Positions 1 through 64,000 of a DNA stretch of 64,000 nt are shown piece by piece. The stretch comes from Effusibacillus dendaii (GTDB lineage Bacteria > Bacillota > Bacilli > Tumebacillales > Effusibacillaceae). The stretch spans positions 1,922,001 through 1,986,000 of the forward strand of contig NZ_AP023366.1 in NCBI RefSeq assembly GCF_015097055.1, in the 5' to 3' direction. The stretch's first letter is position 1, and each line of letters starts with the position of its first letter. Made by a program: the position numbers and the translations under genes. The notes below the pieces were generated by a model that worked only from the letters and a program-made list of their open reading frames with translations, was not told the DNA's origin and ran no database searches.

Positions 1-130
1 CCCTGCAATAGGCCTCATTCGCGATTTCCGACTGGACGATCACTTCAAACCCCAGTACATTCCGATAAAAATCAAGCATGACATCGAGGTCGTACGCAAC
101 CAGGTTGATATGAAGCGGTTTTACAAGCAC
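1..130 (-). CDS. VOC (glyoxalase-fold) family protein, 3' part outside window
   Basis: Only the first 43 codons are inside the window. They read HINLVAYDLDVMLDFYRNVL and on to GFEVIVQSEIANEAYCR, the classic first beta-alpha-beta of a vicinal-oxygen-chelate domain, with a possible metal-ligand His in HINL. The start is a GTG at 130, seven bases after a GGAGG that lies inside the last codons of the upstream VOC gene; the two stop/start signals are only one base apart, so they are almost certainly co-translated. VOC proteins include glyoxalases, dioxygenases and resistance proteins; the substrate cannot be told. Confidence 0.75.
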   Translation of the reverse strand, partial: MLVKPLHINLVAYDLDVMLDFYRNVLGFEVIVQSEIANEAYCR

Positions 131-131
131 A

Positions 132-512
132 CTAAGACCTCCAGTAACAAACTTCCAACCGATTTCCGTCCGGGTCGCGAAAGCCGAAGTAGGTGACCCT
201 TCCGTCGTCCTCCAGCTCTTCTACCTCGACTCCCTTATTTTTCAAAGTTTCATATAACGTTTCCGGATTTTCAGCAAACAGAATCGGATATGTGGTCGAA
301 AACCGTCTGGCTGGCATTACTTCATCCGAGTGCAATTCGTACAAGGTAAGGGGCGTCTCCCCCTCGCCGATTTTGAAAACGGCGATACGGTGGTCGTCCT
401 CCCCGATATAAGCCGCTTCCAATCCTAACACTTCTTGATACCAACGGCACGCTTTTTTTATATTCTTGACACGCAATAAAACGGTATCGATTCGTTTGAA
501 GAAACCGGCCAT
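132..512 (-). CDS. VOC family protein
   Basis: A 126-residue protein, the usual size for a single-chain VOC protein made of two beta-alpha-beta-beta-beta modules. It opens with IDTVLLRVKNIKKACRWYQ and VLGLEAAYIGEDDHRIAVF and closes with VTYFGFRDPDGNRLEVCYW; the DPDGNRLEV stretch is the family hallmark, with the acidic residue a typical metal ligand. RBS GGGGGAAGCGGG precedes the ATG. It is followed after one base by a second VOC gene, so the pair may act as partners or paralogues. Catalytic activity is not predictable from sequence; it could be a dioxygenase-like or a non-catalytic binding protein. Confidence 0.85.
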   Translation of the reverse strand: MAGFFKRIDTVLLRVKNIKKACRWYQEVLGLEAAYIGEDDHRIAVFKIGEGETPLTLYELHSDEVMPARRFSTTYPILFAENPETLYETLKNKGVEVEELEDDGRVTYFGFRDPDGNRLEVCYWRS

Positions 513-551
513 CCCGCTTCCCCCTGTCAGTTGCTCGTGGTATCCGCTTGG

Positions 552-1562
552 TTACTTTCTGCCCTGTACATATCCGGCATTAAACAGGAAAAGACGCATC
601 AGCAGGTAGAGAGACGGCACCAGCAGACACAATCCTCCGACAAACGCCCATACAAGCGCCTCTGCCATAATCGGATTGTTGACACCTGAATAAATTGTAA
701 CATACGGATACAGCAAATAGGGCATATGTCCAATTCCATATCCGAAGAATGCGCTGGCAAACTGCAGCATGACGAATATAAACGCCAGCCCGTACGATTT
801 TTTCCGGATGAGCAGGCTAACGGCACAGAGAAAAAACGCGAACGACAGGATAAACAGCCAACTGACATCCAGCATATTGTTAAAAAACTCCAGATTATGG
901 TTGCGAAGCGAGAGAAACACCAGGAAACTGGCAAAAATCGTCGGGAAGCTCCAGAATACCGCCCATGTCCGCAGCAGCTCTTCCGCCTGTTTGTCCTGCG
1001 CCCGGTTCGCATAATAGGTTAAAAAACTGGCACTGATAAACAGAACGCTGACCAACGCCAAAAACACAACCGACCAGGAATAAGGGCTGGCAAACAGTTT
1101 GCCCATTAAAAGTACCACATTGTTCCCTTGTTTCTCAACAAACCCGCCGATCGATATGGTCAATACAGTGGCCAGCGACGCGGGTATCAAAAGCCCCGTG
1201 AATCCGTAGAGAAACAGAAACACCGTATTGGTCTTGCCGTAATGGTCAAAGGCGTAAAACGAACCGCGAATTGCCAACAGCACCAGCGCAATGCTGGCAG
1301 GCACCAGCAATGCGGTTCCGTAGTAGTAAGCCGTATCAGGGAAAAAACCGACAATCCCTACCACGAAAAAGATCAAAAATACGTTCGTCACTTCCCACAC
1401 CGGCGACAGGTACCGCTGGATCACCTGATTGACAATCTCACCCGTACCGGTCCATTTGCCGTAAAGGGCAAAGAACCCGGCGCCAAAATCGATTGACGCT
1501 ACGATCACGTAACCAAGCAAAAACAGCCATAGAATTGTAATTCCAAGCAATTCGATTGACAT
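552..1562 (-). CDS. cydB: Cytochrome bd ubiquinol oxidase subunit II
   Basis: About 336 residues, nearly all hydrophobic (eight or nine likely membrane helices), matching the Cyd_oxida_II family. The N-terminus MSIELLGITILWLFLLGYVI and the following DFGAGFFALYGKWTG are typical. With CydA it forms the bd-type terminal oxidase that oxidises (mena)quinol and reduces oxygen without proton pumping. An in-frame GTG lies two codons upstream, but the spacing from AAAAGGCGG favours the ATG at 1562. It follows cydA after 16 bases and ends the operon here; no cydCD genes are in the window. Confidence 0.93.
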   Translation of the reverse strand: MSIELLGITILWLFLLGYVIVASIDFGAGFFALYGKWTGTGEIVNQVIQRYLSPVWEVTNVFLIFFVVGIVGFFPDTAYYYGTALLVPASIALVLLAIRGSFYAFDHYGKTNTVFLFLYGFTGLLIPASLATVLTISIGGFVEKQGNNVVLLMGKLFASPYSWSVVFLALVSVLFISASFLTYYANRAQDKQAEELLRTWAVFWSFPTIFASFLVFLSLRNHNLEFFNNMLDVSWLFILSFAFFLCAVSLLIRKKSYGLAFIFVMLQFASAFFGYGIGHMPYLLYPYVTIYSGVNNPIMAEALVWAFVGGLCLLVPSLYLLMRLFLFNAGYVQGRK

Positions 1563-1578
1563 ATGCACACCGCCTTTT

Positions 1579-2910
1579 CTAGAGCGTTATGCCCCGTTTT
1601 TGCATTTCCGCTTCGGGTGGATTTTTCTTCGTCATCCGTAACAGGACATAGATGCAAACCACACCTAACACCAGGTAAAGCAACGCAAACAAAATCAGCA
1701 TGGCGCCCACATCACTGGATGTCGTGACGCCTTGACTCGTACGCATATACCCTCGCAAAATCCAGGGTTGTCGACCGATTTCCGCAAACATCCAGCCAAG
1801 CTCAATTCCTATCACGGAAAGCGGTCCTCCCAGTACGATCAAACGCAGCAGCCAGGAATTCCATTCCTGGCTTTTGTTCCAAATTCGGATGACGAGGAAC
1901 AGCAGACTGATAGCCACCGCATACACCCCTACGCCCACCATCAAATCAAACAGGTAATGGACGAAAAGCGGCGGCCATACGTCTTTCGGAAACTCGTTGA
2001 GCCCTGTCACTTTGGCGTTAAAATCGCTGTGCGCCAAGAAACTGAGCATGCCGGGCAGCGGCAGCGCACCTTTCACCTGCTGGTTTTTTTCATCCAACAC
2101 GCCGCCAACCAGCAGATCGGCATGCTCTTTTGTCTCAAAATGCCATTCTGCAGCCGCCAATTTTTCCGGTTGGTATTCGGCCAGGTATTTACCTGACAGG
2201 TCGCCAATCAGAGCGGTCCCCACGCCAAAAACAAATGTCCAGAGGACGGTCAGGCGAAGCGCTTTCTTGTAATACTCGGTGCGGCGTCCCCGCAGAATCA
2301 ACCAGGCGGTAACAGCCGCCAATATAGCAGCCGACGTCATAAAGGCGGATGACAGCACGTGCGACACTTTTGTCGGCGTTGCCGGGTTAAACATCGCCTT
2401 CAGCGGTTCAATATGTGTAATTACGCCGTTTTCCAGCGTAAATCCTTGCGGCGCATTCATAAATGCGTTGACGGTTGTGATGAAAAACGCGGAAGCAGAC
2501 GACCCAATGACAACAGGTATAATGAACGCCCAATGCAGCCACCGGTTTTTGAACCGGTCCCATGTATACAGGTAAATGCCGAGAAAGATCGCTTCAAAGA
2601 AAAAAGCGAACGTTTCCATGAACAAAGGAAGCGCAATCACCTGTCCGGCGATCTGCATAAAACTTGGCCACAAAAGAGACAGCTGCAGCCCGATACAGGT
2701 ACCGGTCACTACTCCCACCGCGACCGTCACGGTAAACCCTCTCGACCACCGTCTGGCCAACAGCATGTAATGCGGGTCGTTGCGCCGGATACCCAACCAT
2801 TCGGCGATCATAATCATGACCGGCACACCCACGCCGATCGTCGCAAAGATGATGTGAAACCCCAATGTCAAACTCGTCAATATACGGCTCCACAACAACG
2901 TATCTTGCAT
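1579..2910 (-). CDS. cydA: Cytochrome bd ubiquinol oxidase subunit I
   Basis: 443 residues with the CydA haem sites visible: His19 in GFHIIFATIGVGVPV (high-spin haem ligand position), the METFAFFFEAIFLG helix with its Glu, the second His in KVSHVLSSAFM, and the GRQPW motif in EIGRQPWILRGYMRT, whose Met is the haem b558 ligand. The periplasmic Q loop (around residues 250-310) is short, as in Gram-positive enzymes. It is the quinol-oxidising subunit of the bd oxidase in the cytoplasmic membrane. RBS GAAGGTGAG lies just upstream of the ATG and cydB follows directly. Confidence 0.96.
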   Translation of the reverse strand: MQDTLLWSRILTSLTLGFHIIFATIGVGVPVMIMIAEWLGIRRNDPHYMLLARRWSRGFTVTVAVGVVTGTCIGLQLSLLWPSFMQIAGQVIALPLFMETFAFFFEAIFLGIYLYTWDRFKNRWLHWAFIIPVVIGSSASAFFITTVNAFMNAPQGFTLENGVITHIEPLKAMFNPATPTKVSHVLSSAFMTSAAILAAVTAWLILRGRRTEYYKKALRLTVLWTFVFGVGTALIGDLSGKYLAEYQPEKLAAAEWHFETKEHADLLVGGVLDEKNQQVKGALPLPGMLSFLAHSDFNAKVTGLNEFPKDVWPPLFVHYLFDLMVGVGVYAVAISLLFLVIRIWNKSQEWNSWLLRLIVLGGPLSVIGIELGWMFAEIGRQPWILRGYMRTSQGVTTSSDVGAMLILFALLYLVLGVVCIYVLLRMTKKNPPEAEMQKRGITL

Positions 2911-2941
2911 GATGGCTCACCTTCTTTGTGTGAATGTGTAT

Positions 2942-2970
2942 TTATAATAATACAAAATGACATCGTGCAA
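2942..2970 (-). promoter_or_regulatory. Candidate sigma-A promoter of cydAB
   Basis: On the minus strand TTGCAC (2970-2965), a 17-base spacer and TTATAA (2947-2942) stand just upstream of the cydA RBS. The following bases contain TTCACACAAAG, similar to half of a Rex/CcpA-type palindrome. No full operator is convincing. Confidence 0.5.
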
Positions 2971-3041
2971 GCGCCGTATTTCCCTGTAGTTTTGACGTTT
3001 TGTTGGCATCTTTGCGACAAAACTTTGAATCGCCCTGACGA

Positions 3042-3746
3042 TTACAATGTATTCGCCGAGTGAGTGTTTCCTGCCGTCGGCTGTTTCTGGTGTTTCTGGT
3101 TTTTCAATACGCCTGCCAGCAGCACTCCGCAAGCTACAGCGACTGCACCCCCCCAATGCAGGAACGGGTTTGCAAAATACGGTTTGACAAAAGACTCTTC
3201 CATCATCATTTTGGCGGCTGTCCAAGCAATCGTCCCGGAACCGATATAGACAATCGCGCGGTATCGTTCCACCCATTTGACAATCAGTGTGCTGCCCCAA
3301 ACCATGATCGGGATGCTGATTAACAGTCCAATCAAAATCAACAGAAACGATCCGTGAGCGGCGCCGGCAACCGCCAATACGTTATCCAGCCCCATCAATG
3401 CGTCTGCGATGATGATGGTGCGAATCGCCGACCATAAATTTTGACTGGCTGCCTGTTGATCGTGTCTCTTCTTCTCCACAAGCAGTTTGTAAGCGATCAG
3501 CAGCAGCGCGATGCCTCCAATCAGAAGAAGTCCGGGTATTTTCAGCAGCCATACGACTGCCAACGTCGATACCGCGCGGATCACGACCGCCCCGACCGTT
3601 CCCCAGAGGATCGCTTTCTTCTGCTGTTCTTTTGCCAAATTGCGGGCGGACAGTCCAATCAAAATCGCATTGTCGCCTGCCAAGACCAAGTCAATCAGCA
3701 CAATCGACATCAGCGCCACCCAAAATTCAACTGAGAAAAATTCCAT
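3042..3746 (-). CDS. TerC family manganese exporter-like membrane protein
   Basis: 234 residues from the ATG at 3746, which has GGGGAGAGA seven bases upstream; an in-frame ATG 13 codons earlier lacks this. Two membrane half-repeats carry the family acid/Asn motifs: DLVLAGDNAILIGLSARNL near the N-terminus and ADALMGLDNVLAVAGAAHG in the middle. TerC proteins of Bacilli (YceF, YkoY, YjbE types) export manganese and metallate exported enzymes. The leader carries a Mn-sensing yybP-ykoY riboswitch, which strongly supports the Mn role. The hydrophilic tail (KNQKHQKQPTAGNTHSANTL) is poorly conserved. Confidence 0.93.
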   Translation of the reverse strand: MEFFSVEFWVALMSIVLIDLVLAGDNAILIGLSARNLAKEQQKKAILWGTVGAVVIRAVSTLAVVWLLKIPGLLLIGGIALLLIAYKLLVEKKRHDQQAASQNLWSAIRTIIIADALMGLDNVLAVAGAAHGSFLLILIGLLISIPIMVWGSTLIVKWVERYRAIVYIGSGTIAWTAAKMMMEESFVKPYFANPFLHWGGAVAVACGVLLAGVLKNQKHQKQPTAGNTHSANTL

Positions 3747-3818
3747 TTTGTCTCTCCCCTTCTGCATTTGTTTTCCGTAAAACAAAAAGCGCCCCTCACC
3801 ACACAGGTAAAGGCCGCC

Positions 3819-3858
3819 AAAAAACAGGAAAAGACCTTCACCCTAAGGCAAAGGTCTT
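3819..3858 (-). terminator. Intrinsic terminator of the Mn riboswitch
   Basis: On the minus strand the arms AAGACCTTTGCC and GGGTGAAGGTCTT form a stem followed by a T-rich run (TTTTCCTG then six T). It lies between the aptamer and terC, as expected for the expression platform of an ON switch. Confidence 0.85.
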
Positions 3859-4033
3859 GCTAACAACGATTCTGGTACGCGGTATGCAGACTACCCGCAA
3901 ACAGAAACTTTCGTTTCGCTGCCAACAAAGCCGGAGAGGTTAACGGGTACACCCGGATCGCATTCGCATCCGCGCATCCAACCGTCAGCGTCTCGAAATG
4001 ACGACTTTGTCGTGATTAGCTACTCCCCTTTGG
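3859..4033 (-). promoter_or_regulatory. yybP-ykoY manganese riboswitch aptamer
   Basis: The minus strand starts with AAAGGGGAGTAGC (4031-4018), the near-invariant 5' box of this class. It continues with a stem ending GACGACAAAG, a GC-rich second arm, the CTCTCCGGCTTTG box, and TTGTTAGCAAGACC leading into the terminator. These are the conserved loops that clamp a Mn ion. With Mn bound, the anti-terminator forms and terC is read. The class is well established upstream of TerC, MntP and P-type ATPase genes. Confidence 0.92.
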
Positions 4034-4268
4034 AGGATATGCTTTTGTTGTTTACAGGATACTATCGGACAGGTCGGATTGTCAAGTGCGGAAATCGGAG
4101 ACTTTCAACTCAGAACTTAACAACAGTACAAGTCCTGCTCCTGTCAACAGTCCCTGCGCCCAATTTCCGCGTTTCGGATTCTCCTGGTTTTCCATCAGCA
4201 AGCCTCCCGACTCGCAACTCTATTACTCTTGAACTTCTGTTGCCATGACCTTCTACGGCTTCTGAACT

Positions 4269-4881
4269 CTATTGGTTTCGCAGTTGAATCAATGTCTGTT
4301 CTTTCTCACCCCGATAAAACAGGTTATAGGTATCAAACGGGATGATTCGTCCATCCGGGTGAACAATATGGACGCATGATTTTTTACGGAGCGAACATCC
4401 AAATTGTACGCATCAAGAAACTGCATAATCACCACCCAAAACACATTGTCGTAACCGATTGCGTCAGGCACTTGTACCATCGGCAGGCAGCACAGCAGAT
4501 TTTTCAGGGGAGATGGCGGAGGAATCGGGTGAATGGCTGGTGGAGAACAGATCGAATATTTTTTCCTTAAGCGTCTCATCCTGTTCAAATACGATCGTGT
4601 TGCGGCCGCCTTCCAACCGAATCTGCGGATCGATCAGGCCGGTTAACGGGGTGACACGGCCTCCCGTTTTTAACGCATACCCCATCGCCAAACCATCCGG
4701 ATGACAGGGAACGGGGATGATATCTTCCGCCTGAATCGGTTGAAATGTGACTCCCCTTACGGCGCGCTGTGCAGGGCCGTATTGAATGATCCTCCCCACC
4801 TCATGGTCGTTCAGCCCTCTTTTTAACGTGACCACAAGTGTTGTGGAAATGTTGAATTCGTTTAGATGCGGGAAAACTCAT
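4269..4881 (-). pseudogene. Decayed radical SAM (MoaA-like) protein gene
   Basis: Fragments of one protein lie in two frames. The first (4464-4863) reads VTLKRGLNDHEVG, VRGVTFQPIQAEDI and IIPVPCHPDGLAMGYALK, typical of the distal part of the radical SAM family with conserved Cys-His in PCHPD. The second frame (to 4269) gives YDNVFWVVIMQFLDAYNLDV and, one frame on, IPFDTYNLFYRG, the usual C-terminus. The start survives as an ATG at 4881 behind GGAGGG, but the segment with the CxxxCxxC iron-sulphur motif is gone. It sits 17 bases after lgt and was probably its operon partner. Confidence 0.7.
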
Positions 4882-4898
4882 TCGCACCCTCCTGTATT

Positions 4899-5696
4899 TT
4901 AAGGTTCGGCAGGCTGCTGACTAATCCCTTTCCGACGTTTCTGTCTTGCCGCCCACAGCAAAAGGACCACTCCCATTGCCATCAACAACAGGCTGACGAC
5001 CTGCGCGACGCGCAACGGACCCAGCATCAGGCTGTCCGTTCGCAACCCTTCCACAAAGAACCGGCCGATTGAATAAAGAATCAGATACGAAAAAAGGACC
5101 TGTCCGTCAAACTTCTTGAACCTCCGCAGCATAACCAGTAAAATCACGAACACCAGCATGTCCCAGATCGATTCATACAGAAATGTGGGCTGGTAGTACA
5201 CCCCTTCGATCAGCATCTGATCGCGGATAAATGCGGGGAAATGCTGCATAAACGCAGCCGAAACAGGACCTCCATGCGCCTCCTGATTGATAAAATTTCC
5301 CCATCGGCCAATCGCTTGGCCCAGGATCACACTTGGAAACAAAATATCTCCCATTAACAGAATCGGCAGCTTCTGTTTTCGCACATAATACAGCCCCCCC
5401 AGGAATCCGCCGATTAATCCGCCATGAATGGCCAAACCGCCGTGCCAGACAGCGAATACGTCAAGCAAATTGTTGCGATAATTGTGCCACTCGAAGATCA
5501 CATAGTACAGCCGGGCAAATACAATCGCCAACGGTATAATATACATGACCATGTTCAAAATATGTTCCGGGTCCAGGCCGATTTTTTTGGCATGATATTG
5601 CGCCAGCAAAGTTCCCATCACAAATGCGCTCGTCATCAGAATCCCATACCAATGAACGGGAATGGGGCCGATGTGAAAAGCAACCGGATCAATCAC
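4899..5696 (-). CDS. lgt: Phosphatidylglycerol--prolipoprotein diacylglyceryl transferase
   Basis: About 265 residues with the whole Lgt architecture: seven helices, IGPIPVHWYGILM at the N-terminus, HGGLAIHGGLIGGFLGG with the essential His region, and the signature GRWGNFINQEAHGGP containing the catalytic Arg. It moves a diacylglyceryl group from phosphatidylglycerol to the lipobox Cys of prolipoproteins in the membrane. I prefer the GTG at 5696 (VIDPVAFHIGP, the usual N-terminus) behind AGGTGATAAGG; the frame is open to an ATG at 5726. Followed by a dead radical SAM gene. Confidence 0.94.
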   Translation of the reverse strand: MIDPVAFHIGPIPVHWYGILMTSAFVMGTLLAQYHAKKIGLDPEHILNMVMYIIPLAIVFARLYYVIFEWHNYRNNLLDVFAVWHGGLAIHGGLIGGFLGGLYYVRKQKLPILLMGDILFPSVILGQAIGRWGNFINQEAHGGPVSAAFMQHFPAFIRDQMLIEGVYYQPTFLYESIWDMLVFVILLVMLRRFKKFDGQVLFSYLILYSIGRFFVEGLRTDSLMLGPLRVAQVVSLLLMAMGVVLLLWAARQKRRKGISQQPAEP

Positions 5697-5768
5697 CCTT
5701 ATCACCTCGCCGCCATTGTACCACATTTTTCTAAAACATCCTCATCGGACACATACTGCCACCCACGC

Positions 5769-5801
5769 AAAAAGCCTGTGAACATCGGGATATTCACAGG
5801 C
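5769..5801 (-). terminator. Rho-independent terminator, original end of the suf operon
   Basis: Minus-strand perfect 9-bp stem GCCTGTGAA/TTCACAGGC followed by five T. It lies 34 bases after a remnant of the sufB 3' end (5835 onwards). The intact sufB now ends 3.2 kb away, so this looks like the ancestral suf terminator cut off by later insertions. Confidence 0.8.
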
Positions 5802-5834
5802 CTCCATTGTTTTTGCATTACGAACGCGCACCGA

Positions 5835-5860
5835 TTAACCGACCGAACCTTCCATCTGAT
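5835..5860 (-). repeat. sufB 3'-end duplicate, copy A
   Basis: The minus strand here reads ATGGAAGGTTCGGTCGGTTAA, encoding MEGSVG-stop, the exact C-terminus of SufB, with one base change relative to the other copies (8161 and 9001). Upstream similarity fades after a few codons. Copy A is the one still next to a terminator, so it is likely the original gene end left behind by site-specific integration. Confidence 0.75.
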
Positions 5861-5896
5861 CCCCGGTTTTCACATTATCATACACATGTGTTACCT

Positions 5897-6082
5897 TCAC
5901 GCTAGAGAGCGGGACAGACGGCGCAACCGTTTCAAAAGCTTTTCACCTGCTTCATACTGTCGCTTCCATTCTGCCAAGCCCCAATTGAAGGCAAAGCGAG
6001 CCACACCACACGCTTTTGCGAAGTAGGTGGACTGCTTGTTATTCGGTTGAAGCGCAATCTTATGGCTTCTCAGCATCCTCAA
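5897..6082 (-). pseudogene. TnpB (RNA-guided nuclease) N-terminal fragment
   Basis: 61 codons: HKIALQPNNKQSTYFAKACG and VARFAFNWGLAEWKRQYEAG are the invariant N-terminus of IS605/IS607 TnpB, the RNA-guided DNA nuclease related to Cas12. After EKLL the similarity ends and the frame closes in RLRRLSRSLA, so the RuvC and zinc-finger parts are deleted. It overlaps the last 23 bases of tnpA, the normal IS607 junction. No nuclease activity is possible. Confidence 0.85.
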
Positions 6083-6689
6083 CCACCCGCTTCATCCCTT
6101 CTATGAGCTTCTGGTTCTTGCGTAAACGCGAACCGTAGAGCCGTGCAGAAAACACCGTGATAATCTCCAAAACATCCTTGGCGAGATCTTCTTCAAACGT
6201 AGTGTCTTCGCCCTGGTTGAGAATCACCACTTCCACCTCTTTCGCCTCACAAATGGCGAAGACCAGCTCCGCACCAAAACGAAGGAGGCGATCTTTGTGT
6301 GTGATGACCAGTCTGCCTACTTCGTCCTGCAAGATGGCGTGTAAGAGGCGTTTCAAACCTTTTTTGTGGTAGTTCATTCCCGATCCAAGGTCAGAAACCA
6401 CTTCAAACGTCCACCCTTGCGAAGCGCAGTACATTTCAAGGACTTGTTTCTGTCGCTCCAAATCCTCTTTCTGATCGTGGCTTGATACTCTGGCATAGGC
6501 CACGGTTGTTCTGTCGCTACGCTGAAGCCGGAACAATTCAGGCCGCAGTTTCACAAGATCGTATCGCCGATGGCCGCCGGGGGTAATTTCATCCGGTTGC
6601 AAACGGCCTTCTTTTTCCCATCGCCGGAGTGTTGTAATCGATACTCCCAACACCTTTGAAGCTTCGCCTATCGTTATTAATCTGTCCAT
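6060..6689 (-). CDS. IS607-family serine recombinase (TnpA)
   Basis: 209 residues. The N-terminus is a MerR-type helix-turn-helix (IGEASKVLGVSITTLRRWEK), followed by a small serine-resolvase domain: VAYARVSSHDQKEDLERQ with the nucleophilic Ser, LGSGMNYHKKGLKRLL, and VITHKDRLLRFGAELV. The order HTH first, catalytic domain second, is characteristic of IS607 transposases, which integrate through a circular intermediate. Full length and apparently intact, so it could act on its own ends even though tnpB is broken. Confidence 0.92.
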   Translation of the reverse strand: MDRLITIGEASKVLGVSITTLRRWEKEGRLQPDEITPGGHRRYDLVKLRPELFRLQRSDRTTVAYARVSSHDQKEDLERQKQVLEMYCASQGWTFEVVSDLGSGMNYHKKGLKRLLHAILQDEVGRLVITHKDRLLRFGAELVFAICEAKEVEVVILNQGEDTTFEEDLAKDVLEIITVFSARLYGSRLRKNQKLIEGMKRVVEDAEKP

Positions 6690-6734
6690 ATTGATAGTAT
6701 ACAGTCAGTTTTAGGCAGAATCAATGTTTACAGT

Positions 6735-7739
6735 TCAAACCCTTATTCTTTTTCCAGTATACAGGTCAATTTGCCACGTCCCATTGTATTGCGGGCGATT
6801 GTTATTTTCTGTGACTGTAATAACCGAATCCCTAACAGACAATCCAGGCTTTACGGAACCTCTTGTCATTGCTGCCGATAATCCATCTATCAGCTGAAAC
6901 AGGCGGAACATGGGACTCAGCCGCCAACTAAATGATTCGGTGAGCTCGTTCTCGCTGTGATGATGATAACGAATGATTTCCACTATATCATCGTTTAAAC
7001 CATAATAGTGTTTGGCTATCTCAGCCCCACGAAAAGCATGCAATTTTCCATCCTCAAAAACCTCTCTTGGATCGACGACATCCCCGATTTTCAAAACAGG
7101 TTGTGATTTACCCAAATCATGGAAAATCAGCGCTTGTACCAATAAATCTTTATCGATTCCGATTAGCTTGGTAATCCCTTGCTCATGTAAGCTCGCAAGT
7201 ATTTTAAGACAGTTTACAACATGACGGTAGCCACCATCGTGAATAATACCTGTAATTGTAATCTTCTTCGTTTGCGGGTCATAAGTATCCTGATATTCCA
7301 CCGTTGATTTGAGCTTATATTCGACTTTACTATTAGGTAATGTCAAGGCAAATGCCATGTCAAGCTCTTGTTGCATTTCCATGGTTTCTGTAATATCCTG
7401 GCCTGTTATGAGTATGTCTGTCAGCTTTCCATTATCAATCAATGGGGTGATATTGAGTAATATTTGCTTCCCATCGGTTATTGTGCGAACTACCCCTATT
7501 TGAGCTACTCCTGTAACTAAAACTTCCTGTACCTTGCTGTTCTCTGTAGGGATATCCCAAAGTCTCAGGTCATTAAAAATATGTTTTCCTTTATAGGCGA
7601 CACCTTGAACATTCAAAATCCGTTCGGCCGCTTCATTCATATATTCGACACATAGATTATAATCGACTAAAATAAGCAATTCTTCCATTGAACTGAGGAT
7701 ATGGCTTAGCAGCTTTTCTTTGTCCACTTTTTTCCTCAT
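6735..7739 (-). CDS. PAS-HD domain signalling protein
   Basis: 334 residues. Residues 1-120 form a PAS-like sensor (LLSHILSSMEELLILVDYNL, MNEAAERILNVQG, ILITGQDITETMEM). After a linker, residues 165-300 form an HD hydrolase domain: GYRHVVNCLKILASLHEQG, IFHDLGK with the metal-binding HD pair, then IIRYHHHSENELTES. The architecture suggests a signal-regulated phosphohydrolase, perhaps for a nucleotide second messenger, but it is not a canonical HD-GYP. RBS GGGGAGG. It lies between two copies of the sufB end, so it probably arrived with an integrated element. Confidence 0.8.
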   Translation of the reverse strand: MRKKVDKEKLLSHILSSMEELLILVDYNLCVEYMNEAAERILNVQGVAYKGKHIFNDLRLWDIPTENSKVQEVLVTGVAQIGVVRTITDGKQILLNITPLIDNGKLTDILITGQDITETMEMQQELDMAFALTLPNSKVEYKLKSTVEYQDTYDPQTKKITITGIIHDGGYRHVVNCLKILASLHEQGITKLIGIDKDLLVQALIFHDLGKSQPVLKIGDVVDPREVFEDGKLHAFRGAEIAKHYYGLNDDIVEIIRYHHHSENELTESFSWRLSPMFRLFQLIDGLSAAMTRGSVKPGLSVRDSVITVTENNNRPQYNGTWQIDLYTGKRIRV

Positions 7740-7996
7740 AATTACCTCCCCTTCGATAGCCCAGCCACTATGGCATAATTCCTTTGAACTGCGGCTTTGC
7801 GTAATTGCTTTTCAACAATTTTGCGATTGATCGAGGACTGTAATTTGTTTTCTGGTTTCTTGATAATACCATAATTTCTATGTAAAATGTTTTTTCGACA
7901 AATATTTTCTTAGACCACTCTGTTTCATCCAAACGAATTTACACTTTGCTAAATTTGCGATGTATTCTCTCTATTATTAAGAAAGAAGTGGTACTA

Positions 7997-8128
7997 ATGA
8001 AAAATAGAAGTCGTTCGTTTGTATTTGTTGTAGCGCTGTCGTTATCAGCTTCTTCCACCACCGGTTGTGAAAATTCTAAATCATCTTCATCGCCATCACC
8101 GTTTACAAAAGCTCAACTCCAAAAATGA
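7997..8128 (+). CDS. Short putative lipoprotein, probably truncated
   Basis: 43 codons from an ATG behind GAAAGAAG. The start MKNRSRSFVFVVALSLSASS then TTGC gives a positively charged n-region, a hydrophobic core and a weak lipobox (TTGC), followed by a Ser/Pro-rich linker and a stop. Nothing after residue 43. It ends 32 bases before sufB-end copy B, so it may be the beginning of a lipoprotein gene cut off when the neighbouring element inserted. I do not recognise the family. Confidence 0.35.
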   Translation: MKNRSRSFVFVVALSLSASSTTGCENSKSSSSPSPFTKAQLQK

Positions 8129-8160
8129 CGTTTTTGTAAGCATCCATGATGAATAAAAGT

Positions 8161-8190
8161 TTAACCGACCGATCCTTCCATTTCCAGTTC
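8161..8190 (-). repeat. sufB 3'-end duplicate, copy B (candidate att site)
   Basis: 30 bases identical to the last 30 of sufB (9001-9030), encoding ELEMEGSVG-stop on the minus strand. One codon further (ATC against ATT) the sequences still code the same residue and then diverge. It is the distal border of an 840-bp segment holding an integrase remnant, the usual form of an attachment-site duplication. Confidence 0.8.
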
Positions 8191-8333
8191 GATTAAAGAA
8201 CGGTTTCAGCGCATTTCACGGTTAAGTGAAAACCTCGTTATATCAAGGTTTTAACGGCATTCACTTTTCATACTAATTCATACGTAAAACCGGACAAAAA
8301 ACAGACAAGCTTTGAGGCCCGATTGGGCCTCGC

Positions 8334-8747
8334 TCACTCTGCTTTTCTTTGATTCACTCCAAGATACTTTTTCAAAGCGTCTTGCAGTACATGTGAGAAA
8401 TTAACTTTGTGGTCCTGCGCTAGGTCGTCCAGCCATTTGGGTATGGTCAGTGTCTTCTTAACCGCTTTTTCTTCCATCTCATCGCGGAATGGCGGCATCT
8501 ATACTTCCACTAACACCACGGCCTGATTAGCCTGTGGACGCAGCTTGGAAATGGGAGTTGGTTCCGGTATCTCGTCACCATCCTGCTCCATTCCATAAAG
8601 ATGTAGCGCCATCGCTTCTTTCGCGTTATGCAATGCCTCCTCATCGTTTTGTGCGCAAGGCAAGCAGCCGGGTAAGTCAGGAAACTCGATAGAGATTCCA
8701 TCTTCAGCGTAATCAAATATAGCTGGATAGATATAACGGTCCTTCAC
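8334..8747 (-). pseudogene. HicB-like antitoxin family gene interrupted by an amber codon
   Basis: GTG start behind AAAGGAGGGA. Residues 1-82 are a HicB N-terminal fold (RYIYPAIFDYAEDGISIEFP, DLPGCLPCAQNDEEALHNAK). The frame then meets TAG (8501-8499) after VVLVEV and continues at once, without frame change, as MPPFRDEMEEKAVKK, TLTIPKWLDDLAQDHKVNFS and HVLQDALKKYLGVNQRKAE, the usual second half with a ribbon-helix-helix/HTH-type region. A single TGG-to-TAG change explains it. No HicA toxin gene is beside it. It could also restart at the ATG directly after the stop. Confidence 0.75.
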
Positions 8748-8779
8748 ATTTGTCCCTCCTTTGCGGGAGCTGCCTTATT

Positions 8780-8968
8780 GGCAGCCCCGCTTGTTTGAAT
8801 ATTCTTGAAGCGGGCGTAAATATAAAATACGTGTCCGAGCGACTTGGACACTCAAGTGTGAAAGTCACTGCAGACACGTATTTGCACGTTACTACAAAGA
8901 TTGAAAATGATGCTTTAGCGCTTTATGAGCATTTTATCCAAAACGGGCAAAAAACGGGCAAGCCGTAG
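8780..8968 (+). pseudogene. Tyrosine integrase, C-terminal fragment
   Basis: The plus strand encodes NILEAGVNIKYVSERLGHSS and VKVTADTYLHVTTKIENDAL, the last catalytic block of phage/ICE-type integrases: the His of LGHSS and the nucleophilic Tyr of TYLHV are present, while the Arg and HxxR blocks and the whole DNA-binding part are missing. It ends 33 bases before the sufB stop, the position expected for an integrase next to its attachment site. Confidence 0.85.
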
Positions 8969-9000
8969 TTTCATGCCCTGAAAACCTCATGAATTAAAGC

Positions 9001-10428
9001 TTAACCGACCGATCCTTCCATTTCCAGTTCAATCAGACGGTTTAATTCGACCGCATATTCCATCGGCAGTTCTTTCGAGAACGGTTCGATGAAGCCGGAT
9101 ACGATCAAGCCTGTCGCTTGCTCTTCCGACAACCCGCGGCTCATCAGATAGAACAGCATATCTTCCGACACTTTGGATACGGTCGCTTCATGTTCAATCG
9201 CCACATTGTCGTTGTTGATTTCCATGAACGGAATCGTATCGGAAGTGGAACCTTCGTCAAACATCAACGCATCACATTTTACGTTCAGCTTGGAACCGTG
9301 TGCGTTTTCAGCCACTTTTACCCAACCGCGGTAAGTCGTTTTGCCCCCCGCTTTGGAAATCGATTTGGAAATAATCGTACTCGACGTATTGGGAGCCAGA
9401 TGGAACACTTTCGTTCCGGCATCCTGATGCTGATCTTTACCTGCGAATGCAATCGAGGTAATTTCCGCGCGAGCCCCTTCCCCCCGCAGAATAACAGCCG
9501 GATATTTCATGGTCAGCTTGGAACCGATGTTGCCGTCCACCCATTCCATAACTGCATTTTTGTGAGCCACTGCCCGCTTGGTCACCAGATTGTACACGTT
9601 TGGCGACCAGTTCTGAATCGTCGTATAGCGGACTCGTGAATTATCGAGACAAACAATTTCCACCACTGCGGAATGCAGCGAATCACTCGAATATTTAGGT
9701 GCGGAGCAGCCTTCCACATAGTGGACGAACGATCCTTCTTCCCCAATGATCAACGTCCGTTCAAACTGTCCCGCATTTTTCGTGTTGATCCGGAAATAGG
9801 CCTGCAGCGGAATTTCGACATGAACTCCTTTCGGCACCCAGATAAACGATCCGCCTGACCAGACAGCCGAGTTCAACGCCGCAAACTTGTTGTCAGAAGG
9901 AGGAATCACCGTGCTGAAATACTTTTTCACAATCTCCGGATGCTCTCTGACCGCCGTATCCATATCGGTGAAAATCACGCCAAGATCTTCCAGGTCTTTG
10001 CGCATGCTGTGGTATACGACTTCCGATTCGTACTGTGCGGTCACACCGGCCAAAAAGCTGCGTTCCGCTTCCGGAATTCCCAGTTTGTCGAACGTTTGTT
10101 TCACGGTATCGGGTACATCATCCCAGCTTTGTACCGCTTTGTCGGTGGGTCGAACGTAATAGTGGATATCATCAAAATCGAGTTCATCCAGATCTTTCGT
10201 CCACCACGGCATCGGCATTTTGGCAAAAATGTCATAGCTTTTCAGACGGAAGTCGGTCATCCAACCAGGCTCGTTTTTCATTTCGGAAATCATCTGGACC
10301 ATTTCACGCGTGAGCCCTTTTCCCGATTTATACACATAGTTTTCCGGGTCTGAGAAGCCATATTTATAATCACTGACAATTTCAGACGCTGCGTTTTTGT
10401 TTACGATTTCCTCATTTGCTTTGGCCAT
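9001..10428 (-). CDS. sufB: Fe-S cluster assembly scaffold SufB
   Basis: 475 residues from the ATG at 10428, nine bases after AAGGAGG; an upstream GTG in frame touches that RBS and is unlikely. Recognisable SufB blocks are [60 protein letters not shown] and [20 protein letters not shown]. With SufC and SufD it forms the SufBC2D scaffold on which Fe-S clusters are built. Last gene of the suf operon, overlapping sufU by 17 bases. Its final 30 bases are the target of two downstream duplications. Confidence 0.97.
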
Positions 10429-10861
10429 TTTCGACACCCTCCTTTTTATCCAAGCCTTGTTCTAACGCTTTCCAAGCGAGCGTCGCACATTTGATCCGCA
10501 CCGGGTATTTGGAGACACCCTGCAAAGCCTGCAGTTCCCCCAGGCCGCTGTAATCCCCTTCCACGCCTTTCATCATATCGTAAAAGCGGTCGATCAGTTG
10601 GCGCGCTTCTGCAATCGTTTTTCCTTTTAGCTTAACGGTCAGCATGGAAGCGCTCGATTGACTGATGGAACAGCCGTGTCCATGAAATTTCGCATCTTCC
10701 ACCTTGCCTGTTTCGTCAACTTTCAAATGCACCCCGATCACGTCACCGCAAGTCGGATTTGCCAATTCCATGCCAACGTCATAATTTTCAATTTTACCGA
10801 CGTTTCGGGGACGCTTGTAATGATCGAGGATCACGTCCTGATAGAGACTATCGAGTGACAT
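10412..10861 (-). CDS. sufU: Sulphur carrier / zinc-dependent sulphurtransferase SufU
   Basis: 149 residues of the IscU-like fold. The three metal/sulphur Cys are in [26 protein letters not shown] and [14 protein letters not shown], and a Gram-positive type insertion lies between the second and third, which marks SufU rather than IscU. It receives persulphide from SufS and passes it to the SufBCD scaffold. It overlaps sufS by 14 and sufB by 17 bases, so the three are translationally coupled. Confidence 0.95.
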
Positions 10862-12089
10862 ATCCGAACATCTCCTTTACTTTTTGCAGAGCCGCCACTA
10901 AACGATCGATGTCCTGTTCATCGTTATAGATATAAAAACTGGCCCGGTTGGTAGCCGCCGTGTGCAGCCATTTGTGCAGCGGCTGCGCGCAGTGATGCCC
11001 CGCTCTGACAGCGACGCCTTCCGCATCCAGTACTGTCGATACATCATGCGGATGCGTGTCGTCAATATTAAAAGCGATCAACCCGGTACGCGGTTGACGC
11101 GGACCATAAAGTTCAATTCCTTCCACCTGGCTTAACCGGTCCCATGCATAGGCAAGCAATTGCTGTTCATGCTGATGCACATTTTCCATACCGAGTGCGT
11201 TCAGATAATCAATCGCCGCAGCCAGTCCGACTGCACCTACGATGTTTGGCGTTCCCGCTTCAAATTTGGCCGGCACTTCCGCCCAATTTGACTCATAATA
11301 ATCCACCAGGCCAATCATGCTGCCGCCCATTTGAAAAGGCTCCATGTCGTCCAACAGTTCGCTTTTTCCATACAAAAATCCAATCCCCGTCGGACCGAGC
11401 ATTTTGTGCCCCGATGCGGCCAGAAAATCGGCGTCCAGATCCTGCACATCGATTGCCATATGCGGAGCGCTTTGCGCCGCATCGACCACCACCACCGCAC
11501 CTGCCGCATGCGCTTCCTGAACGATCTGTTTCGTAGGCGTGACCGTTCCCAGCACATTGGACGCTTGGGTAACCGCCACAATTTTAATATTCCCCTGTTT
11601 CAGAAAAGAACGGTACTGCTCCAGATTGAGATGACCTTCTTCTGTCAGTTCCACCATGTAGAGCTTGGCGCCTTTGATCTTGGCGATCTGCTGCCAAGGC
11701 ACCAGATTGGAATGGTGTTCCAACAGGGTCACTACAATTCCGTCACCTGCTTGCAGTTTGTGAAGCCCGTACGCGTAAGCAACCAAATTGATTGACTCGG
11801 TCGTTCCCCGCGTGAATACGATATTTTCAACCTTCGGCGCATTCAGAAAACGTGCTACTTTTTCCCTTGCGCCTTCGTAAGCGCTGGTTGCCCGTTCTCC
11901 CAATGTATGCACGCCGCGATGCACATTGGAATGGCTCGTCGCATAATATTGTGACATCGCTTCCGCAACTTGCTTCGGAATTTGCGAACTGGCTGCCGAA
12001 TCCAGATAAACTAATGACTTTCCATTGACTTGCTGCTGCAAAGCGGCAAAATCCTTTTTAATTTCCTGTACGTTGAACAAGGTTACCAC
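10848..12089 (-). CDS. sufS: Cysteine desulphurase SufS
   Basis: 413 residues, PLP-dependent class V aminotransferase fold. Visible sites: VFTRGTTESINLVAYAYG, VTLLEHHSNLVPWQ, VVDAAQSAPHMAIDV, the Schiff-base Lys in ASGHKMLGPTGIGFLYG, and the persulphide Cys in VRAGHHCAQPLHKWL. It removes sulphur from cysteine and hands it to SufU. GTG start overlapping the last codons of sufD (7-base overlap). Confidence 0.97.
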   Translation of the reverse strand: MVTLFNVQEIKKDFAALQQQVNGKSLVYLDSAASSQIPKQVAEAMSQYYATSHSNVHRGVHTLGERATSAYEGAREKVARFLNAPKVENIVFTRGTTESINLVAYAYGLHKLQAGDGIVVTLLEHHSNLVPWQQIAKIKGAKLYMVELTEEGHLNLEQYRSFLKQGNIKIVAVTQASNVLGTVTPTKQIVQEAHAAGAVVVVDAAQSAPHMAIDVQDLDADFLAASGHKMLGPTGIGFLYGKSELLDDMEPFQMGGSMIGLVDYYESNWAEVPAKFEAGTPNIVGAVGLAAAIDYLNALGMENVHQHEQQLLAYAWDRLSQVEGIELYGPRQPRTGLIAFNIDDTHPHDVSTVLDAEGVAVRAGHHCAQPLHKWLHTAATNRASFYIYNDEQDIDRLVAALQKVKEMFGYVTR

Positions 12090-13378
12090 CCCAACTTTCG
12101 ATCCACGAGGGACTGTACCTCTTTACGCACCGATTCCACCGGAATGAGTTCAATGACGGAACCGAAGAAACCTTCGACAATCATTTTTTGCGCCTGTTTA
12201 AGCGAGATCCCCCGGCTTTGCAGATAAAACAATTGTGTCTCATCGATCCGTCCAACAGTCGCCGCATGGCCGGCGCCCGCTACGTCCGTTTCTTCGATCA
12301 GGAGACCGGGAATCGCATCCCCTTTTGCCCCGTCAGACAGAATCAGGCTGTTCTCCCGTTGGAAGGTGGAGGAACCTTTCGCACCCGGTTTGATATAACC
12401 AAGCCCGCGCCAGATCGTTTTTCCTTTGTCGCCCATGACGCCTTTGGCAAGAATATCAGAAAAGCTGTTGCGGCCTGTATGAATCATCTGTGCAGAAACG
12501 TCCAGCGATTGTTCATCAGAACCGAAGAACACGACAACCGCGTTTGATTGCGCTCCTTCTCCGTCAACGTAGGACGTATTTTCGGAACGGGCAATTTTAC
12601 CCCCCAATTCGGCGGCCGCCCAGTTCACTTCCGCATCGCGTCCGATTTTGGCGCGGCGCGGATAGAAACTGTATATGCCCTGGTCAAAATTCTGCAATAT
12701 TACATACGATACTTTTGCTCCATCTGCTGCAAAAATCTCAACAGCCCCGCTATGGATCGCATTCGAACCGCCAAGATCGGAAGCGGAGTACTCCAGAACG
12801 GTAAATTGGGAGAACGATTCGGCAACGATCAGCGTATGATTAAAAATCCCGACATTCGGTTGATCCCCATAAGTAAACAGTTGAATCGGCGTCTCAATGA
12901 CCACGTTTTTAGGCACGTACAGGAACGCCCCGCCTGTTCGCAACGCGTAATGAAGGGCCGCAAATTTACTTTCTTTTGTGTTGTACAGTTGACCAAAATA
13001 TTTCTCAACTTTATCCGGATGCTTGGCAATGGCCTCCTGCAGGCTGGTGAGAATCACTCCTTTAGATGCCAGATCGGGATTCAGTTTAGTTTCCGTTACA
13101 TCGCTGTTGTAATGAACCAGCACACCGGCCGCATCAGGACTGATTCGGCTGCGCACGGAATCCGGCGTTTCTTTTTGATCGGCAAGCGGTACCAATGAAT
13201 CAAGCGGCACTTCTTTCAGGCGAAGATTGCGCCATCCTTCATCTTCTTTCGGAAGATCCATCGATTCGTACGCTGCAAGCGCCTCCGTACGGATCTGTTT
13301 TGCCCACTTGGGTTCATTGAAACGATTTTCAAGCGTTGTTACGGCAGGTGAAATGGCAGAACTAATGACTTTCGACAT
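12083..13378 (-). CDS. sufD: Fe-S cluster assembly protein SufD
   Basis: 431 residues, right-handed parallel beta-helix protein homologous to SufB but lacking its extra N-terminal blocks. Characteristic stretches: ALAAYESMDLPKEDEGWRNL, ESKFAALHYALRTGGAFLYV, VEINWAA-like VNWAAAELGGKIARSENTSY and GHAATVGRIDETQLFYLQSR. It is the non-catalytic partner in SufBC2D. sufC ends three bases upstream. Confidence 0.96.
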   Translation of the reverse strand: MSKVISSAISPAVTTLENRFNEPKWAKQIRTEALAAYESMDLPKEDEGWRNLRLKEVPLDSLVPLADQKETPDSVRSRISPDAAGVLVHYNSDVTETKLNPDLASKGVILTSLQEAIAKHPDKVEKYFGQLYNTKESKFAALHYALRTGGAFLYVPKNVVIETPIQLFTYGDQPNVGIFNHTLIVAESFSQFTVLEYSASDLGGSNAIHSGAVEIFAADGAKVSYVILQNFDQGIYSFYPRRAKIGRDAEVNWAAAELGGKIARSENTSYVDGEGAQSNAVVVFFGSDEQSLDVSAQMIHTGRNSFSDILAKGVMGDKGKTIWRGLGYIKPGAKGSSTFQRENSLILSDGAKGDAIPGLLIEETDVAGAGHAATVGRIDETQLFYLQSRGISLKQAQKMIVEGFFGSVIELIPVESVRKEVQSLVDRKLGW

Positions 13379-13381
13379 GGT

Positions 13382-14140
13382 TTATACCTCCCCACCGACA
13401 GACACTTCGCTCCTAATCCAATCGTACCCCTTTTCCTCCAGCTCAAGAGCCAGTTCAGGGCCGCCGGAACGGACAATCCGTCCATCCAACATGACATGTA
13501 CAAAGTCCGGTTTGATGTATTCAAGCAAACGATGGTAGTGGGTGATGACGAGTACACCGAGTTCGGGTCCGCGCAGGCTGTTCACACCGTCTGCAACAAT
13601 TTTCAAAGCGTCTATGTCGAGGCCGGAGTCCGTTTCGTCCAGAATCGCAATTTTTGGCTCAAGCAGCGCCATCTGAAGAATCTCGTTTCGTTTCTTTTCA
13701 CCACCGGAGAAACCTTCATTCAGGTTCCGGTTGGCAAATGACATATCCATTTTCATCATTTGCATTTTTTCTTGCATGATGGAATAAAATTCAAACACTT
13801 CCATTTCGGTGCCCTTCACTGCGTTATATGATTGACGCAGGAAGTTTTTCAACGGAACGCCGGGAATTTCAGCCGGATATTGGAAAGCAAGGAACAATCC
13901 GGCACGCGCCCGTTCGTCCACTCCCAGTTCCAGCAGGTTTTTACCATCGAGGGTCACTTCGCCCTGAGTCACTTCATAACGCGGATGACCGGAAAGCGTC
14001 ATTGACAAAGTGGTCTTCCCTGTTCCGTTCGGACCCATTATGGCGTGCACTTCATTTCCTTTTATGGTTAAATTAAAACCTTTCAACACTTCTTTGCCTG
14101 CTACATTCGCGTGCAGGTCTTTAATGACGAGTTCTGCCAT
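13382..14140 (-). CDS. sufC: Fe-S assembly ATPase SufC
   Basis: 252 residues, ABC-type ATPase: Walker A GPNGTGKTTLSMTLSGHP, Q-loop in LFLAFQYPAEIPGV, signature GFSGGEKKRNEIL, Walker B KIAILDETDSGLD and switch His in LVITHYHRLLEYI. SufC differs from transporter ATPases by the Asp-Glu pairing and acts as a soluble dimer on SufB and SufD. First structural gene after the Rrf2 regulator. Confidence 0.97.
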   Translation of the reverse strand: MAELVIKDLHANVAGKEVLKGFNLTIKGNEVHAIMGPNGTGKTTLSMTLSGHPRYEVTQGEVTLDGKNLLELGVDERARAGLFLAFQYPAEIPGVPLKNFLRQSYNAVKGTEMEVFEFYSIMQEKMQMMKMDMSFANRNLNEGFSGGEKKRNEILQMALLEPKIAILDETDSGLDIDALKIVADGVNSLRGPELGVLVITHYHRLLEYIKPDFVHVMLDGRIVRSGGPELALELEEKGYDWIRSEVSVGGEV

Positions 14141-14172
14141 GTTTCAATACCCCCACTTAAACGTAATGTGAT

Positions 14173-14616
14173 TTATTTTGTCTGTTCCAAATTCACTATC
14201 AGCTTGTCGCCCCTTTGGGCGATTTCCTGAAGCGTAATATTATCAAGCACGGAAACCATTGTATCCCGTAGTTTTTCCCAAACAAACTTGGTTGAACAGT
14301 TGTCAGTTTTGCTGCAACATTCTTCCGCATCCGCTTCCAGACACTCTACGGGAGCAATCGGCCCTTCCAACGCCCTGATAACTTCTCCTGCCGTTATATC
14401 AGCAGACGACCGGGATAAGGTGTAACCACCGCGCGGTCCGCGTACGCTGCTGACCAGTCCGGCCTTTCGCATCGAGAACAGAATCTGTTCCAGGAATTGT
14501 TCCGGAACCTGCTCGGCAGTCGCAATCGTTTTGATTGGTATCGGCCCCTCATTTTCTCGTTGCGCCAAATAGGCCATGGCGATCAACCCATAATGGCCAC
14601 GGGCAGATAGTTTCAA
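14173..14616 (-). CDS. Rrf2-family transcription regulator (IscR/SufR type)
   Basis: 147 residues. N-terminal winged helix (LSARGHYGLIAMAYLAQREN, PEQFLEQILFSMRKAGLVSS, VRGPRGGYTLSRSSADITAG) is standard Rrf2. The effector loop has clustered cysteines (VECLEADAEECCSKTDNCST), which fits binding of a [2Fe-2S] cluster rather than the CymR type without Cys. TTG start behind GGAGGAGG. It precedes sufC, and an IscR-like palindrome stands just upstream, so it most likely senses Fe-S status and controls itself and sufCDSUB. Confidence 0.9.
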   Translation of the reverse strand: MKLSARGHYGLIAMAYLAQRENEGPIPIKTIATAEQVPEQFLEQILFSMRKAGLVSSVRGPRGGYTLSRSSADITAGEVIRALEGPIAPVECLEADAEECCSKTDNCSTKFVWEKLRDTMVSVLDNITLQEIAQRGDKLIVNLEQTK

Positions 14617-14652
14617 ATCCTATCCACCTCCTCCAAAATCTTCAGTGAATAA

Positions 14653-14677
14653 ATTCCTGATTGTTTTAGTCAGGAAT
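14653..14677. promoter_or_regulatory. IscR type-1-like operator
   Basis: A 25-base palindrome with arms ATTCCTGA and TCAGGAAT. Aligned with the E. coli IscR type-1 consensus (ATASYYGACT, RWWW, YAGTCRRSTAT) it agrees at 22 of 25 positions by my count. It lies 37 bases before the regulator start codon, where a repressor would block transcription. A second, weaker half (CCCTGACTTAGAA, about 14711) lies upstream. Confidence 0.75.
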
Positions 14678-14829
14678 ACTTCTAAGAAAGAAGCCAGGTT
14701 TTGCGAATCGCCCTGACTTAGAATGATAATATTCTCAACACATTATATTCCAAATAAAACGGAACCGCAAGATGTTTTACAAAAAAGCAACACAGAAATT
14801 ATATTGCCCCAAACGGCACCGGCTATAAG

Positions 14830-15261
14830 TCAGATTGAACACTTCTCCAGAAAACTGCTGAATTCCTTATTGCGCGCCCAGTATGTAACCGAAGTATCAG
14901 CCGTCCGACGCCGTGTAACATCAAAGTCCCCATCTCTTGGAACAATCAGAATTTCTTCTTCTGAGTTCAACAAGATCGCAACTCCGTTACGGTTTGTATC
15001 GGGATTTTCCTGCATTCTTTTTTGCACAAAAGCGGAAGCGTTAAACCAATTTACAATCTGTCCGATTTCGGTTGGATTCGCATCCCGCCATTCGCCGTTT
15101 TCAAACAGCCGGACCGATTTTACATCAGATGCCTGAATCGGCTTATGTGTATCAAATTTGCGTGCCAATCTCATGAGCCAAAACGTAGGCAAACAAAAAA
15201 GCAGGGCCCCGATCAACGCCACCATATGCCAGGTCCAGTTAAATATCGTAAAAGACGACAT
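14830..15261 (-). CDS. Hypothetical membrane-anchored protein
   Basis: 143 residues from the ATG at 15261 (GGGAGTGA upstream). A single helix near the N-terminus (HMVALIGALLFCLPTFWLM) is followed by a soluble domain rich in short strands (VRLFENGEWRDANPTEIGQI, AILLNSEEEILIVPRDGDFD, VTYWARNKEFSSFLE). The type II layout suggests a cytoplasmic N-terminus with an extracellular domain. I do not recognise the family; single-gene transcript between suf and an acyltransferase gene on the other strand. Confidence 0.6.
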   Translation of the reverse strand: MSSFTIFNWTWHMVALIGALLFCLPTFWLMRLARKFDTHKPIQASDVKSVRLFENGEWRDANPTEIGQIVNWFNASAFVQKRMQENPDTNRNGVAILLNSEEEILIVPRDGDFDVTRRRTADTSVTYWARNKEFSSFLEKCSI

Positions 15262-15431
15262 GTGTAGGTCACTCCCAGTAAATGACGTAAGACGTATTCC
15301 GTATGTTAGTATAGCAAAAAAAGAGTAATTACGACATCTGCAATTGCCATCGTATTTGAATTTTGTGCGACACCGCATTATGATGATAATTGAAAGGTTT
15401 TAATCCAATTCACAAAATAAAAGAGGATCTT

Positions 15432-16604
15432 ATGAGCGGAAAAGACCGGATATCAGAAATTCAGTATCTACGGGGCATCGCTTTTTGTGCGGTCGCTATG
15501 CAGCATGTTATCGGTGTCTACAATCAGGTGACGATCAGCCTCGGAGAATCAGTGATCCTCGCTGTTTTTTTGGAGTTGGTAAAATTTGCTGTGCCGACAT
15601 TCGTGTTTATTACCGGACTTGTTCTTTTTTACAACTACAACGAAGGGGTTCGTTATCCTTCATTCATCTGGAAGCGCATCAAGGAAATCCTGATTCCATA
15701 TCTGATCTGGTCAGTCCTATACGCGGTTTCGTTTCCGCCCGACAACCCATTTCACGTTTCGCCAATCAGGGAATTCACTCACCAATGGATAACGGGCACT
15801 GCATTTTACCATTTGTGGTTTGTCGTTATGATTTTTCAATTCTATTTGTTATATCCTCTGTTTCAGCGGTTGATGTTGTGGTTTCGGACAATCCGCAGGC
15901 AAATCTGGCTGTTGCTTGTCAGTGGAATACTGTACCTTGCCGTTCTGTGGGCTTCCCTTTATGCAATTCCGAGAGGCTTGATCCGCTTTGACAACCCGAT
16001 TTTACACGCACTTTTGGATAAGTACCGGGATCGCAACTTCCTGCTCTGGTTTTTCTACTTCCTGTTAGGGGCGGTCGCCGGATTGTCTGTTTCCCGTTGG
16101 CGGGATTGGATCAAACGAATACATTACTGGAATATCCCTATTTTTCTGATTCTGTTTGCCTGGGTGACATCTATGCTGGCAAACAGCATCAACCTGTCAA
16201 ATAAATTGAAATTGAATGCAAACATCGCCACCTCTCTCCGACCGTCGATGTTTTGGTTCTCCGTCAGCTCGATTGCGCTTGTTTATGTGCTGAGTGTTCA
16301 AATGTCGCAGCGGGAAAATTGGCTGAGCCATCTTACCGAGTCAATTGGTAAATATTCTTATGGTGCCTATCTGATACACGCTCTTGTTCTTCAAATGATC
16401 GGCGGCTTCATCGTTCGGTTGCCGATTCAGAATCATTTGTTCGGACTGCTACTCACGTTTGTCGGTTGTGTTCTGCTGTCGTGGTTGCTGACTTTCGCGC
16501 TTAGCAAACTGCCGTTTGGCCATCTGCTGGTTGGAACGACAAAAAAGAAGAAGCCGGCTTCCCCATTGCCCGCTTCTTCACATACGACAACCGGTTCAGT
16601 CTGA
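15432..16604 (+). CDS. Acyltransferase family 3 membrane protein
   Basis: About 390 residues with ten predicted helices. The N-terminus RISEIQYLRGIAFCAVAMQH contains the family motif (LRG, then an essential His), and FYHLWFVVMIFQFYLLYPLF is the second signature. Such proteins O-acetylate or O-acylate surface polysaccharides, lipids or antibiotics. Start chosen at ATG 15432 behind AGAGGATC; the frame is open 14 codons upstream. The basic tail (TTKKKKPASPLPASSHTT) is cytoplasmic. The acceptor is unknown and no polysaccharide genes are adjacent. Confidence 0.85.
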   Translation: MSGKDRISEIQYLRGIAFCAVAMQHVIGVYNQVTISLGESVILAVFLELVKFAVPTFVFITGLVLFYNYNEGVRYPSFIWKRIKEILIPYLIWSVLYAVSFPPDNPFHVSPIREFTHQWITGTAFYHLWFVVMIFQFYLLYPLFQRLMLWFRTIRRQIWLLLVSGILYLAVLWASLYAIPRGLIRFDNPILHALLDKYRDRNFLLWFFYFLLGAVAGLSVSRWRDWIKRIHYWNIPIFLILFAWVTSMLANSINLSNKLKLNANIATSLRPSMFWFSVSSIALVYVLSVQMSQRENWLSHLTESIGKYSYGAYLIHALVLQMIGGFIVRLPIQNHLFGLLLTFVGCVLLSWLLTFALSKLPFGHLLVGTTKKKKPASPLPASSHTTTGSV

Positions 16605-16638
16605 TCCGCTTACGCAGCGGCCCCCGCAACATTTCGTA

Positions 16639-17616
16639 TTAAGGAACCAGTACCAGTTTGCCGGTTGTTTGGCGACCTTCCATCAGATCCTGCACATTTG
16701 CCGCTTCTGCCAGCGGATAGACACCGCCAATTTGCACATTCAATTCGCCGCTTGTGGCCCACTTCAGCAATTCGGCCATACTTGGCTGATAACGGTTCGG
16801 GTCTTCCATCAGCTTGCTGAGGAAAAATCCGGTAACCGTTTGGTTTTTGGCCATCAGTTGATTGGGAACCAGCGTCCCCCGCTGCCCGCTCGCTGCTCCA
16901 AACACTACCATGCGTCCATAATCAGCCAGGCATTTCAGATTTTGCTGGATCATTTCACCGCCGACCATTTCAAGAATGATATCGACACCTTTACCGTTGG
17001 TGACATCCAATACCTGTTGCGGCCAGTCTTCTTTTGTATAATCGATTGTTACTTCGGCACCCGACTGTTTCGCCAGTTCCCGTTTTTCGGCTGTGCTGGC
17101 CGTTCCGATCACTTTGGAGGCGCCAAATTTTTTCGCTAACTGAACGGACAGCAACCCTACGCCACCTGCTGCGGCATGCACCAGCACCGTTTCTCCCTGC
17201 TTCAGGTGACCGGACGTGGTCAGTACGTGATAAGCAGTCAACCCTTGCAATGGGAGGGCAACCGCTTTGGAAAAATCCAATCCTGCAGGCACCGGAATCA
17301 GTCCGTTGGCATCGGCAATCGCGTATTCCGCATAGCCTCCGCCTCCATGCAGCAACGTGGCAACAGGCTGTCCGACCCATTTTTCGTCGACGCTAGGCCC
17401 TACCTCTTTTACAATCCCTGCCACTTCAAGACCCGGAGTGAACGGCAACGGAGTGGGCAGCACATACCGTCCGTACCGCCTGGAAATATCTGCATAGTTT
17501 ACTCCGCACGCCTTCACTTCAATCAAAACTTCTCCCGAATCGGGCGTTGGCCTTTCCACTTCCTCGTACTGCAGCACTTCCGATCCGCCGTTCCGGTGAA
17601 ACCGCACCGCTTTCAT
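16639..17616 (-). CDS. Zinc-independent quinone oxidoreductase (MDR family)
   Basis: 325 residues from ATG 17616, which has GGAGGGGG; the longer open frame upstream has no RBS. GroES-like domain (VRFHRNGGSEVLQYEEVERP, VNYADISRRYGRY, FTPGLEVAGIVKEVG) followed by the Rossmann domain (VLVHAAAGGVGLLSVQLAKK, IGTASTAEKRELAKQSGAE). The catalytic-zinc Cys is absent, so it belongs with NADPH:quinone reductases (QOR) rather than alcohol dehydrogenases. Probably transcribed from a read-through of the CDF gene 19 bases upstream. Confidence 0.88.
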   Translation of the reverse strand: MKAVRFHRNGGSEVLQYEEVERPTPDSGEVLIEVKACGVNYADISRRYGRYVLPTPLPFTPGLEVAGIVKEVGPSVDEKWVGQPVATLLHGGGGYAEYAIADANGLIPVPAGLDFSKAVALPLQGLTAYHVLTTSGHLKQGETVLVHAAAGGVGLLSVQLAKKFGASKVIGTASTAEKRELAKQSGAEVTIDYTKEDWPQQVLDVTNGKGVDIILEMVGGEMIQQNLKCLADYGRMVVFGAASGQRGTLVPNQLMAKNQTVTGFFLSKLMEDPNRYQPSMAELLKWATSGELNVQIGGVYPLAEAANVQDLMEGRQTTGKLVLVP

Positions 17617-17635
17617 CCTGCTTCCCCCTCCATGA

Positions 17636-18655
17636 TTAATGCTTCCACTCTCGGTCGATCGCAAACATATCTTCATGTGGATGCTGATCATCTTCAAACT
17701 GTATCGTAACGTGACCGATCCGGAACTTTTCAAGCACCACTTTCTCCAGTTGGCGAATCATCTGTTGGCTGTTCCGTATAGTCAGCTCTCCGTCTACGAC
17801 AAGATGTCCGCTCATTGCATTGCGGTTGGATGTCAAACACCATATATGCAGGTCGTGAACCTCTTTGATACCGGGGACAGACTGAATCGTTTCCACCACT
17901 TCGTCAAAATCGATTTCGCGTGGAGTCCCCTCCATCAACACGATGTATGTTTCTCTCAAAACACGACATGCGCCAATCGCTACAATCAACGCGATTACGA
18001 AACTTAAAATCGGATCGAGGATGTACCAGCCCGTAAAATACATGATAATTCCTGCCACGATCACACCGGCAGAGGCGGCCGCATCCCCCATTACATGCAG
18101 CATCGCGCTTCTGATATTGATATTGTCCGATTCATCCCGCAGACCCAGTCCGATGTAAAGATTGACAACCACCCCAATTACAGCCGTCACGAATAATATC
18201 GCTCCTTCCACCGGCTGCGGATGCAACAGACGCTGATATCCTTCAAAACCCACATAAAAAACGATCACGATGAGAGTAATCGCGTTAAATAGCGCCGCCA
18301 AAATCGTGATTCGATGGCGGCCGTATGTCATGTTTTTGGAAGGGGGCGCCGTTGCCGCACGCATAGCAAAATAGGCCACGATCAAAGACATCACGTCGGT
18401 CAGCATGTGTGCCGCATCGGTCAACAGCGCCAGACTGTTTGCCCAAATCCCGCCGATCACTTCTACCGCCAATATGACAAATCCTAGAAAAATCCCTCGC
18501 TTCAGCTTATCGTGGGCGACATGCACATGTCCGCCTGCATGGAAATGGTCATGGTCATGTTTGTGGCCATGGCTATGATCATGGCCATGGTCGTGATCAT
18601 GAAAGCGGCCATGATGGTCGTGGTCATGATGATGTGCGTGTTCATGATGCGGCAT
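17636..18655 (-). CDS. Cation diffusion facilitator, Zn/Co/Cd exporter (CzcD/ZitB type)
   Basis: About 339 residues. The first 50 are extremely His/Asp-rich (HHEHAHHHDHDHHG and repeats), a metal-collecting tail. Six helices follow with the CDF zinc site pairs in ALLTDAAHMLTDVMSLIVAY (HxxxD) and HVMGDAAASAGVIVAGIIMY (HxxxD). The C-terminal cytoplasmic domain (VVETIQSVPGIKEVHDLHIW, VTIQFEDDQHPHED) is the dimer metal sensor. ATG 18655 has the better spacing from GAGGGTG; ATG 18661 is alternative. Exports divalent metal in exchange for protons. Confidence 0.93.
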   Translation of the reverse strand: MPHHEHAHHHDHDHHGRFHDHDHGHDHSHGHKHDHDHFHAGGHVHVAHDKLKRGIFLGFVILAVEVIGGIWANSLALLTDAAHMLTDVMSLIVAYFAMRAATAPPSKNMTYGRHRITILAALFNAITLIVIVFYVGFEGYQRLLHPQPVEGAILFVTAVIGVVVNLYIGLGLRDESDNINIRSAMLHVMGDAAASAGVIVAGIIMYFTGWYILDPILSFVIALIVAIGACRVLRETYIVLMEGTPREIDFDEVVETIQSVPGIKEVHDLHIWCLTSNRNAMSGHLVVDGELTIRNSQQMIRQLEKVVLEKFRIGHVTIQFEDDQHPHEDMFAIDREWKH

Positions 18656-18920
18656 CGCCATTCACCCTCAATTTCAAAAATTCCCGATCGAAATCCGTTC
18701 AAATCAGCTTACAGAAAGACGGATCCCTTATACTTACGCAGCACGCCGATTGTTTGCAACATGATCTGTTACACATTGCTTGCCGAATATGCGAACCCAA
18801 TTCCTTCGGTAAAGAAAACTTGGTTCATCAAGCCAAAGGCTTTGGCAAACCTCATTGTCTTGCGCATGGATGCGCTATGCCGACGTTGCGCTTTCGTCGA
18901 CCGACAAGGACGTCGCGCTT

Positions 18921-19889
18921 TTAGTCGGCCTTCCTCTCATGTCGATAAGATAAAGCTAAATCCCTGTCCATCAAGAAAGAAGCGCTGCCGCCCGGCCTCG
19001 TCTGCGTAGCCACTTGGTAGCAGAGATAGCTCAAACTGGCGAAAAACAAGGAAACAAACGTGTTATGAAGCATTAACGAATCAACGCTCAACTTTGAGAG
19101 CACCAGATATCCGCCGCTAAAAATTTGTAAAATAAGAGTAATCACGCACAGAACACTTCCGATTACAAAATCACGGCGCTCCGGGTACCTCCGCTTCGTT
19201 ACAATCAACAATGTCACAAACAGCAGGAGGCCTACAAGCGCTGCCAATCGATGCGTGAAACTGACTGCTACCTCGCCAACCAGATGATCGGGGATCACCC
19301 GTCCGTTGTTCAATGGCCAGGTCTCGATCGCCATCCCTGCATTGACACGCCTTACGTACGCCCCTAAATAGATGAGTCCATACACATAAACAAAAATCCC
19401 CCAGATGAAATTCCGGTACCCTTTTGAGATCCTGTAAGACGCCCCGCGTATCGAATGGTTCCCCTCAAATGTAATGACACAAAGCAACAATACGCTGGCA
19501 AATGCGATCAACGAGATTCCGAAGTGCAGCGCTAGAACGGCTTCCGACTGTTTCCAGATTACAGCCGCCGCTCCTAACACCGCTTGCACAAAAATAAAAA
19601 AGATGCTCAAAAAGCTCAGCCATTTGACATCCCGCCGTTGCCGATACGTCCGCCACATCCAAACGGCCAGAATCCCAACCATAATACCTACAATTCCCGT
19701 AATCGCACGATGGCTGTATTCAATCATGGAAGCCAATGTGGCCATCGGTCGAAATTCACCGTGACAGAGCGGCCAGGTATTGCCGCAACCGTCTTGCGAT
19801 CCCGTATTGGTTACAAGCGTGCCCGCCATTAATACCAAAAACATCCCGATGGTCGTCAAGACAGAAAATATTTTCAGAGCCCTTTTCAT
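18921..19889 (-). CDS. ctaA: Haem A synthase CtaA
   Basis: 322 residues, eight helices in two four-helix halves. The first half has NTGSQDGCGNTWPLCHGEFR with the conserved Cys pair, and MIEYSHRAITGIVGIMVG with a haem-ligand His; the second has VRRVNAGMAIETWPLNNGRV and VAVSFTHRLAALVGLLLF with the matching His. It oxidises haem O to haem A for cytochrome aa3. Its usual partners (ctaB, ctaCDEF) are not in the window. Monocistronic by position. Confidence 0.95.
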   Translation of the reverse strand: MKRALKIFSVLTTIGMFLVLMAGTLVTNTGSQDGCGNTWPLCHGEFRPMATLASMIEYSHRAITGIVGIMVGILAVWMWRTYRQRRDVKWLSFLSIFFIFVQAVLGAAAVIWKQSEAVLALHFGISLIAFASVLLLCVITFEGNHSIRGASYRISKGYRNFIWGIFVYVYGLIYLGAYVRRVNAGMAIETWPLNNGRVIPDHLVGEVAVSFTHRLAALVGLLLFVTLLIVTKRRYPERRDFVIGSVLCVITLILQIFSGGYLVLSKLSVDSLMLHNTFVSLFFASLSYLCYQVATQTRPGGSASFLMDRDLALSYRHERKAD

Positions 19890-19937
19890 GCAATCCCGTA
19901 CCTCTCCCGTTGTATCTCGAATGTCTAATTTATTATA

Positions 19938-20921
19938 TCAAAATGAAGCGCCCGCTTGTTGATTGTTCATAGACTGTTTTTTATGTGAAATATAACTATG
20001 CAAAATCATGCCTGTAATCACAAGAAACATCCCCAACCAGGACAACGCGGACGGAAGTGGACTAGCCAACATGATGACTTCTCCCGCAGCAGCAAACAGC
20101 ACTTCCAAAGACTGTGTCGCTTCTACGGAAGCCAACTTTTGCATATTGCCCCTGACCATGTCGGTGGCCCGAAAAAAGAGGACCGTCGCAATCACCCCGG
20201 AACAAACTGCAACCAACACCGCTTGAATCGTTTGTTCTTTGCTTGGTGCGCCGACAGTAAATAAACCATAGAGGGAAAGCAGAAACCAGAATGGCAGACT
20301 CGCCAGCGTCATGCCCAATACACGCTGGTAAGTGTCTAAGCGGCCCTCGCATATGTCCATCATTTTACGGTTGCCGAGCGGATACGCAAATGAAGCGATA
20401 ATGACAGGTATAACGCCTAACCACAAATTTTTGGAAGAAAAATGGTTTGCCTGTTCCACCTGCATAAGAGCTATGCCAACAAGAATAATGAATGACATGA
20501 CAAGACCTTTAACCGGCACTTTCCCTCTAATTTTTACAGAACCATCTGGTGTTTTAATCGTCTCTGAAAAAAACGGTACAAGCAGGGAACCGGAAATAAT
20601 GGTAATCTGCCACGTTCCGGCGATCAGCCAACCTGGTGAAAATTCAGCCGCAAAACATAAGGGCGCATAGAATAAGCCAAATCCAACAAAGCTCCATAAA
20701 AGCCATTTTCCTGGCTGATTTCGCATTTCTTGTAAAAGAGGGCGTAAATTATTTCTGCCTATCACAAGGAGCAAGAGCAACGGAACCATAAAAATATACC
20801 GAAGCGAAGCGCTCCAAATCCAGCTTCCGCCTGACAACGACATCGCCCGGTTCAGGACAAATGTAAAAGCGAAAAAGAAAGATGCCAAAACACCTAGAAA
20901 AATAGGACGCAATGAATCCAC
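19938..20921 (-). CDS. EmrE-like DMT superfamily multidrug transporter
   Basis: 327 residues, ten helices in two duplicated halves of five, as in the EmrE/DMT family. Notable stretches: VLASFFFAFTFVLNRAMSLS, LRYIFMVPLLLLLVIGRNNL, GLFYAPLCFAAEFSPGWLIA and MVRGNMQKLASVEATQSLEV. The whole-length match to the putative multidrug efflux transporter family is good, but the substrate is unknown. Ends with a short polar tail. Monocistronic. Confidence 0.8.
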   Translation of the reverse strand: MDSLRPIFLGVLASFFFAFTFVLNRAMSLSGGSWIWSASLRYIFMVPLLLLLVIGRNNLRPLLQEMRNQPGKWLLWSFVGFGLFYAPLCFAAEFSPGWLIAGTWQITIISGSLLVPFFSETIKTPDGSVKIRGKVPVKGLVMSFIILVGIALMQVEQANHFSSKNLWLGVIPVIIASFAYPLGNRKMMDICEGRLDTYQRVLGMTLASLPFWFLLSLYGLFTVGAPSKEQTIQAVLVAVCSGVIATVLFFRATDMVRGNMQKLASVEATQSLEVLFAAAGEVIMLASPLPSALSWLGMFLVITGMILHSYISHKKQSMNNQQAGASF

Positions 20922-21004
20922 CTCAGTTTATCATTATACCTCATGTTCGTTTCCCTGAACTGACTTTCCCAACGTGAGCATCGCGGCTTTCCTCTTGTTC
21001 TTTG

Positions 21005-21475
21005 TTATAGGTGCGACATCTGGCGTTTTAACAGTAATTTACGAAACACGAGACCAATCACAACACCGACGAAAAGGAAAAAGAGGGGAAGCCAGACTGG
21101 CCCCCACAGGACACCCAGAATTTTTAAAGTGGGAGCATAAATCACACCTAGTGTACCGATATAGGCGGCCAAGACAAAAGGAAGATAGGAAAAAGGAGAA
21201 TGGGGAGGACCTGCATCGGAGTACGCATCCCAGATCGCAAACATATATACGCAGGGATAGAACAGCAGCCACTGATAATCTGCAAGCGCAATAGCAGATT
21301 CAATCTCACCATGAAAACTTTCGAGAATGATCTGATTCAAGTTGGCTTTCCAATTAATAATAAACTCTAAAATAATAAATACAATTCCTTTCACATACTT
21401 GCCATTCCGCAACTGGCCAAATCCTGGCAGAGCGATGCTCCACAGCAAAACGCCGATTTTCCTGTCTGTACTCAT
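21005..21475 (-). CDS. Small integral membrane protein of unknown function
   Basis: 156 residues, four likely helices. The N-terminal IGVLLWSIALPGFGQLRNGK followed by YVKGIVFIILEFIINWKAN resembles TM2/DUF5683-type proteins, in which a PGxGQ...GKxxKG hairpin is the hallmark. A middle segment WLLFYPCVYMFAIWDAYSDA is also typical. Ends in basic RKLLLKRQMSHL. No catalytic residues seen and no functional hint from the neighbours. Confidence 0.65.
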   Translation of the reverse strand: MSTDRKIGVLLWSIALPGFGQLRNGKYVKGIVFIILEFIINWKANLNQIILESFHGEIESAIALADYQWLLFYPCVYMFAIWDAYSDAGPPHSPFSYLPFVLAAYIGTLGVIYAPTLKILGVLWGPVWLPLFFLFVGVVIGLVFRKLLLKRQMSHL

Positions 21476-21599
21476 CTCATTACGTCACCAAAAACCTGTC
21501 TTACATCCGAGCACCCGCTCATCTCGATTCACCTTTCTATGTTTGAGCCAATATTAATACGTAGTATTTCCTGTTTCAGGCCATTCATGTTGGCGTCTA

Positions 21600-21641
21600 T
21601 ACAGAAAACGGGATTCCTCCAAGTAAGCGGAAGTCCCGTTT
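21600..21641 (-). terminator. Probable terminator of the nucleobase permease gene
   Basis: The minus strand has arms AAACGGGA and TCCCGTTT with an inner pairing TTCC/GGAA, followed by TTTTCTG. It lies 30 bases after the permease stop codon. Confidence 0.6.
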
Positions 21642-21671
21642 GTACACGCTAAAATCTGACCCTTGCGAGGG

Positions 21672-23006
21672 TTACGCCGACTGCTGCGAATCGCCTGCTT
21701 CCGGTCTTCGGCGGAACACTATCTGTTCCAGCACTATACCTGCGATCACTCCTACAATCAGCCCATTGCCCAGAAGATCTGCCAAAACGGGATTGATGCC
21801 CTGCAATGCAGTTTTTGGCAAAAACATGACGCCAATTCCAAACATCAGACTCAATCCGATGGTCATTACATTGCGAGGCTCCATTTGCACCGTTTGCAAA
21901 TCGCGCAGACCGAATCCGACCAACTGGGTAAACGTCACGAACAACACGGCATATCCCACAGGCACCGGGATTGCCGCAAACAGCAGCCCAATAAACGGAA
22001 AAAAGCCCAGCGAAATCATCAAAAATGAGGCGATCACAAACGGCAGCCGGGCGGCCATCCCGGTCATTTCAATCACACCTGCCGCAATCGACAAGGGAAC
22101 AAGACCCACGACCCCTCCCATCCCCGATAAAAAATGGGCCACACCGGTCATTTGCCCACCTCTGTTCAAAGACCGTTTGGTCGGCTCTTCGCCTGCCGCT
22201 TTGGCAGTCACCGAAATGCTGGTGATCAAATTGCTAATCAAAATCAAGCCTGTCAAGATGGAGATAAACACAATTCCCCAATCTAAACGCGGGGTTCCCC
22301 AAAACAGCAGATGAGGAACGGTAAACCAGCTGTCCGCTTTTTGCACAGGGGCAGCCCAACCTAACAGAATATAAATCAGCCATCCGGTCAAAAGCGCAAT
22401 CAAAATGGAAAACGTTCGAAACCATTTCCAGCGTGACTGGCTCAGCCAAATCGTCAGCGCCAACACCAGTAACGCGACCAGAGCTGTACCCGCTTGAATT
22501 TTGCCCGATTGGCCAACCCCCAGCATCCCCTGAACGAATGTACCGCTCATGGAAAACGGCAGAATCAGCATAAAACAGCCTGAAACAAGCGGGGTAAACA
22601 GGTTTCGCAAATAATTCACCAGACCGAACAGCCCTAAAAGGAAAAGAATCATTCCAATACACATTAAACCTGCTTCCAAACTTTGCCCGACCTGAACTGC
22701 GCTTAACCCTGAGGCCATTCCAATATTCACGACGATCAGAAAAATGCCCCACCACATGCCGGCCGGCCCCTCCATAATCGGATAGCGGTGCCCAAACCAA
22801 ACTTGCAAAAGGGAAACGATCCCTACCAGAAAAAAAGTCAGCTGCATAAACTGTGCCGTTTGTGCTTGATCAAGGCCAAACGCTTGGCTGATCACCAATG
22901 GTACAACCAGCGAACTGGTCAACGTAATCATAAACCACTGTACGGCACTTACAACCGTCATCCAAAGCGGCGGTTTTTGATCCAACCGATAAAGCAGAGA
23001 AGACAT
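21672..23006 (-). CDS. Purine/pyrimidine permease, nucleobase-cation symporter-2 family
   Basis: 444 residues with 12-14 helices. Family marks: WFMITLTSSLVVPLVISQAF (helix 1), YPIMEGPAGMWWGIFLIVVN (helix 3 region) and ISVTAKAAGEEPTKRSLNRG with GQMTGVAHFLSGMGGVVGLV, the region of the QH/NAT substrate motif. The Q(E/P)N signature is not typical, so it is closer to the RutG/PurK-like branch of Bacilli. Transports uracil, xanthine or another base; none is specified by context, and no purine riboswitch lies in the short leader. Confidence 0.82.
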   Translation of the reverse strand: MSSLLYRLDQKPPLWMTVVSAVQWFMITLTSSLVVPLVISQAFGLDQAQTAQFMQLTFFLVGIVSLLQVWFGHRYPIMEGPAGMWWGIFLIVVNIGMASGLSAVQVGQSLEAGLMCIGMILFLLGLFGLVNYLRNLFTPLVSGCFMLILPFSMSGTFVQGMLGVGQSGKIQAGTALVALLVLALTIWLSQSRWKWFRTFSILIALLTGWLIYILLGWAAPVQKADSWFTVPHLLFWGTPRLDWGIVFISILTGLILISNLITSISVTAKAAGEEPTKRSLNRGGQMTGVAHFLSGMGGVVGLVPLSIAAGVIEMTGMAARLPFVIASFLMISLGFFPFIGLLFAAIPVPVGYAVLFVTFTQLVGFGLRDLQTVQMEPRNVMTIGLSLMFGIGVMFLPKTALQGINPVLADLLGNGLIVGVIAGIVLEQIVFRRRPEAGDSQQSA

Positions 23007-23049
23007 CCCATTTTCCCCGTCCTTTCAAAAAATGTCCGACTTCCACTCC

Positions 23050-23468
23050 CTATTCTACATGTTCCTCTGAGATTCTGCCGGATAGCTGATTCAATTTATC
23101 AACGAACCATTTAAATAGCAGAAACATGGCAACATAAATCGGAAAGGAATAAATGTGTTTCCAAACAAATGGATATAAATTCCGAGGGCCACCAGTAGAG
23201 GTTCCGCCAGAAAAGCAAACACGGCGCCCATTACCGCACTTACCCAAATGTACGTTTTCCAGCGAGTAACGTATTGGTACACCAACATATAAAAACAGGG
23301 AGAATGGCATCCACGCAAAACAGCCGCGACCCCCAGGGCAGGACCATATAGGGAATCCCACAGTCTAAAACGAAAAGACGACATGTGAATCCAATACTCC
23401 AATCTCAACATACTGAGTTGTCTTTGCATCCTATCAATATCTTCAAAGGAAGGAGGATGTGTTCTCAT
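23050..23468 (-). pseudogene. CBO0543-family membrane protein with a frameshift
   Basis: Start ATG 23468 behind GGAGAA. The first frame covers IDRMQRQLSMLRLEYWIHMS through AVFAFLAEPLLVALGIYIHL; the family C-terminus then continues in a neighbouring frame as WKHIYSFPIYVAMFLLFKW and FVDKLNQLS. The shift lies near 23155-23165. Joined, it is about 138 residues with four helices, the usual CBO0543 form. The change could be real decay or a sequencing error in this read of the genome; function is unknown in the family. Confidence 0.7.
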
Positions 23469-23577
23469 AGATAGTGATTCTCCATCGTCTCGAATGAATT
23501 GTCTTTGCAGGTGGCCCGCCTCTGTTAGATTGCACTGCGGATTTTGCTGACATTCACAGTCCTTTCTTTATTTTCGT

Positions 23578-24174
23578 TCATACTTTGCTATCACTTTCCG
23601 AAAGCTGGTTCCATTTGTTTCCCAGAGTGGGAGGTCGGTACTGTTTTAATTTCTGGATGAGTGTACCTGCATCAGAAGCCGCAATCAAAAGCTGTTTATG
23701 TACGTCTTTGACAAAACCGGCATTTACAGCGTGTTCGATCATCCCGATAAGAGGCGTGTAATAGTCAGCAATATTCAAAACACCGATCGGTTTTTGATGA
23801 ATCCCAAGCTGGGACCAGCTTGCTGCTTCGAACAGTTCCTCAAAAGTACCGAGTCCTCCAGGCAATGCGATATACGCATCGGCCAGCTTGCCCATAACCG
23901 CCTTTCTTTCGTGCATATCTTTCACTTCAATCAGTTCGGACAAATCGGTATGCACCAGTTCCCCACGAAACAACCCGGTGGGCATGACTCCGATCACCCT
24001 GCCCCCATGTTCAAGCACCTTGTTTGCTACTTCCCCCATGAGGCCAACTTTTGAACCTCCATAGACCAATTCCAGGCCGTTTTTGACAATCTCCTCCCCT
24101 AGTCGGACAGCGCTCTGTCTGTAATCCGGGTGGGTACCCAAGTTCGAACCTGCAAACACACAAATCCGTTTCAT
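23578..24174 (-). CDS. LOG-family Rossmann protein (TIGR00730)
   Basis: 198 residues. The nucleotide pocket is clear: CVFAGSNLGTHPDYRQSAV, LVYGGSKVGLMGEVANKVL, MHERKAVMGKLADAYIALPG and the signature PGGLGTFEELFEAASWSQLG. Characterised relatives remove ribose 5-phosphate from nucleoside 5'-monophosphates (cytokinin-activating LOG; PpnN). In Bacilli (YvdD-like) the physiological substrate is unsettled. RBS is weak; the gene stands alone between two degenerate loci. Confidence 0.9.
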   Translation of the reverse strand: MKRICVFAGSNLGTHPDYRQSAVRLGEEIVKNGLELVYGGSKVGLMGEVANKVLEHGGRVIGVMPTGLFRGELVHTDLSELIEVKDMHERKAVMGKLADAYIALPGGLGTFEELFEAASWSQLGIHQKPIGVLNIADYYTPLIGMIEHAVNAGFVKDVHKQLLIAASDAGTLIQKLKQYRPPTLGNKWNQLSESDSKV

Positions 24175-24216
24175 TTTCCAGCCCTCCCATTCTGAAGATA
24201 TAATTCCTAACTTATT

Positions 24217-24447
24217 TCATACTGCAGCCAATTGGAGCGTTGTCCCCCATCTTCTCATACAACGATTGAGCACCAGGTTATCCTTAGCCGTTTCCCAGGT
24301 CATATAAGCAAAATCATGCTTCGTATATAGGACAAACATGTTTGGAAACAGTCTTTCTCCCACTTTTTGCCCTCTCATAACCGGTGCAACAAATAAATCG
24401 TTTAAAATAGCAGCTTTTTTTACCTGTAAGGTATTCACATCGCTCAT
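24217..24447 (-). pseudogene. GNAT N-acetyltransferase remnant
   Basis: 76 codons. AILNDLFVAPVMRGQKVGER is the acetyl-CoA binding loop (Q/RxxGxG/A) of GNAT enzymes, followed by HDFAYMTWETAKDNLVLNRC and MRRWGTTLQLAAV. About 60 N-terminal residues and the usual C-terminal strand are missing, though the RBS (AGGAGAG) and ATG are intact, so an internal deletion fused start and core. Probably non-functional. Confidence 0.65.
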
Positions 24448-24527
24448 TCATATTCTCTCCTGATCTTATTGGTGAGAAGACGGCACCAAGTTTTATTGTA
24501 AACAGATGTTATGTGCATACGTCAACA

Positions 24528-24561
24528 AACGAAAGAAGCAGGAAGGGTCATTCCCTGCTTC
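24528..24561 (-). terminator. Probable terminator of the CGNR gene
   Basis: Perfect arms GAAGCAGG/CCTGCTTC on the minus strand followed by TTTCG, 120 bases after the CGNR stop codon. Confidence 0.55.
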
Positions 24562-24679
24562 CGAAGACTTCTCCCTGCCCGGGAAAATGCTCCTTGTCCG
24601 TATCTCCCATCCTTTTATCCTTCTATACGGATAACGGTTACGAATATGCCGGTTAAAATGCGAAATGTATGTGCTTTTA

Positions 24680-25264
24680 TCACTTGCCTCCACTTCTTCT
24701 TGTTTGATGACGGGCCACTTTAACTCGGTTTCCGCAAATTTTCATTGAGCACCATTTACGCCGACCGCTGGCGTCCATAAATAATAAAACACAATCGGGG
24801 TTTCCACAGTGGTGAAGGGTCAGTAAATCTCCTGTCGACAGTAAACGCAATGCATCAAACGCTATAAGGGACACTAGTGCATCGGCCGGATGACCGATTG
24901 GAATGGGAATCAGTTTTTCCAAGATCATCTTGTACGAAAATGGCGCCTTCGCTATTCGCTGCTCCAAGTGAAATTGCCATTCCTCCGCCACTTGGCCCCC
25001 ATCGGCGATTCTTTCAAATCCTTTTCTCAAAAAGACGCGTAAATCTCGTACCGAATCTAAAGCCACCGACGACAACCGGTTTACATCACAACCGAACTGC
25101 TGGGTGAACAAAGCACCTCTTTCTTGCATTGTTTCAATCCAGTACATGAGATCCGCTTCAGACTCCAGCAAATCATGGCGCACACCCCGTCGTACAATCT
25201 CAGTGTTTACCAGATCAACTGAAAGGTATCCGGAAATAAGTGGAAACTCCTCACGATCAGACAT
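24680..25264 (-). CDS. ABATE / CGNR zinc-finger transcription regulator
   Basis: About 194 residues from ATG 25264 behind AGGAGGAAG. The N-terminal part (PLISGYLSVDLVNTEIVRRG, DLMYWIETMQERGALFTQQF) is the ABATE domain, a proposed ligand-sensing fold. The C-terminus is the CGNR zinc finger: HHCGNPDCVLLFMDASGRRK, then WCSMKICGNRVKVARHQTRR, with four Cys ligands and the CGNR box. It is divergent from an MFS gene with a shared 140-base control region, so it likely regulates that transporter and itself in response to the transported compound. Confidence 0.9.
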   Translation of the reverse strand: MSDREEFPLISGYLSVDLVNTEIVRRGVRHDLLESEADLMYWIETMQERGALFTQQFGCDVNRLSSVALDSVRDLRVFLRKGFERIADGGQVAEEWQFHLEQRIAKAPFSYKMILEKLIPIPIGHPADALVSLIAFDALRLLSTGDLLTLHHCGNPDCVLLFMDASGRRKWCSMKICGNRVKVARHQTRRSGGK

Positions 25265-25327
25265 TTTGCTTCCTCCTGTATGTTCAAAACATAATTTCGC
25301 ACAGTAAACTAACTCCATAGTATATGA

Positions 25328-25392
25328 TTGACAGGTTAATTAAAACCGCTTATTATACTAACCATAATAATCAACATTAAGAGGTTAGTTAA
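25328..25392 (+). promoter_or_regulatory. Sigma-A promoter of the MFS gene with repeated operator-like boxes
   Basis: TTGACA (25328-25333), a 17-base spacer and TATTAT (25351-25356): an almost perfect sigma-A promoter. GGTTAATTAA fills the spacer (25334-25343) and GGTTAGTTAA recurs at 25383-25392, next to the RBS; CTAACC at 25358 is an inverted half. These are good candidates for the CGNR regulator's sites. Confidence 0.7.
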
Positions 25393-25403
25393 GGAGAGAT
25401 ATT

Positions 25404-26636
25404 ATGAACACACCTTTTCTAGGCCCCCGTATTGTTTTTGTAACTTTCCTCACCCTTGTCGGTGCATTCGGGCTAAATTTGTCTGCTGGCCAATTTTTTT
25501 CTCCTCTCCATGAGACGTATGACTGGAGTTTGACTACTCTAAGTCTCGCCGTTTCCTTGAATATGCTGACGTGGGGAATTTTTCAGCCCATAATAGGCCG
25601 CATGATAGACCGGTTTGGTCCGAAACCGGTCATTGCGGGGAGTGCCGCACTCATGGGTGTTGCATTCTTGCTCTGTTCGACGATCACACAAATCTGGCAG
25701 TTTTTTGTGTATTACGGCATTCTTACAGCTGTTGGATTTGCGGGGTGCGGATCGATGGCCAACTCGGTCCTGGTCTCCCGTTGGTATGTGCAAAAGCGTG
25801 CCATCATGTTAGCCAGAAGTTCAATGGGCATGAATATTGGACAATTATTGCTCTTGCCCCTGACCGGCATTCTGGTCGCATACAGCAACTTTCGGATTGC
25901 ATTTGTTGTACTCGGGTTAATCATGTTGCTGATCATTGTTCCGGCGGTCCTCCTGGGAACAAAAAACAGACCGCAATTGATTGGTCAGACACCGGATGGG
26001 GACCCCGCCTCAACGGTTACGCCCCTCAGAAGCGCACCGCTGTCAGAGGCCATTCGCAGCCGTGAATTCTGGTTAGCCAGTTTAGCGTTTGTTACTTGTG
26101 GATACTCGCTGTATATGGTCACCATCCATCTGCCTAAATTCGCCGCGGATCTGGGGGGTGGGCTTGCACTTGGCGGACGGCTTCTTGGAATTTCTGCTGC
26201 CGCCAGCGCAGTATCTATGTGGATCACAGGCCAATTTTCCAAAACTTATGGAAAGAGAACATTGCTAATATGGCTGTACACGATCCGTGCTGCAGCGCTT
26301 GCGTGGTTGGCTGTGTCCACGAATATTTGGCAACTCTATGTATTTGCGATTCTCTATGGAATTTCTTCAATGCCTATCATTCCTCTTGTCACTGGAATTA
26401 TCAGCGATCGATTTGGTGCAAACGCACTGGGGAGTATTCTAGGTTCGACGTGGTTGCTTCATCAGATTTTTGCAGCCGTTGGCGTTTTTCTGGGAGGATA
26501 TCTCCGGGCAGTTACGGGGAGCTATACTCTGCCCTTTTGGACCGGTGCAATCGTTTTAATCATGGGGACTCTGCTTACTGCAGCGCTTCATGAACCGCCG
26601 ATACGCGAGCAGACAAAAACACAAGTTGCGCATTAA
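25404..26636 (+). CDS. MFS transporter (oxalate/formate antiporter-like)
   Basis: 410 residues, 12 helices. LSAGQFFSPLHETYDWSLTT, FQPIIGRMIDRFGPKPVIAG (the MFS loop 2-3 motif), SRWYVQKRAIMLARSSMGMN and ITGQFSKTYGKRTLLIWLYT are typical of the monocarboxylate/OFA-type branch. A short charged loop separates the two six-helix halves (around residue 205). RBS AAGGAGAG. The substrate is unknown; a small organic acid or an antibiotic is plausible. Regulated by the divergent CGNR protein, by position. Confidence 0.85.
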   Translation: MNTPFLGPRIVFVTFLTLVGAFGLNLSAGQFFSPLHETYDWSLTTLSLAVSLNMLTWGIFQPIIGRMIDRFGPKPVIAGSAALMGVAFLLCSTITQIWQFFVYYGILTAVGFAGCGSMANSVLVSRWYVQKRAIMLARSSMGMNIGQLLLLPLTGILVAYSNFRIAFVVLGLIMLLIIVPAVLLGTKNRPQLIGQTPDGDPASTVTPLRSAPLSEAIRSREFWLASLAFVTCGYSLYMVTIHLPKFAADLGGGLALGGRLLGISAAASAVSMWITGQFSKTYGKRTLLIWLYTIRAAALAWLAVSTNIWQLYVFAILYGISSMPIIPLVTGIISDRFGANALGSILGSTWLLHQIFAAVGVFLGGYLRAVTGSYTLPFWTGAIVLIMGTLLTAALHEPPIREQTKTQVAH

Positions 26637-26699
26637 TAGAAGAAGCCAAAGTTACACTTAGAGTATCGCACGCTTCGAAGTCAGAATTTCCGATAATCA

Positions 26700-26733
26700 A
26701 AGCAAAAAGGCCTTGCACCTGGAATGCAAGGCC
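26700..26733 (-). terminator. Rho-independent terminator of the chemoreceptor gene
   Basis: Perfect 9-bp stem GGCCTTGCA/TGCAAGGCC with a 7-base loop, followed on the minus strand by TTTTTGCTTT. It stands 22 bases after the MCP stop; the convergent MFS gene ends on the other side. Confidence 0.9.
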
Positions 26734-26754
26734 CTGGTTTATCTTCGCGCCCTC

Positions 26755-28443
26755 TTATAGCTTGAACTTTGACAATATCATTTGCATATCCTCTGCCAGT
26801 CGGGACAAGGATTGCGCCGAAGATGCGACTTCCTCCATCGTGGCCAATTGCTCCTGGCTGGATGCGGACGTCTGTTGACTCGCACTGGCACCGTCTTCTG
26901 CAGATTTGGTCACAATCTCGATCACTCTGACAATCTGCTGACTGCCTGCAGCCATCTGGTCAATGGCAGATGACACTCCCTGTACTTTACTGGTTACATC
27001 CGACACAGCTCCATTGATCGTGTAAAATGCATCATTCACCTGCTGAGTTTTTGCCAACCCGTCCGTTACTTTTTCAGCCCCTTGTTGCATGGAAACGACT
27101 GCATTGTCAGTTTCTTTCTGGATCACTCCGATCAACTCCGCAATCTGCTGCGCCGAATTTCCGGATTGTTCCGCGAGCTTGCGTACCTCGTCTGCAACAA
27201 CCGCAAATCCTCGTCCCATCTCACCAGCGCGTGCCGCTTCAATCGCTGCATTAAGCGCCAGCAAATTGGTTTGGTTTGCAATATCGGTGATCATCCCCAC
27301 AATATTGCCAATCTCTTGCGAACGGGCGCCAAGGTTTTTAATAATGGCCGCTGTCTCTTGCACTGATACATTGATTTCATTCATTTGACTGAGCACCGCA
27401 TTGACTGCTTTTACGCCATCTGCCGAGGAATTCGACGCATTGTCTGCCAGCTTTGAAACTTCTTCACTGTTAGCGGCGATCTGCTGAATACTCGCTGACA
27501 TTTGGTTTACAGCGGTTGCTGCTTCTGTAACGCTTTGAAGCTGACTTTCCGCACCTGCTGCAAGTTGTTGCGTTGCGGAAGCGATTTGTTCCGTCGCCTG
27601 CGTAGTCTGATCGGCACTTGCCGTTAATTCCTCGGAAGCGGCAGCTACCTGTTCGGAACTGGAACGAACCTGCGTGATTAAACTGCGGAGATTTTCCACC
27701 ATTTGATTGAAGGAATTAGCCAGATCCCCGATCTCATCCCGGTTCTTCACTCTAATTCTGTCCGCGGTCAGGTCTCCGGAAGCGATTCGTTCGGCTGCTT
27801 CCGCCATCTTGCTCATCGGTTTGGAGATCATACGGGAAATGACGAATCCGATCGCAATCGCCAGCAGAAATGCAATCACGCTTATAACAAGAACGGTTAC
27901 AGTTGTAGAATCGACTATCGCCGTGTTGGCTTTACTGCCTTCGTCCATCAATTTCGCTTGCCGATCAGCCATTGCATTTGCTTGAGTTCCCATTTCTCTT
28001 CCCAATGGAATTACTTCACTATTGGCTATTCGGATAGCCTCATCCGGATTTGTTTGCATCAATTTTATGATTTGATCCGATTGGTTTTTGAACTGCGAGT
28101 TTAATTGACCCAGTTTTTTAAGCAGGTCTTTTTGATCCGAAGTTGTGACCATACTCATTGTTTTATTGATCAAATCATCCAAGGTTGTAGTGGCTGTTTG
28201 CAGATTTTTCAAAGTGGTTTGATCTTGTGTCATCAAATAACCACGCAAACTGCTGTTTAGTTGGATCGCATTCACCTGAATGTCTTTTGCATTTACCTGG
28301 ACGGCTGCCCGCCTGTCAACGAGGTCCGAATAGGAATTGTCAATCTTTTTTATGGAGTAGTAGGATATTCCACTTACAATCCCTAGCAAGAGTGCAACGG
28401 CCAAGAATCCGCCAATCAGCTTTTTTCCGATCGTCATCTTCAT
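26755..28443 (-). CDS. Methyl-accepting chemotaxis protein
   Basis: About 562 residues from ATG 28443 (GAGGTG seven bases upstream). Layout: TM1 ([20 protein letters not shown]), periplasmic four-helix-bundle sensor (residues 30-180), TM2 ([20 protein letters not shown]), HAMP ([15 protein letters not shown]), then the signalling coiled coil with the invariant tip [20 protein letters not shown] and [20 protein letters not shown]. The 4HB_MCP sensor type binds small ligands of many kinds. No che genes are nearby. Its upstream region borders the inverted-repeat element at 28666. Confidence 0.95.
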
Positions 28444-28665
28444 AACAGGACACCTCATTCGTTATATTTTTTGTATCAAGGAGCAACTCGTTCCAGCATT
28501 ACATCCAATACAAAATTCAACACGTATCCCAAATGAGACCGTAAGTTATGCTGAGATTCCGCTCGCTACACAAGGTTACTTTCATCTCTGATTCATGCCG
28601 ATAATCGATTCACAGCTTCCAGTAAGGAATTTTCATCTTTAATGCTTACAAAAAGGTTTGTACAA

Positions 28666-28695
28666 TGAGTCGTACAAGACGAGTTGTTGTTCGAC
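28666..28695 (+). repeat. 30-bp inverted repeat, left copy
   Basis: The 30 bases starting TGAGTCGTACAAGACGAG and ending TTGTTGTTCGAC are the exact reverse complement of 29781-29810. Within each copy 9-base arms of the form GTCGWACAA flank a 9-base centre, the geometry of a tyrosine-recombinase core site. Confidence 0.9.
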
Positions 28696-28792
28696 GTTTT
28701 TTTTACTAAATTCGACAAGCCTAACAATTCACATTATAATTCCAAAGGAAAAACTTTACAATTGACTTTACGAAATTATTGCAATTCATTTG

Positions 28793-29755
28793 TTAAAATA
28801 TATCTTTAAGATAATCTTCCACAAAATCGGGAGCCGATTTTTTCATTTGTTCCACCGTATGTAAATACCGTTGGGTAGTAGTGATTTGAGAATGTCCAAG
28901 AGTTTCCTGAACCTGCTGCAATGAAGCCCCACGAAGTAAAGCTAGTGTAGCGTTGGTATGCCGCAGCCAGTGCGGAGTCACTTTTTTGCCCAACTTGCCT
29001 TGTTCACGGGCTCTTTGAATAATCCGCTCCACTTGTCTGATTGTTAAAGGAAACAACAGTTGATTTGCATCTCGATCTTTTTCTTGTTGCTGCGAATAAA
29101 AAGGAAGTTGGCGAAACAGATTCCATAGTGTTCGCGGCACTTTGACTTCACGCTGCTTCCCGCCCTTCCCCTCCACTACCGTTAACCAAACCGTAGTTTC
29201 CGAAGGATCGGTATGAAAATGCCCCCACCGAATAGAAACCAATTCTGAGACCCTTAGGCCTAATAAAACAAGAGTCAAACCTATCAGATAATCACGGTAT
29301 CCCTGTTTTTTCAGTTGGTTGATAAGATGGGCAACCTCCCGCTTGGTCAGATAGTGGCTCTTGCTGGTTACCGGTACTTTAGGTGTGTGTACGGATGTTG
29401 TAGGATTATGGGGGAAAACTCCAATATTTGGGTCGCTCCCCCATTTGTATAAGGAGCGAAGCGGGTCGATCATACTGGCAACTGTAGCAGGTGCCAGAGG
29501 TCTATATTTCTTATTGCAAAATCCTTGCTCCAAGGAGATCTTAAACATTTCAATTTCTTTCCAAGTGACTTCACGTAATGGTTTGAAAGCGATAAATTGA
29601 CGAAATTGAACGATGGCACGCATATAGTTGCGAAGGGTATATTTAGATCGCTGCCGTGTGGCCAAAAACATACCGATAATTTGTTCATCCGAATACTCTT
29701 TGGTGTACTCCATTTGATTGGAGGACTCAATTGATAGGATCCCCTGCTGTATCAT
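28793..29755 (-). CDS. Tyrosine recombinase / integrase (XerC-like)
   Basis: 320 residues from ATG 29755 behind GGAGGA; the frame stays open to 29878 through the inverted repeat, but without an RBS. SAM-like core-binding domain (RQRSKYTLRNYMRAIVQFRQ) then the catalytic domain: LRVSELVSIRW (Arg), HWLRHTNATLALLRGASLQQ (HxxR), VQETLGHSQITTTQRYLHTV (His and nucleophilic Tyr). All catalytic residues are present. Sites acted upon are probably the flanking 30-bp repeats. Confidence 0.9.
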   Translation of the reverse strand: MIQQGILSIESSNQMEYTKEYSDEQIIGMFLATRQRSKYTLRNYMRAIVQFRQFIAFKPLREVTWKEIEMFKISLEQGFCNKKYRPLAPATVASMIDPLRSLYKWGSDPNIGVFPHNPTTSVHTPKVPVTSKSHYLTKREVAHLINQLKKQGYRDYLIGLTLVLLGLRVSELVSIRWGHFHTDPSETTVWLTVVEGKGGKQREVKVPRTLWNLFRQLPFYSQQQEKDRDANQLLFPLTIRQVERIIQRAREQGKLGKKVTPHWLRHTNATLALLRGASLQQVQETLGHSQITTTQRYLHTVEQMKKSAPDFVEDYLKDIF

Positions 29756-29780
29756 TACTTTTCCTCCTCCTGACTTGTTT

Positions 29781-29810
29781 GTCGAACAACAACTCGTCTT
29801 GTACGACTCA
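29781..29810 (-). repeat. 30-bp inverted repeat, right copy
   Basis: Exact reverse complement of 28666-28695. It lies between the recombinase RBS and any upstream promoter, so inversion of the unit would detach the gene from outside transcription. Confidence 0.9.
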
Positions 29811-29950
29811 GGTTCTTGCGGAAGCGCTACAAGATCCATATAGCATATTAAAGTTGGTATCAGCCCCAAAGACGTCATAAAGATAAAAGCTGTCCATCAC
29901 AATTCGCTTAACAAGCAGTCTTCCAGCAGTTCACCCATTCCGACCGCTCC

Positions 29951-31050
29951 TTAGGGATTGGAACGGTTTTCGATTGGGAATCGTACAGTCAGTTTCGTCC
30001 CGATTCCCTCTTTACTGGAAATTTTTCGATTGATCCTGCGTGTAACTCGACGATTTTTTGGCTATCGCCAACCCTAGGCCAACGCCGCCCGTTTTCCGAT
30101 TTCTCGCTTGATCCACGCGATAGAAACGTTCAAACACATGAGGAATTTCTTCTTCAATGCCGATTCCCTGGTCGATAATATGGATCGTTACCACTTGCTG
30201 CTCCGCTTCGATACTCAGCCAAATCTCCTTGTCACTGTATTTAATCGCATTGTCCAAAAGGATGATCAGCAATTGTTTGATTTTCTCCGGGGTAGACAAC
30301 ACTTAAACAACGTCCAGTTTGCGAAAGGTACCTTTTATTTGTATGTCTCTCATTGTACCTGCCAGATGATGAATCGGCCGCAAGAGGATTTTGTATAAAA
30401 AAAACTCCAAATCACTGATAAGGCAATAATTCCCGCAGAAGTGCACAGTTAAACAGGGAGCAGCATACCGAAGTAACTATCGAGGGATTCCAGTATTTTC
30501 CGGCTTCCAGCACACCTACTTGCTGGTTATTTTGAATGATTGGAACTTGCATATATCCTACTATTTCCCGATCTATCTTTACAATTTCCGAGTGGGCAGT
30601 CGTTTGATAGACGAACAGTTTTTTCAATAAAGCCTGGTCAGAATAAATTTCTCTGACGAGACTTGAATCTTTCCCGATAATGCGTGTCATTTCGTCGGAC
30701 CCGAGGTACCGTTCCAACAAGTTGGAGTCTTGCCAATGTTCCGGATGGCGGATCTCATCCTTCTGTAAAAGTGTATCGGTTAACTCAAATTAAACAGGAC
30801 AAGAATTAGGAACAGCCAAGTCGTGGTCAACAGGATCGATCTCGTTTTTAAGCTCATGTTCTTGGCTCTCCAATAAAATATCCAATTCCCCGACTTGTCT
30901 GTCCCAGGATTCCGAAAGAGCGAGATCCAACCCTTTCCGTCCGTCTTCCGCAAGACGAACCTTGTATCCTTCATGCAGAAGTTCTAACTGCAGAACCCGA
31001 GCCATTTTGGCTTCATCCTCAATAAGCTAGATTTCGCCTTGCATGGCTCC
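29951..31050 (-). pseudogene. Collapsed two-component system (response regulator fused into histidine kinase)
   Basis: Reading along the minus strand: MQGEI, a TAG, then LIEDEAKMARVLQLELLHEG and YKVRLAEDGRKGLDLALSE (receiver start); after a deletion the sensor kinase begins with MSLKTRSILLTTTWLFLILV, continues YLGSDEMTRIIGKDSSLVRE (extracellular sensor), and ends with the ATPase domain [12 protein letters not shown] (N box), [11 protein letters not shown] (G1) and [12 protein letters not shown] (G2). The last frame change runs into VELHAGSI and TKLTVRFPIENRSNP. Receiver Asp, DNA-binding domain and phospho-His region are deleted, so it is dead. OmpR/ArlRS-type by layout. Confidence 0.85.
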
Positions 31051-31120
31051 CATCTCCTGTTCGAATCGCTTTACCCATGTGTTTATTTATTTTATGAAAA
31101 ACGAACTGTAACCGTACATA

Positions 31121-31870
31121 CTATAATAAACCTGCCTCCCGCAATAAATTGCGTACAATATCCATTTGGTATCTGATTCGAACTGAAAGAGGCAAATTTA
31201 TCGATGTTTCGACGGTGATTGCCCGGCAACCTAATAACTGCCCGACAGCCGTACGAAAGGAGCCCCGCAAAATGCCTTGACGAACCGTAAAACGTCTCGC
31301 AGAACGGACAATCGACCGGTTGATACGTTGAGTTACCCGTGTTGCAAGGTTCACTGACCCAGGATAGCAGATCAACGACTGCCCCAGTTTTTTATTATCC
31401 AATCGGGAAAATCCGTTTGCCTCATGGAGATCTATGCAAAATTCCGGTCGGAAACGCATCGTTAATTGAAATAAATTCGCCGCCAGCGGATGACTTGACT
31501 TGCGAACGTCCTTGTAAGGAAATGTGCGATTCAAATCGGGACATCCTGCATAGCCTCGGGTACGTCGTCTATAAGCCAGTACGTTGACCATTGGCACGAG
31601 AATCAATACTCCCTTTTTAACGGGAATCGTTTGTAGTTTTTGAGCAGCCAGCACTCCGGCGATTTCAGTGCCATGAATGCCTGCCGTTATCATACAAACC
31701 GGTCCTTTCATACTTCCGCGTAGAACATAATAATCCGTTTCAAACGGAGTACCTATAGCTAACCGGTGTTTCATTATGCGCACGAAATCACACCCTTCCA
31801 TCTGATCGCTGATTTCTTTTTTGAATCTTCTACTAATAAATGTTAGAGGATTCGTAATGGGAAGGGACAA
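31121..31870 (-). CDS. Succinylglutamate desuccinylase/aspartoacylase-like M14 metallohydrolase
   Basis: 249 residues. Zinc ligands are seen in MITAGIHGTEIAGVLAAQKL (HxxE) and FCIDLHEANGFSRLD (His), with the substrate Arg region in ADLNRTFPYKD-like CPDLNRTFPYKDVRKSSHPL. The family removes acyl groups from amino acids or acts as a carboxypeptidase. About 60 residues shorter than AstE; the C-terminal cap is lacking. The first 30 residues are basic and not conserved, so a later start is possible. No pathway partner lies near it. Confidence 0.78.
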   Translation of the reverse strand: MSLPITNPLTFISRRFKKEISDQMEGCDFVRIMKHRLAIGTPFETDYYVLRGSMKGPVCMITAGIHGTEIAGVLAAQKLQTIPVKKGVLILVPMVNVLAYRRRTRGYAGCPDLNRTFPYKDVRKSSHPLAANLFQLTMRFRPEFCIDLHEANGFSRLDNKKLGQSLICYPGSVNLATRVTQRINRSIVRSARRFTVRQGILRGSFRTAVGQLLGCRAITVETSINLPLSVRIRYQMDIVRNLLREAGLL

Positions 31871-31921
31871 ATGGGATAATTTCTACCAAGACATTTCTCA
31901 TCATTTTTTTCATTTTTAAAT

Positions 31922-31956
31922 CACAAAAAAGACCCGCCTGTAACCAGCGAGTCTTT
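31922..31956. terminator. Hairpin terminator, T-run on the minus strand
   Basis: Arms AAAGACCCGC (31928-31937) and GCGAGTCTTT (31947-31956) pair with a G-T wobble; six A on the plus strand give TTTTTT on the minus strand. It would stop minus-strand transcripts before the metallohydrolase gene. Confidence 0.65.
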
Positions 31957-32117
31957 CTAACATTGCTTCAACCCGTTCTTTTGGTCAAACTCCATCGGTG
32001 GATCGTTGCTTACAGTAATTGCCGACTGAAAGCCCACGGTTTTAATCGCGGGATGAAAGACAGCTTTTCTTTTTGTTTGTTTGTTGCAGTTTATTATTAA
32101 ACTGATACCATGGTTGT

Positions 32118-32464
32118 ATGGGACAAGAGTATCGACGTACAGCTACCACCGTATCTCTCATTCACTCCCATTTCGTTTTCTGCCCTCGTTATCGAAGAAA
32201 AGTATTAGTCGAACAGGTGGAAACTCGATTCAAGGAACTGTGGGCTGAATATGCCAAAAGAATGACTGGTTTATTCCTACTGATTCTCCATCAGACGTAA
32301 TGGCAAAAGTGAACGGAGTGACCTCTCGAATAGTAAGGCAAGAGTTTAAGCATCTTGCTCATTTGCCCAGTCTGTGGACACGCTTTTTTTTCGTAAGTAC
32401 AGCAGGAAACGTATCAAACGAAACAGTAAAGCGTTATGTGGAAGAACAAAAGAAAAGGGGGTGA
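32118..32464 (+). pseudogene. Y1 (HUH) transposase TnpA, internally deleted
   Basis: First part MGQEYRRTATTVSLIHSHFV and FCPRYRRKVLVEQVETRFKE is the usual IS200/IS605 TnpA N-terminus. After a frame change the sequence goes from NDWFIPTDSPSDVMAKVNG to VTSRIVRQEFKHLAHLPSLW and ends VSNETVKRYVEEQKKRG, with the catalytic Tyr region missing a partner: the segment that should hold the HUH motif (PDHVHL) is deleted. No transposase activity expected. Confidence 0.85.
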
Positions 32465-32468
32465 ACAC

Positions 32469-33522
32469 ATGCAACCCTTAACCGTTAAGATTCGCATCTT
32501 TCCTGAACAACCAGACGTGCTTCATCAACCGGGAAAAGAGTATATTCGGGTAGTCAAACAGCTAACCGAGCAGGGTGATCAACTTGGTGCATTTCCGCAG
32601 GTGACTACAAAAGATGTAGAAACAATACTTCCAGCTGCCGTTTGTAATCAAGCCATTCGTGATGCCAAAAGCGTTTTTCGTAAAATCAAGAAACCGGGTG
32701 TTCGACCGATTCTAAAAAAGCCCGTATACTTCGTAAACAACCAAAACTACTCTATATCCGAAAATACAATTGCTTTTCCTATCGTTGTAGATGGAAAGAC
32801 AAAGGAAACGGCGTTTCGGGCTACAACGACTCGTCGGGACAGGGAGTTGTTAGAAAATGCCAAGTTTGGATTGATGCGAGTGGTTGAAAAGTCGGGCAAA
32901 TGGTACGCTCAATTTCGTTAGAAGTACCAACAAGCAAATCAAACAGTGAAAATATCATGGGCATTGATCTTGGATTGAAAGTTCCTGCTGTTGCTGCAAC
33001 TTCGACAGGAAAAACTCGCTTCTTCGGGAACGGCAAACAGAACAAGTACATACGAAGAAAGCACCAACAACGTAGACGTAAATTAGGGAAACTCAAAAAG
33101 TTGTCAGCCATCCGAAAGTTAGGAAACAAGGAACAACGCTCGATGAAAGATCAGAACCACAAGATGAGTCGTCAAATTGTCAACATGGCGATTCAAGAAG
33201 GTGTATCCATGATAAAGCTTGAGCGACTGGAGAATATTCGCAAAACGGCAAGAACAAGCCGTAAAAACGCAAGAATCTGTATAGTTGGGCTTTCTATCAA
33301 CTTCAGCAGTTCATCTCCTACAAGGCAAACCTTGTCGGTATTCGTGTAGAGGGAGTAAATCCAACGTACACATCCCAAACATGCCCGGTATGTGGGAAGA
33401 AGAAGAAAGCAAAAGACCGAAGGTACAGATGTTCATGCGGATTCAATACTCATCGTGATCGGGTTGGTGCAATCAATATCTTGAACCAACCTGTGGCAGA
33501 TGATAACAGTCTGCCAGCCTAG
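32469..33522 (+). pseudogene. TnpB RNA-guided nuclease gene with two frameshifts
   Basis: ATG 32469 behind AAGGGGG. Frame 1: MQPLTVKIRIFPEQPDVLHQ to VVEKSGKWYAQFR (stop about 32921). Frame 2 (from about 32900): IMGIDLGLKVPAVAATS (RuvC Asp), SMIKLERLENIRKTA (RuvC Glu). Frame 3 (from about 33290): TSQTCPVCGKKKKAKDRRYR and CSCGFNTHRDRVGAINIL (zinc finger and last RuvC Asp), ending at TAG 33522. All three acidic residues remain, so the ancestor was an active TnpB; this copy cannot make one chain. Confidence 0.88.
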
Positions 33523-33672
33523 CGATCTATACGATCTGCGCCAGGACGGACTGATGAGACAGCCCTGAACTTTTGGGAACTACGGATAGCAGAAATGCAC
33601 TTCCGTCTACCACCCAAGAATCCCACTGATACCGAAGGTGGCAGCTTGCCCCTTTAGGGGTGGGAGTCTCAA
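33523..33672 (+). ncRNA. Putative omegaRNA / right-end region of the IS605-type element
   Basis: In IS605-type elements the guide RNA of TnpB is read from the tnpB 3' end through the right end. This 150-base tail after the tnpB stop ends in the hairpin CCCCTTTAGGGG and the boundary TGGGAGTCTCAA. No structure was computed; the call rests on position and family knowledge. The guide would be the bases from 33673 on, inside the GntR gene. Confidence 0.4.
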
Positions 33673-34304
33673 TGCTCATTAGATCTTGCTTTGAGTCCCC
33701 GCATATATTCTTCCATGTTGTGATGAAGATGCTCCTTCATCAATTTCTCCGCAGCATCTGCATCACCGGAAGAAATCGCCTCACAAATTTTGTCATGCTC
33801 GTCATGCAAGCATGGGTGGCTTTTTACGATTTGGTGACGACATAGGAGGATCAGTGATCTCATCTTTTCAAGCACATCGATCATCCGTTTATTCCCGCTT
33901 GCCTTAACAATAAGATCATGAAAAACGGTGTTCGCTTTTAATGCCTCTTCAAACGAACCCTCTTTCGCTTGCTGCACTGTTTTTTGGAGTTCCTTTTTCT
34001 CCGCTTCCGTAAAAGAAACTGCTGCACAGCGCGCGGAATACCCCTCCAGCAACATTCGAATCTCATAGCTATCCCGCAAATCATCTTCGGAAGGCTCGAT
34101 CACCATATTTTCCTGGACAAGACCATCTTGCTCCAAACGCTTAATCGACTCACGAATCGGGGTTCTGCTGACTCCCATTTGGGCAGCCAGTTTCTCCTCA
34201 ACAAGTTTCGTCCCTGGCGTAAGTATACCTTCTATAATCATATTGCGGAGAATTTCGTAGGCTTGCTGATGCATTGGTTCATACTTTCGAATTTGCATTT
34301 TCAT
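33669..34304 (-). CDS. GntR-family (FadR subfamily) regulator
   Basis: 211 residues. Winged helix: QAYEILRNMIIEGILTPGTK, LVEEKLAAQMGVSRTPIRES. C-terminal FCD domain: YEIRMLLEGYSARCAAVSFT, VFHDLIVKASGNKRMIDVLE and ICEAISSGDADAAEKLMKEH, with the metal/ligand His residues (FHDL, MKEHLHHNM). Divergent from maleate isomerase; the same 27-base motif stands before that gene and the MFS carrier, the likely operator. The stop codon lies in the border of the IS605-type element, so the last residues (SNEH) may not be original. Confidence 0.9.
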   Translation of the reverse strand: MKMQIRKYEPMHQQAYEILRNMIIEGILTPGTKLVEEKLAAQMGVSRTPIRESIKRLEQDGLVQENMVIEPSEDDLRDSYEIRMLLEGYSARCAAVSFTEAEKKELQKTVQQAKEGSFEEALKANTVFHDLIVKASGNKRMIDVLEKMRSLILLCRHQIVKSHPCLHDEHDKICEAISSGDADAAEKLMKEHLHHNMEEYMRGLKARSNEH

Positions 34305-34382
34305 AGCGATCTCCGAGCCTCCAAAATACAGATAAACCTATTCACATTATACTTTTTTTCCGACAGAAAAAACACTATGTAC

Positions 34383-34409
34383 TTTGTATACAGAATACGA
34401 TATTCTTAT
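34383..34409. promoter_or_regulatory. Shared GntR operator, copy 1
   Basis: TTTGTATACAGAATACG followed by ATATTCTTAT. It contains an imperfect palindrome GAATACGATATTC. Position: between the divergent gntR and maleate isomerase genes. 26 of 27 bases equal the reverse complement of 37927-37953. Confidence 0.8.
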
Positions 34410-34441
34410 GTTAGTACCCAATTAGAAAGGTGGTCAATTCG

Positions 34442-35197
34442 ATGTCTAAACATTACCGTATTGGTCTAATTGTTCCGAGTTCAAATACTACCATGGAAAC
34501 AGAAATTCCGATGATGCTGCAATGGCGCATGAAGCAGATTCAGGAGGAAACTTTCACTTTCCACTCGAGCCGGATGCGCATGATGCACGTTAATCCTGAA
34601 GAGTTGAAAGCCATGGACGTTGAGAGCGATCGTTGCGCAGTTGAACTGTCCGATGCACGCTGTGATGTTCTTGCGTATGCATGTTTGGTCGCGATCATGT
34701 GTCAAGGACCTGGCTATCACAAAACTTCTGAAGAACGTCTATCGAAACGAACGGTTGAAAACGGCGGAGCCGCTCCTGTAATCAGCAGTGCAGGCGCTCT
34801 TGTCGACGGCATCCATACGATCGGCGCAAAGAAGATCGCTTTAATTGCACCCTATATGAAGCCGCTGACAAACACAGTCATTGAGTACATTACCTCCAGC
34901 GATATCGAGGTCACGGACTCGATCAGCCTTGAAATTCCGGATAACCTGGAAGTTGGCCGTCAAGATCCGATGAATCTGCTTGAAATCGTAAAAAGACTGG
35001 ATCACAGTCAAGCAGATGCGGTCGTGTTGTCCGCCTGTGTCCAGATGCCTTCTTTGGCCGCTATCCAAAAAGTAGAGGATCAAATCGGCAAGCCTGTCTT
35101 GTCCGCTGCTACTTCTACCGTCTATAAAATCCTCAAAACGCTTAATCTGAAGGCTGTTGTGCCGAATGCTGGACATTTGCTCTCCGGAAAATACTAA
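34442..35197 (+). CDS. Maleate cis-trans isomerase (Asp/Glu racemase superfamily)
   Basis: 251 residues from ATG 34442. Maleate isomerase blocks: IGLIVPSSNTTMETEIPMML, DVLAYACLVAIMCQGPGYHK with the first catalytic Cys (ACLVAIM), and DAVVLSACVQMPSLAAIQKV with the second Cys. It turns maleate into fumarate without cofactor, the final step of nicotinate (maleamate) degradation. Related arylmalonate decarboxylases are less likely because both Cys are there. Controlled with the MFS carrier by the divergent GntR regulator, by the shared operator. Confidence 0.88.
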   Translation: MSKHYRIGLIVPSSNTTMETEIPMMLQWRMKQIQEETFTFHSSRMRMMHVNPEELKAMDVESDRCAVELSDARCDVLAYACLVAIMCQGPGYHKTSEERLSKRTVENGGAAPVISSAGALVDGIHTIGAKKIALIAPYMKPLTNTVIEYITSSDIEVTDSISLEIPDNLEVGRQDPMNLLEIVKRLDHSQADAVVLSACVQMPSLAAIQKVEDQIGKPVLSAATSTVYKILKTLNLKAVVPNAGHLLSGKY

Positions 35198-35213
35198 GAA
35201 CCATATACCAACA

Positions 35214-35249
35214 AGGACCGTTTCGATAGCTGAAGCGGTCCTCTTTTTT
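35214..35249 (+). terminator. Rho-independent terminator of the maleate isomerase gene
   Basis: Arms AGGACCG/CGGTCCT with a 15-base loop, then CTTTTTTG. Located 17 bases after the stop codon. Confidence 0.85.
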
Positions 35250-35262
35250 GCGAAACTGCCTT

Positions 35263-36396
35263 TTACAATAGGAGAGTCCCGAGTAAACCCAGCCCGTACG
35301 ATACAACCCCGACGATAATACCGGCGGCAGTCATCTCTAATCCACTCGCCCACCAACTTCTTACCGTGATAAGACTTTTCGCAGCCCCTACTGCAAAATG
35401 GGCCAATATGCTTACTACGGCTGCCGTCACCATAGCAGGTAACCCCGATAAGAAGAAGAACGGGATCAGCGGAATAATTCCTCCTATGAAAGTGGAAATG
35501 CAACCGTAAAGAGCAGAAGTCCATGGGTTAGCAGCAGTCGATTCATGAATTCCCAATTCCTCTTGTGCCATGGCCTTAACGAATTGTTCAGGGTCGCTGG
35601 CAATCCGGTTTGCGATCTGTTTCGATTCTTCTTGTGAAAACCCCTTTAATTCATATAACAGGGCCAGCTCTTCCTTTTCGTGTTCCGGATCTTCTTGTAC
35701 CTCACGTCGTTCGTGTATAAGTTCACTCTCCATAAGCTCGTTTTCCGATTTTGTTGCAAGCCATGCTCCCGCGCCCATCGATAACGTACTGGCAAGAGCG
35801 CCGAAAAATCCGGATACGAGTATAGTATGGCTATCGTTCGTATAACCCGCGACCCCTGCGATAATGCCAAAAATAGCCCCGAGTCCATCATTTACACCAT
35901 AGATGGCATCTCCCACCCAATCTCCCGTTTTCTGTTTATGCCAACGTTCTTTCCTCCAAATGTTGTTTAACACGTTCGAAATACTTGGAGTGGATCGAGT
36001 TAACGAATTTACTGTAGTTTCATGTTCCGCTTCATCTTCTTCAATTTTATCTAGAATTTGCAGTAAGTTTTCATCAGCCAACAGGTTTCTTTGCGATTGG
36101 TACCACGTTGCATTACTCTGTTCAATATCGAACAATTTTTTCATCAAATTGGTTGTCTTTAGATCATTAGGCACTTTGATAACAGGCAGTTGAGACAAAT
36201 CGTATCCGAGTTCGGTTAATTGCTTTTCCCATAATATCGCATGTTCCTTCTCAATTTCCGCAAGACGAAGCAAAATATTATGTTTTTTCGGGTTTGGCTC
36301 TTGCCTCGCTGCCAGTTCATACAGTTGTACAGCTTCCATTTCGCGCCGCCAGTTTTCAATCAAAAGTTTCTTTTTGAGATCAAGATTTGAATCCAT
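35263..36396 (-). CDS. Ferritin-like + VIT1/CCC1 family Fe/Mn transporter
   Basis: 377 residues from ATG 36396 behind AGGAGGTGAT. Residues 1-140 form a rubrerythrin-like four-helix bundle (WRREMEAVQLYELAARQEPN, LAEIEKEHAILWEKQLTELG, EEDEAEHETTVNSL) with ExxH di-iron motifs. Residues 160-377 are a VIT1 membrane domain (GVNDGLGAIFGIIAGVAGYT, SMGAGAWLATKSENEL, NPWTSALYGCISTFIGGIIP). The fusion matches the membrane-bound ferritin type that exports iron or manganese. No Fur box is evident. Confidence 0.92.
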   Translation of the reverse strand: MDSNLDLKKKLLIENWRREMEAVQLYELAARQEPNPKKHNILLRLAEIEKEHAILWEKQLTELGYDLSQLPVIKVPNDLKTTNLMKKLFDIEQSNATWYQSQRNLLADENLLQILDKIEEDEAEHETTVNSLTRSTPSISNVLNNIWRKERWHKQKTGDWVGDAIYGVNDGLGAIFGIIAGVAGYTNDSHTILVSGFFGALASTLSMGAGAWLATKSENELMESELIHERREVQEDPEHEKEELALLYELKGFSQEESKQIANRIASDPEQFVKAMAQEELGIHESTAANPWTSALYGCISTFIGGIIPLIPFFFLSGLPAMVTAAVVSILAHFAVGAAKSLITVRSWWASGLEMTAAGIIVGVVSYGLGLLGTLLL

Positions 36397-36523
36397 GAAA
36401 ACAATCACCTCCTGTAACGGTAGAAAAAAGGTAAGCCTACATATTATACGTTACCTAATATGTGCTTACCTTTTATTTTTGGATTTTTTTTTGTAAGGCC
36501 TTGATACTTTGATCTATCGTGAG

Positions 36524-37820
36524 TTAATTCCCGCTTGTAAGTTCAGTTCCCTTCGTTTCGCGAATCGTAAAGACCATAAAACCTGCAATAAAGTAAGCAA
36601 TGGCTGCAATTGAAATTGCTACCGAGAACGGAAGCGAAAAGGTTGTCAGCAAGATCGGAACGAGTTTAATGCCCGCAATCGATCCAACACGTCCAAAGTT
36701 AAAGCAGAAGCCGGCGGCCGTTGAACGAATGCTGGTTGGAAACAACTCGGAATACCAAGCTCCAAATCCGCTGAAGTAGCCCGTGAAAAATCCGAGCAAT
36801 GCAGAGATAATGCCCAAGTATATGACATTGCCTCCCGTGAGTATCAATTTCCCGTTAGTCAATGGCATGTGGCTCGCGGTGTAGGTAAAGACGGGAACCA
36901 TTATCGTCATGCCAAAAAAGAAAAACGCAAAAGCTTTCACTCGGCCCCATGATTCTGCCATATACCCATATACAATGTATCCAATAATACCGCCAATTCC
37001 TGTCCAAACAAGGAACACTGGCGCCTGGTCAATACGGATGCCAAGCACATTTTGCAAGAAGGACGGAGCAAACGTCATAACGATCCAATAACCAAGCATC
37101 GCTAAGATGGAAATCAGCAGAGCCAATATCGTAACTTTTAAATGTTCCGGTTTAAAGATTTCAAACAGCCCTGCGTTTTTGGTCTGCTTTACGTATCCAC
37201 GATTGGCAAGCCAAACAGGCGATTCCTTCACAAAGAATAAGATAAATAACAAAGTTGCAAACGCTGGGATACTCGCGTATATAAACAACGTTCTCCACGA
37301 CTCGGGATCACTCGGGTTCAAAATGGTCCAGGCAAAAATCGCAGCCAAGAGATTGCCGCCCGACCATCCGGTTTGCATGAACGCCAGTGCTTTAGCTCTC
37401 CCTTCGGGGCGCCATATTTCTGAAATCAATGCGGCACCAGCTGACCAAAGCCCACCGACAGCGATCCCCACAATAAAGCGGTAGATGTTTAATTCCGTCA
37501 CACTATGTGCATATCCACACGCCAAAGTACCTAATCCGTAACCCAATACAGATAAGAGAAGCGTTTTTTTTGCGACCAATGCGGTCTGAAATATTCCCTA
37601 GCAAGTAACCACCTATGCCCGTTGCTAACAAAAACCAGGCAACTGTGGAAACGACATCGTTCAAACCTACTTTGAAAGTTTTGGCAATTGCCATGATGAC
37701 GAAACTGAAAATCCCCGCGTCCAGCGCATCAAACAACCATCCTGCCCATGTACCAATCAAGGTCAGATAGGCGTTTCCTTTTTTTGTTACGGGTGTATTC
37801 ACAACTGCGTTTGTTTCCAT
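36524..37820 (-). pseudogene. MFS transporter (aromatic acid/sialate-type) with an A8 frameshift
   Basis: Frame 1 (from 37820): NAYLTLIGTWAGWLFDALDA, GIFSFVIMAIAKTFKVG, GGYLLGNISDRIGRKK. Frame 2: KKTLLLSVLGYGLGTLACGY through FTIRETKGTELTSG. The change is at a run of eight A (37565-37572 on the plus strand as T); seven would restore one 432-residue chain with 12 helices. Neighbouring maleate isomerase and the shared operator suggest uptake of a maleate precursor or related acid. It may be a reading error, slippage-tolerant, or dead. Confidence 0.85.
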
Positions 37821-37926
37821 AAGTGATCCTCCTGTTCTCTCTCGTCAACACTTGTCCCATTCAAGTGCATAACACACCCCACGAGTTGTTAACGCTTTCA
37901 TTTACAACTATCTGATTTTTTATAAA

Positions 37927-37953
37927 ATAAGAATACCGTATTCTGTATACAAA
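37927..37953. promoter_or_regulatory. Shared GntR operator, copy 2
   Basis: Reverse complement TTTGTATACAGAATACG then GTATTCTTAT; core GAATACCGTATTC is a perfect palindrome. It lies 107 bases before the MFS start and differs from copy 1 at one base. Confidence 0.8.
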
Positions 37954-38002
37954 TGTACAGACTTGAATTTTCATGTTTTTTCGTATATAATTTGCTAAAA
38001 AA

Positions 38003-38036
38003 ATGGCCGTAGAAGTGTTTCTACCGGTCATTTTTA
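38003..38036. terminator. Bidirectional hairpin terminator
   Basis: Arms ATGGCCGTAGAA and TTCTACCGGTCAT flank a short loop, with TTTTT on the plus side and TTTTTTT on the minus side. It insulates the MFS promoter from hsp20. No gene ends here now, so one may have been lost. Confidence 0.6.
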
Positions 38037-38145
38037 TTTGTCGGTCTGAACTGATAATCCTCCGTTTCGATTCCAATATCTGAATAAAACACAATTATTC
38101 GGTAAACATACTCCTGTAAAAACACCATTCAGGAGGTACTTTTAT

Positions 38146-38589
38146 ATGCCATTAATTCCTTATGAACCCTTCCACCATCTTGAAAACATGAGACGTGAGT
38201 TGGACCGTTTCTTCACAACAGATTTTCCTACAGTAAGAACTGGTTTTGGTCAAACTTTCGGCACACCCAGTATTGATATTCATGAAACGGAACATGAAGT
38301 AGTGGCCACATGTGATATTCCGGGGTTGGAGAAGAAGGAAGATGTGAATATTGACATTGACAATAACATACTTACTGTTAGTGGTACTATTAACAGGATG
38401 AGCGAAGTAAAGGAAGAACATATGCATAGGCAAGAACGTTTTGTTGGCCGTTTTCAACGCTCTGTTACCTTGCCATCTCGTGTTGCTTCGGAAGGTGTTA
38501 AAGCAACCTACAAAAATGGAGTTCTGGAAATTCATATGCCTAAGTTGCAAGCTGATACCAAGAATAGAATTGATGTGGAGTTCCATTAA
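38146..38589 (+). CDS. Small heat-shock protein, Hsp20/alpha-crystallin family
   Basis: 147 residues. The alpha-crystallin domain spans residues 40-147: SIDIHETEHEVVATCDIPGL, EKKEDVNIDIDNNILTVSGT, RQERFVGRFQRSVTLPSRVA and the conserved KATYKNGVLEIHMPKL (A-x-x-x-n-G-v-L). It is a holdase chaperone that binds unfolded proteins without ATP. RBS CAGGAGGTA. No CIRCE element is visible upstream. Confidence 0.95.
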   Translation: MPLIPYEPFHHLENMRRELDRFFTTDFPTVRTGFGQTFGTPSIDIHETEHEVVATCDIPGLEKKEDVNIDIDNNILTVSGTINRMSEVKEEHMHRQERFVGRFQRSVTLPSRVASEGVKATYKNGVLEIHMPKLQADTKNRIDVEFH

Positions 38590-38610
38590 ATGCATCGTTT
38601 TTACAGATAC

Positions 38611-38639
38611 GACCAATCCGTTGTGGATTGGTCTTTTTC
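38611..38639 (+). terminator. Rho-independent terminator of hsp20
   Basis: Perfect 9-bp stem GACCAATCC/GGATTGGTC with loop GTTGT, then TTTTTC; 21 bases after the stop. Confidence 0.9.
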
Positions 38640-38712
38640 ATGGATTCCGAGACGCCGATTGCAAAAGTGCCAACCTAACTTCATTTCCACTTCCGTCCCT
38701 TACTACGAACGT

Positions 38713-38892
38713 TTAGACCGTCAAATGCAGCGTTTTGGTTTTTTTTGCATAAGCGATAGCTCTTTGATTCTGGTTACCTGACAGCTCATATTTGTAAAGT
38801 ACTGTTTCCTTTGGACCTTCCTTGGTTCCTTCAAAATAAATATAGCGGGATGCGATTGTATAGGTTTCTGAAACACTTTCAAATGTTGCGAC
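38713..38892 (-). pseudogene. Remnant coding segment, family not recognised
   Basis: The minus strand is open for 59 codons after a TGA and gives VATFESVSETYTIASRYIYF and EGTKEGPKETVLYKYELSGN then QNQRAIAYAKKTKTLHLTV, a composition and periodicity like the end of a real protein. There is no start codon or RBS at the proper place. It may be what is left of a gene after deletion. Low certainty. Confidence 0.25.
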
Positions 38893-38950
38893 TCAGTACC
38901 AAGATTTTTGGCACCCCCGTCTTCCACCCCGAAAGTAATATTCCCTCAAA

Positions 38951-40159
38951 TCATCCCCCGCAGCATTTTTTGAACTTTTTGCCGCTGCCGCAAGGGCAAG
39001 GGTCGTTTCGCCCGACCTTTTTTCTTGTTACAAAATTAACGACCTCCGCCTTGACAGCAAACGGTGAATCACCCGTCCTACTTTTTGCCGGAGATAGCTC
39101 ATTTGGAGCATAGCCCTTGATAAACCATTGTCTGGTGTTATTATTAAGCATCATGATATGATCTATAAAACCTTTCATCAATTCCAATTCGTCGATCTCC
39201 AGTTGAGACTGCAGAAACTCAAGCAGATTACTCGGCGCTTCACCGATCCGAATGGCATAAACACACTCTTCGACGAGACTGTCTGCCTCGTCCTGAGAAA
39301 TAGTGTAGTTCCTCCTGATAAAGTCGACAAAAGCTTCATAACTCGGATTCCGATCCACGAAGCCCGGTTCGCCTGCACGCAACAGTTGAGCCTTGGTGAA
39401 CGGATAGAACGACAGGTCAGGTCTGGATTGATGTTCTTTTTTCACTCTTTCAGCGTCCCAAACCCTGTAGTTTGAGAATCCATTGGTATCGAATCGGATT
39501 TCCCGATAGAAAAATCCGGCTTCTTCCAAGACAGGCAGATAATCCACCAACCGCAGATTTGTTGCAGAATAATGCTTAAAAAGGTCTTCCAATGCGTTTA
39601 GATCCAAGGTACCATAGTAATAAAGCATGCCTTGCGTAAGCTTAATCCACTCCGTGTTTCTTCGAATCGTTTCCTGATAGGACGTACTGTCCATTTTTTT
39701 GAAACCTTCTAAAACTTCTTGTGGCATTGCCAAGGTCTTTTTACCTTTGTACGTCCCAGTGAAGATCAGTCCCCTATTCTTAAAATAATCAAGTTGATGG
39801 GATTCCAACGACAAAAAGGCGTCACCGCCACGACCGGCAATTTGCTTAATAATTCTATATCGGGTTTCGTCTAATTTATTCAGAAGTTTAGGAAGCGCAG
39901 CGGGAATTCGCTGCTCTAATATGTCGGTTAACTCTTGTTTTTTTAGTGCACTTGCCCCTTTGATATGCAAATTTAATCGGATTGCCGACAATTCATTTTT
40001 CGTCAGCCTGGCAAGACTACCGGCGAGGGTAAGAGGCAGTTCAAACTCAGACCAACGCTTCTCCTCCTCTTTCGCCTCCATTTTCCGTCTCATCTCTTTT
40101 GCATATTCCAAGGCATTCAACAGCATTTTCTGCTCTTTTTTGCTGAGGCGCTTGTCCAT
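38951..40159 (-). CDS. SEC-C zinc-motif protein
   Basis: 402 residues. The last 22 residues are a SEC-C motif: [20 protein letters not shown], the zinc-binding tail of SecA. The first 110 include a charged coiled stretch ([20 protein letters not shown]) and a Rho-N/SAP-like part ([38 protein letters not shown]). The middle (residues 120-370) is helical and not assignable. Proteins of this type occur in many Firmicutes with no settled role; binding of nucleic acid or ribosome-linked quality control is possible. Alone in its transcript. Confidence 0.8.
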
Positions 40160-40864
40160 TTTCTCACCCTTTCCAAACAGACAAATTATCTTCGTCTACA
40201 CATTGAATGTACAGCATAACAAAATCCGGTTTAGAGAACCAAGTCGCATCATGCTTCATTAGCCCCTATTTTATTGAGGTCGACGGGCTTTTTATTCTAT
40301 TACAGTTCCTTGTCTACCGTCCGCAAGTCGAACCACAGTAAAAAGATTAATGTCCATACTGATCTCCCCGTTTCTCTTGTTTATTATATCAAAATACAGA
40401 GAAATCATCTTTGTGCAGATTCTGTTATAAATCCGTAAACAGTTACTTTTAGCCTCATTTTTCTAAGGCAGTGAACTCGTCACACGGTGTCGGCAGCTTA
40501 GCATAAGTAATCAATAATTCCTGAAATAGTACTCCTTACCCCCAGTCCAAGGAAAGGAGTTGATTCCTCCCAACGACCCCCACCAATTCAGTGCTTGCAG
40601 CGAAAATAACCCGCTGCCTGATATAGTTCATAAAATTTATTTCAGTACTTTTTCTTGATCGCCCACACTTTTTGTTGAAATCGAACAAATGTTCTGGATT
40701 TAAAAGGACGAGTCCCAAATCATACTTCCCCTTTCGGTCACAATGGCCGCAAATTGAGATAATGTTTATTCAGCTTGTACAAGAGGGTGGATTTTGCTTT
40801 TCTTGCCTGCTGCCTTTCTGGCATATTCACCAGGCAATATGGTTAAGATCGGCTTTTCCATGAC
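40160..40864. other. 700-base stretch with gene relics only
   Basis: No intact gene. It contains a 21-codon ORF (40357-40292, minus; MDINLFTVVRLADGRQGTVI, GGGGAG RBS) resembling the beginning of a DUF4926-type protein, a hairpin AGCCC/GGGCT with five T at 40251-40295, and the zinc-ribbon relic listed next. AT-rich and repeat-free otherwise. Confidence 0.4.
40536..40772 (-). pseudogene. Zinc-ribbon-like remnant, family not recognised
   Basis: After a TGA the minus strand reads ISICGHCDRKGKYDLGLVLL then NPEHLFDFNKKCGRSRKST and INFMNYIRQRVIFAASTELV up to a TAG. The CGHC knuckle suggests a zinc ribbon, as in many nucleic-acid enzymes. No start codon precedes it. Next to a TOTE relic, so possibly from the same defence locus. 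Confidence 0.3.
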
Positions 40865-40867
40865 ATT

Positions 40868-41417
40868 TTACGGATCCTGACCTGTAATGATGCTGATCAA
40901 CTTAGGATTGAGGCTGAAGTCTGCCAGCATATTGCTACAGCGTTCCGATCTTCCCCGATCCAGCTCTCTCAGCAAATCATCGAAAATAAGTTCGTTGCGC
41001 GATTCATCGGCGATCAATTTCTCGTAAATGTCGTGAATCGGAACATTCGGTCCCGATTCCGGCACTTTGAAATCCGTATACCTTGGAATAACGATATGTT
41101 GAAACGGCCTTGCTTTAGCCTGAGTTCTTGCATCCACCATCTTCCCGGCTTTTAAAGTAGCCGCGAAACAATGCGATTTTTTCTTCAATGGGAGATTGTT
41201 TTGTTACCCTACTCGAAGTGGCCGGATTTTCTGAATACTGTAATTCCCCGTTTATAAACTCTAGTGAAGTCTTATTCTCAGAACAACGCTCCAAATGCGT
41301 TTCAGAATGGATTAATTGTTTCAAACATTAAATTTCATGAAATAACTGAATACTCCGACCCTTAAACCGATTGTTTTCTGCCCGCAGACGTTCCATCTCA
41401 TTAGGGTCATACATGTC
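40868..41417 (-). pseudogene. TOTE conflict-system helicase/primase protein, large internal deletion
   Basis: ATG near 41417 starts MYDPNEMERLRAENNRFKGR; after a TAA it goes on LKQLIHSETHLERCSENKTS and SPIEEKIALFRGYFKSRED, the coiled coil and the start of the archaeo-eukaryotic primase-like domain of TOTE proteins (IALFRxLFxGREDV). It then jumps to QHIVIPRYTDFKVPESGPNV and PIHDIYEKLIADESRNELIF, known from the distal DEAD-helicase part. Original protein is about 1,000 residues; here about 160 remain, in two frames. A dead defence gene just outside the CRISPR island. Confidence 0.7.
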
Positions 41418-41440
41418 CGGTTTCAATTGAACCGATTCAT

Positions 41441-41489
41441 CAGTTTATTATGGTTGGCAAGGGTTTATTATTTATCTACAATTTCAACG
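41441..41489 (+). repeat. 49-bp direct repeat, left border of the CRISPR-Cas island
   Basis: Begins CAGTTTATTATGGTTGGCAA and ends TCTACAATTTCAACG; all 49 bases recur at 53437-53485 in the same orientation. The flanks differ on both sides, so the repeat ends are exact. It lies 33 bases before the leader-distal end of the array. Confidence 0.9.
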
Positions 41490-41522
41490 TATGGTGATCG
41501 CTTTACTTGCTTGCTCTTTGGT

Positions 41523-44013
41523 ATTTCAATCCACGCATCCGCGAGGGATGCGACGAAAATATCAACTGTATGTGATCCATCGAGCGTATTTCAATCCACG
41601 CATCCGCGAGGGATGCGACTTACACTGGTTGTTCAGGAATTGTTCGACCAAGCGGTATTTCAATCCACGCATCCGCGAGGGATGCGACTCTCGTTCTAGG
41701 ATGGCTTTACGGACTTTGGGAGAATTTCAATCCACGCATCCGCGAGGGATGCGACGTTTTGCAAACGACGGTCAGACCATGCTGCATGTATTTCAATCCA
41801 CGCATCCGCGAGGGATGCGACTCGCTTGGCATCTTTTCCCCTGACTCCACCTTAATTTCAATCCACGCATCCGCGAGGGATGCGACCAGCCACGTGTCCG
41901 GCTTGTGACGCTTCCAATCCATTTCAATCCACGCATCCGCGAGGGATGCGACGTCGGAGCAATACCTACTCGGCTGCCTTCTGCTAATTTCAATCCACGC
42001 ATCCGCGAGGGATGCGACAACTCGGCCACAAAGATACGATCCGGGAACATCCATTTCAATCCACGCATCCGCGAGGGATGCGACTTTTTCTGAGTACTCC
42101 AAGTGATTGGCGGCAAATATTTCAATCCACGCATCCGCGAGGGATGCGACGAACAACGGGTATTGTGTCTCTAAAAAATAATAATTTCAATCCACGCATC
42201 CGCGAGGGATGCGACTCTACATTTTCCTAATAGTTCCCCCGTTTTCTTTATTTCAATCCACGCATCCGCGAGGGATGCGACACTTTTTGAAGGACATCCG
42301 CGCGAGTGTCAAGGAATTTCAATCCACGCATCCGCGAGGGATGCGACGTGATTACTGTCATGGATAACGGTAGCCAATTTGATTTCAATCCACGCATCCG
42401 CGAGGGATGCGACTGCCGAATGGTTAATACCAAACCACTCGTACAGCCAAATTTCAATCCACGCATCCGCGAGGGATGCGACTCGTGTGAAATCGGTGCA
42501 AGTAACACTCGATAAAATTTCAATCCACGCATCCGCGAGGGATGCGACGTTGTTGTAGGTGGATTTGTTTGGTGGTTTGGACATTTCAATCCACGCATCC
42601 GCGAGGGATGCGACTGGCAAGTTTTGCTCTTGAGGATGGTGTCAAACCATTTCAATCCACGCATCCGCGAGGGATGCGACTCCCAAAACCGGTCATTTCG
42701 GCCAACCGCCGGACGATTTCAATCCACGCATCCGCGAGGGATGCAACGATCAACGTAAAGAAAAACTAACACAACGTTACATTTCAATCCACGCATCCGC
42801 GAGGGATGCGACTCGTCGTCAGATAGACCGATCAATTCTTCGTCTGATTTCAATCCACGCATCCGCGAGGGATGCGACAGTCACGACGACCCAATACCAG
42901 AGCGGTATCTTCGAATTTCAATCCACGCATCCGCGAGGGATGCGACCCGGTGGCCAGTTGGACAGCAGAAGAGATGTCGGTATTTCAATCCACGCATCCG
43001 CGAGGGATGCGACCCCATATACTGAGTCTCCTTTCTTGCAGTAGGTATTTCAATCCACGCATCCGCGAGGGATGCGACTACAACACGATTGTCGGCCGAA
43101 TCAAGATTTTGGAATTTCAATCCACGCATCCGCGAGGGATGCGACACTTCTCGTACTACTGGATTGCAGACCGACAAGATTTCAATCCACGCATCCGCGA
43201 GGGATGCGACAACAAAAGAACGTTTATAACGAGAATCCCGACAAATTTCAATCCACGCATCCGCGAGGGATGCGACGTTGTACTGCGTACTCTTGATATT
43301 TGTGTGGGATATTTCAATCCACGCATCCGCGAGGGATGCGACAGGATTTCGGCTGCTCACTCAGCCACTGTTCCAATTTCAATCCACGCATCCGCGAGGG
43401 ATGCGACGGTTAGACTTCTGACAGCCGGTGACAGGCTAAAGCTATTTCAATCCACGCATCCGCGAGGGATGCGACTGCGTATTTCTCTCTCCATTCTCGT
43501 TCCACGAAAATTTCAATCCACGCATCCGCGAGGGATGCGACCTCGATTCGCCTAGGATAGTGCTTCCAGAATTCCTCATTTCAATCCACGCATCCGCGAG
43601 GGATGCGACATCGGAGGCGACCAATATGGAACTCAACAAATATTGATTTCAATCCACGCATCCGCGAGGGATGCGACTCCCGCCTTTTTGAGTTTTTCAA
43701 TATAACCGGATTTATTTCAATCCACGCATCCGCGAGGGATGCGACGTTTGATGAGCGGCGGTTTGAAAAATCGTTTAATATTTCAATCCACGCATCCGCG
43801 AGGGATGCGACTCCCGCCTTTTTGAGTTTTTCAATATAACCGGATTTATTTCAATCCACGCATCCGCGAGGGATGCGACTACAGCAGGCTCAGCAAACAC
43901 AGCGGGCAGTTGCTATTTCAATCCACGCATCCGCGAGGGATGCGACGGTGCGATTCTAGCGGGAATAAAAATATTTCCGGTATTTCAATCCACGCATCCG
44001 CGAGGGATGCGAC
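41523..44013 (-). CRISPR. Type I-C CRISPR array, 38 repeats and 37 spacers
   Basis: 32-base repeats, read on the minus strand as GTCGCATCCCTCGCGGATGC plus GTGGATTGAAAT; stem CGCATCC/GGATGCG. Spacers are 33-37 bases. Orientation follows the type I-C rule (GTCGC at 5', ATTGAAAT at 3') and puts the leader at the high-coordinate end, beside cas2. Repeat 19 (42716-42747) has one change, GCAAC for GCGAC on the plus strand; all others I read are identical. One spacer occurs twice (43678-43713 and 43812-43847). Counted by eye; an error of one is possible. Confidence 0.98.
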
Positions 44014-44190
44014 AGCGATTTTTGATTCAAATATACCTGAAATCCCATATTTGTTATCAAAAATACGCGTAAATCAATAAAATACCTAAATAATGTGGAA
44101 AAAAATGTATTTGAATTGGTTGGTACTACCATTTTCTCGGTGCGAATGTCCCAGAAAAACCATGTGCACTACGTATTCGCACCACTTGTA
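44014..44190 (-). promoter_or_regulatory. CRISPR leader
   Basis: 177 bases, AT-rich next to the array, between cas2 and the first repeat. It contains the pair GGTGCGAAT / ATTCGCACC (about 44140-44183), a 9-bp inverted repeat that may mark an adaptation-factor or promoter site. The array promoter must lie here; no clear -35/-10 could be chosen. Confidence 0.75.
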
Positions 44191-44490
44191 CTACAATATC
44201 AAAGGGCCTTCTATATCAATTGACTCTTTCACACCAAAATGTTCTACCTTATTCTTGTAATTATTCCCCAATTGATAGAACCTAAGGCTGTCCTGCTCTT
44301 GATCTATAAGATCAAGGAGCTTTAACTTCAAAACAGTAAATTGAGTGGCGTCTACAACGCATTCAAACACTGAGTTTTGGACACGCTGGCCATAATTCTG
44401 GCATGCTTTAGAAACCAGACGCAGTCTCTTTTGACCTTCACTACTAACTGTGCTTACATCATACGTAATCAATACCAGCAGCTTTTTCAC
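44191..44490 (-). CDS. cas2: CRISPR-associated endoribonuclease/adaptation protein Cas2
   Basis: 99 residues. Ferredoxin-like start KKLLVLITYDVSTVSSEGQK with the metal Asp in TYDVST, then KACQNYGQRVQNSVFECVVD and LRFYQLGNNYKNKVEHFGVK. Structural partner of Cas1 in spacer integration. Last gene of the cas operon, directly adjoining cas1 (no gap) and the leader. Confidence 0.97.
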   Translation of the reverse strand: MKKLLVLITYDVSTVSSEGQKRLRLVSKACQNYGQRVQNSVFECVVDATQFTVLKLKLLDLIDQEQDSLRFYQLGNNYKNKVEHFGVKESIDIEGPLIL

Positions 44491-45522
44491 CTACTTCCAC
44501 AAAAAAGGTGGATACTCATCTAAATCATTACGCAAATAACGGGCTAATAGTAGGGCTTGTGCATGTGGGACTAACCCCCAGGAAATCTTCTCGCCAAGAT
44601 AGGGATGCGTGATTTTCTCTTGCTTCTTATTTTGCCATGCGGATAGAAACTTCTTTCTCGCCTCATCCCTCAAAATAACTGCACCGTTCTCTTTTTTTAA
44701 AAAATCTTCTTTGCTGACAATCTTCTTATTAATTAATGACAACACAAACTTATCTGCATAAACACCTCGCAGTTCCTCCATCATATCCAGCGCCAAAGAA
44801 ACGCGTCCCGGCCGGTCGCGATGCAAAAATCCAACATAGGCATCCAGTCCGACGCCTTCCAGCGCGGATGCCACATCATTCGCTAACAGCGAATAAGCGA
44901 ACGAAAGCATCGCATTCACGTTATCCAGCGGCGGCCTACGGGAACGCGAGTGAAAGTAAAAATCCTCTTTTTGCTGCAGGATCATAGTGTCGAATAGTTT
45001 GTTGTAGCTAATAGCCGCTTGTCCTTCCAGTCCTCTTAATCTTTCTAGATCTTCACAAGCTCTTACGTCTAAAATGATAGCGGATAGCTGCTGCGAAACA
45101 GCTTTGAAGCGGGCAACATCAATACGTAAAGGATAATCTCTGGTCATTCTCTCGATGATCCATTTGTGATTGTAGATCTTACCAATTATAAAATTACGCG
45201 CAATCTTCGCCGACAGGACCTCATCTTCCGATATATGATATTGTCTCTTCCTCAGGACAACATTACCCTTGCTTTCTCCAATGACTCGGGCCAGAAATCT
45301 GCCGTTCATGGTAAAAAAGACTAACGAGATATTGCGCTCTGCACAATATCCCATTAATGCCGGACTTGCACCGGTGTAACCAAATGCGATAATCGATTCC
45401 AGGTTGTGCAGAGGCAACCTGCCCAGCTTCTCCTGTTCCTTAAGCAGAACAATATTATCGCCGTCCAGCGACAAATAAACATCGGGCTGTGTAATAAACA
45501 GAGTATTTAGCAGCTTTTTCAT
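44491..45522 (-). CDS. cas1: CRISPR-associated integrase Cas1 (type I-C)
   Basis: 343 residues. N-terminal beta domain (LLNTLFITQPDVYLSLDGDN), catalytic alpha domain with the Glu of RGLEGQAAISYNKLFDTMIL, the His of GLDAYVGFLHRDRPGRVSLA, and the Asp of ALDMMEELRGVYADKFVLSL. Together with Cas2 (and Cas4) it cuts and inserts new spacers at the leader end. Starts inside the end of cas4 (4-base overlap). Confidence 0.97.
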   Translation of the reverse strand: MKKLLNTLFITQPDVYLSLDGDNIVLLKEQEKLGRLPLHNLESIIAFGYTGASPALMGYCAERNISLVFFTMNGRFLARVIGESKGNVVLRKRQYHISEDEVLSAKIARNFIIGKIYNHKWIIERMTRDYPLRIDVARFKAVSQQLSAIILDVRACEDLERLRGLEGQAAISYNKLFDTMILQQKEDFYFHSRSRRPPLDNVNAMLSFAYSLLANDVASALEGVGLDAYVGFLHRDRPGRVSLALDMMEELRGVYADKFVLSLINKKIVSKEDFLKKENGAVILRDEARKKFLSAWQNKKQEKITHPYLGEKISWGLVPHAQALLLARYLRNDLDEYPPFLWK

Positions 45523-46178
45523 TCCTTGATTTTCCCTTCAACGTAACTTCTAACGGTCCGTTTATTCATTAGCTCCGGCAAGCAAATATTTTGAAGGGAA
45601 CAGCTTCGGCAGAAAGGCCCGGTTTTCACTTTAGGCGTATGCCTGCGCTTATAATAGTCTTGCATTTCAGCAACAATCAACTTTACCTTGTTTTTAATAT
45701 CTGCAGTTAGCGAAACCTCAACTCTATGTTTGATCTCGTTATAAAACATATAGCCTGTACCTATGTCGCACAGCAGCATTTCCTCCAGACAGATGGCTTG
45801 TGCAGCTAGTTGTAAAATATCCTCATCGTTCAATTTCGGCTTTCCGCGTTTATATTCAACCGGATATGCGATGTATTTCCCTTCGGATCCACTAATTTCA
45901 ACACCGCTGTCGTTTCTTATAAACTCCACCACATCGCATATACCTGATATTTTAAGGTTCTCTGACCTCACAGGCATTGCGCGAACGATAAGCTTATCAC
46001 CCCGTTTCTCTCTTGTGAACGGCTGATCGGCATTTCGATGAAGGTACTTTCCCACGATGGTTCTGACGTTTTCTTCCCATTGCTGTTCAATATGGATTAA
46101 TGCCCACTGCCGTTTACAAAATTGAAAATGTTGTATACCGGACAACATTAAATAATCATCGTCTTCCTTATTGTCCAT
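45519..46178 (-). CDS. cas4: CRISPR-associated exonuclease Cas4
   Basis: 219 residues, RecB-like nuclease. The 4Fe-4S Cys are in LSGIQHFQFCKRQWALIHIE and KTGPFCRSCSLQNICLPELM; nuclease motifs include QPFTREKRGDKLIVRAMPV and YPVEYKRGKPKLNDEDILQL (Glu, Lys). In type I-C it trims prespacers and selects the PAM together with Cas1-Cas2. Overlaps cas7 by 11 bases and cas1 by four. Confidence 0.95.
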   Translation of the reverse strand: MDNKEDDDYLMLSGIQHFQFCKRQWALIHIEQQWEENVRTIVGKYLHRNADQPFTREKRGDKLIVRAMPVRSENLKISGICDVVEFIRNDSGVEISGSEGKYIAYPVEYKRGKPKLNDEDILQLAAQAICLEEMLLCDIGTGYMFYNEIKHRVEVSLTADIKNKVKLIVAEMQDYYKRRHTPKVKTGPFCRSCSLQNICLPELMNKRTVRSYVEGKIKE

Positions 46179-47028
46179 CTATGATCTCTACCTTCAAACC
46201 TTCCAAAGGCTGAACAGCAAACTTGTAATCTTTGAAGGACTTTGGTTCCTCTACGAGTCTTTCAACCGTTAAAGACCGATGTACTTTGGCCGAAGAATAC
46301 TGCCCGAGCTTGGAATTGTGTTCCCACCAATACACGGTGTGGACTTCCATGCTTCCTTCCGGTCTGGCTGACGACGCGTCGTTTTCGAATAAGGAAACTA
46401 GCGCATTCTTAAATTTCTCAGCATCTTCATTCGTAAATCCGGTTTTCTCAGCCAGCTGTGGATTTATACTGCCATAAAAGACGTAGACACCCGAATCTAC
46501 ACGATGCTTCATACCCATCGTATCCGAACCTTTTGCCGCACCCGGCTCGGAATTGACGCTTTTCGTAATTTGCAGGCTGGTAATGTCAATCGGATCGATA
46601 CTGGTTGCAGTATGAATGGAAACCGGACCCCGTATTCCAACAGAGACACCTGATCCCTTATCAGCTTTGAACGCAAATACCTGGCCAAAGCATCGGACAT
46701 CTAACCATGTCCGGCAAGCGATGTTGGCAAACTCATCGCCAGAACCTGTTTTAGACTTCAAAATTTTCTCCAGTTCGGGATTCGCCTCTGCACGCTCTCT
46801 TAAACTATTGTATGAATCGGACTTGCGATCGTTGGATTGGACAAAGATAGCTTCGCCCATATCCTGCAGACGGTTTCTAATTTTCCGTTTCAGCGCAACA
46901 TCGGATATCTCACCATAGCCATCGTAGTTTTGCCGCGGCCGATTGCCATTCAATGGATCACCATTCGGATTAGCCTTGGTTACGGATAACACAACTGCAA
47001 AATCAATTTTACGATCTAAAGTCGCCAT
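46168..47028 (-). CDS. cas7c: Type I-C Cascade backbone subunit Cas7 (Csd2)
   Basis: 286 residues. Family marks: IDFAVVLSVTKANPNGDPLN, GNRPRQNYDGYGEISDVALK (RNA-binding start), and DIAGYGPVSIHTA-like SVGIRGPVSIHTATSIDPID. Several copies line the crRNA; the thumb inserts between every sixth base of guide and target, so position 6, 12 and 18 of the guide are unpaired. It follows cas8c after 16 bases. Confidence 0.96.
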   Translation of the reverse strand: MATLDRKIDFAVVLSVTKANPNGDPLNGNRPRQNYDGYGEISDVALKRKIRNRLQDMGEAIFVQSNDRKSDSYNSLRERAEANPELEKILKSKTGSGDEFANIACRTWLDVRCFGQVFAFKADKGSGVSVGIRGPVSIHTATSIDPIDITSLQITKSVNSEPGAAKGSDTMGMKHRVDSGVYVFYGSINPQLAEKTGFTNEDAEKFKNALVSLFENDASSARPEGSMEVHTVYWWEHNSKLGQYSSAKVHRSLTVERLVEEPKSFKDYKFAVQPLEGLKVEIIDGQ

Positions 47029-47044
47029 ATCGATCTCTCCTTTT

Positions 47045-47497
47045 TTAATTCGATGCTTCCACTACATCATGATTTTCTTTCTTCTGATAAAGTTCGTGCC
47101 GCTGACTATAAAATCCAAGCAAGTACAAACCCGATAATGGCTTATTATTAAACTGATCTACCGGAATTCGTGAAGCTACTTCATCAATAATTTTAGAGTA
47201 ATAGGTTCCCTTCTTTCCAAGTCGGGCTTGGTAAGGCTGCAAGCAGTCCTGGATGGTTTTCCAGGTTCTTGCCGGGCGATTGGAAAAAGCGTTCATATAA
47301 CGAATAGCATTGGTGGATCGGTTCTCATCGACGCTGTCTAACACACGTCTTTCCAAAACATCGGCGACAGCCAATAAACGGCCGAATAAGTAGTCACGGT
47401 TATTATTGTCCGTATCTAATGCCACATTGAATCCCTCCTGTCTGTTGATTAACGCGCATGTAATGCTGAGCGTCTTCTCCCATTCCCATTTCTCCAT
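47045..47497 (-). CDS. Possible internally translated small subunit Cas11c
   Basis: In characterised type I-C systems the small subunit is made from an internal start within cas8c. Here the matching place has an in-frame ATG (47497) giving [20 protein letters not shown] and about 150 residues. No clear RBS precedes it, so this rests on family knowledge more than on the sequence. Confidence 0.4.
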   Translation of the reverse strand: MEKWEWEKTLSITCALINRQEGFNVALDTDNNNRDYLFGRLLAVADVLERRVLDSVDENRSTNAIRYMNAFSNRPARTWKTIQDCLQPYQARLGKKGTYYSKIIDEVASRIPVDQFNNKPLSGLYLLGFYSQRHELYQKKENHDVVEASN

Positions 47498-48934
47498 CGA
47501 TACGGGGTTGGACGCACGGTGATAAGCACTGGTTACAATGTCTAACGGAATCTTCCGATCATCGATAATACATGGCAGTATTCGCTCCATTAGTCCTTTG
47601 ACAGTTTTGTCGCTTGCTCTTGGCCCGTAAGCAGCAAAAGCGATATCCTTCGTAGCCGGCGCCCCGAAAAATTGCACAAATTCACCATTGTCATTCTTAC
47701 GATACCGATGTAACCACGCACAGGTTGAATGCCATTTGGCAAGCCGGTCGAGGTAGAGCTCCTTGTCCATATTCCGATAGTACAGCACCGCCATACGCCC
47801 TGTTGTAGCCGAATCCAGTACCAAAATGTTCACATTCGCCTTTGACGACAACCGATTTCTATATCCGTCTAACGCTTTTGCCACTTCATCGGCGAACTCT
47901 TGATTGGTAAACGATATTCTCTCCTTGGTTGTAACAGGTGTTGGGTCTATGGAAAAATAATCCTCGGTAAGTCCCGGAACCTCAAGTTCATCATTGGCCC
48001 ATACTAGAAACACACGCTGATCAATAATTTTCCCCTGGCGATTAATGAGCCATTTCAAGGCATTATGGGCTTTTTGTGAAACTTCATAACTGATGCTTGC
48101 CGCTTCATGGCTAAGATTAAACCTCCCTCGAAAGGTAAAGCCGCTTTTGTCATTCGCCGAGATTAATTTGGCTTTATCTGCCGCATTTCTAATTTTATTC
48201 GCATGCTTGTCCGTACTTGGTAGCAATCTTCCCGTGACATAACAGAGATCCTCAACGCCTAACCGACTGCTGTAAAATCGGATGAAAGAATCGCATATCT
48301 CCTGATCCTTCCATACCTTTGTCAATATCTTTGTAGGAGAATAGACGTTAAAACGAACGAACGCACTGGTTTGCTCTCCACTAATAACAGAGAATATAGG
48401 CGGTTTCGCACCATACATAGCCTCGGCATTTTTGTCCCACTTGTCGATGAGTCGACCCGCGGCGTCCAAATATAAAATCTTGTGTTCAACTAAGTCCCGA
48501 ATGAGCTGTCCTTTGCTCAAATAGTGATAAATGCTCTTTACCTTGGCGACAGCATATGGAGAATTCGCCCAATCTTCCAGCTGTTTGATGTAATATGTAT
48601 AGGGCTCTTCTTTTTTAATTTCCCCGCCGTATGCCGCATAATCTCCCGCTACATAACTTAATTTATCATGCAGAGGATAGGGCGCAATGACGGCACCTGC
48701 GCGGCTTGCAGATTCTTCAGTACACGGAATCAAAGTGCTCGCATCACTCTTGTCAATCACACTCGCTGAATGAAATTCGCCATCTTCTGTTATCTCTACT
48801 TCGATGTGCGCATTTTGCGTTGTGTGGGAAACAGGAAGCAGCGTGTATTCTTGATCGTTATGTTTTTTTTCAATCTTGCCAACAAGGTCCAAATTCGATT
48901 CAAATGTTTCATACAAATTTAATAGCCAACTCAT
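47045..48934 (-). CDS. cas8c: Type I-C large subunit Cas8c (Csd1)
   Basis: 629 residues, usual for Csd1. Stretches: [60 protein letters not shown] and [20 protein letters not shown]. It recognises the PAM (TTC in type I-C) and recruits Cas3. The C-terminal 150 residues from [16 protein letters not shown] form the segment that in other I-C systems is also translated alone as Cas11c. Overlaps cas5c by four bases. Confidence 0.96.
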
Positions 48935-49653
48935 GGATTCCTCCCCTCCTCCAATTGTGTGAGCAGCTCATCCGCCGATACAACATTTGTTTCATCGAAA
49001 TGCTTCGGCTCCATATCCTTAATCATGCGAACCTGCGTGCACTGTTCGGGTCTAATAAATTGGATCACTCCATCCTTCATGACCGGATTCCATAGACGCA
49101 CTTCCAAATGGTTCCTGCCTGTTTCATCCGGATAATTCAAGCCATGAACCATGCTCCCCAGATGAAGCTCGCCATAGCCGTCATAAAACCCTTTCCCTTC
49201 TCCAAATACGCAAGGTTCAACATAAGCCTGACATTCCCTGGCTCCAAGAAAAATGTCTCTGCGACCACCAGCCTGGAGCGAACGTTTCAGGATATTGTGG
49301 TGCTTATGTTCGTTGCGGTCGTAGGCCATTTCCGGACGATTCATGTTGAACTCAAAATGGGCACGTACCTGGTAGCGAACATCTCTCAAATACGTATAGT
49401 TGGCAAGCGTATTTCCTCCACCGTACTCAATTGGACGAATACCCTTGGATTCCATACGGATCGGGTTCATGATACGGACTTCATCGACGACCATGATCAA
49501 TGTCGGCTTCCAATATATGGACTCTAGTATTCCCTTAAGCGCTTGATAAGTAGGCACTTGGTAGGAAAGCTTTTCCCCGCCAAGCTTAGTCAACGGGTCG
49601 GTAAATAACGCATACTCTCCATAAACAACAAATTCTATCGAATTCCTCATCAT
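48931..49653 (-). CDS. cas5c: Type I-C crRNA endonuclease Cas5c (Cas5d)
   Basis: 240 residues. RAMP fold: [60 protein letters not shown] and [20 protein letters not shown]. In type I-C, which has no Cas6, Cas5c itself cuts the repeat RNA, leaving an 11-base 5' handle. The catalytic region around YDRNEHKH is conserved. RBS AAGGAGGTGAG; the start may be ATG 49653 or the next codon. First gene of the cas5c-cas2 operon. Confidence 0.96.
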
Positions 49654-49689
49654 CTCACCTCCTTCCCATCCAACTTTTCTGACAATTCC

Positions 49690-49718
49690 ATATTACGCCA
49701 ATTCCAATTCACAGTCAA
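49690..49718 (-). promoter_or_regulatory. Sigma-A promoter of the cas5c-cas2 operon
   Basis: Minus strand TTGACT (49718-49713), 17-base spacer, TAATAT (49695-49690). The start would lie about 30 bases before the cas5c ATG. It is the only good promoter between cas3 and cas5c on this strand. A target site for the crRNA-like RNA stands one base upstream of the -35 box. Confidence 0.8.
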
Positions 49719-49719
49719 A

Positions 49720-49739
49720 TGCTTTACACATTATATGAA
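49720..49739 (-). promoter_or_regulatory. Predicted Cascade binding site (TTC PAM + 17-base protospacer) at the cas5c promoter
   Basis: Minus strand TTC (49739-49737) followed by ATATAATGTGTAAAGCA (49736-49720). The guide-like segment of the solo-repeat RNA is ATATAGTGTGTGAAGCA: equal at 15 of 17 positions, with differences only at 6 and 12 (and again at 18), the bases flipped out in Cascade. A full-size R-loop from this PAM would cover the -35 box. Confidence 0.85.
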
Positions 49740-49740
49740 T

Positions 49741-49769
49741 TTACCTTTGAATAGTGTGCATGATATAAT
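49741..49769 (+). promoter_or_regulatory. Extended -10 promoter of the crRNA-like RNA
   Basis: TGATATAAT (49761-49769) is a perfect extended -10 (TGnTATAAT). TTACCT (49741-49746) stands 17 bases upstream as a weak -35. Transcription would begin about 49775-49777, at the first bases of the repeat-like element. Confidence 0.75.
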
Positions 49770-49774
49770 GAATC

Positions 49775-49850
49775 GTCGCTATGTGCATAGCGTGGATTGA
49801 AAAATATAGTGTGTGAAGCAGAAACCTATCCTTAGATAAAGATAGGTTTC
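49775..49850 (+). ncRNA. Solo CRISPR-repeat-like RNA (putative Cas-regulating crRNA-like RNA)
   Basis: Plus strand GTCGCTATGTGCATAGCG (49775-49792) followed by TGGATTGAAA, compared with the array repeat: GTCGC and the 13-base GCGTGGATTGAAA are identical, the stem is different but still pairs (CGCTAT/ATAGCG, loop GTGC). The repeat-like part ends about 49803. Guide-like bases 49804-49820 follow, then a 10-bp hairpin GAAACCTATC/GATAGGTTTC (49821-49850) that can serve as 3' end for this RNA and, on the other strand, for cas3. Only one repeat is present, so cutting by Cas5c would give one crRNA-like molecule. CreA and CreR RNAs of other subtypes have this form; assignment here is inference. Confidence 0.8.
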
Positions 49851-49859
49851 TCGTCATCC

Positions 49860-52289
49860 TCAAAACATGCTCAAATCAAACCCGCTGTTATTTTCGAGAT
49901 CAAGGCCGTACTCCCCACTATAAGCACTTTCCTTCAGCGCTAATATTTTCCCATCAAGCAGACTTACCAACCCATTATTCTTCTCCAGTTGCTCCCGTTC
50001 CCAGGTAAACAGATTGATAGAATATTGTTGGGCCTTGCGCAGCAAGCGTGATAGATCCTCAATCGTTTCATTGCCGTTCAGCTGCGCAATAATGTCTTTG
50101 CCTTCATCGCCATAAGGGACAATAACAGATGTCGTATGGTCATCAATAACATGAAAGTTTTCTGCTGCGGTTCGATAACTATTCACGATAAATAATGGCA
50201 GGCTTTCCTTCTTATCCTGTGAATAGGCTATATTATACGAGTTGTGTTTCCTATCAGACGCCAATAACTCTATCATTTCCTTCTTTAATTTCCGTATATA
50301 ATAATTCAAACTCGAACTGAACTCTGTATAAAACTCCTTAAAATACCTTTCCATTGCCTGAGCAGATAAAATATTGCCGCCATGATGGTTCTGATCGCGC
50401 TTGAGATCGACGAGAATCCGCTTGGACAGTTTTTTCCCAACTTTTATTTCCTGCAAATGATCCAGATTCTCCTCTACATGATCAATAACATAAACCTCCT
50501 GAATCTCCTGCTCCCCATGACGGTTGCATCTGCCGGCAGCTTGGGCAATGGAATCCAGTCCCGCCAAAGAGCGAATCACACAATCAAAGCTTACATCTAC
50601 TCCGGCTTCGATCAATTGGGTGCTGATGCATATGACTTTTTCATTATTCACAAGATGTTCTCTCACTTGTCCCAAAATGTGATTCCGATGCGCGGCGCAC
50701 ATCGATGTGCTTAAGTGATAAACGGGCACATCACTCCCTTCCATTTGACGGTATAACCTCTTCACAACCGTTTTCGTATTCAAAATAACAAGCACACTCT
50801 GAACCTCGCCTATTTTCTCCACTATAAAATCGGCAAGCTTGTCATTGTTAAACGTCTCTTCCGTTGCTTTATCGACTATTTCCACCCGTTTAAATGCTTC
50901 AATTACGCGATCAAGGTTCTGAATGATTTCAGCGTCCGCGTTTATTTCCAGCTTATGCTCGACAAAATCCAGAGCGGGCTGAGTTGCGGTGCAAAGAATG
51001 AGGCTGGAATGGCCATAAGTTTTCAAAAAATTCAGCGTCTGATTAAATAGCGATATGCATTTGGTTGGAACCTTCTGCACCTCGTCAAAAATAATGACCG
51101 ACTCGCTTAAATTATGAAGCCTCCGTATATTCCTGCTGCCTTTGGCATAGAACACGTTCAAAAACTGCACCATCGTCGTAAAAATAATCGGTGAATCCCA
51201 GTTATCCTTGGCCAACTTTAACTTTTGTTGCGTATTGATTATGCCATCTTCGTTCTCGTCGTCATCATCCAAATCATCGATGACGTTTGAATGGTGCTCG
51301 AGAATATGTCCGTCATCCATTAAAATTTTGCGTACTTCTTCTGCGTTTTGTTCTATTATCGTTGTGTACGGGACTACATACACGATGTGCTTTTTGTTAT
51401 ACAGGCCGGCATGCTTAAGCGCATATCTTAAACTTGCTAATGTCTTACCGCCGCCAGTTGGAATCGATAACGTATAGATCCCCGATGGCTTCTCCGCAAA
51501 CCGGCCGCACTGATCCGACATTTCTCTCCTAAGCGCATTTATTTGTGTTTTTGCAGCGTCTTGAACTTGGTAGGAGTCAATCTTTTCCATCAGTTTTTCA
51601 TAATATGCATCAAACAGCTCCTTGCGGCTCGGTTCCGGTTCCACGGTCTTATTTTCTTCAAATAATCTGGTGTTCGTTCGATCGGCATCTATCAAAGCGC
51701 TAAAAATAAATTTGGTTAAGAACATCAGCTTACTTTCACTATTCCCCGAATAGGGTTTCATCAGATAAGCTTCCAATTCATCTACTGCTTTAGAAACATA
51801 TTGCTGAAATTCCGCCTCACTCATCACATGGTCAAAAAAGCACTGCTTCGACCTGTCAAACTCTTTTAATTCGAATTCGTTTTTTTGAACGCGTCTCAAG
51901 TAGGGTGACTCCAGATCCGGATTTAAAAAATCGTGAAGATAGGAATGGTGCGATATAATAGCGTTTCCAACGACTTCGGCCAGAATCCAATTAAGTCTGG
52001 AAGGAGCCCCTGTATGAAACAGTTGATATAATAACTTCCCCCCCGCCGTTGAATGGTCAACACTTCCTCTCTTCGGCGGAGAATCCGGATTTTTTACAGC
52101 TTCTATGATGTATTCTCTAAATTCATGGGTGTACTTACCCATATCATGAAGCATCCCTGCAAGACCTGCTATATGCCTGACTCCAACCTTCTCCCCGAAT
52201 GATTCCGCCAAATCCTTTACTCCAAGCAAATGCTCCTCGACGCTCTGAATCTGTTTGTCACTTTCACGGATATGGGCGATGTACTTCAT
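49860..52289 (-). CDS. cas3: CRISPR-associated helicase-nuclease Cas3
   Basis: 809 residues. HD nuclease domain first: HLLGVKDLAESFGEKVGVRH, GMLHDMGKYTHEFREYI (HD pair), VVGNAIISHHSYLHDFL. Helicase: IYTLSIPTGGGKTLASLRYA (Walker A), SVIIFDEVQKVPTKCISLFN (DEVQ where most have DEVH/DEAH), CTATQPALDF, ISTQLIEAGVDVSFDCVIRS and AQAAGRCNRHGEQEIQ. It unwinds and degrades DNA marked by Cascade. RBS AGGAGGGATATA. Separated from cas5c by 206 bases with its own closing hairpin, so it is a separate transcript. Confidence 0.97.
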   Translation of the reverse strand: MKYIAHIRESDKQIQSVEEHLLGVKDLAESFGEKVGVRHIAGLAGMLHDMGKYTHEFREYIIEAVKNPDSPPKRGSVDHSTAGGKLLYQLFHTGAPSRLNWILAEVVGNAIISHHSYLHDFLNPDLESPYLRRVQKNEFELKEFDRSKQCFFDHVMSEAEFQQYVSKAVDELEAYLMKPYSGNSESKLMFLTKFIFSALIDADRTNTRLFEENKTVEPEPSRKELFDAYYEKLMEKIDSYQVQDAAKTQINALRREMSDQCGRFAEKPSGIYTLSIPTGGGKTLASLRYALKHAGLYNKKHIVYVVPYTTIIEQNAEEVRKILMDDGHILEHHSNVIDDLDDDDENEDGIINTQQKLKLAKDNWDSPIIFTTMVQFLNVFYAKGSRNIRRLHNLSESVIIFDEVQKVPTKCISLFNQTLNFLKTYGHSSLILCTATQPALDFVEHKLEINADAEIIQNLDRVIEAFKRVEIVDKATEETFNNDKLADFIVEKIGEVQSVLVILNTKTVVKRLYRQMEGSDVPVYHLSTSMCAAHRNHILGQVREHLVNNEKVICISTQLIEAGVDVSFDCVIRSLAGLDSIAQAAGRCNRHGEQEIQEVYVIDHVEENLDHLQEIKVGKKLSKRILVDLKRDQNHHGGNILSAQAMERYFKEFYTEFSSSLNYYIRKLKKEMIELLASDRKHNSYNIAYSQDKKESLPLFIVNSYRTAAENFHVIDDHTTSVIVPYGDEGKDIIAQLNGNETIEDLSRLLRKAQQYSINLFTWEREQLEKNNGLVSLLDGKILALKESAYSGEYGLDLENNSGFDLSMF

Positions 52290-52327
52290 TATATCCCTCC
52301 TGATTCTTTAACTTTTTCTTAGCTGCA

Positions 52328-52808
52328 TCAATTGAAGGCTAATTCATCCGCATCTGCGATTTTCTTCTCCGGCTTGCGGTCTCTAGCCTCGATAGCGACG
52401 GCAGCATCAATGAACCCTTCTTGAAAAGCTTTGCGGGTTAGTTTATCCTGCGTTTCTTGAAAGACTGCCGAATTCTGCAGTTTCTGGACCAACCGACTGT
52501 AGAAGGCTTCACTCGGAATTCAATCAGACCCCGTGAAACCACAGTCTATGCTGAATTCGACGCTCTGTTTCACTCGTTTTCGCCAGTCCTTAATAGTCGG
52601 AATTCGTTCCACCCGGAACGAACAGGGAAATAAGCATTGTGGCATATAGTTTAACTGAGTCGGTGGCGCCGTATATAGTCTTTTTGGATACCACCCTTAA
52701 GAACGGGATAATATCTAACGTTTCGAACAGAAGAGAATACGTCTCCTTGGGGGACATTTCCAACAATTCTTCCAAGGAAAACAAACTGTCTTGGCGAATC
52801 CTATACAT
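52328..52808 (-). pseudogene. IS1182-like transposase N-terminal remnant
   Basis: The N-terminus MYRIRQDSLFSLEELLEMSP, KETYSLLFETLDIIPFLRVV is intact with an ATG (52808). After frame changes the text continues VKQSVEFSIDCGFTGSD, SEAFYSRLVQKLQNSAVFQE and AFQEGFIDAAVAIEARDRKP, then ends with DADELAFN. The DDE catalytic domain is absent and the Asp after AVAI seems replaced by a deletion joint. It lies directly upstream of cas3, 39 bases from its ATG. Confidence 0.75.
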
Positions 52809-52864
52809 CGGGAGTTCATCCTTTCATCTCGTGTGTATGGTAGCGGTACTAAACACTTCGAGAT

Positions 52865-53200
52865 TTGGGGAGGCACTCCTTTTTCGATGCTCGGGAAATT
52901 CAGTTACAGCAAGGCTTCGAAAGTTATGAAATTGATTCAGCTATACTAAATATACACCATCCTACGGACAACAAGCTGTCAGGGAACGTTTGTTCCGAAA
53001 GCCAATCGGCCCCTGAAGACTGCTTCATCTACCACGTATGTTCACTAATTGAACCCAGAAAACTCAACGACTATCAGCTTGGCTTGCCCATTTTTCAAGG
53101 TTCGGATTCTTATCTTCAAATCGCACTTCAATACGATTTTGATTTGGGTAATCAGCCTAGCGGTAAAATCTGGTATTCCGTAAAAATAAACCCTTGCTAA
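52865..53200 (+). CDS. Hypothetical protein or fragment
   Basis: Open frame of 111 codons: QQGFESYEIDSAILNIHHPT, EDCFIYHVCSLIEPRKLNDY and QGSDSYLQIALQYDFDLGNQ give a plausible soluble beta-rich protein. There is no good RBS and I do not recognise a family. It might be the C-terminal end of a larger protein whose start was lost at the transposase remnant. Confidence 0.3.
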   Translation: MGRHSFFDAREIQLQQGFESYEIDSAILNIHHPTDNKLSGNVCSESQSAPEDCFIYHVCSLIEPRKLNDYQLGLPIFQGSDSYLQIALQYDFDLGNQPSGKIWYSVKINPC

Positions 53201-53436
53201 AACACCCCCCCGCGAACCCGCATTCTTCCGTCCCCGCTTTTCCCCAATTAAAATAAAGTCTTGCACAACTCCCGCATTTTCTCGATTTTTGATTCCACTT
53301 GTTCTATCAGAACTTTATTCTTGTAAAAATAAAGTCGTGATAAAAAAACGGGCTTAAGGCTTGATCGGATGGGGTTTCCCCTTTTTCCTCTCTCCTTATT
53401 CCCGCTCTTTATCAAAATTTATTTTGATTTTGGCAA
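53201..53436. other. Non-coding stretch inside the right border of the CRISPR island
   Basis: AT-rich sequence with two copies of AAATAAAGTC (about 53252 and 53325) and no supported gene. It ends at the right 49-bp repeat. Confidence 0.4.
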
Positions 53437-53485
53437 CAGTTTATTATGGTTGGCAAGGGTTTATTATTTATCTACAATTTCAACG
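53437..53485 (+). repeat. 49-bp direct repeat, right border of the CRISPR-Cas island
   Basis: Exact copy of 41441-41489 in the same orientation. Its last 14 bases are the last codons and the stop of rlmD (minus strand), a normal position for an attachment site in the 3' end of a gene. Confidence 0.9.
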
Positions 53486-54896
53486 ACATCGATACCACAC
53501 ACTCCACATGAAACGTATGCGGAAACATATCGACCGGTTGCACCTGCTGCGTCTGATACCCCCGATCCTCCAAATACCGAAGATCCCGCGCCAACGTACT
53601 CGGATTGCAGCTTACGTAGACGACTCGTTTCGGCTGCATATCGACAATCGTCTGCAGCAGCGCCTCGTCACACCCTTTGCGCGGCGGGTCCACGACAACC
53701 ACATCTGCCCGCAGTCCCCGCTTCGCGTAAAGCTCCGGGATCACCTTTTCCGCCTGCCCTACCAGAAACTCCACATTCTCGATGCCATTCAAAGCCGCAT
53801 TTTTCTTCGCGTCTTCAATTGCATCGGCCACCACTTCCACGCCCACGACCCGCTTCGCCTTCTGTGCCAGGAACAACGAGATCGTACCAATCCCGCAGTA
53901 TGCGTCGATCACTGTTTCATCACCCGTCAACCCCGCATACTCCAGCGCCTTCTGGTACAGGACTCCAGTCTGGATCGGATTCACCTGAAAAAACGACCGG
54001 GCCGAAATCGAAAATCGGATATCCCCAATCCGGTCCTCAATCGTGTCTTTTCCCCACAAAGTGATCGTATCGGGCCCAAAAATCACATTGGTAACCGCCG
54101 CGTTTACATTCTGAATGATCGACACCAGGTGGGGAATCTCATCTCGTAACCGCGAAACCAACTCATCGATATGCGGGATTTTTCGTCCGTTTGTCACCAG
54201 CACGACCATCGTCTCATCCGTGTGGAAACCGACGCGCGCCACAATATGACGCACCAGTCCTTTTCGCGTTGCCTCATCATACGGTGAAATCCTCAAGTCG
54301 CCCAGAATCCGTTTCACCCGACTGACAATCTCATCACTGTACGGGTGCTGGATCGGGCAGCCTTCCATATCGATAATCTCATGCGTCCGCGGCGCATAGA
54401 ATCCGGCCACAATCCTGCCGTCCACCCATCCAACCGGGACTTGCGATTTGTTGCGATATCTCCAAGGATCCTGCATGCCAAGCGTAGGGTAAACGGGAAT
54501 CGCATCCCCTTCTTCCCCACCCGGCGCCGATTCCAGCCTTACCGCAAACTTCCCTATCCGCTGCAGGGCATCGGCCACCATCTGCTGTTTGTGCTCTAAC
54601 TGCCCTTCATAAGACATATGCTGCAGATGGCAGCCGCCACAGCGGTGATACACAGGACAAAGCGGTTCCGTCCGGTGGTGGGACGCTTCCAGAACTTCAA
54701 GCAGTCTCCCATAAGCAAAGCTTTTCTGTACTTTGACAATCTTTGCTTTTACCCGTTCCCCTCGTATCGCACCGGGAACAAAGACGGCAAATCCTTCATA
54801 TCGCCCGATGCCTTCCCCTTCGTGCCCTTGGCCGGTAATGTCGAGCTCGATATATTGATTTTTCTCTACCGGAACATTCGTCGTCGCTTTCGCCAT
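53472..54896 (-). CDS. rlmD: 23S rRNA (uracil-C5)-methyltransferase RlmD/RlmCD
   Basis: 474 residues. TRAM domain (YIELDITGQGHEGEGIGRYE), Fe-S Cys in LCPVYHRCGGCHLQHMSYEG and EGCPIQHPYSDEIVSR, SAM domain VIDAYCGIGTISLFLAQKAK, VVVVDPPRKGCDEALLQTIV, and the nucleophilic Cys in VYVSCNPSTLARDLRYLED. It methylates U1939 (and U747 in the Gram-positive RlmCD type) of 23S rRNA. The stop lies in the 49-bp repeat, so the very end of the protein (MSLKL) is shaped by it. gene_symbol by family; RlmCD is equally possible. Confidence 0.93.
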   Translation of the reverse strand: MAKATTNVPVEKNQYIELDITGQGHEGEGIGRYEGFAVFVPGAIRGERVKAKIVKVQKSFAYGRLLEVLEASHHRTEPLCPVYHRCGGCHLQHMSYEGQLEHKQQMVADALQRIGKFAVRLESAPGGEEGDAIPVYPTLGMQDPWRYRNKSQVPVGWVDGRIVAGFYAPRTHEIIDMEGCPIQHPYSDEIVSRVKRILGDLRISPYDEATRKGLVRHIVARVGFHTDETMVVLVTNGRKIPHIDELVSRLRDEIPHLVSIIQNVNAAVTNVIFGPDTITLWGKDTIEDRIGDIRFSISARSFFQVNPIQTGVLYQKALEYAGLTGDETVIDAYCGIGTISLFLAQKAKRVVGVEVVADAIEDAKKNAALNGIENVEFLVGQAEKVIPELYAKRGLRADVVVVDPPRKGCDEALLQTIVDMQPKRVVYVSCNPSTLARDLRYLEDRGYQTQQVQPVDMFPHTFHVECVVSMSLKL

Positions 54897-55658
54897 TTAT
54901 CTTTCCCTTACCTTATGTAAAATTCGGTCGGCTGCCGCATGCGCCCGATCACGCCACTCCTCAATCCTTCTCATTAAAACGGCATCCCGATTGCCTGACC
55001 TAACAAGATCCGACCGTTCCAATTCCAAAATCCCATCCGCAGCCCCCCGCGCCAGATGCGCAATAACCCGGACATCCGGCAAGACGGAAGGATGAAACCG
55101 ATCTGCTCTTTCTTCTACGAGCGTAAGCAGTTTAACCAATCCGGACGCCACCTTGGCAAGCGGTGCAATCTGTTTCCGTATGCAGATATCCTGACTGCCG
55201 CTATACAGGTGAGCTACCATCTGTACATCCTCGTCTGCGAACCGCAACATATTTTCAGAGAGGGATACCGCTTCGCGGACCACCATTGACCAGTCGGCAT
55301 CGGCTAGCCCTGTCACTTCGCAACCCCCGGCTCCCCCTCCTCCTTCACAAGCCCCATCCGTTCCCTCTCCACAAGCCTCGTCTGCTCCCTCTTCCCAAGC
55401 CTCGGCGGCTCTATCTCCGCTAGTCCCGCCAACTCGCTCACCGCAGACAGCCACCCCATCTCTGCTTCTCGAGTGACGTTCCGATACGCGCGCCGCCAGT
55501 TCTGCTAGACTGGACAGCATCGCGCCAATCACCGCGATAACTGCGCCACCGCATGGACTGGGCAGATCCGGTTTGCCGACCTCTCTGCAGAAATCGGTCA
55601 GTGGTTCATTCGCATACGCCAAAGGTGTAAGTCCCCTTTCTTTTCTTTTCCTTTCCAT
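54897..55658 (-). CDS. Cyclodeaminase/cyclohydrolase (FTCD_C/FchA-like) family protein
   Basis: 253 residues. GLTPLAYANEPLTDFCREVG, PSPCGGAVIAVIGAMLSSLA is the family start (PxPGGG in active enzymes; here PSPCGG). The helical body follows from residue 125 (MVVREAVSLSENMLRFADED, LKLLTLVEERADRFHPSVLP, VRVIAHLARGAADGILELER). Between them residues 75-112 are low-complexity Gly/Glu/Ala from a 24-bp tandem repeat. The fold acts on formimino- or methenyl-tetrahydrofolate, but divergence at the motif makes activity uncertain. It directly precedes rlmD. Confidence 0.75.
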   Translation of the reverse strand: MERKRKERGLTPLAYANEPLTDFCREVGKPDLPSPCGGAVIAVIGAMLSSLAELAARVSERHSRSRDGVAVCGERVGGTSGDRAAEAWEEGADEACGEGTDGACEGGGGAGGCEVTGLADADWSMVVREAVSLSENMLRFADEDVQMVAHLYSGSQDICIRKQIAPLAKVASGLVKLLTLVEERADRFHPSVLPDVRVIAHLARGAADGILELERSDLVRSGNRDAVLMRRIEEWRDRAHAAADRILHKVRER

Positions 55659-55759
55659 CCTATCCTCACTTCACTATACACCAATCCCTGTCTGTCTGCT
55701 TGGCGGCTGTTTTTGTCAGTCTTTCCAAAATTCCATTTTTCGCAATCGGAGGAAAAGAA

Positions 55760-56290
55760 ATGAGAAAAAGTCGGCCTCTGCGCTCTTATCTTTTGCAATC
55801 GCAGCCGGATCAACCGGTTATTTTGCAAATACGGCGCAAACGGCGGAAGACATTTCAATCATAGTTGAAGACAAACCGGTCTCACCTGATACACAACCTT
55901 TTATCTTAAATGACCGGGTGATGGTCCCACTCCGGGCATTGGCCGAATCAATGGGTGCCAATGTTTCCTATGACGTGGTGACAAGTACCGCAACTGTCTA
56001 TAAAAACAATACAACCTTACAAATCAACTTTCAAACTGGATCGGTCACAAAAAACGACCATGCAATGACCATCAGCCCCGCCCCGCAATCGCCAACAGCC
56101 GCTCGATGGTGCCGCTTCGTTTCATTGCGGAGGGATTTGGCAACAAATTGGAATAGACTTCGTAAATCTGCCTAACATCGGCCCCGTCGAATATACGGTA
56201 AATGGAACGATGGCAGACAGGGAGAGTGCCGCTCCCAGCCAAATTCCGCAGGATGTACTGGATACAGCGGTCGACGCGACGCCACAGTAA
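55760..56290 (+). pseudogene. Copper amine oxidase N-terminal (stalk) domain protein, frameshifted
   Basis: ATG 55760 behind GGAGGAAAAG. One A is missing from the following A-run, which throws the start out of frame with KKSASALLSFAIAAGSTGYF (signal peptide) and SIIVEDKPVSPDTQPFILND, RVMVPLRALAESMGANVSYD. A second shift near 56090 moves SMVPLRFIAEGFGNKLE into another frame, and the tail NLPNIGPVEYTVNGTMADRE ends at TAA 56290. The stalk domain occurs in secreted Bacillales proteins with wall or copper links. Not functional as read. Confidence 0.75.
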
Positions 56291-56311
56291 CCTGTTCGCC
56301 TGGAAATAAAT

Positions 56312-56340
56312 AAAAAGGGATGGGGCTCTTCCCCATCCCT
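56312..56340 (-). terminator. Rho-independent terminator of the YxcD-like gene
   Basis: Perfect 10-bp stem AGGGATGGGG/CCCCATCCCT with a 5-base loop; five T follow on the minus strand. Confidence 0.88.
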
Positions 56341-56357
56341 GCTCATTTCTGATACCG

Positions 56358-56657
56358 TTACATCCGATTTACATAAGCGGAAAATCCATTATTTTCTTCA
56401 AACAGCAATTCCACCGTTAATTTCTGCGGATCGAACTGGTGGTATTCGGACAGATACACAGCCACCGAATCGATCAGATCCTGTTCTGTCAAATCGTATC
56501 GGTACAACCCGTTTTGCGCTGTCACCAAAGCCGAGAAGCCCTTTTGTTCTTCATAGAACAGCTCAGCTTGCAGGCTTTCCACAGGCCGGTTATGACGCAT
56601 CGCGGTCAATACGCAGACCGAATCGATCAAGTCTTGCTCGTCGAACAAAATCTTCAT
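56358..56657 (-). CDS. YxcD/DUF2653-like protein with two repeats
   Basis: 99 residues made of two similar halves: DEQDLIDSVCVLTAMRHNRP, VESLQAELFYEEQKGFSALV and TEQDLIDSVAVYLSEYHQFD, PQKLTVELLFEENNGFSAYV. The double QDLIDSV and GFSA marks are those of the YxcD family, found in sporeforming Bacilli; function unknown. It overlaps the end of the upstream small membrane-protein gene by four bases, so both are co-translated. Confidence 0.8.
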   Translation of the reverse strand: MKILFDEQDLIDSVCVLTAMRHNRPVESLQAELFYEEQKGFSALVTAQNGLYRYDLTEQDLIDSVAVYLSEYHQFDPQKLTVELLFEENNGFSAYVNRM

Positions 56658-57118
56658 AGTTTCCTTCTCCCCATAAAGTAACGGATCAGCCTATACACCA
56701 GATAAATGACCAGCAAATCCACCAGAATTCCGATTATCGAAAATCCGCCAAATCCATATCCGCCAAACGGGTGGAACATTCCGGAAAACAGATGTCCCAT
56801 CAGAGCGCCTGTTGCCATACCGCCCAGGAACGAACCCATCCCTCCGAAGAAAGAAGTTCTTGGTTGTGAAGCCTGATTTACAGGCGGCGTGTTTGTCTGC
56901 GGTTTAGTCGCGTTCACAGACGGGCTTTTTACACCGGAACTGTATGACTTGGTTCCCGTTGAACCCGAAACCGGATTGCTTACCCCCGCATGTATATTCG
57001 AACCTCCACTGTAGGATCCTCTCACACTGCCAGCTTTCGTGGCAGCATCTGCCACTCCGCTACCCATTACCCCTGCGGCAAACAACAGGGTAAAAATTGC
57101 AGTCAACCATTTTTTCAT
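56654..57118 (-). CDS. Secreted/membrane protein with Ser-Gly linker
   Basis: 154 residues. Signal peptide KKWLTAIFTLLFAAGVMGSG then VADAATKAGS (AxA cleavage), a Ser/Gly/Thr/Asn linker (residues 30-90), a Gly-rich helix (GGMGSFLGGMATGALMGHLF) and a C-terminal membrane helix (IIGILVDLLVIYLVYRLIRY) with a basic end. Such GG-rich tails resemble the N-terminal half of Tim44-like proteins of Bacilli. Function unknown. RBS AAAGGAGGA. Confidence 0.65.
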   Translation of the reverse strand: MKKWLTAIFTLLFAAGVMGSGVADAATKAGSVRGSYSGGSNIHAGVSNPVSGSTGTKSYSSGVKSPSVNATKPQTNTPPVNQASQPRTSFFGGMGSFLGGMATGALMGHLFSGMFHPFGGYGFGGFSIIGILVDLLVIYLVYRLIRYFMGRRKL

Positions 57119-57243
57119 GGTTGATTCCTCCTTTCATGCTTACATATTAGATAATATACAGAAAAAAGAAAAATCGAAGCCTGTCGGGCCCCGATCAAAT
57201 TTTAATCAAATTATTATTACCGATCAAAACATATCACTGTCTC

Positions 57244-58671
57244 TTAGCTTTGCTCGTTCGCGCTTTGATTTGCTTGCACAAGCCGCCAAGCAGTTTTATC
57301 GATCATCTGATCGCCCAGGTAAGAATCGGCCGACATCATCATACGTGTGGCTCCTTGCAGAACTGATTTGGGCAGAACCACCCAGAACCCGTCAGACCCT
57401 TTTTGCAATCGGGCACCGGCAGGCAGATCCATACTGTTCTTCGCCAACTTCTCTGCGGACAAGCGTGAATCCTGAACCGTCAGGTCGAGACGATTCACAC
57501 CTTCCGGCCGGAAAAATCGAATCCGAACATGATAGGTAATTCGACCCTCGCTGCCGGATCTCGACTTGACCCCCACCCAGAATGCATCATCCGATGCGAT
57601 GCCGCTCACCGCGGTCAGGTCGGCAGTCGGCAAAAATTCTCTGCTTAGGGTGTCGTCCACCGCATCCGGAAACAAGGGGTTTGACTTTTCCACCGACTCC
57701 TGCACATTGCCTGTTCCCTGTACCTTCCCCAGAACAGGCGGCTGGTAGGTCGCAAGCAGGTCATTTTTGCGGATGAAAGCAAGCAGGAAAGGTTCCATTA
57801 CTTTCATTTGAGTGGCATACCGATTGACGGCGTCATGTTTGGTTGTTTCCTCCTGTTGGTTCATCGGAAGAGTATGCCAACTCGTATCCAAATGTTGAAA
57901 CGCATAGGGAGGATCTAGCGTTCGGTTCGGTTCATACAGCCAAGGCGCCGGGAAACCGCCATGATGCACCAGATAAAACCATTCGTTTATCGGTTCTTTC
58001 CTTTGCGCCAACGTGTAGCTTACGAACGCTTGTGTCGCCCAATGGTCGTGGTGCTGGTCGTGCGGATCCGGATATACAATATCGGTCGGGTGAAACTGGT
58101 CAATAATGGAGGACAGATTTTTAACCACATTTTCCCCTGCGTACGGCGCCCCTTTTTCATAACTGAAATCGTAGGGAGACCGATCGCTGCCATTTCGCCC
58201 CCGATGGAGATGATCGCGGTCCCAATTCTCTTCCCATAGCCCATTCGTTCCACCGTCCGGATAACCCAAAAACAGAATATCTGATTGCTTGACCCCCAAT
58301 CGGTTTAAAGCCGCAATCGACTCCGCTCGCCGCGCTTTCCCTAATCGTTGATAGTCAGCAGGTTTGGGTGATACGACCCCAAAATTTTCGATGACCGCTC
58401 GTTCATATCCGTCGCCGCATGTCATAATCACGACTTTGACCTGTTTCTTTTGGGCCAATGCTTTTTGAATCAGTGCTGCGCCGCCCAGTGTCTCATCATC
58501 GGGGTGCGGGGCCACAAACAGAATGCGATTTCCAAATTGCACCAACTGATTGTTCATTGCCCGGTTCGCAACCAAAAAATCAGCTAGGAAAGGCCGGTAT
58601 AAAACCAGACCCAGAATCAGTACGACTGCCAACAGGGCAACCCAAACCGTTTTTTTGCGGATCTGGAACAA
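57244..58671 (-). CDS. PIG-L family N-acetylglucosaminyl deacetylase, membrane-anchored
   Basis: 475 residues. N-terminal anchor VWVALLAVVLILGLVLYRPF. PIG-L domain: ILFVAPHPDDETLGGAALIQ (zinc HPDD motif), VVIMTCGDGYERAVIENFG, and IVYPDPHDQHHDHWATQAF (HxxH with the third zinc ligand). A C-terminal beta domain (residues 360-475, WVGVKSRSGSEGRITYHVRI) may bind carbohydrate. It likely deacetylates an extracellular GlcNAc-type sugar; BshB (bacillithiol) is much shorter and cytoplasmic, so that role is unlikely. Confidence 0.88.
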   Translation of the reverse strand: MFQIRKKTVWVALLAVVLILGLVLYRPFLADFLVANRAMNNQLVQFGNRILFVAPHPDDETLGGAALIQKALAQKKQVKVVIMTCGDGYERAVIENFGVVSPKPADYQRLGKARRAESIAALNRLGVKQSDILFLGYPDGGTNGLWEENWDRDHLHRGRNGSDRSPYDFSYEKGAPYAGENVVKNLSSIIDQFHPTDIVYPDPHDQHHDHWATQAFVSYTLAQRKEPINEWFYLVHHGGFPAPWLYEPNRTLDPPYAFQHLDTSWHTLPMNQQEETTKHDAVNRYATQMKVMEPFLLAFIRKNDLLATYQPPVLGKVQGTGNVQESVEKSNPLFPDAVDDTLSREFLPTADLTAVSGIASDDAFWVGVKSRSGSEGRITYHVRIRFFRPEGVNRLDLTVQDSRLSAEKLAKNSMDLPAGARLQKGSDGFWVVLPKSVLQGATRMMMSADSYLGDQMIDKTAWRLVQANQSANEQS

Positions 58672-58733
58672 AGGAAATCCCCCCGCGTAGAAGAATATCA
58701 GTCTTTGCCCTAGGTTGCGCCATTGAAGATAAA

Positions 58734-59395
58734 TTATGCCAGTACTGGCCCTTTCTCAACCGGCAGACGGATAAAAAATTGCGTTCCCTTTCCCTTCTTG
58801 CTAACCACCTTGATCTTGCCATGAAAAGATTCGATAATTCGGTAGGAAACCATCAACCCCAAACCGGTTCCGCTTCGTTTCATCGAATAACACGGAGTTC
58901 CCAAACGTTCAATCTCCTGTGGCGTCATGCCAATTCCCTGGTCTTTGATCTCAACGGTTGCAATTTCCTCCACCTGCTGCGTGAAGTCCACTTCCTCGAC
59001 ATGTTCTGCCTGCGGTTTCGCAAACGATAAATAGCCGCTAATAATCGATTGCGCACGGTCCAGTTCGAGGATCTTGTCTTTCTGAATACGGGCGCAAGTA
59101 AAATCGCACCGAGAGCTACTAGCGAGGTTACAATAAGCGCTGTCGGAATCCCGATTCCGCCCAAATACCAGCGGAAGCCAATTAATTTGGCAAATACGGC
59201 CAGCCTTTCCTTCCATCCGCAATATAAGAAAACGATAATTAAGCAGACGGTCCGCAAATCAAAATTAAAACCATTATCCAATTTTAACGGGAAAACCATG
59301 CACAAAACGATAGAAACTCCAAACAGAAGAACGGTCAGATAAGGGAGCGCTTTTTTCTGTTCTTCCGTTTCCTTATGTCCCAAAAAGAAATACAT
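58734..59395 (-). pseudogene. KinB-like sensor histidine kinase, internally deleted
   Basis: First frame: FFLGHKETEEQKKALPYLTV, FDLRTVCLIIVFLYCGWKER, GIGIPTALIVTSLVALGAIL: a 5TM-5TMR_LYT sensor. Second frame: ARIQKDKILELDRAQSIISG, YLSFAKPQAEHVEEVDFTQQ, VEIKDQGIGMTPQEIERLGT and GTGLGLMVSYRIIESFHGKI (ATPase G boxes). The phospho-acceptor His and the N box are both deleted. By layout the parent was a sporulation kinase like KinB; now dead. Begins just after dgkB. Confidence 0.82.
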
Positions 59396-59437
59396 CTTTC
59401 CAATCGTCCATGCTTTTCCCGCGGCTTGCTGCAGTTC

Positions 59438-60322
59438 CTACACCACAACCTGTAAATGGTGCTTCAAAACGCGAAATTCCTTTGGAAGCGTTCCTCCGTA
59501 TTCACCATCCAAATTGAGTTCCACCTTTTCCTTTGACGTTACTTTCAACCATTCGGTTTGAAAATAAAGAACTCTCTCGTTATGAACATGTTCTCCCCGG
59601 AGAGCTTGTGTAGCCAACCGGATCATATCAGGAATCGAAGCCTGCTTGACTACCATCACATCGAACAATCCGTCCGCCAAATTGGCGTCGGGAGCGATAT
59701 TTTCAAATCCGCCAACCCGGTTTGAATTGCATATCAGACACAACATCGCTTTTCCGGAAAATCCGAAACTGGCCGCTTCAATCTCCAGATGAATGGCTCC
59801 CAATTGAGGGATTTTCTCCAATCCCTTCATGTAATAAGCCAACTGTCCGAGAGCCGTCTTCATCCGACTGGGAACCTCGTAGGTAATTTCCGTTATTCGG
59901 CCACATCCGGCAATATTAATGAAAAATCGGTCATTTACCTGCCCAACATCTAACGGTTTGTATTGCAAATCCGTAATTCGCCTGGCAGCTTCCTTCAGAT
60001 CGCGAGGCAGCCCTAGTGCTCTGGACAGATCGTTGCTGGTGCCTGCAGGAAGAATCCCAAGTAAAGGCCGGACCTCAAACGGGGACAGTCCATTCACTAC
60101 TTCGTTTACCGTTCCATCTCCCCCGGCAGCTATCACAAGATCATACGCTTCCTCTGCCGCCCTTTTGGCCGCCTCTACTGTATCATCCGAATTTTTTGTC
60201 ATATGGCAGGTTGTCTCCAATCCTGCCGAATCGAAAATATCGAGAATTTCAGGCAATTGCTGCCGCATCATTTCTTTGCCGGACGATGGATTGTAGATCA
60301 GTCTGGCCCTTTGTTTGACCAT
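59438..60322 (-). CDS. dgkB: Diacylglycerol kinase (lipid kinase, DgkB type)
   Basis: 294 residues. YNPSSGKEMMRQQLPEILDI at the start, the nucleotide loop VIAAGGDGTVNEVVNGLSPF (GGDGT), LGILPAGTSNDLSRALGLPR and FINIAGCGRITEITYEVPSR. It phosphorylates diacylglycerol to phosphatidate in the membrane cycle that follows lipoteichoic acid synthesis. In many Bacilli dgkB follows the gatCAB genes, as here (105 bases after gatB). Confidence 0.92.
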   Translation of the reverse strand: MVKQRARLIYNPSSGKEMMRQQLPEILDIFDSAGLETTCHMTKNSDDTVEAAKRAAEEAYDLVIAAGGDGTVNEVVNGLSPFEVRPLLGILPAGTSNDLSRALGLPRDLKEAARRITDLQYKPLDVGQVNDRFFINIAGCGRITEITYEVPSRMKTALGQLAYYMKGLEKIPQLGAIHLEIEAASFGFSGKAMLCLICNSNRVGGFENIAPDANLADGLFDVMVVKQASIPDMIRLATQALRGEHVHNERVLYFQTEWLKVTSKEKVELNLDGEYGGTLPKEFRVLKHHLQVVV

Positions 60323-60380
60323 GAGTACGCCCCTTCTTTATTCCGTTAGTAAAACTTGTCCTTCGCCATAAAATGTGGAA

Positions 60381-60402
60381 TACCCCAAGCGAACTTGGGG
60401 TA
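60381..60402. terminator. Hairpin between gatB and dgkB
   Basis: Perfect 9-bp stem TACCCCAAG/CTTGGGGTA with CGAA loop. There is only a weak T-run, so it may attenuate or process rather than stop transcription between gatB and dgkB. Confidence 0.5.
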
Positions 60403-60427
60403 AATCACTGCCGCAGAAGCATTGTTT

Positions 60428-61873
60428 TTATGACTGAATACGTTCCAGAATCAGCTTGTTCAGCAGTTGCGGATTTCCTTTCCCTTTCGTTGCTTTCATC
60501 GCCTGTCCGACGAGAGCTCCTAACGCTTTTTCTTTCCCCGCTTTGTAATCCGCAACCGATTGCGGATTGTTGGCAATAATTTCTTCCACAATCTTGACAA
60601 GTTCGCCTTCGTCGGAAATTTGCACCAGACCTTTGTCCTGGATGATCGTTTCCGGGTCGCCGCCTGTCGCAAACATCTCCTCGAAGACCGTTTTGGCGAT
60701 CTTGCTGGAAATCGTTCCTTTGTCGATCAGGCTGATTAATTTGCCAAGACCGGCAGGAGTCACTTTCGTTTCGCCAATTTCCAACCCGGCTTCATTCAGA
60801 TGCCCCATCAGTTCACCCATGATCCAGTTGGAAGCCGCTTTTGCGTTGTCCGTATGCTGCAGCGTCTGTTCAAAGAAATCGGATACAGCTTTTGATGATG
60901 TCAACACTTCCGCATCATAGGACGGCAATCCCAACTTTTCCATGTACCGGGTTTTTCGCTGATCGGGCAGCTCCGGAATGGCAGCTTTGATTTCACTGAC
61001 CCATTCCTGACTAATGACCATTTTTACCAAATCGGGTTCCGGAAAATATCGATAGTCATGCGCCTCTTCCTTCGAGCGCATGACGATCGTTTCATTTCTC
61101 GCATCATCCCATCGCAAGGTCTGCTGCACAATCGTACCGCCCGAGCGGAGCACATCCGCCTGTCGTCCCTGTTCGTATTCAAGCGCCCGCTGAACATTGC
61201 GGAACGAGTTCATATTTTTCAATTCCGTTTTGGTTCCAAACTGTTTCTGACCAACCGGCCGCAATGAAATGTTCGCGTCACAGCGGAGCGATCCTTCTTC
61301 CATTTTGACGTCGGACACTTCACAATACTGCATGATCGCTTTCAGCTTCTCCAGATAGGCGCGCGCCTCTTCAGGCGTCCGGATATCCGGCTCGGAAACG
61401 ATTTCGATCAACGGTACGCCCACCCGGTTATAGTCAACAAGTGAGTAACCGCCAGACGAATGAGTCAATTTTCCGGCATCCTCTTCCAGATGAACGCGCG
61501 TGATCCCAATCCGTTTCGTTTCCCCGTTTACCTCAATCTCAATCCAGCCATGTTCGCCAACCGGCTTGTCATACTGGGAAACCTGATAGGCTTTTGGCAG
61601 ATCAGGGTAAAAATAGTTTTTGCGGTCAAACTTGCTTTCCTCCGCTATCTTACAGTTCAACGCAGCCGATGCCTTGATGGCAAATTCCAGGGCCTGCCGG
61701 TTCAATACAGGCAAAACGCCGGGATGTCCCAGACAGATCGGACACACATTTGTATTCGGCGGCGCACCGAAATGAGTCGGGCAGCCGCAAAAAATTTTGG
61801 ATTGCGTTTTTAACTCTACATGCACTTCCAGTCCAATGACCGTTTCAAATTGTGTGGCCACCGCTTCTGTCAT
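60428..61873 (-). CDS. gatB: Asp-tRNA(Asn)/Glu-tRNA(Gln) amidotransferase subunit B
   Basis: 481 residues. [60 protein letters not shown] and [20 protein letters not shown] are GatB signatures; the C-terminal YqeY-like tail ([40 protein letters not shown]) binds tRNA. It activates misacylated Glu-tRNA(Gln) or Asp-tRNA(Asn) as acyl phosphate. ATG overlaps the gatA stop by four bases. Confidence 0.98.
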
Positions 61874-63333
61874 GCCTGTACACCCCCTGCAACAGACGGA
61901 CGCAAATTCAGATTGGCCGTTTGTTCATACGCATGAGCGGTTTGCAGAATGGTGCTTTCTGCAAACGCTTTGCCGATAATTTGAAGTCCAACCGGCATTC
62001 CGTCCGCCAACCCGCATGGCACGGAAATACCCGGCAGGCCTGCCAGATTAACCGGTATGGTGTATATATCGTTTAGGTACATCGTCATCGGATCCTCCGT
62101 CTGCTCCCCAGCCTTAAACGCAACGGTGGGAGCGGTTGGGGATACGATTACATCGAATTTTTCAAATACCCGGTCAAAATCCTGTTTGATCAGCGTTCTT
62201 ACTTTTTGTGCCCGCAAGTAGTACGCGTCATAATAGCCGGAAGAAAGCGCGTAGGTTCCCAACATAATACGGCGTTTGACTTCCGCGCCGAAACCTTTCG
62301 CCCGTGTCTGCTTGTACATATCGATCAAATCGTCTGCTTCGACGCGGACTCCATAACGAACTCCGTCATAGCGGGCCAAATTGGAAGATGCTTCGGCCGG
62401 CGCAAGCAGATAATAACAGGCCACCGCATATTTTGTATGCGGCAGGGTGACTTCTTCAACAACCGCTCCCTGCGATTCAAGCAGCCGAATCGCATCCAGC
62501 ACCCGGTCCCGGACAGCCGGGTCCAACCCTTCCGCAAAATACTCTTTCGGCATGGCAATCCGCAGTCCCTTAATATCCCTGTTCAATGCAGCCGAATAAT
62601 CGGGAATTTCCAGATTGGCGGATGTCGAATCCAACTCGTCATAACCGGCAATCGCCTGCAGAACGGCTGCCGTGTCTTCCACATTTCGCGCAAAAGGTCC
62701 AATCTGATCGAGCGAGGAAGCATACGCAACCAGACCGAAACGGGATACAAGACCGTACGTCGGCTTTAGACCGACCACACCGCAATAAGACGCCGGCTGC
62801 CGAATCGAACCTCCGGTATCAGAGCCAAGCGAGAACGGAACTTGACCAGCCGCTACAGCAGCAGCCGAGCCTCCCGACGAACCGCCTGGCACACGCTCCA
62901 GATTCCAAGGGTTGCGTGTGGGATAAAAAGCCGAATTTTCGTTGGAAGAGCCCATGGCAAACTCGTCCATATTCGTTTTCCCGACCATCACAAAATTCTG
63001 CTCCTGCAGTTTTGTTACTGCTGTTGCGGAATAAGGCGGTATATAATTGGCCAGAATCTGACTCGCACAGGTTGTTTTGATTCCTTCGGTACACATGTTG
63101 TCTTTAATGGCACCCGGAATTCCGTATAGTAGCGGAAGATTTCCGTCTGGCAAACGGTCCAATTTTTGCGCCTGATCAATTGCCTGTTCCGCTGTAACCG
63201 TCAGAAATGACTTGACTTGGCTGTCCGTCTGTTCAATTTTCTGCAGAGCTGCTTGCGTAAGTTCAGATGGCCGAATTTCTTTGCTTTTGATTTTTTTATG
63301 TAAACTTTGGATCGATTCATCCAAGATGCTCAT
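61870..63333 (-). CDS. gatA: Asp-tRNA(Asn)/Glu-tRNA(Gln) amidotransferase subunit A
   Basis: 487 residues, amidase signature enzyme. Catalytic Lys in [20 protein letters not shown], the Gly/Ser-rich block [20 protein letters not shown], and the Ser pair in [20 protein letters not shown]. It frees ammonia from glutamine and sends it through a tunnel to GatB. RBS ATGGAGGGATAAG overlaps the end of gatC, and the gap to gatC is one base. Confidence 0.98.
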
Positions 63334-63334
63334 C

Positions 63335-63625
63335 TTATCCCTCCATTACGGCAGGTACCCGGAACTGTCCTTCGTCCTCGTCGGGTGCATTCGATAGTGC
63401 CTGTTCGTTTGTCAACCATTGGCGGGTCCGGTCATCCCGCATTACGTTCTGTATCGGCAGCACGTGGCTGGTCGGTTCCACATTTTCGAGATCGAGCTTT
63501 TGCAATTCTTCCGCATGCTGCAGAATTTTGTTCAACTGTTCCGTGTATTGCTCCATCTCTTGATCGGTCAGCTTCAACCGCGCCAGATTGGCCACATGAG
63601 CGACATCTTTACTCGTTATAGACAC
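63335..63625 (-). CDS. gatC: Asp-tRNA(Asn)/Glu-tRNA(Gln) amidotransferase subunit C
   Basis: 96 residues from a GTG at 63625 behind GGAGGTGG, which gives the usual N-terminus [20 protein letters not shown]; the longer open frame upstream has no RBS. Later [36 protein letters not shown] and FRVPAVMEG are standard. GatC is the belt that holds GatA and GatB together. First gene of gatCAB. Confidence 0.96.
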
Positions 63626-63931
63626 GTATTCCACCTCCGCAATCACGTCCGAAATCATTTCCTGATTATAGCACAACCGATAAATGCTTACCAGTTGCGA
63701 AACTCGCGGCCAAAAATGGCCGAATTTGACCAATCAGCGCTCGCTGTGCTTCGAATCCGTTTAAATCTATATTTCATGCTAATGAATAGCGAGGGAAGGG
63801 GAATTTGGATGATTGAACATAAAGGGGAAGAAAATGATGATGGAATATCACATTTTTATACTTTCTAAGCTGTTGGAATAGCCCTCGCAGCAACTGTAGA
63901 GCTACGAGGGCTTTATGTTCATCGATTTGCC
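63626..63931. other. Intergenic region upstream of gatC
   Basis: About 300 bases without a supported gene. It holds a hairpin at 63880-63912, and a 19-codon open frame (63809 onwards, plus; MIEHKGEENDDGISHFYTF) that I do not trust as a gene. The gatC promoter must lie at 63640-63780 but no clear -35/-10 pair was chosen. Confidence 0.4.
63880..63912 (-). terminator. Hairpin after the panE-like gene
   Basis: Arms AGCCCTCG and CGAGGGCT, 8 bp, 20 bases after the minus-strand stop at 63932. The T-run is poor on the minus strand (CTATTCC) and is slightly better on the plus strand (TTTATG). Confidence 0.5.
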
Positions 63932-64000
63932 TTAATTGCTACTTCCGTTTTCATAAGGTTTGATTAATCCATACAACGTCTTGATTGTAGGAATTTCAAT
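63932..64000 (-). CDS. Probable 2-dehydropantoate 2-reductase, C-terminal end only
   Basis: The last 22 codons, IEIPTIKTLYGLIKPYENGS and SN, then TAA. Hydrophilic residues and the P-T-I-x-x-L-Y-x-L-I/L-K pattern are those of the ketopantoate reductase (ApbA/PanE) C-terminal helix. The rest lies outside the window, so the call is tentative. Confidence 0.5.
   Translation of the reverse strand: MEIPTIKTLYGLIKPYENGSSN

Follow-up and report, generated by a model that had tools for sequence, protein, structure and literature searches.

Introduction

The name CreR is said to stand for the cas-regulating RNA of Liu et al. 2023 (Cell Host Microbe). Standalone repeats and mini-arrays with spacers partly matching cas promoters were reportedly found, mostly in type I and V-A loci, by Shmakov et al. 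2023 (NAR); these crRNA-like regulatory elements resemble the element examined here in having a standalone repeat and a guide that partly matches a cas promoter. In type II-A, a natural single-guide RNA reportedly directs Cas9 to the promoter of its own cas genes, a case attributed to Workman et al. 2021. Unlike the system in our window (the whole stretch of 64,000 nucleotides from Effusibacillus dendaii that was analyzed), this type II-A autoregulation belongs to class 2 and relies on a single effector and a tracrRNA-derived guide.

CreR has been reported for types I-B, I-E, and V-A (PMC13131331), and PMC12737573 describes it as widespread in type I and V-A, a range that could include I-C, with crRNA competition and anti-CRISPRs as the triggers of release. 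For CreA (CreTA, type I-B), guide bases 6 and 12 are free and bases 1 to 5 and 7 to 11 are needed (PMC8501985). According to the same paper, the CreA of H. hispanica has one repeat and a terminator, which is a precedent for a compact single-repeat layout, and repeat degeneration is common to CreA-type elements (PMC9458426). Type I-C is described as being among the commonest CRISPR subtypes (PMC7684278), and its repeat is processed by Cas5 (PMC10651486).

Our literature search returned no type I-C CreR; an earlier listing by Liu et al. 2023 or Shmakov et al. 2023 is possible. Here, we describe a plus-strand element at 49740 to 49850 that, judging from its sequence, is highly likely to encode an RNA of the CreR type, under whose guidance type I-C Cascade would repress its own operon. 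What we observe directly is the anatomy of the element, its PAM, the uniqueness of its target site, the coevolution of guide and target, and the periodicity of their pairing.

The type I-C locus and the candidate guide RNA gene

On its minus strand, the window contains a complete type I-C locus, in which cas3 (49860 to 52289; TIGR01587/TIGR01596) lies upstream of cas5c (48931 to 49653; TIGR01876), the first gene of the operon proposed to be controlled. The latter continues with cas8c (csd1; 47045 to 48934; TIGR01863), cas7 (csd2; 46168 to 47028; TIGR02589), cas4 (45519 to 46178; TIGR00372), cas1c (44491 to 45522; TIGR03640), and cas2 (44191 to 44490; TIGR01573), and an array on the same strand (41523 to 44013) holds 38 repeat copies, 37 of them exactly GTCGCATCCCTCGCGGATGCGTGGATTGAAAT, at a spacing of 65 to 69. 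All seven Cas proteins exceed the cut-offs of their models, four of which are I-C models, and the gene order cas3-cas5c-cas8c-cas7-cas4-cas1c-cas2 is that of type I-C, without cas6. Moreover, no match to Cas6 of the TIGR01877 family was found in the whole genome; 7 of 14 control genomes have one.

The entire CRISPR-Cas locus is bracketed by a 52-bp direct repeat (98% identical; 41438 to 41489 and 53434 to 53485), the right copy of which overlaps the 3′ end of a gene for a TRAM-domain uracil-5-methyltransferase (53472 to 54896, minus strand; Pfam). Attachment sites of integrated elements often overlap gene 3′ ends in this way. In the three other genomes of the genus examined, the methyltransferase gene is present and a Cas5c match is absent. 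In addition, a perfect but isolated 32-base CRISPR repeat lies at genome positions 2853559 to 2853590 (L183, 360 to 391), about 0.9 Mb from the array. It sits between two short reading frames, the first without a Pfam match and the second with a weak match to alpha/beta-hydrolases that falls short of the Pfam cut-off, and it may have arisen through off-target spacer integration.

Between cas3 and cas5c, a small plus-strand element combines a promoter-like sequence, a degenerate repeat, a guide, and a hairpin, and runs convergently with cas3. The predicted guide RNA promoter (TTTACC-18-TATAAT, with TG before the −10; 49740 to 49769, plus strand) is a consensus match only, as is the predicted cas5c promoter described below; since the consensus scan gave 3 promoter-like sites versus 1.4 in shuffles, both are weak evidence when taken alone. 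A TATAAT-like element precedes the repeat in many relatives, as judged by eye. The degenerate I-C repeat (49775 to 49803, plus strand) comprises a 6-bp stem, a GUGC loop, and, at its end, the 11-nt handle UGGAUUGAAAA (also given as TGGATTGAAAA; 49793 to 49803). The 17-nt guide ATATAGTGTGTGAAGCA, recomputed from the window, occupies 49804 to 49820 (plus strand) and is directly followed by a hairpin (49821 to 49850, plus strand), a putative terminator common to the convergent cas3 end, which has a weak T-run and is absent from the terminator scan output. As in CreR, a standalone degenerate repeat with a crRNA 5′ handle is thus found outside the array and beside the cas operon. When the window RNA is folded, its lowest-energy structure pairs the repeat with the guide and lacks the repeat stem, a competition that argues against easy processing of this RNA. 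A search of Rfam across 49600 to 50000 gave no match at an E value of ≤1.

The guide (49804 to 49820) is identical in 15 of 17 positions to the minus-strand sequence ATATAATGTGTAAAGCA (49720 to 49736, positions 1 to 17 being counted from 49736 downward), with mismatches only at positions 6 and 12, and in the window the identity stops at position 17. This protospacer-like site is flanked by the PAM TTC (49737 to 49739, minus strand). The predicted cas5c promoter (TTGACT-17-TAATAT; 49690 to 49718, minus strand) has its −35 at 49718 to 49713, starting at protospacer position 19, and the target ends one base earlier. Only 36 nt separate the −10 (49690) from the cas5c start codon (49653). In the manner of CreR, the guide is partly complementary to the cognate cas promoter beside the PAM of the subtype, the promoter being assigned by consensus only. 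An earlier note on this DNA had put forward the 15-of-17 match with its two mismatches, the TTC at 49739 to 49737, and the one-base distance to the −35, and recomputation from the window reproduces all three. It had also placed the −35 of the RNA promoter next to the bound complex: the contact holds, as this −35 abuts the PAM, and its first base is 49740 in our consensus scan instead of 49741.

When the 3.45-Mb genome was scanned for the PAM and positions 1 to 16, with positions 6 and 12 free and at most two mismatches, the window site was the sole match. In 1,600 block shuffles made from 80 upstream regions, a handle with a TTC-flanked match arose twice, with a net score of 9, and none scored above this; the same scoring gives 14 for the window.

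Guide and target in related loci

From a Cas5c search, the best 80 of 223 loci were retained, nearly all of them Bacilli by record titles. The 79 cas3-cas5c gaps analyzed are those of 78 named loci with cas3 upstream and of the window; L058 was omitted because it has no DNA upstream, and L075 because its cas3 was not found. We defined a carrier as a gap with an antisense element whose guide has a TTC-flanked match in at least 12 of 14 positions (1 to 5, 7 to 11, and 13 to 16); positions 6 and 12 played no part in the choice. Such an element, with degenerate repeat, handle, guide, and hairpin, is present in 35 of the 79 gaps, with match scores of 14/14 in 26, 13/14 in 8, and 12/14 in 1, and the other 44 gaps are without it. 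On a tree of Cas5c and Cas8c, carrier presence requires 22 changes versus a shuffled mean of 26.4 (40 of 1,000 shuffles being as low). Because of this scattered presence and of the 44 gaps without a match, the element is not required for type I-C. The gap measures at least 182 nt in all 34 named carriers. Among the 78 named loci, 41 have a gap of at least 180 nt, and the 37 with narrower gaps all lack a matched element there.

Since the 35 pairs were chosen for matching, the coevolution figures given below are inflated, and a PAM-blind test served as the unselected check. All handle-like sequences (at most one mismatch) in the 79 gaps were collected, and the best site for each was picked without a PAM rule. 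Among the 42 hits (39 antisense and 3 sense), 35 guides have a best site of at least 12/14, preceded by TTC in 35 of 35, whereas the remaining 7 guides reach at most 11/14, with TTC before 0 of 7. The PAM was therefore recovered unasked in all 35 matched loci, and the earlier note's expectation that relatives with the element keep the match is borne out by 35 of the 39 antisense handle-like hits. In three loci (L004, L022, and L078), the antisense handle is exact but there is no site; the other four unmatched guides follow one-mismatch hits, one of which, in L039, is the fourth antisense hit without a site. The repeat stem of L004 looks decayed, the gap of L022 is only 108 nt, L071 and L080 look decayed by eye, and in L059 the target site is on the other strand.

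Guides fit their own targets with a mean of 13.7/14, versus 9.8/14 for the targets of other loci, and in 15 loci at least one foreign target fits the guide equally well. The best promoter-like −35 starts at protospacer positions 14 to 29 in 31 of 34 loci, and the per-locus cas5c promoter score is at least 9 in 29 of 34 versus 40% of shuffles, that is, modestly above shuffles.

Across the 35 pairs, each of positions 1 to 5, 7 to 11, and 13 to 15 shows zero or one mismatch. At the variable positions 8, 10, 14, and 15, mismatches number 0, 1, 1, and 0 versus 20.3, 22.3, 17.3, and 21.9 under independence. Position 6, by contrast, has 31 mismatches (expected 30.0) and position 12 has 24 (expected 26.0). 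Position 16 is intermediate (6 versus 20.7 expected), and positions 17 to 20 have 19, 20, 25, and 18 versus 23.7, 20.9, 23.5, and 20.7. Since the latter are near independence, conserved pairing ends near position 16, and position 18 carries no information; the proposal in the earlier note that position 18 is a further flipped-out base does not hold, as all of positions 17 to 20 mismatch at the same chance level. The pattern kept by evolution in these pairs is that of the base requirements of CreA, with 6 and 12 free.

The co-variation that had been predicted for relatives is also seen on the tree. Over 13 positions (1 to 5, 7 to 11, and 13 to 15), 58 guide changes are reconstructed, of which 50.1 have a mirrored target change on the same branch (200 independent reconstructions), or 54.5 of 58 when seeds are shared (100 reconstructions). 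The exceptions are position 6, with 14 guide and 6 target changes and none mirrored (0 of 14 in both reconstructions), and position 12, with 9 guide and 15 target changes, about 1.5 of them mirrored. At position 16, 2.1 changes are mirrored, out of 9 in the guide and 14 in the target. Guide and target are thus kept together in relatives, as in CreR. These data also bear on the idea that the elements are relics or off-target repeats, functionless leftovers that are alike by descent, with which the target-less copies in L004, L022, and L078 and the decayed appearance of L071 and L080 would agree. Neutral descent would not give 50 of 58 mirrored guide changes while positions 6 and 12 stay free, and unrelated guides in other loci (see below) obey the same rule, which makes this explanation exceedingly improbable.

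The RNA anatomy is conserved as well. A stem of at least 4 bp adjoins the handle in 31 of 35 elements versus 36% of shuffles, and one of at least 5 bp in 22 of 35 versus 14%. In an alignment of 20 hand-picked rows, from which 15 of the 35 (less clean stems or near-duplicates) were excluded, changes on both sides occur in 3 of 5 pairs (equaled by 15 of 500 shuffles), 97% of cells pair versus 88% when shuffled, and the covariation score is 0.345 versus 0.175; the count of pair types is less striking, being reached by 57 of 500 shuffles. The hairpin starts near guide position 16 (median first paired base), with a mean fold energy of −17.3 versus −6.3 when shuffled, which implies a guide of about half the array spacer length. 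The first paired base comes later in L030 (21), L050 (22), and L063 (24), and the main stem of L038 is also further on.

This anatomy raises the question of a CreA-like antitoxin, whereby Cascade with the guide RNA would repress a toxin and the cell would depend on its CRISPR system. The likeness is close: a degenerate repeat, a partial match over a seed of positions 1 to 5 and 7 to 11, a TTC PAM, and free sixth and twelfth bases (PMC8501985). Furthermore, in Paenibacillus alvei (L039, 2551 to 5000), frames of about 220 aa, one of them with a DUF4062, lie between the promoter predicted to be guide controlled and cas5c, so that other genes may share the same RNA-guided control. However, whereas CreA represses a toxin RNA, the target in the window is the cas5c promoter, and the conserved pairing extends through positions 13 to 16. 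The 36 nt between this promoter and cas5c leave no room for a toxin gene; none lies under the promoter, the next gene being cas5c, which rules out the toxin reading for the window. Since the whole gap is also below 300 nt in 26 of the 34 named carriers (it is wider in L008, L009, L011, L028, L038, L039, L056, and L077), we consider an antitoxin role extremely unlikely.

Transposase reading frames lie within two of the wide gaps (L008, 4205 to 4510; L056, 2873 to 4795). A transposase label in L014 was dropped, as it has no Pfam match.

Proposed mode of action and significance

In our preferred reading, that of a CreR-type autorepressor, the guided defense complex very probably switches its own cas genes down, a statement drawn from sequence comparison. 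For this locus, we infer processing, Cascade loading and binding, repression without cleavage, and derepression, as follows. Cas5c would bind and cut the degenerate repeat, giving an RNA with the 11-nt handle and about 17 nt of guide, the 3′ end of which would be set by the hairpin instead of by another repeat. Once loaded with this RNA, Cascade would cover the cas5c −35 by binding the TTC-flanked site, with guide positions 1 to 5, 7 to 11, and 13 to 16 paired and 6 and 12 unpaired, and would thereby block transcription of cas5c-cas8c-cas7-cas4-cas1-cas2. Because the match is short, Cas3 would not be triggered. The promoter would open whenever Cascade ran short, was taken up by array crRNAs, or was trapped by an anti-CRISPR.

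Our analysis supports the interpretation of the earlier note, in which Cascade carrying this RNA blocks its own operon; CreR, the known class concerned, goes unmentioned in the note. Lowered transcription on Cascade binding, the lack of cleavage, and release on a shortage of Cascade or crRNA or under anti-CRISPR attack would be its consequences here, and these steps have been described for other subtypes (PMC12737573 and PMC13131331). The element resembles CreR in being a crRNA-like RNA whose guide partly matches a cas promoter, and CreR autorepression answers to crRNA and anti-CRISPRs (PMC12737573, PMC13131331, and PMC12948488). Unlike the CreR of types I-B, I-E, and V-A, it belongs to type I-C and has one repeat, a guide of about 17 nt, and a hairpin as its 3′ end.

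It is plausible that the guide RNA represses its own promoter as well. A more elaborate model, which we offer tentatively as quite possible, is that type I-C loci of Bacilli have a distinct single-repeat CreR, whose terminator-cut guide of about 17 nt would be fixed at a length allowing binding without a Cas3 attack on the chromosome. A single complex over the cas5c −35, abutting the −35 of the RNA gene, would then act as a two-way homeostat for Cascade and for its regulator.

If the CreR-type reading is true, RNA-guided self-repression extends to type I-C, with processing by Cas5, not Cas6, and occurs frequently among Bacilli. The 35 pairs of guide and target would form a natural mutation series in which Cascade reads bases 1 to 5, 7 to 11, and 13 to 16 and ignores 6 and 12. 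Moreover, the carrier promoters would be a ready set that anti-CRISPRs should derepress, and they could act as anti-CRISPR sensors.

Wider sample, viruses, and plasmids

Among 398 genomes sampled from the phylum of the window, 103 have Cas5c, with 105 matches in all: 69 were scanned (9 of these with only 1.5 kb on either side of the match), the window accounts for 1, and the remaining 35, for the most part the weakest, fell outside the scan. Five of the 69 scanned loci (L153, L161, L165, L167, and L170) have a handle and a TTC-flanked match of at least 13/14. Their guides are unrelated to those of the 35 carriers and mismatch at position 6 in 5 of 5 and at position 12 in 4 of 5. When seven other trinucleotides replaced TTC as a control, there were no hits at 13/14 or above and five at 12/14. 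The element lies between cas3 and cas5c in L161 and L170 and upstream of cas3 in L153, L165, and L167; in L165, TTGACG-17-TACAAT comes after the site and before cas3. In L165 and L167, as in the window, site and guide are on opposite strands; in L153, L161, and L170 they share a strand, and the layout of these three therefore differs from that of the window.

Several other candidates were rejected. In L051, which has a narrow cas3-cas5c gap, an element upstream of cas3 (near 1766) has a 14/14 match flanked by CTC, not TTC. The last array spacer of L082 (2131 to 2260) has a 13/14 match with TTC, which is not above the background at whole-locus scale (4 for TTC and 0 to 4 for each of nine other trinucleotides). 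The matched site lies about 110 bases downstream of this spacer, between the array and cas3, and the spacer looks like a precursor of such a regulator. On plasmids, no matched element was found in the 6 examined of 48 records: in L184, a handle is present and the best site is no higher than 10/14. The Lysinibacillus and Lacticaseibacillus plasmids L185 and L188 carry I-C loci with no cas3 listed in the stretch, for which the gene table is incomplete.

A solitary repeat could also serve as a decoy or brake, tying up Cascade or Cas5c in the manner of the viral Racr (RNA anti-CRISPR), the promoter match being secondary. In a prophage, a solitary I-C repeat acts as a Racr (PMC10651486), and among the 57 stretches of viral contigs in which we found the I-C repeat pattern, solitary or as an array (L192 to L248), 51 are single copy. 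A decoy would need no guide-target pairing, yet the pairing is conserved, and the window element lies inside a host cas locus, not on a virus or mobile element away from cas. We therefore regard a decoy as very unlikely and retain the CreR-type reading. A relaxed pattern for viral copies aimed at the cas5c promoter gave two near-identical viral stretches; the one checked lies within a 445-aa reading frame and was for this reason taken as a chance match. As judged by eye, the single-copy viral repeats often stand just before a reading frame, resembling published RNA anti-CRISPR candidates.
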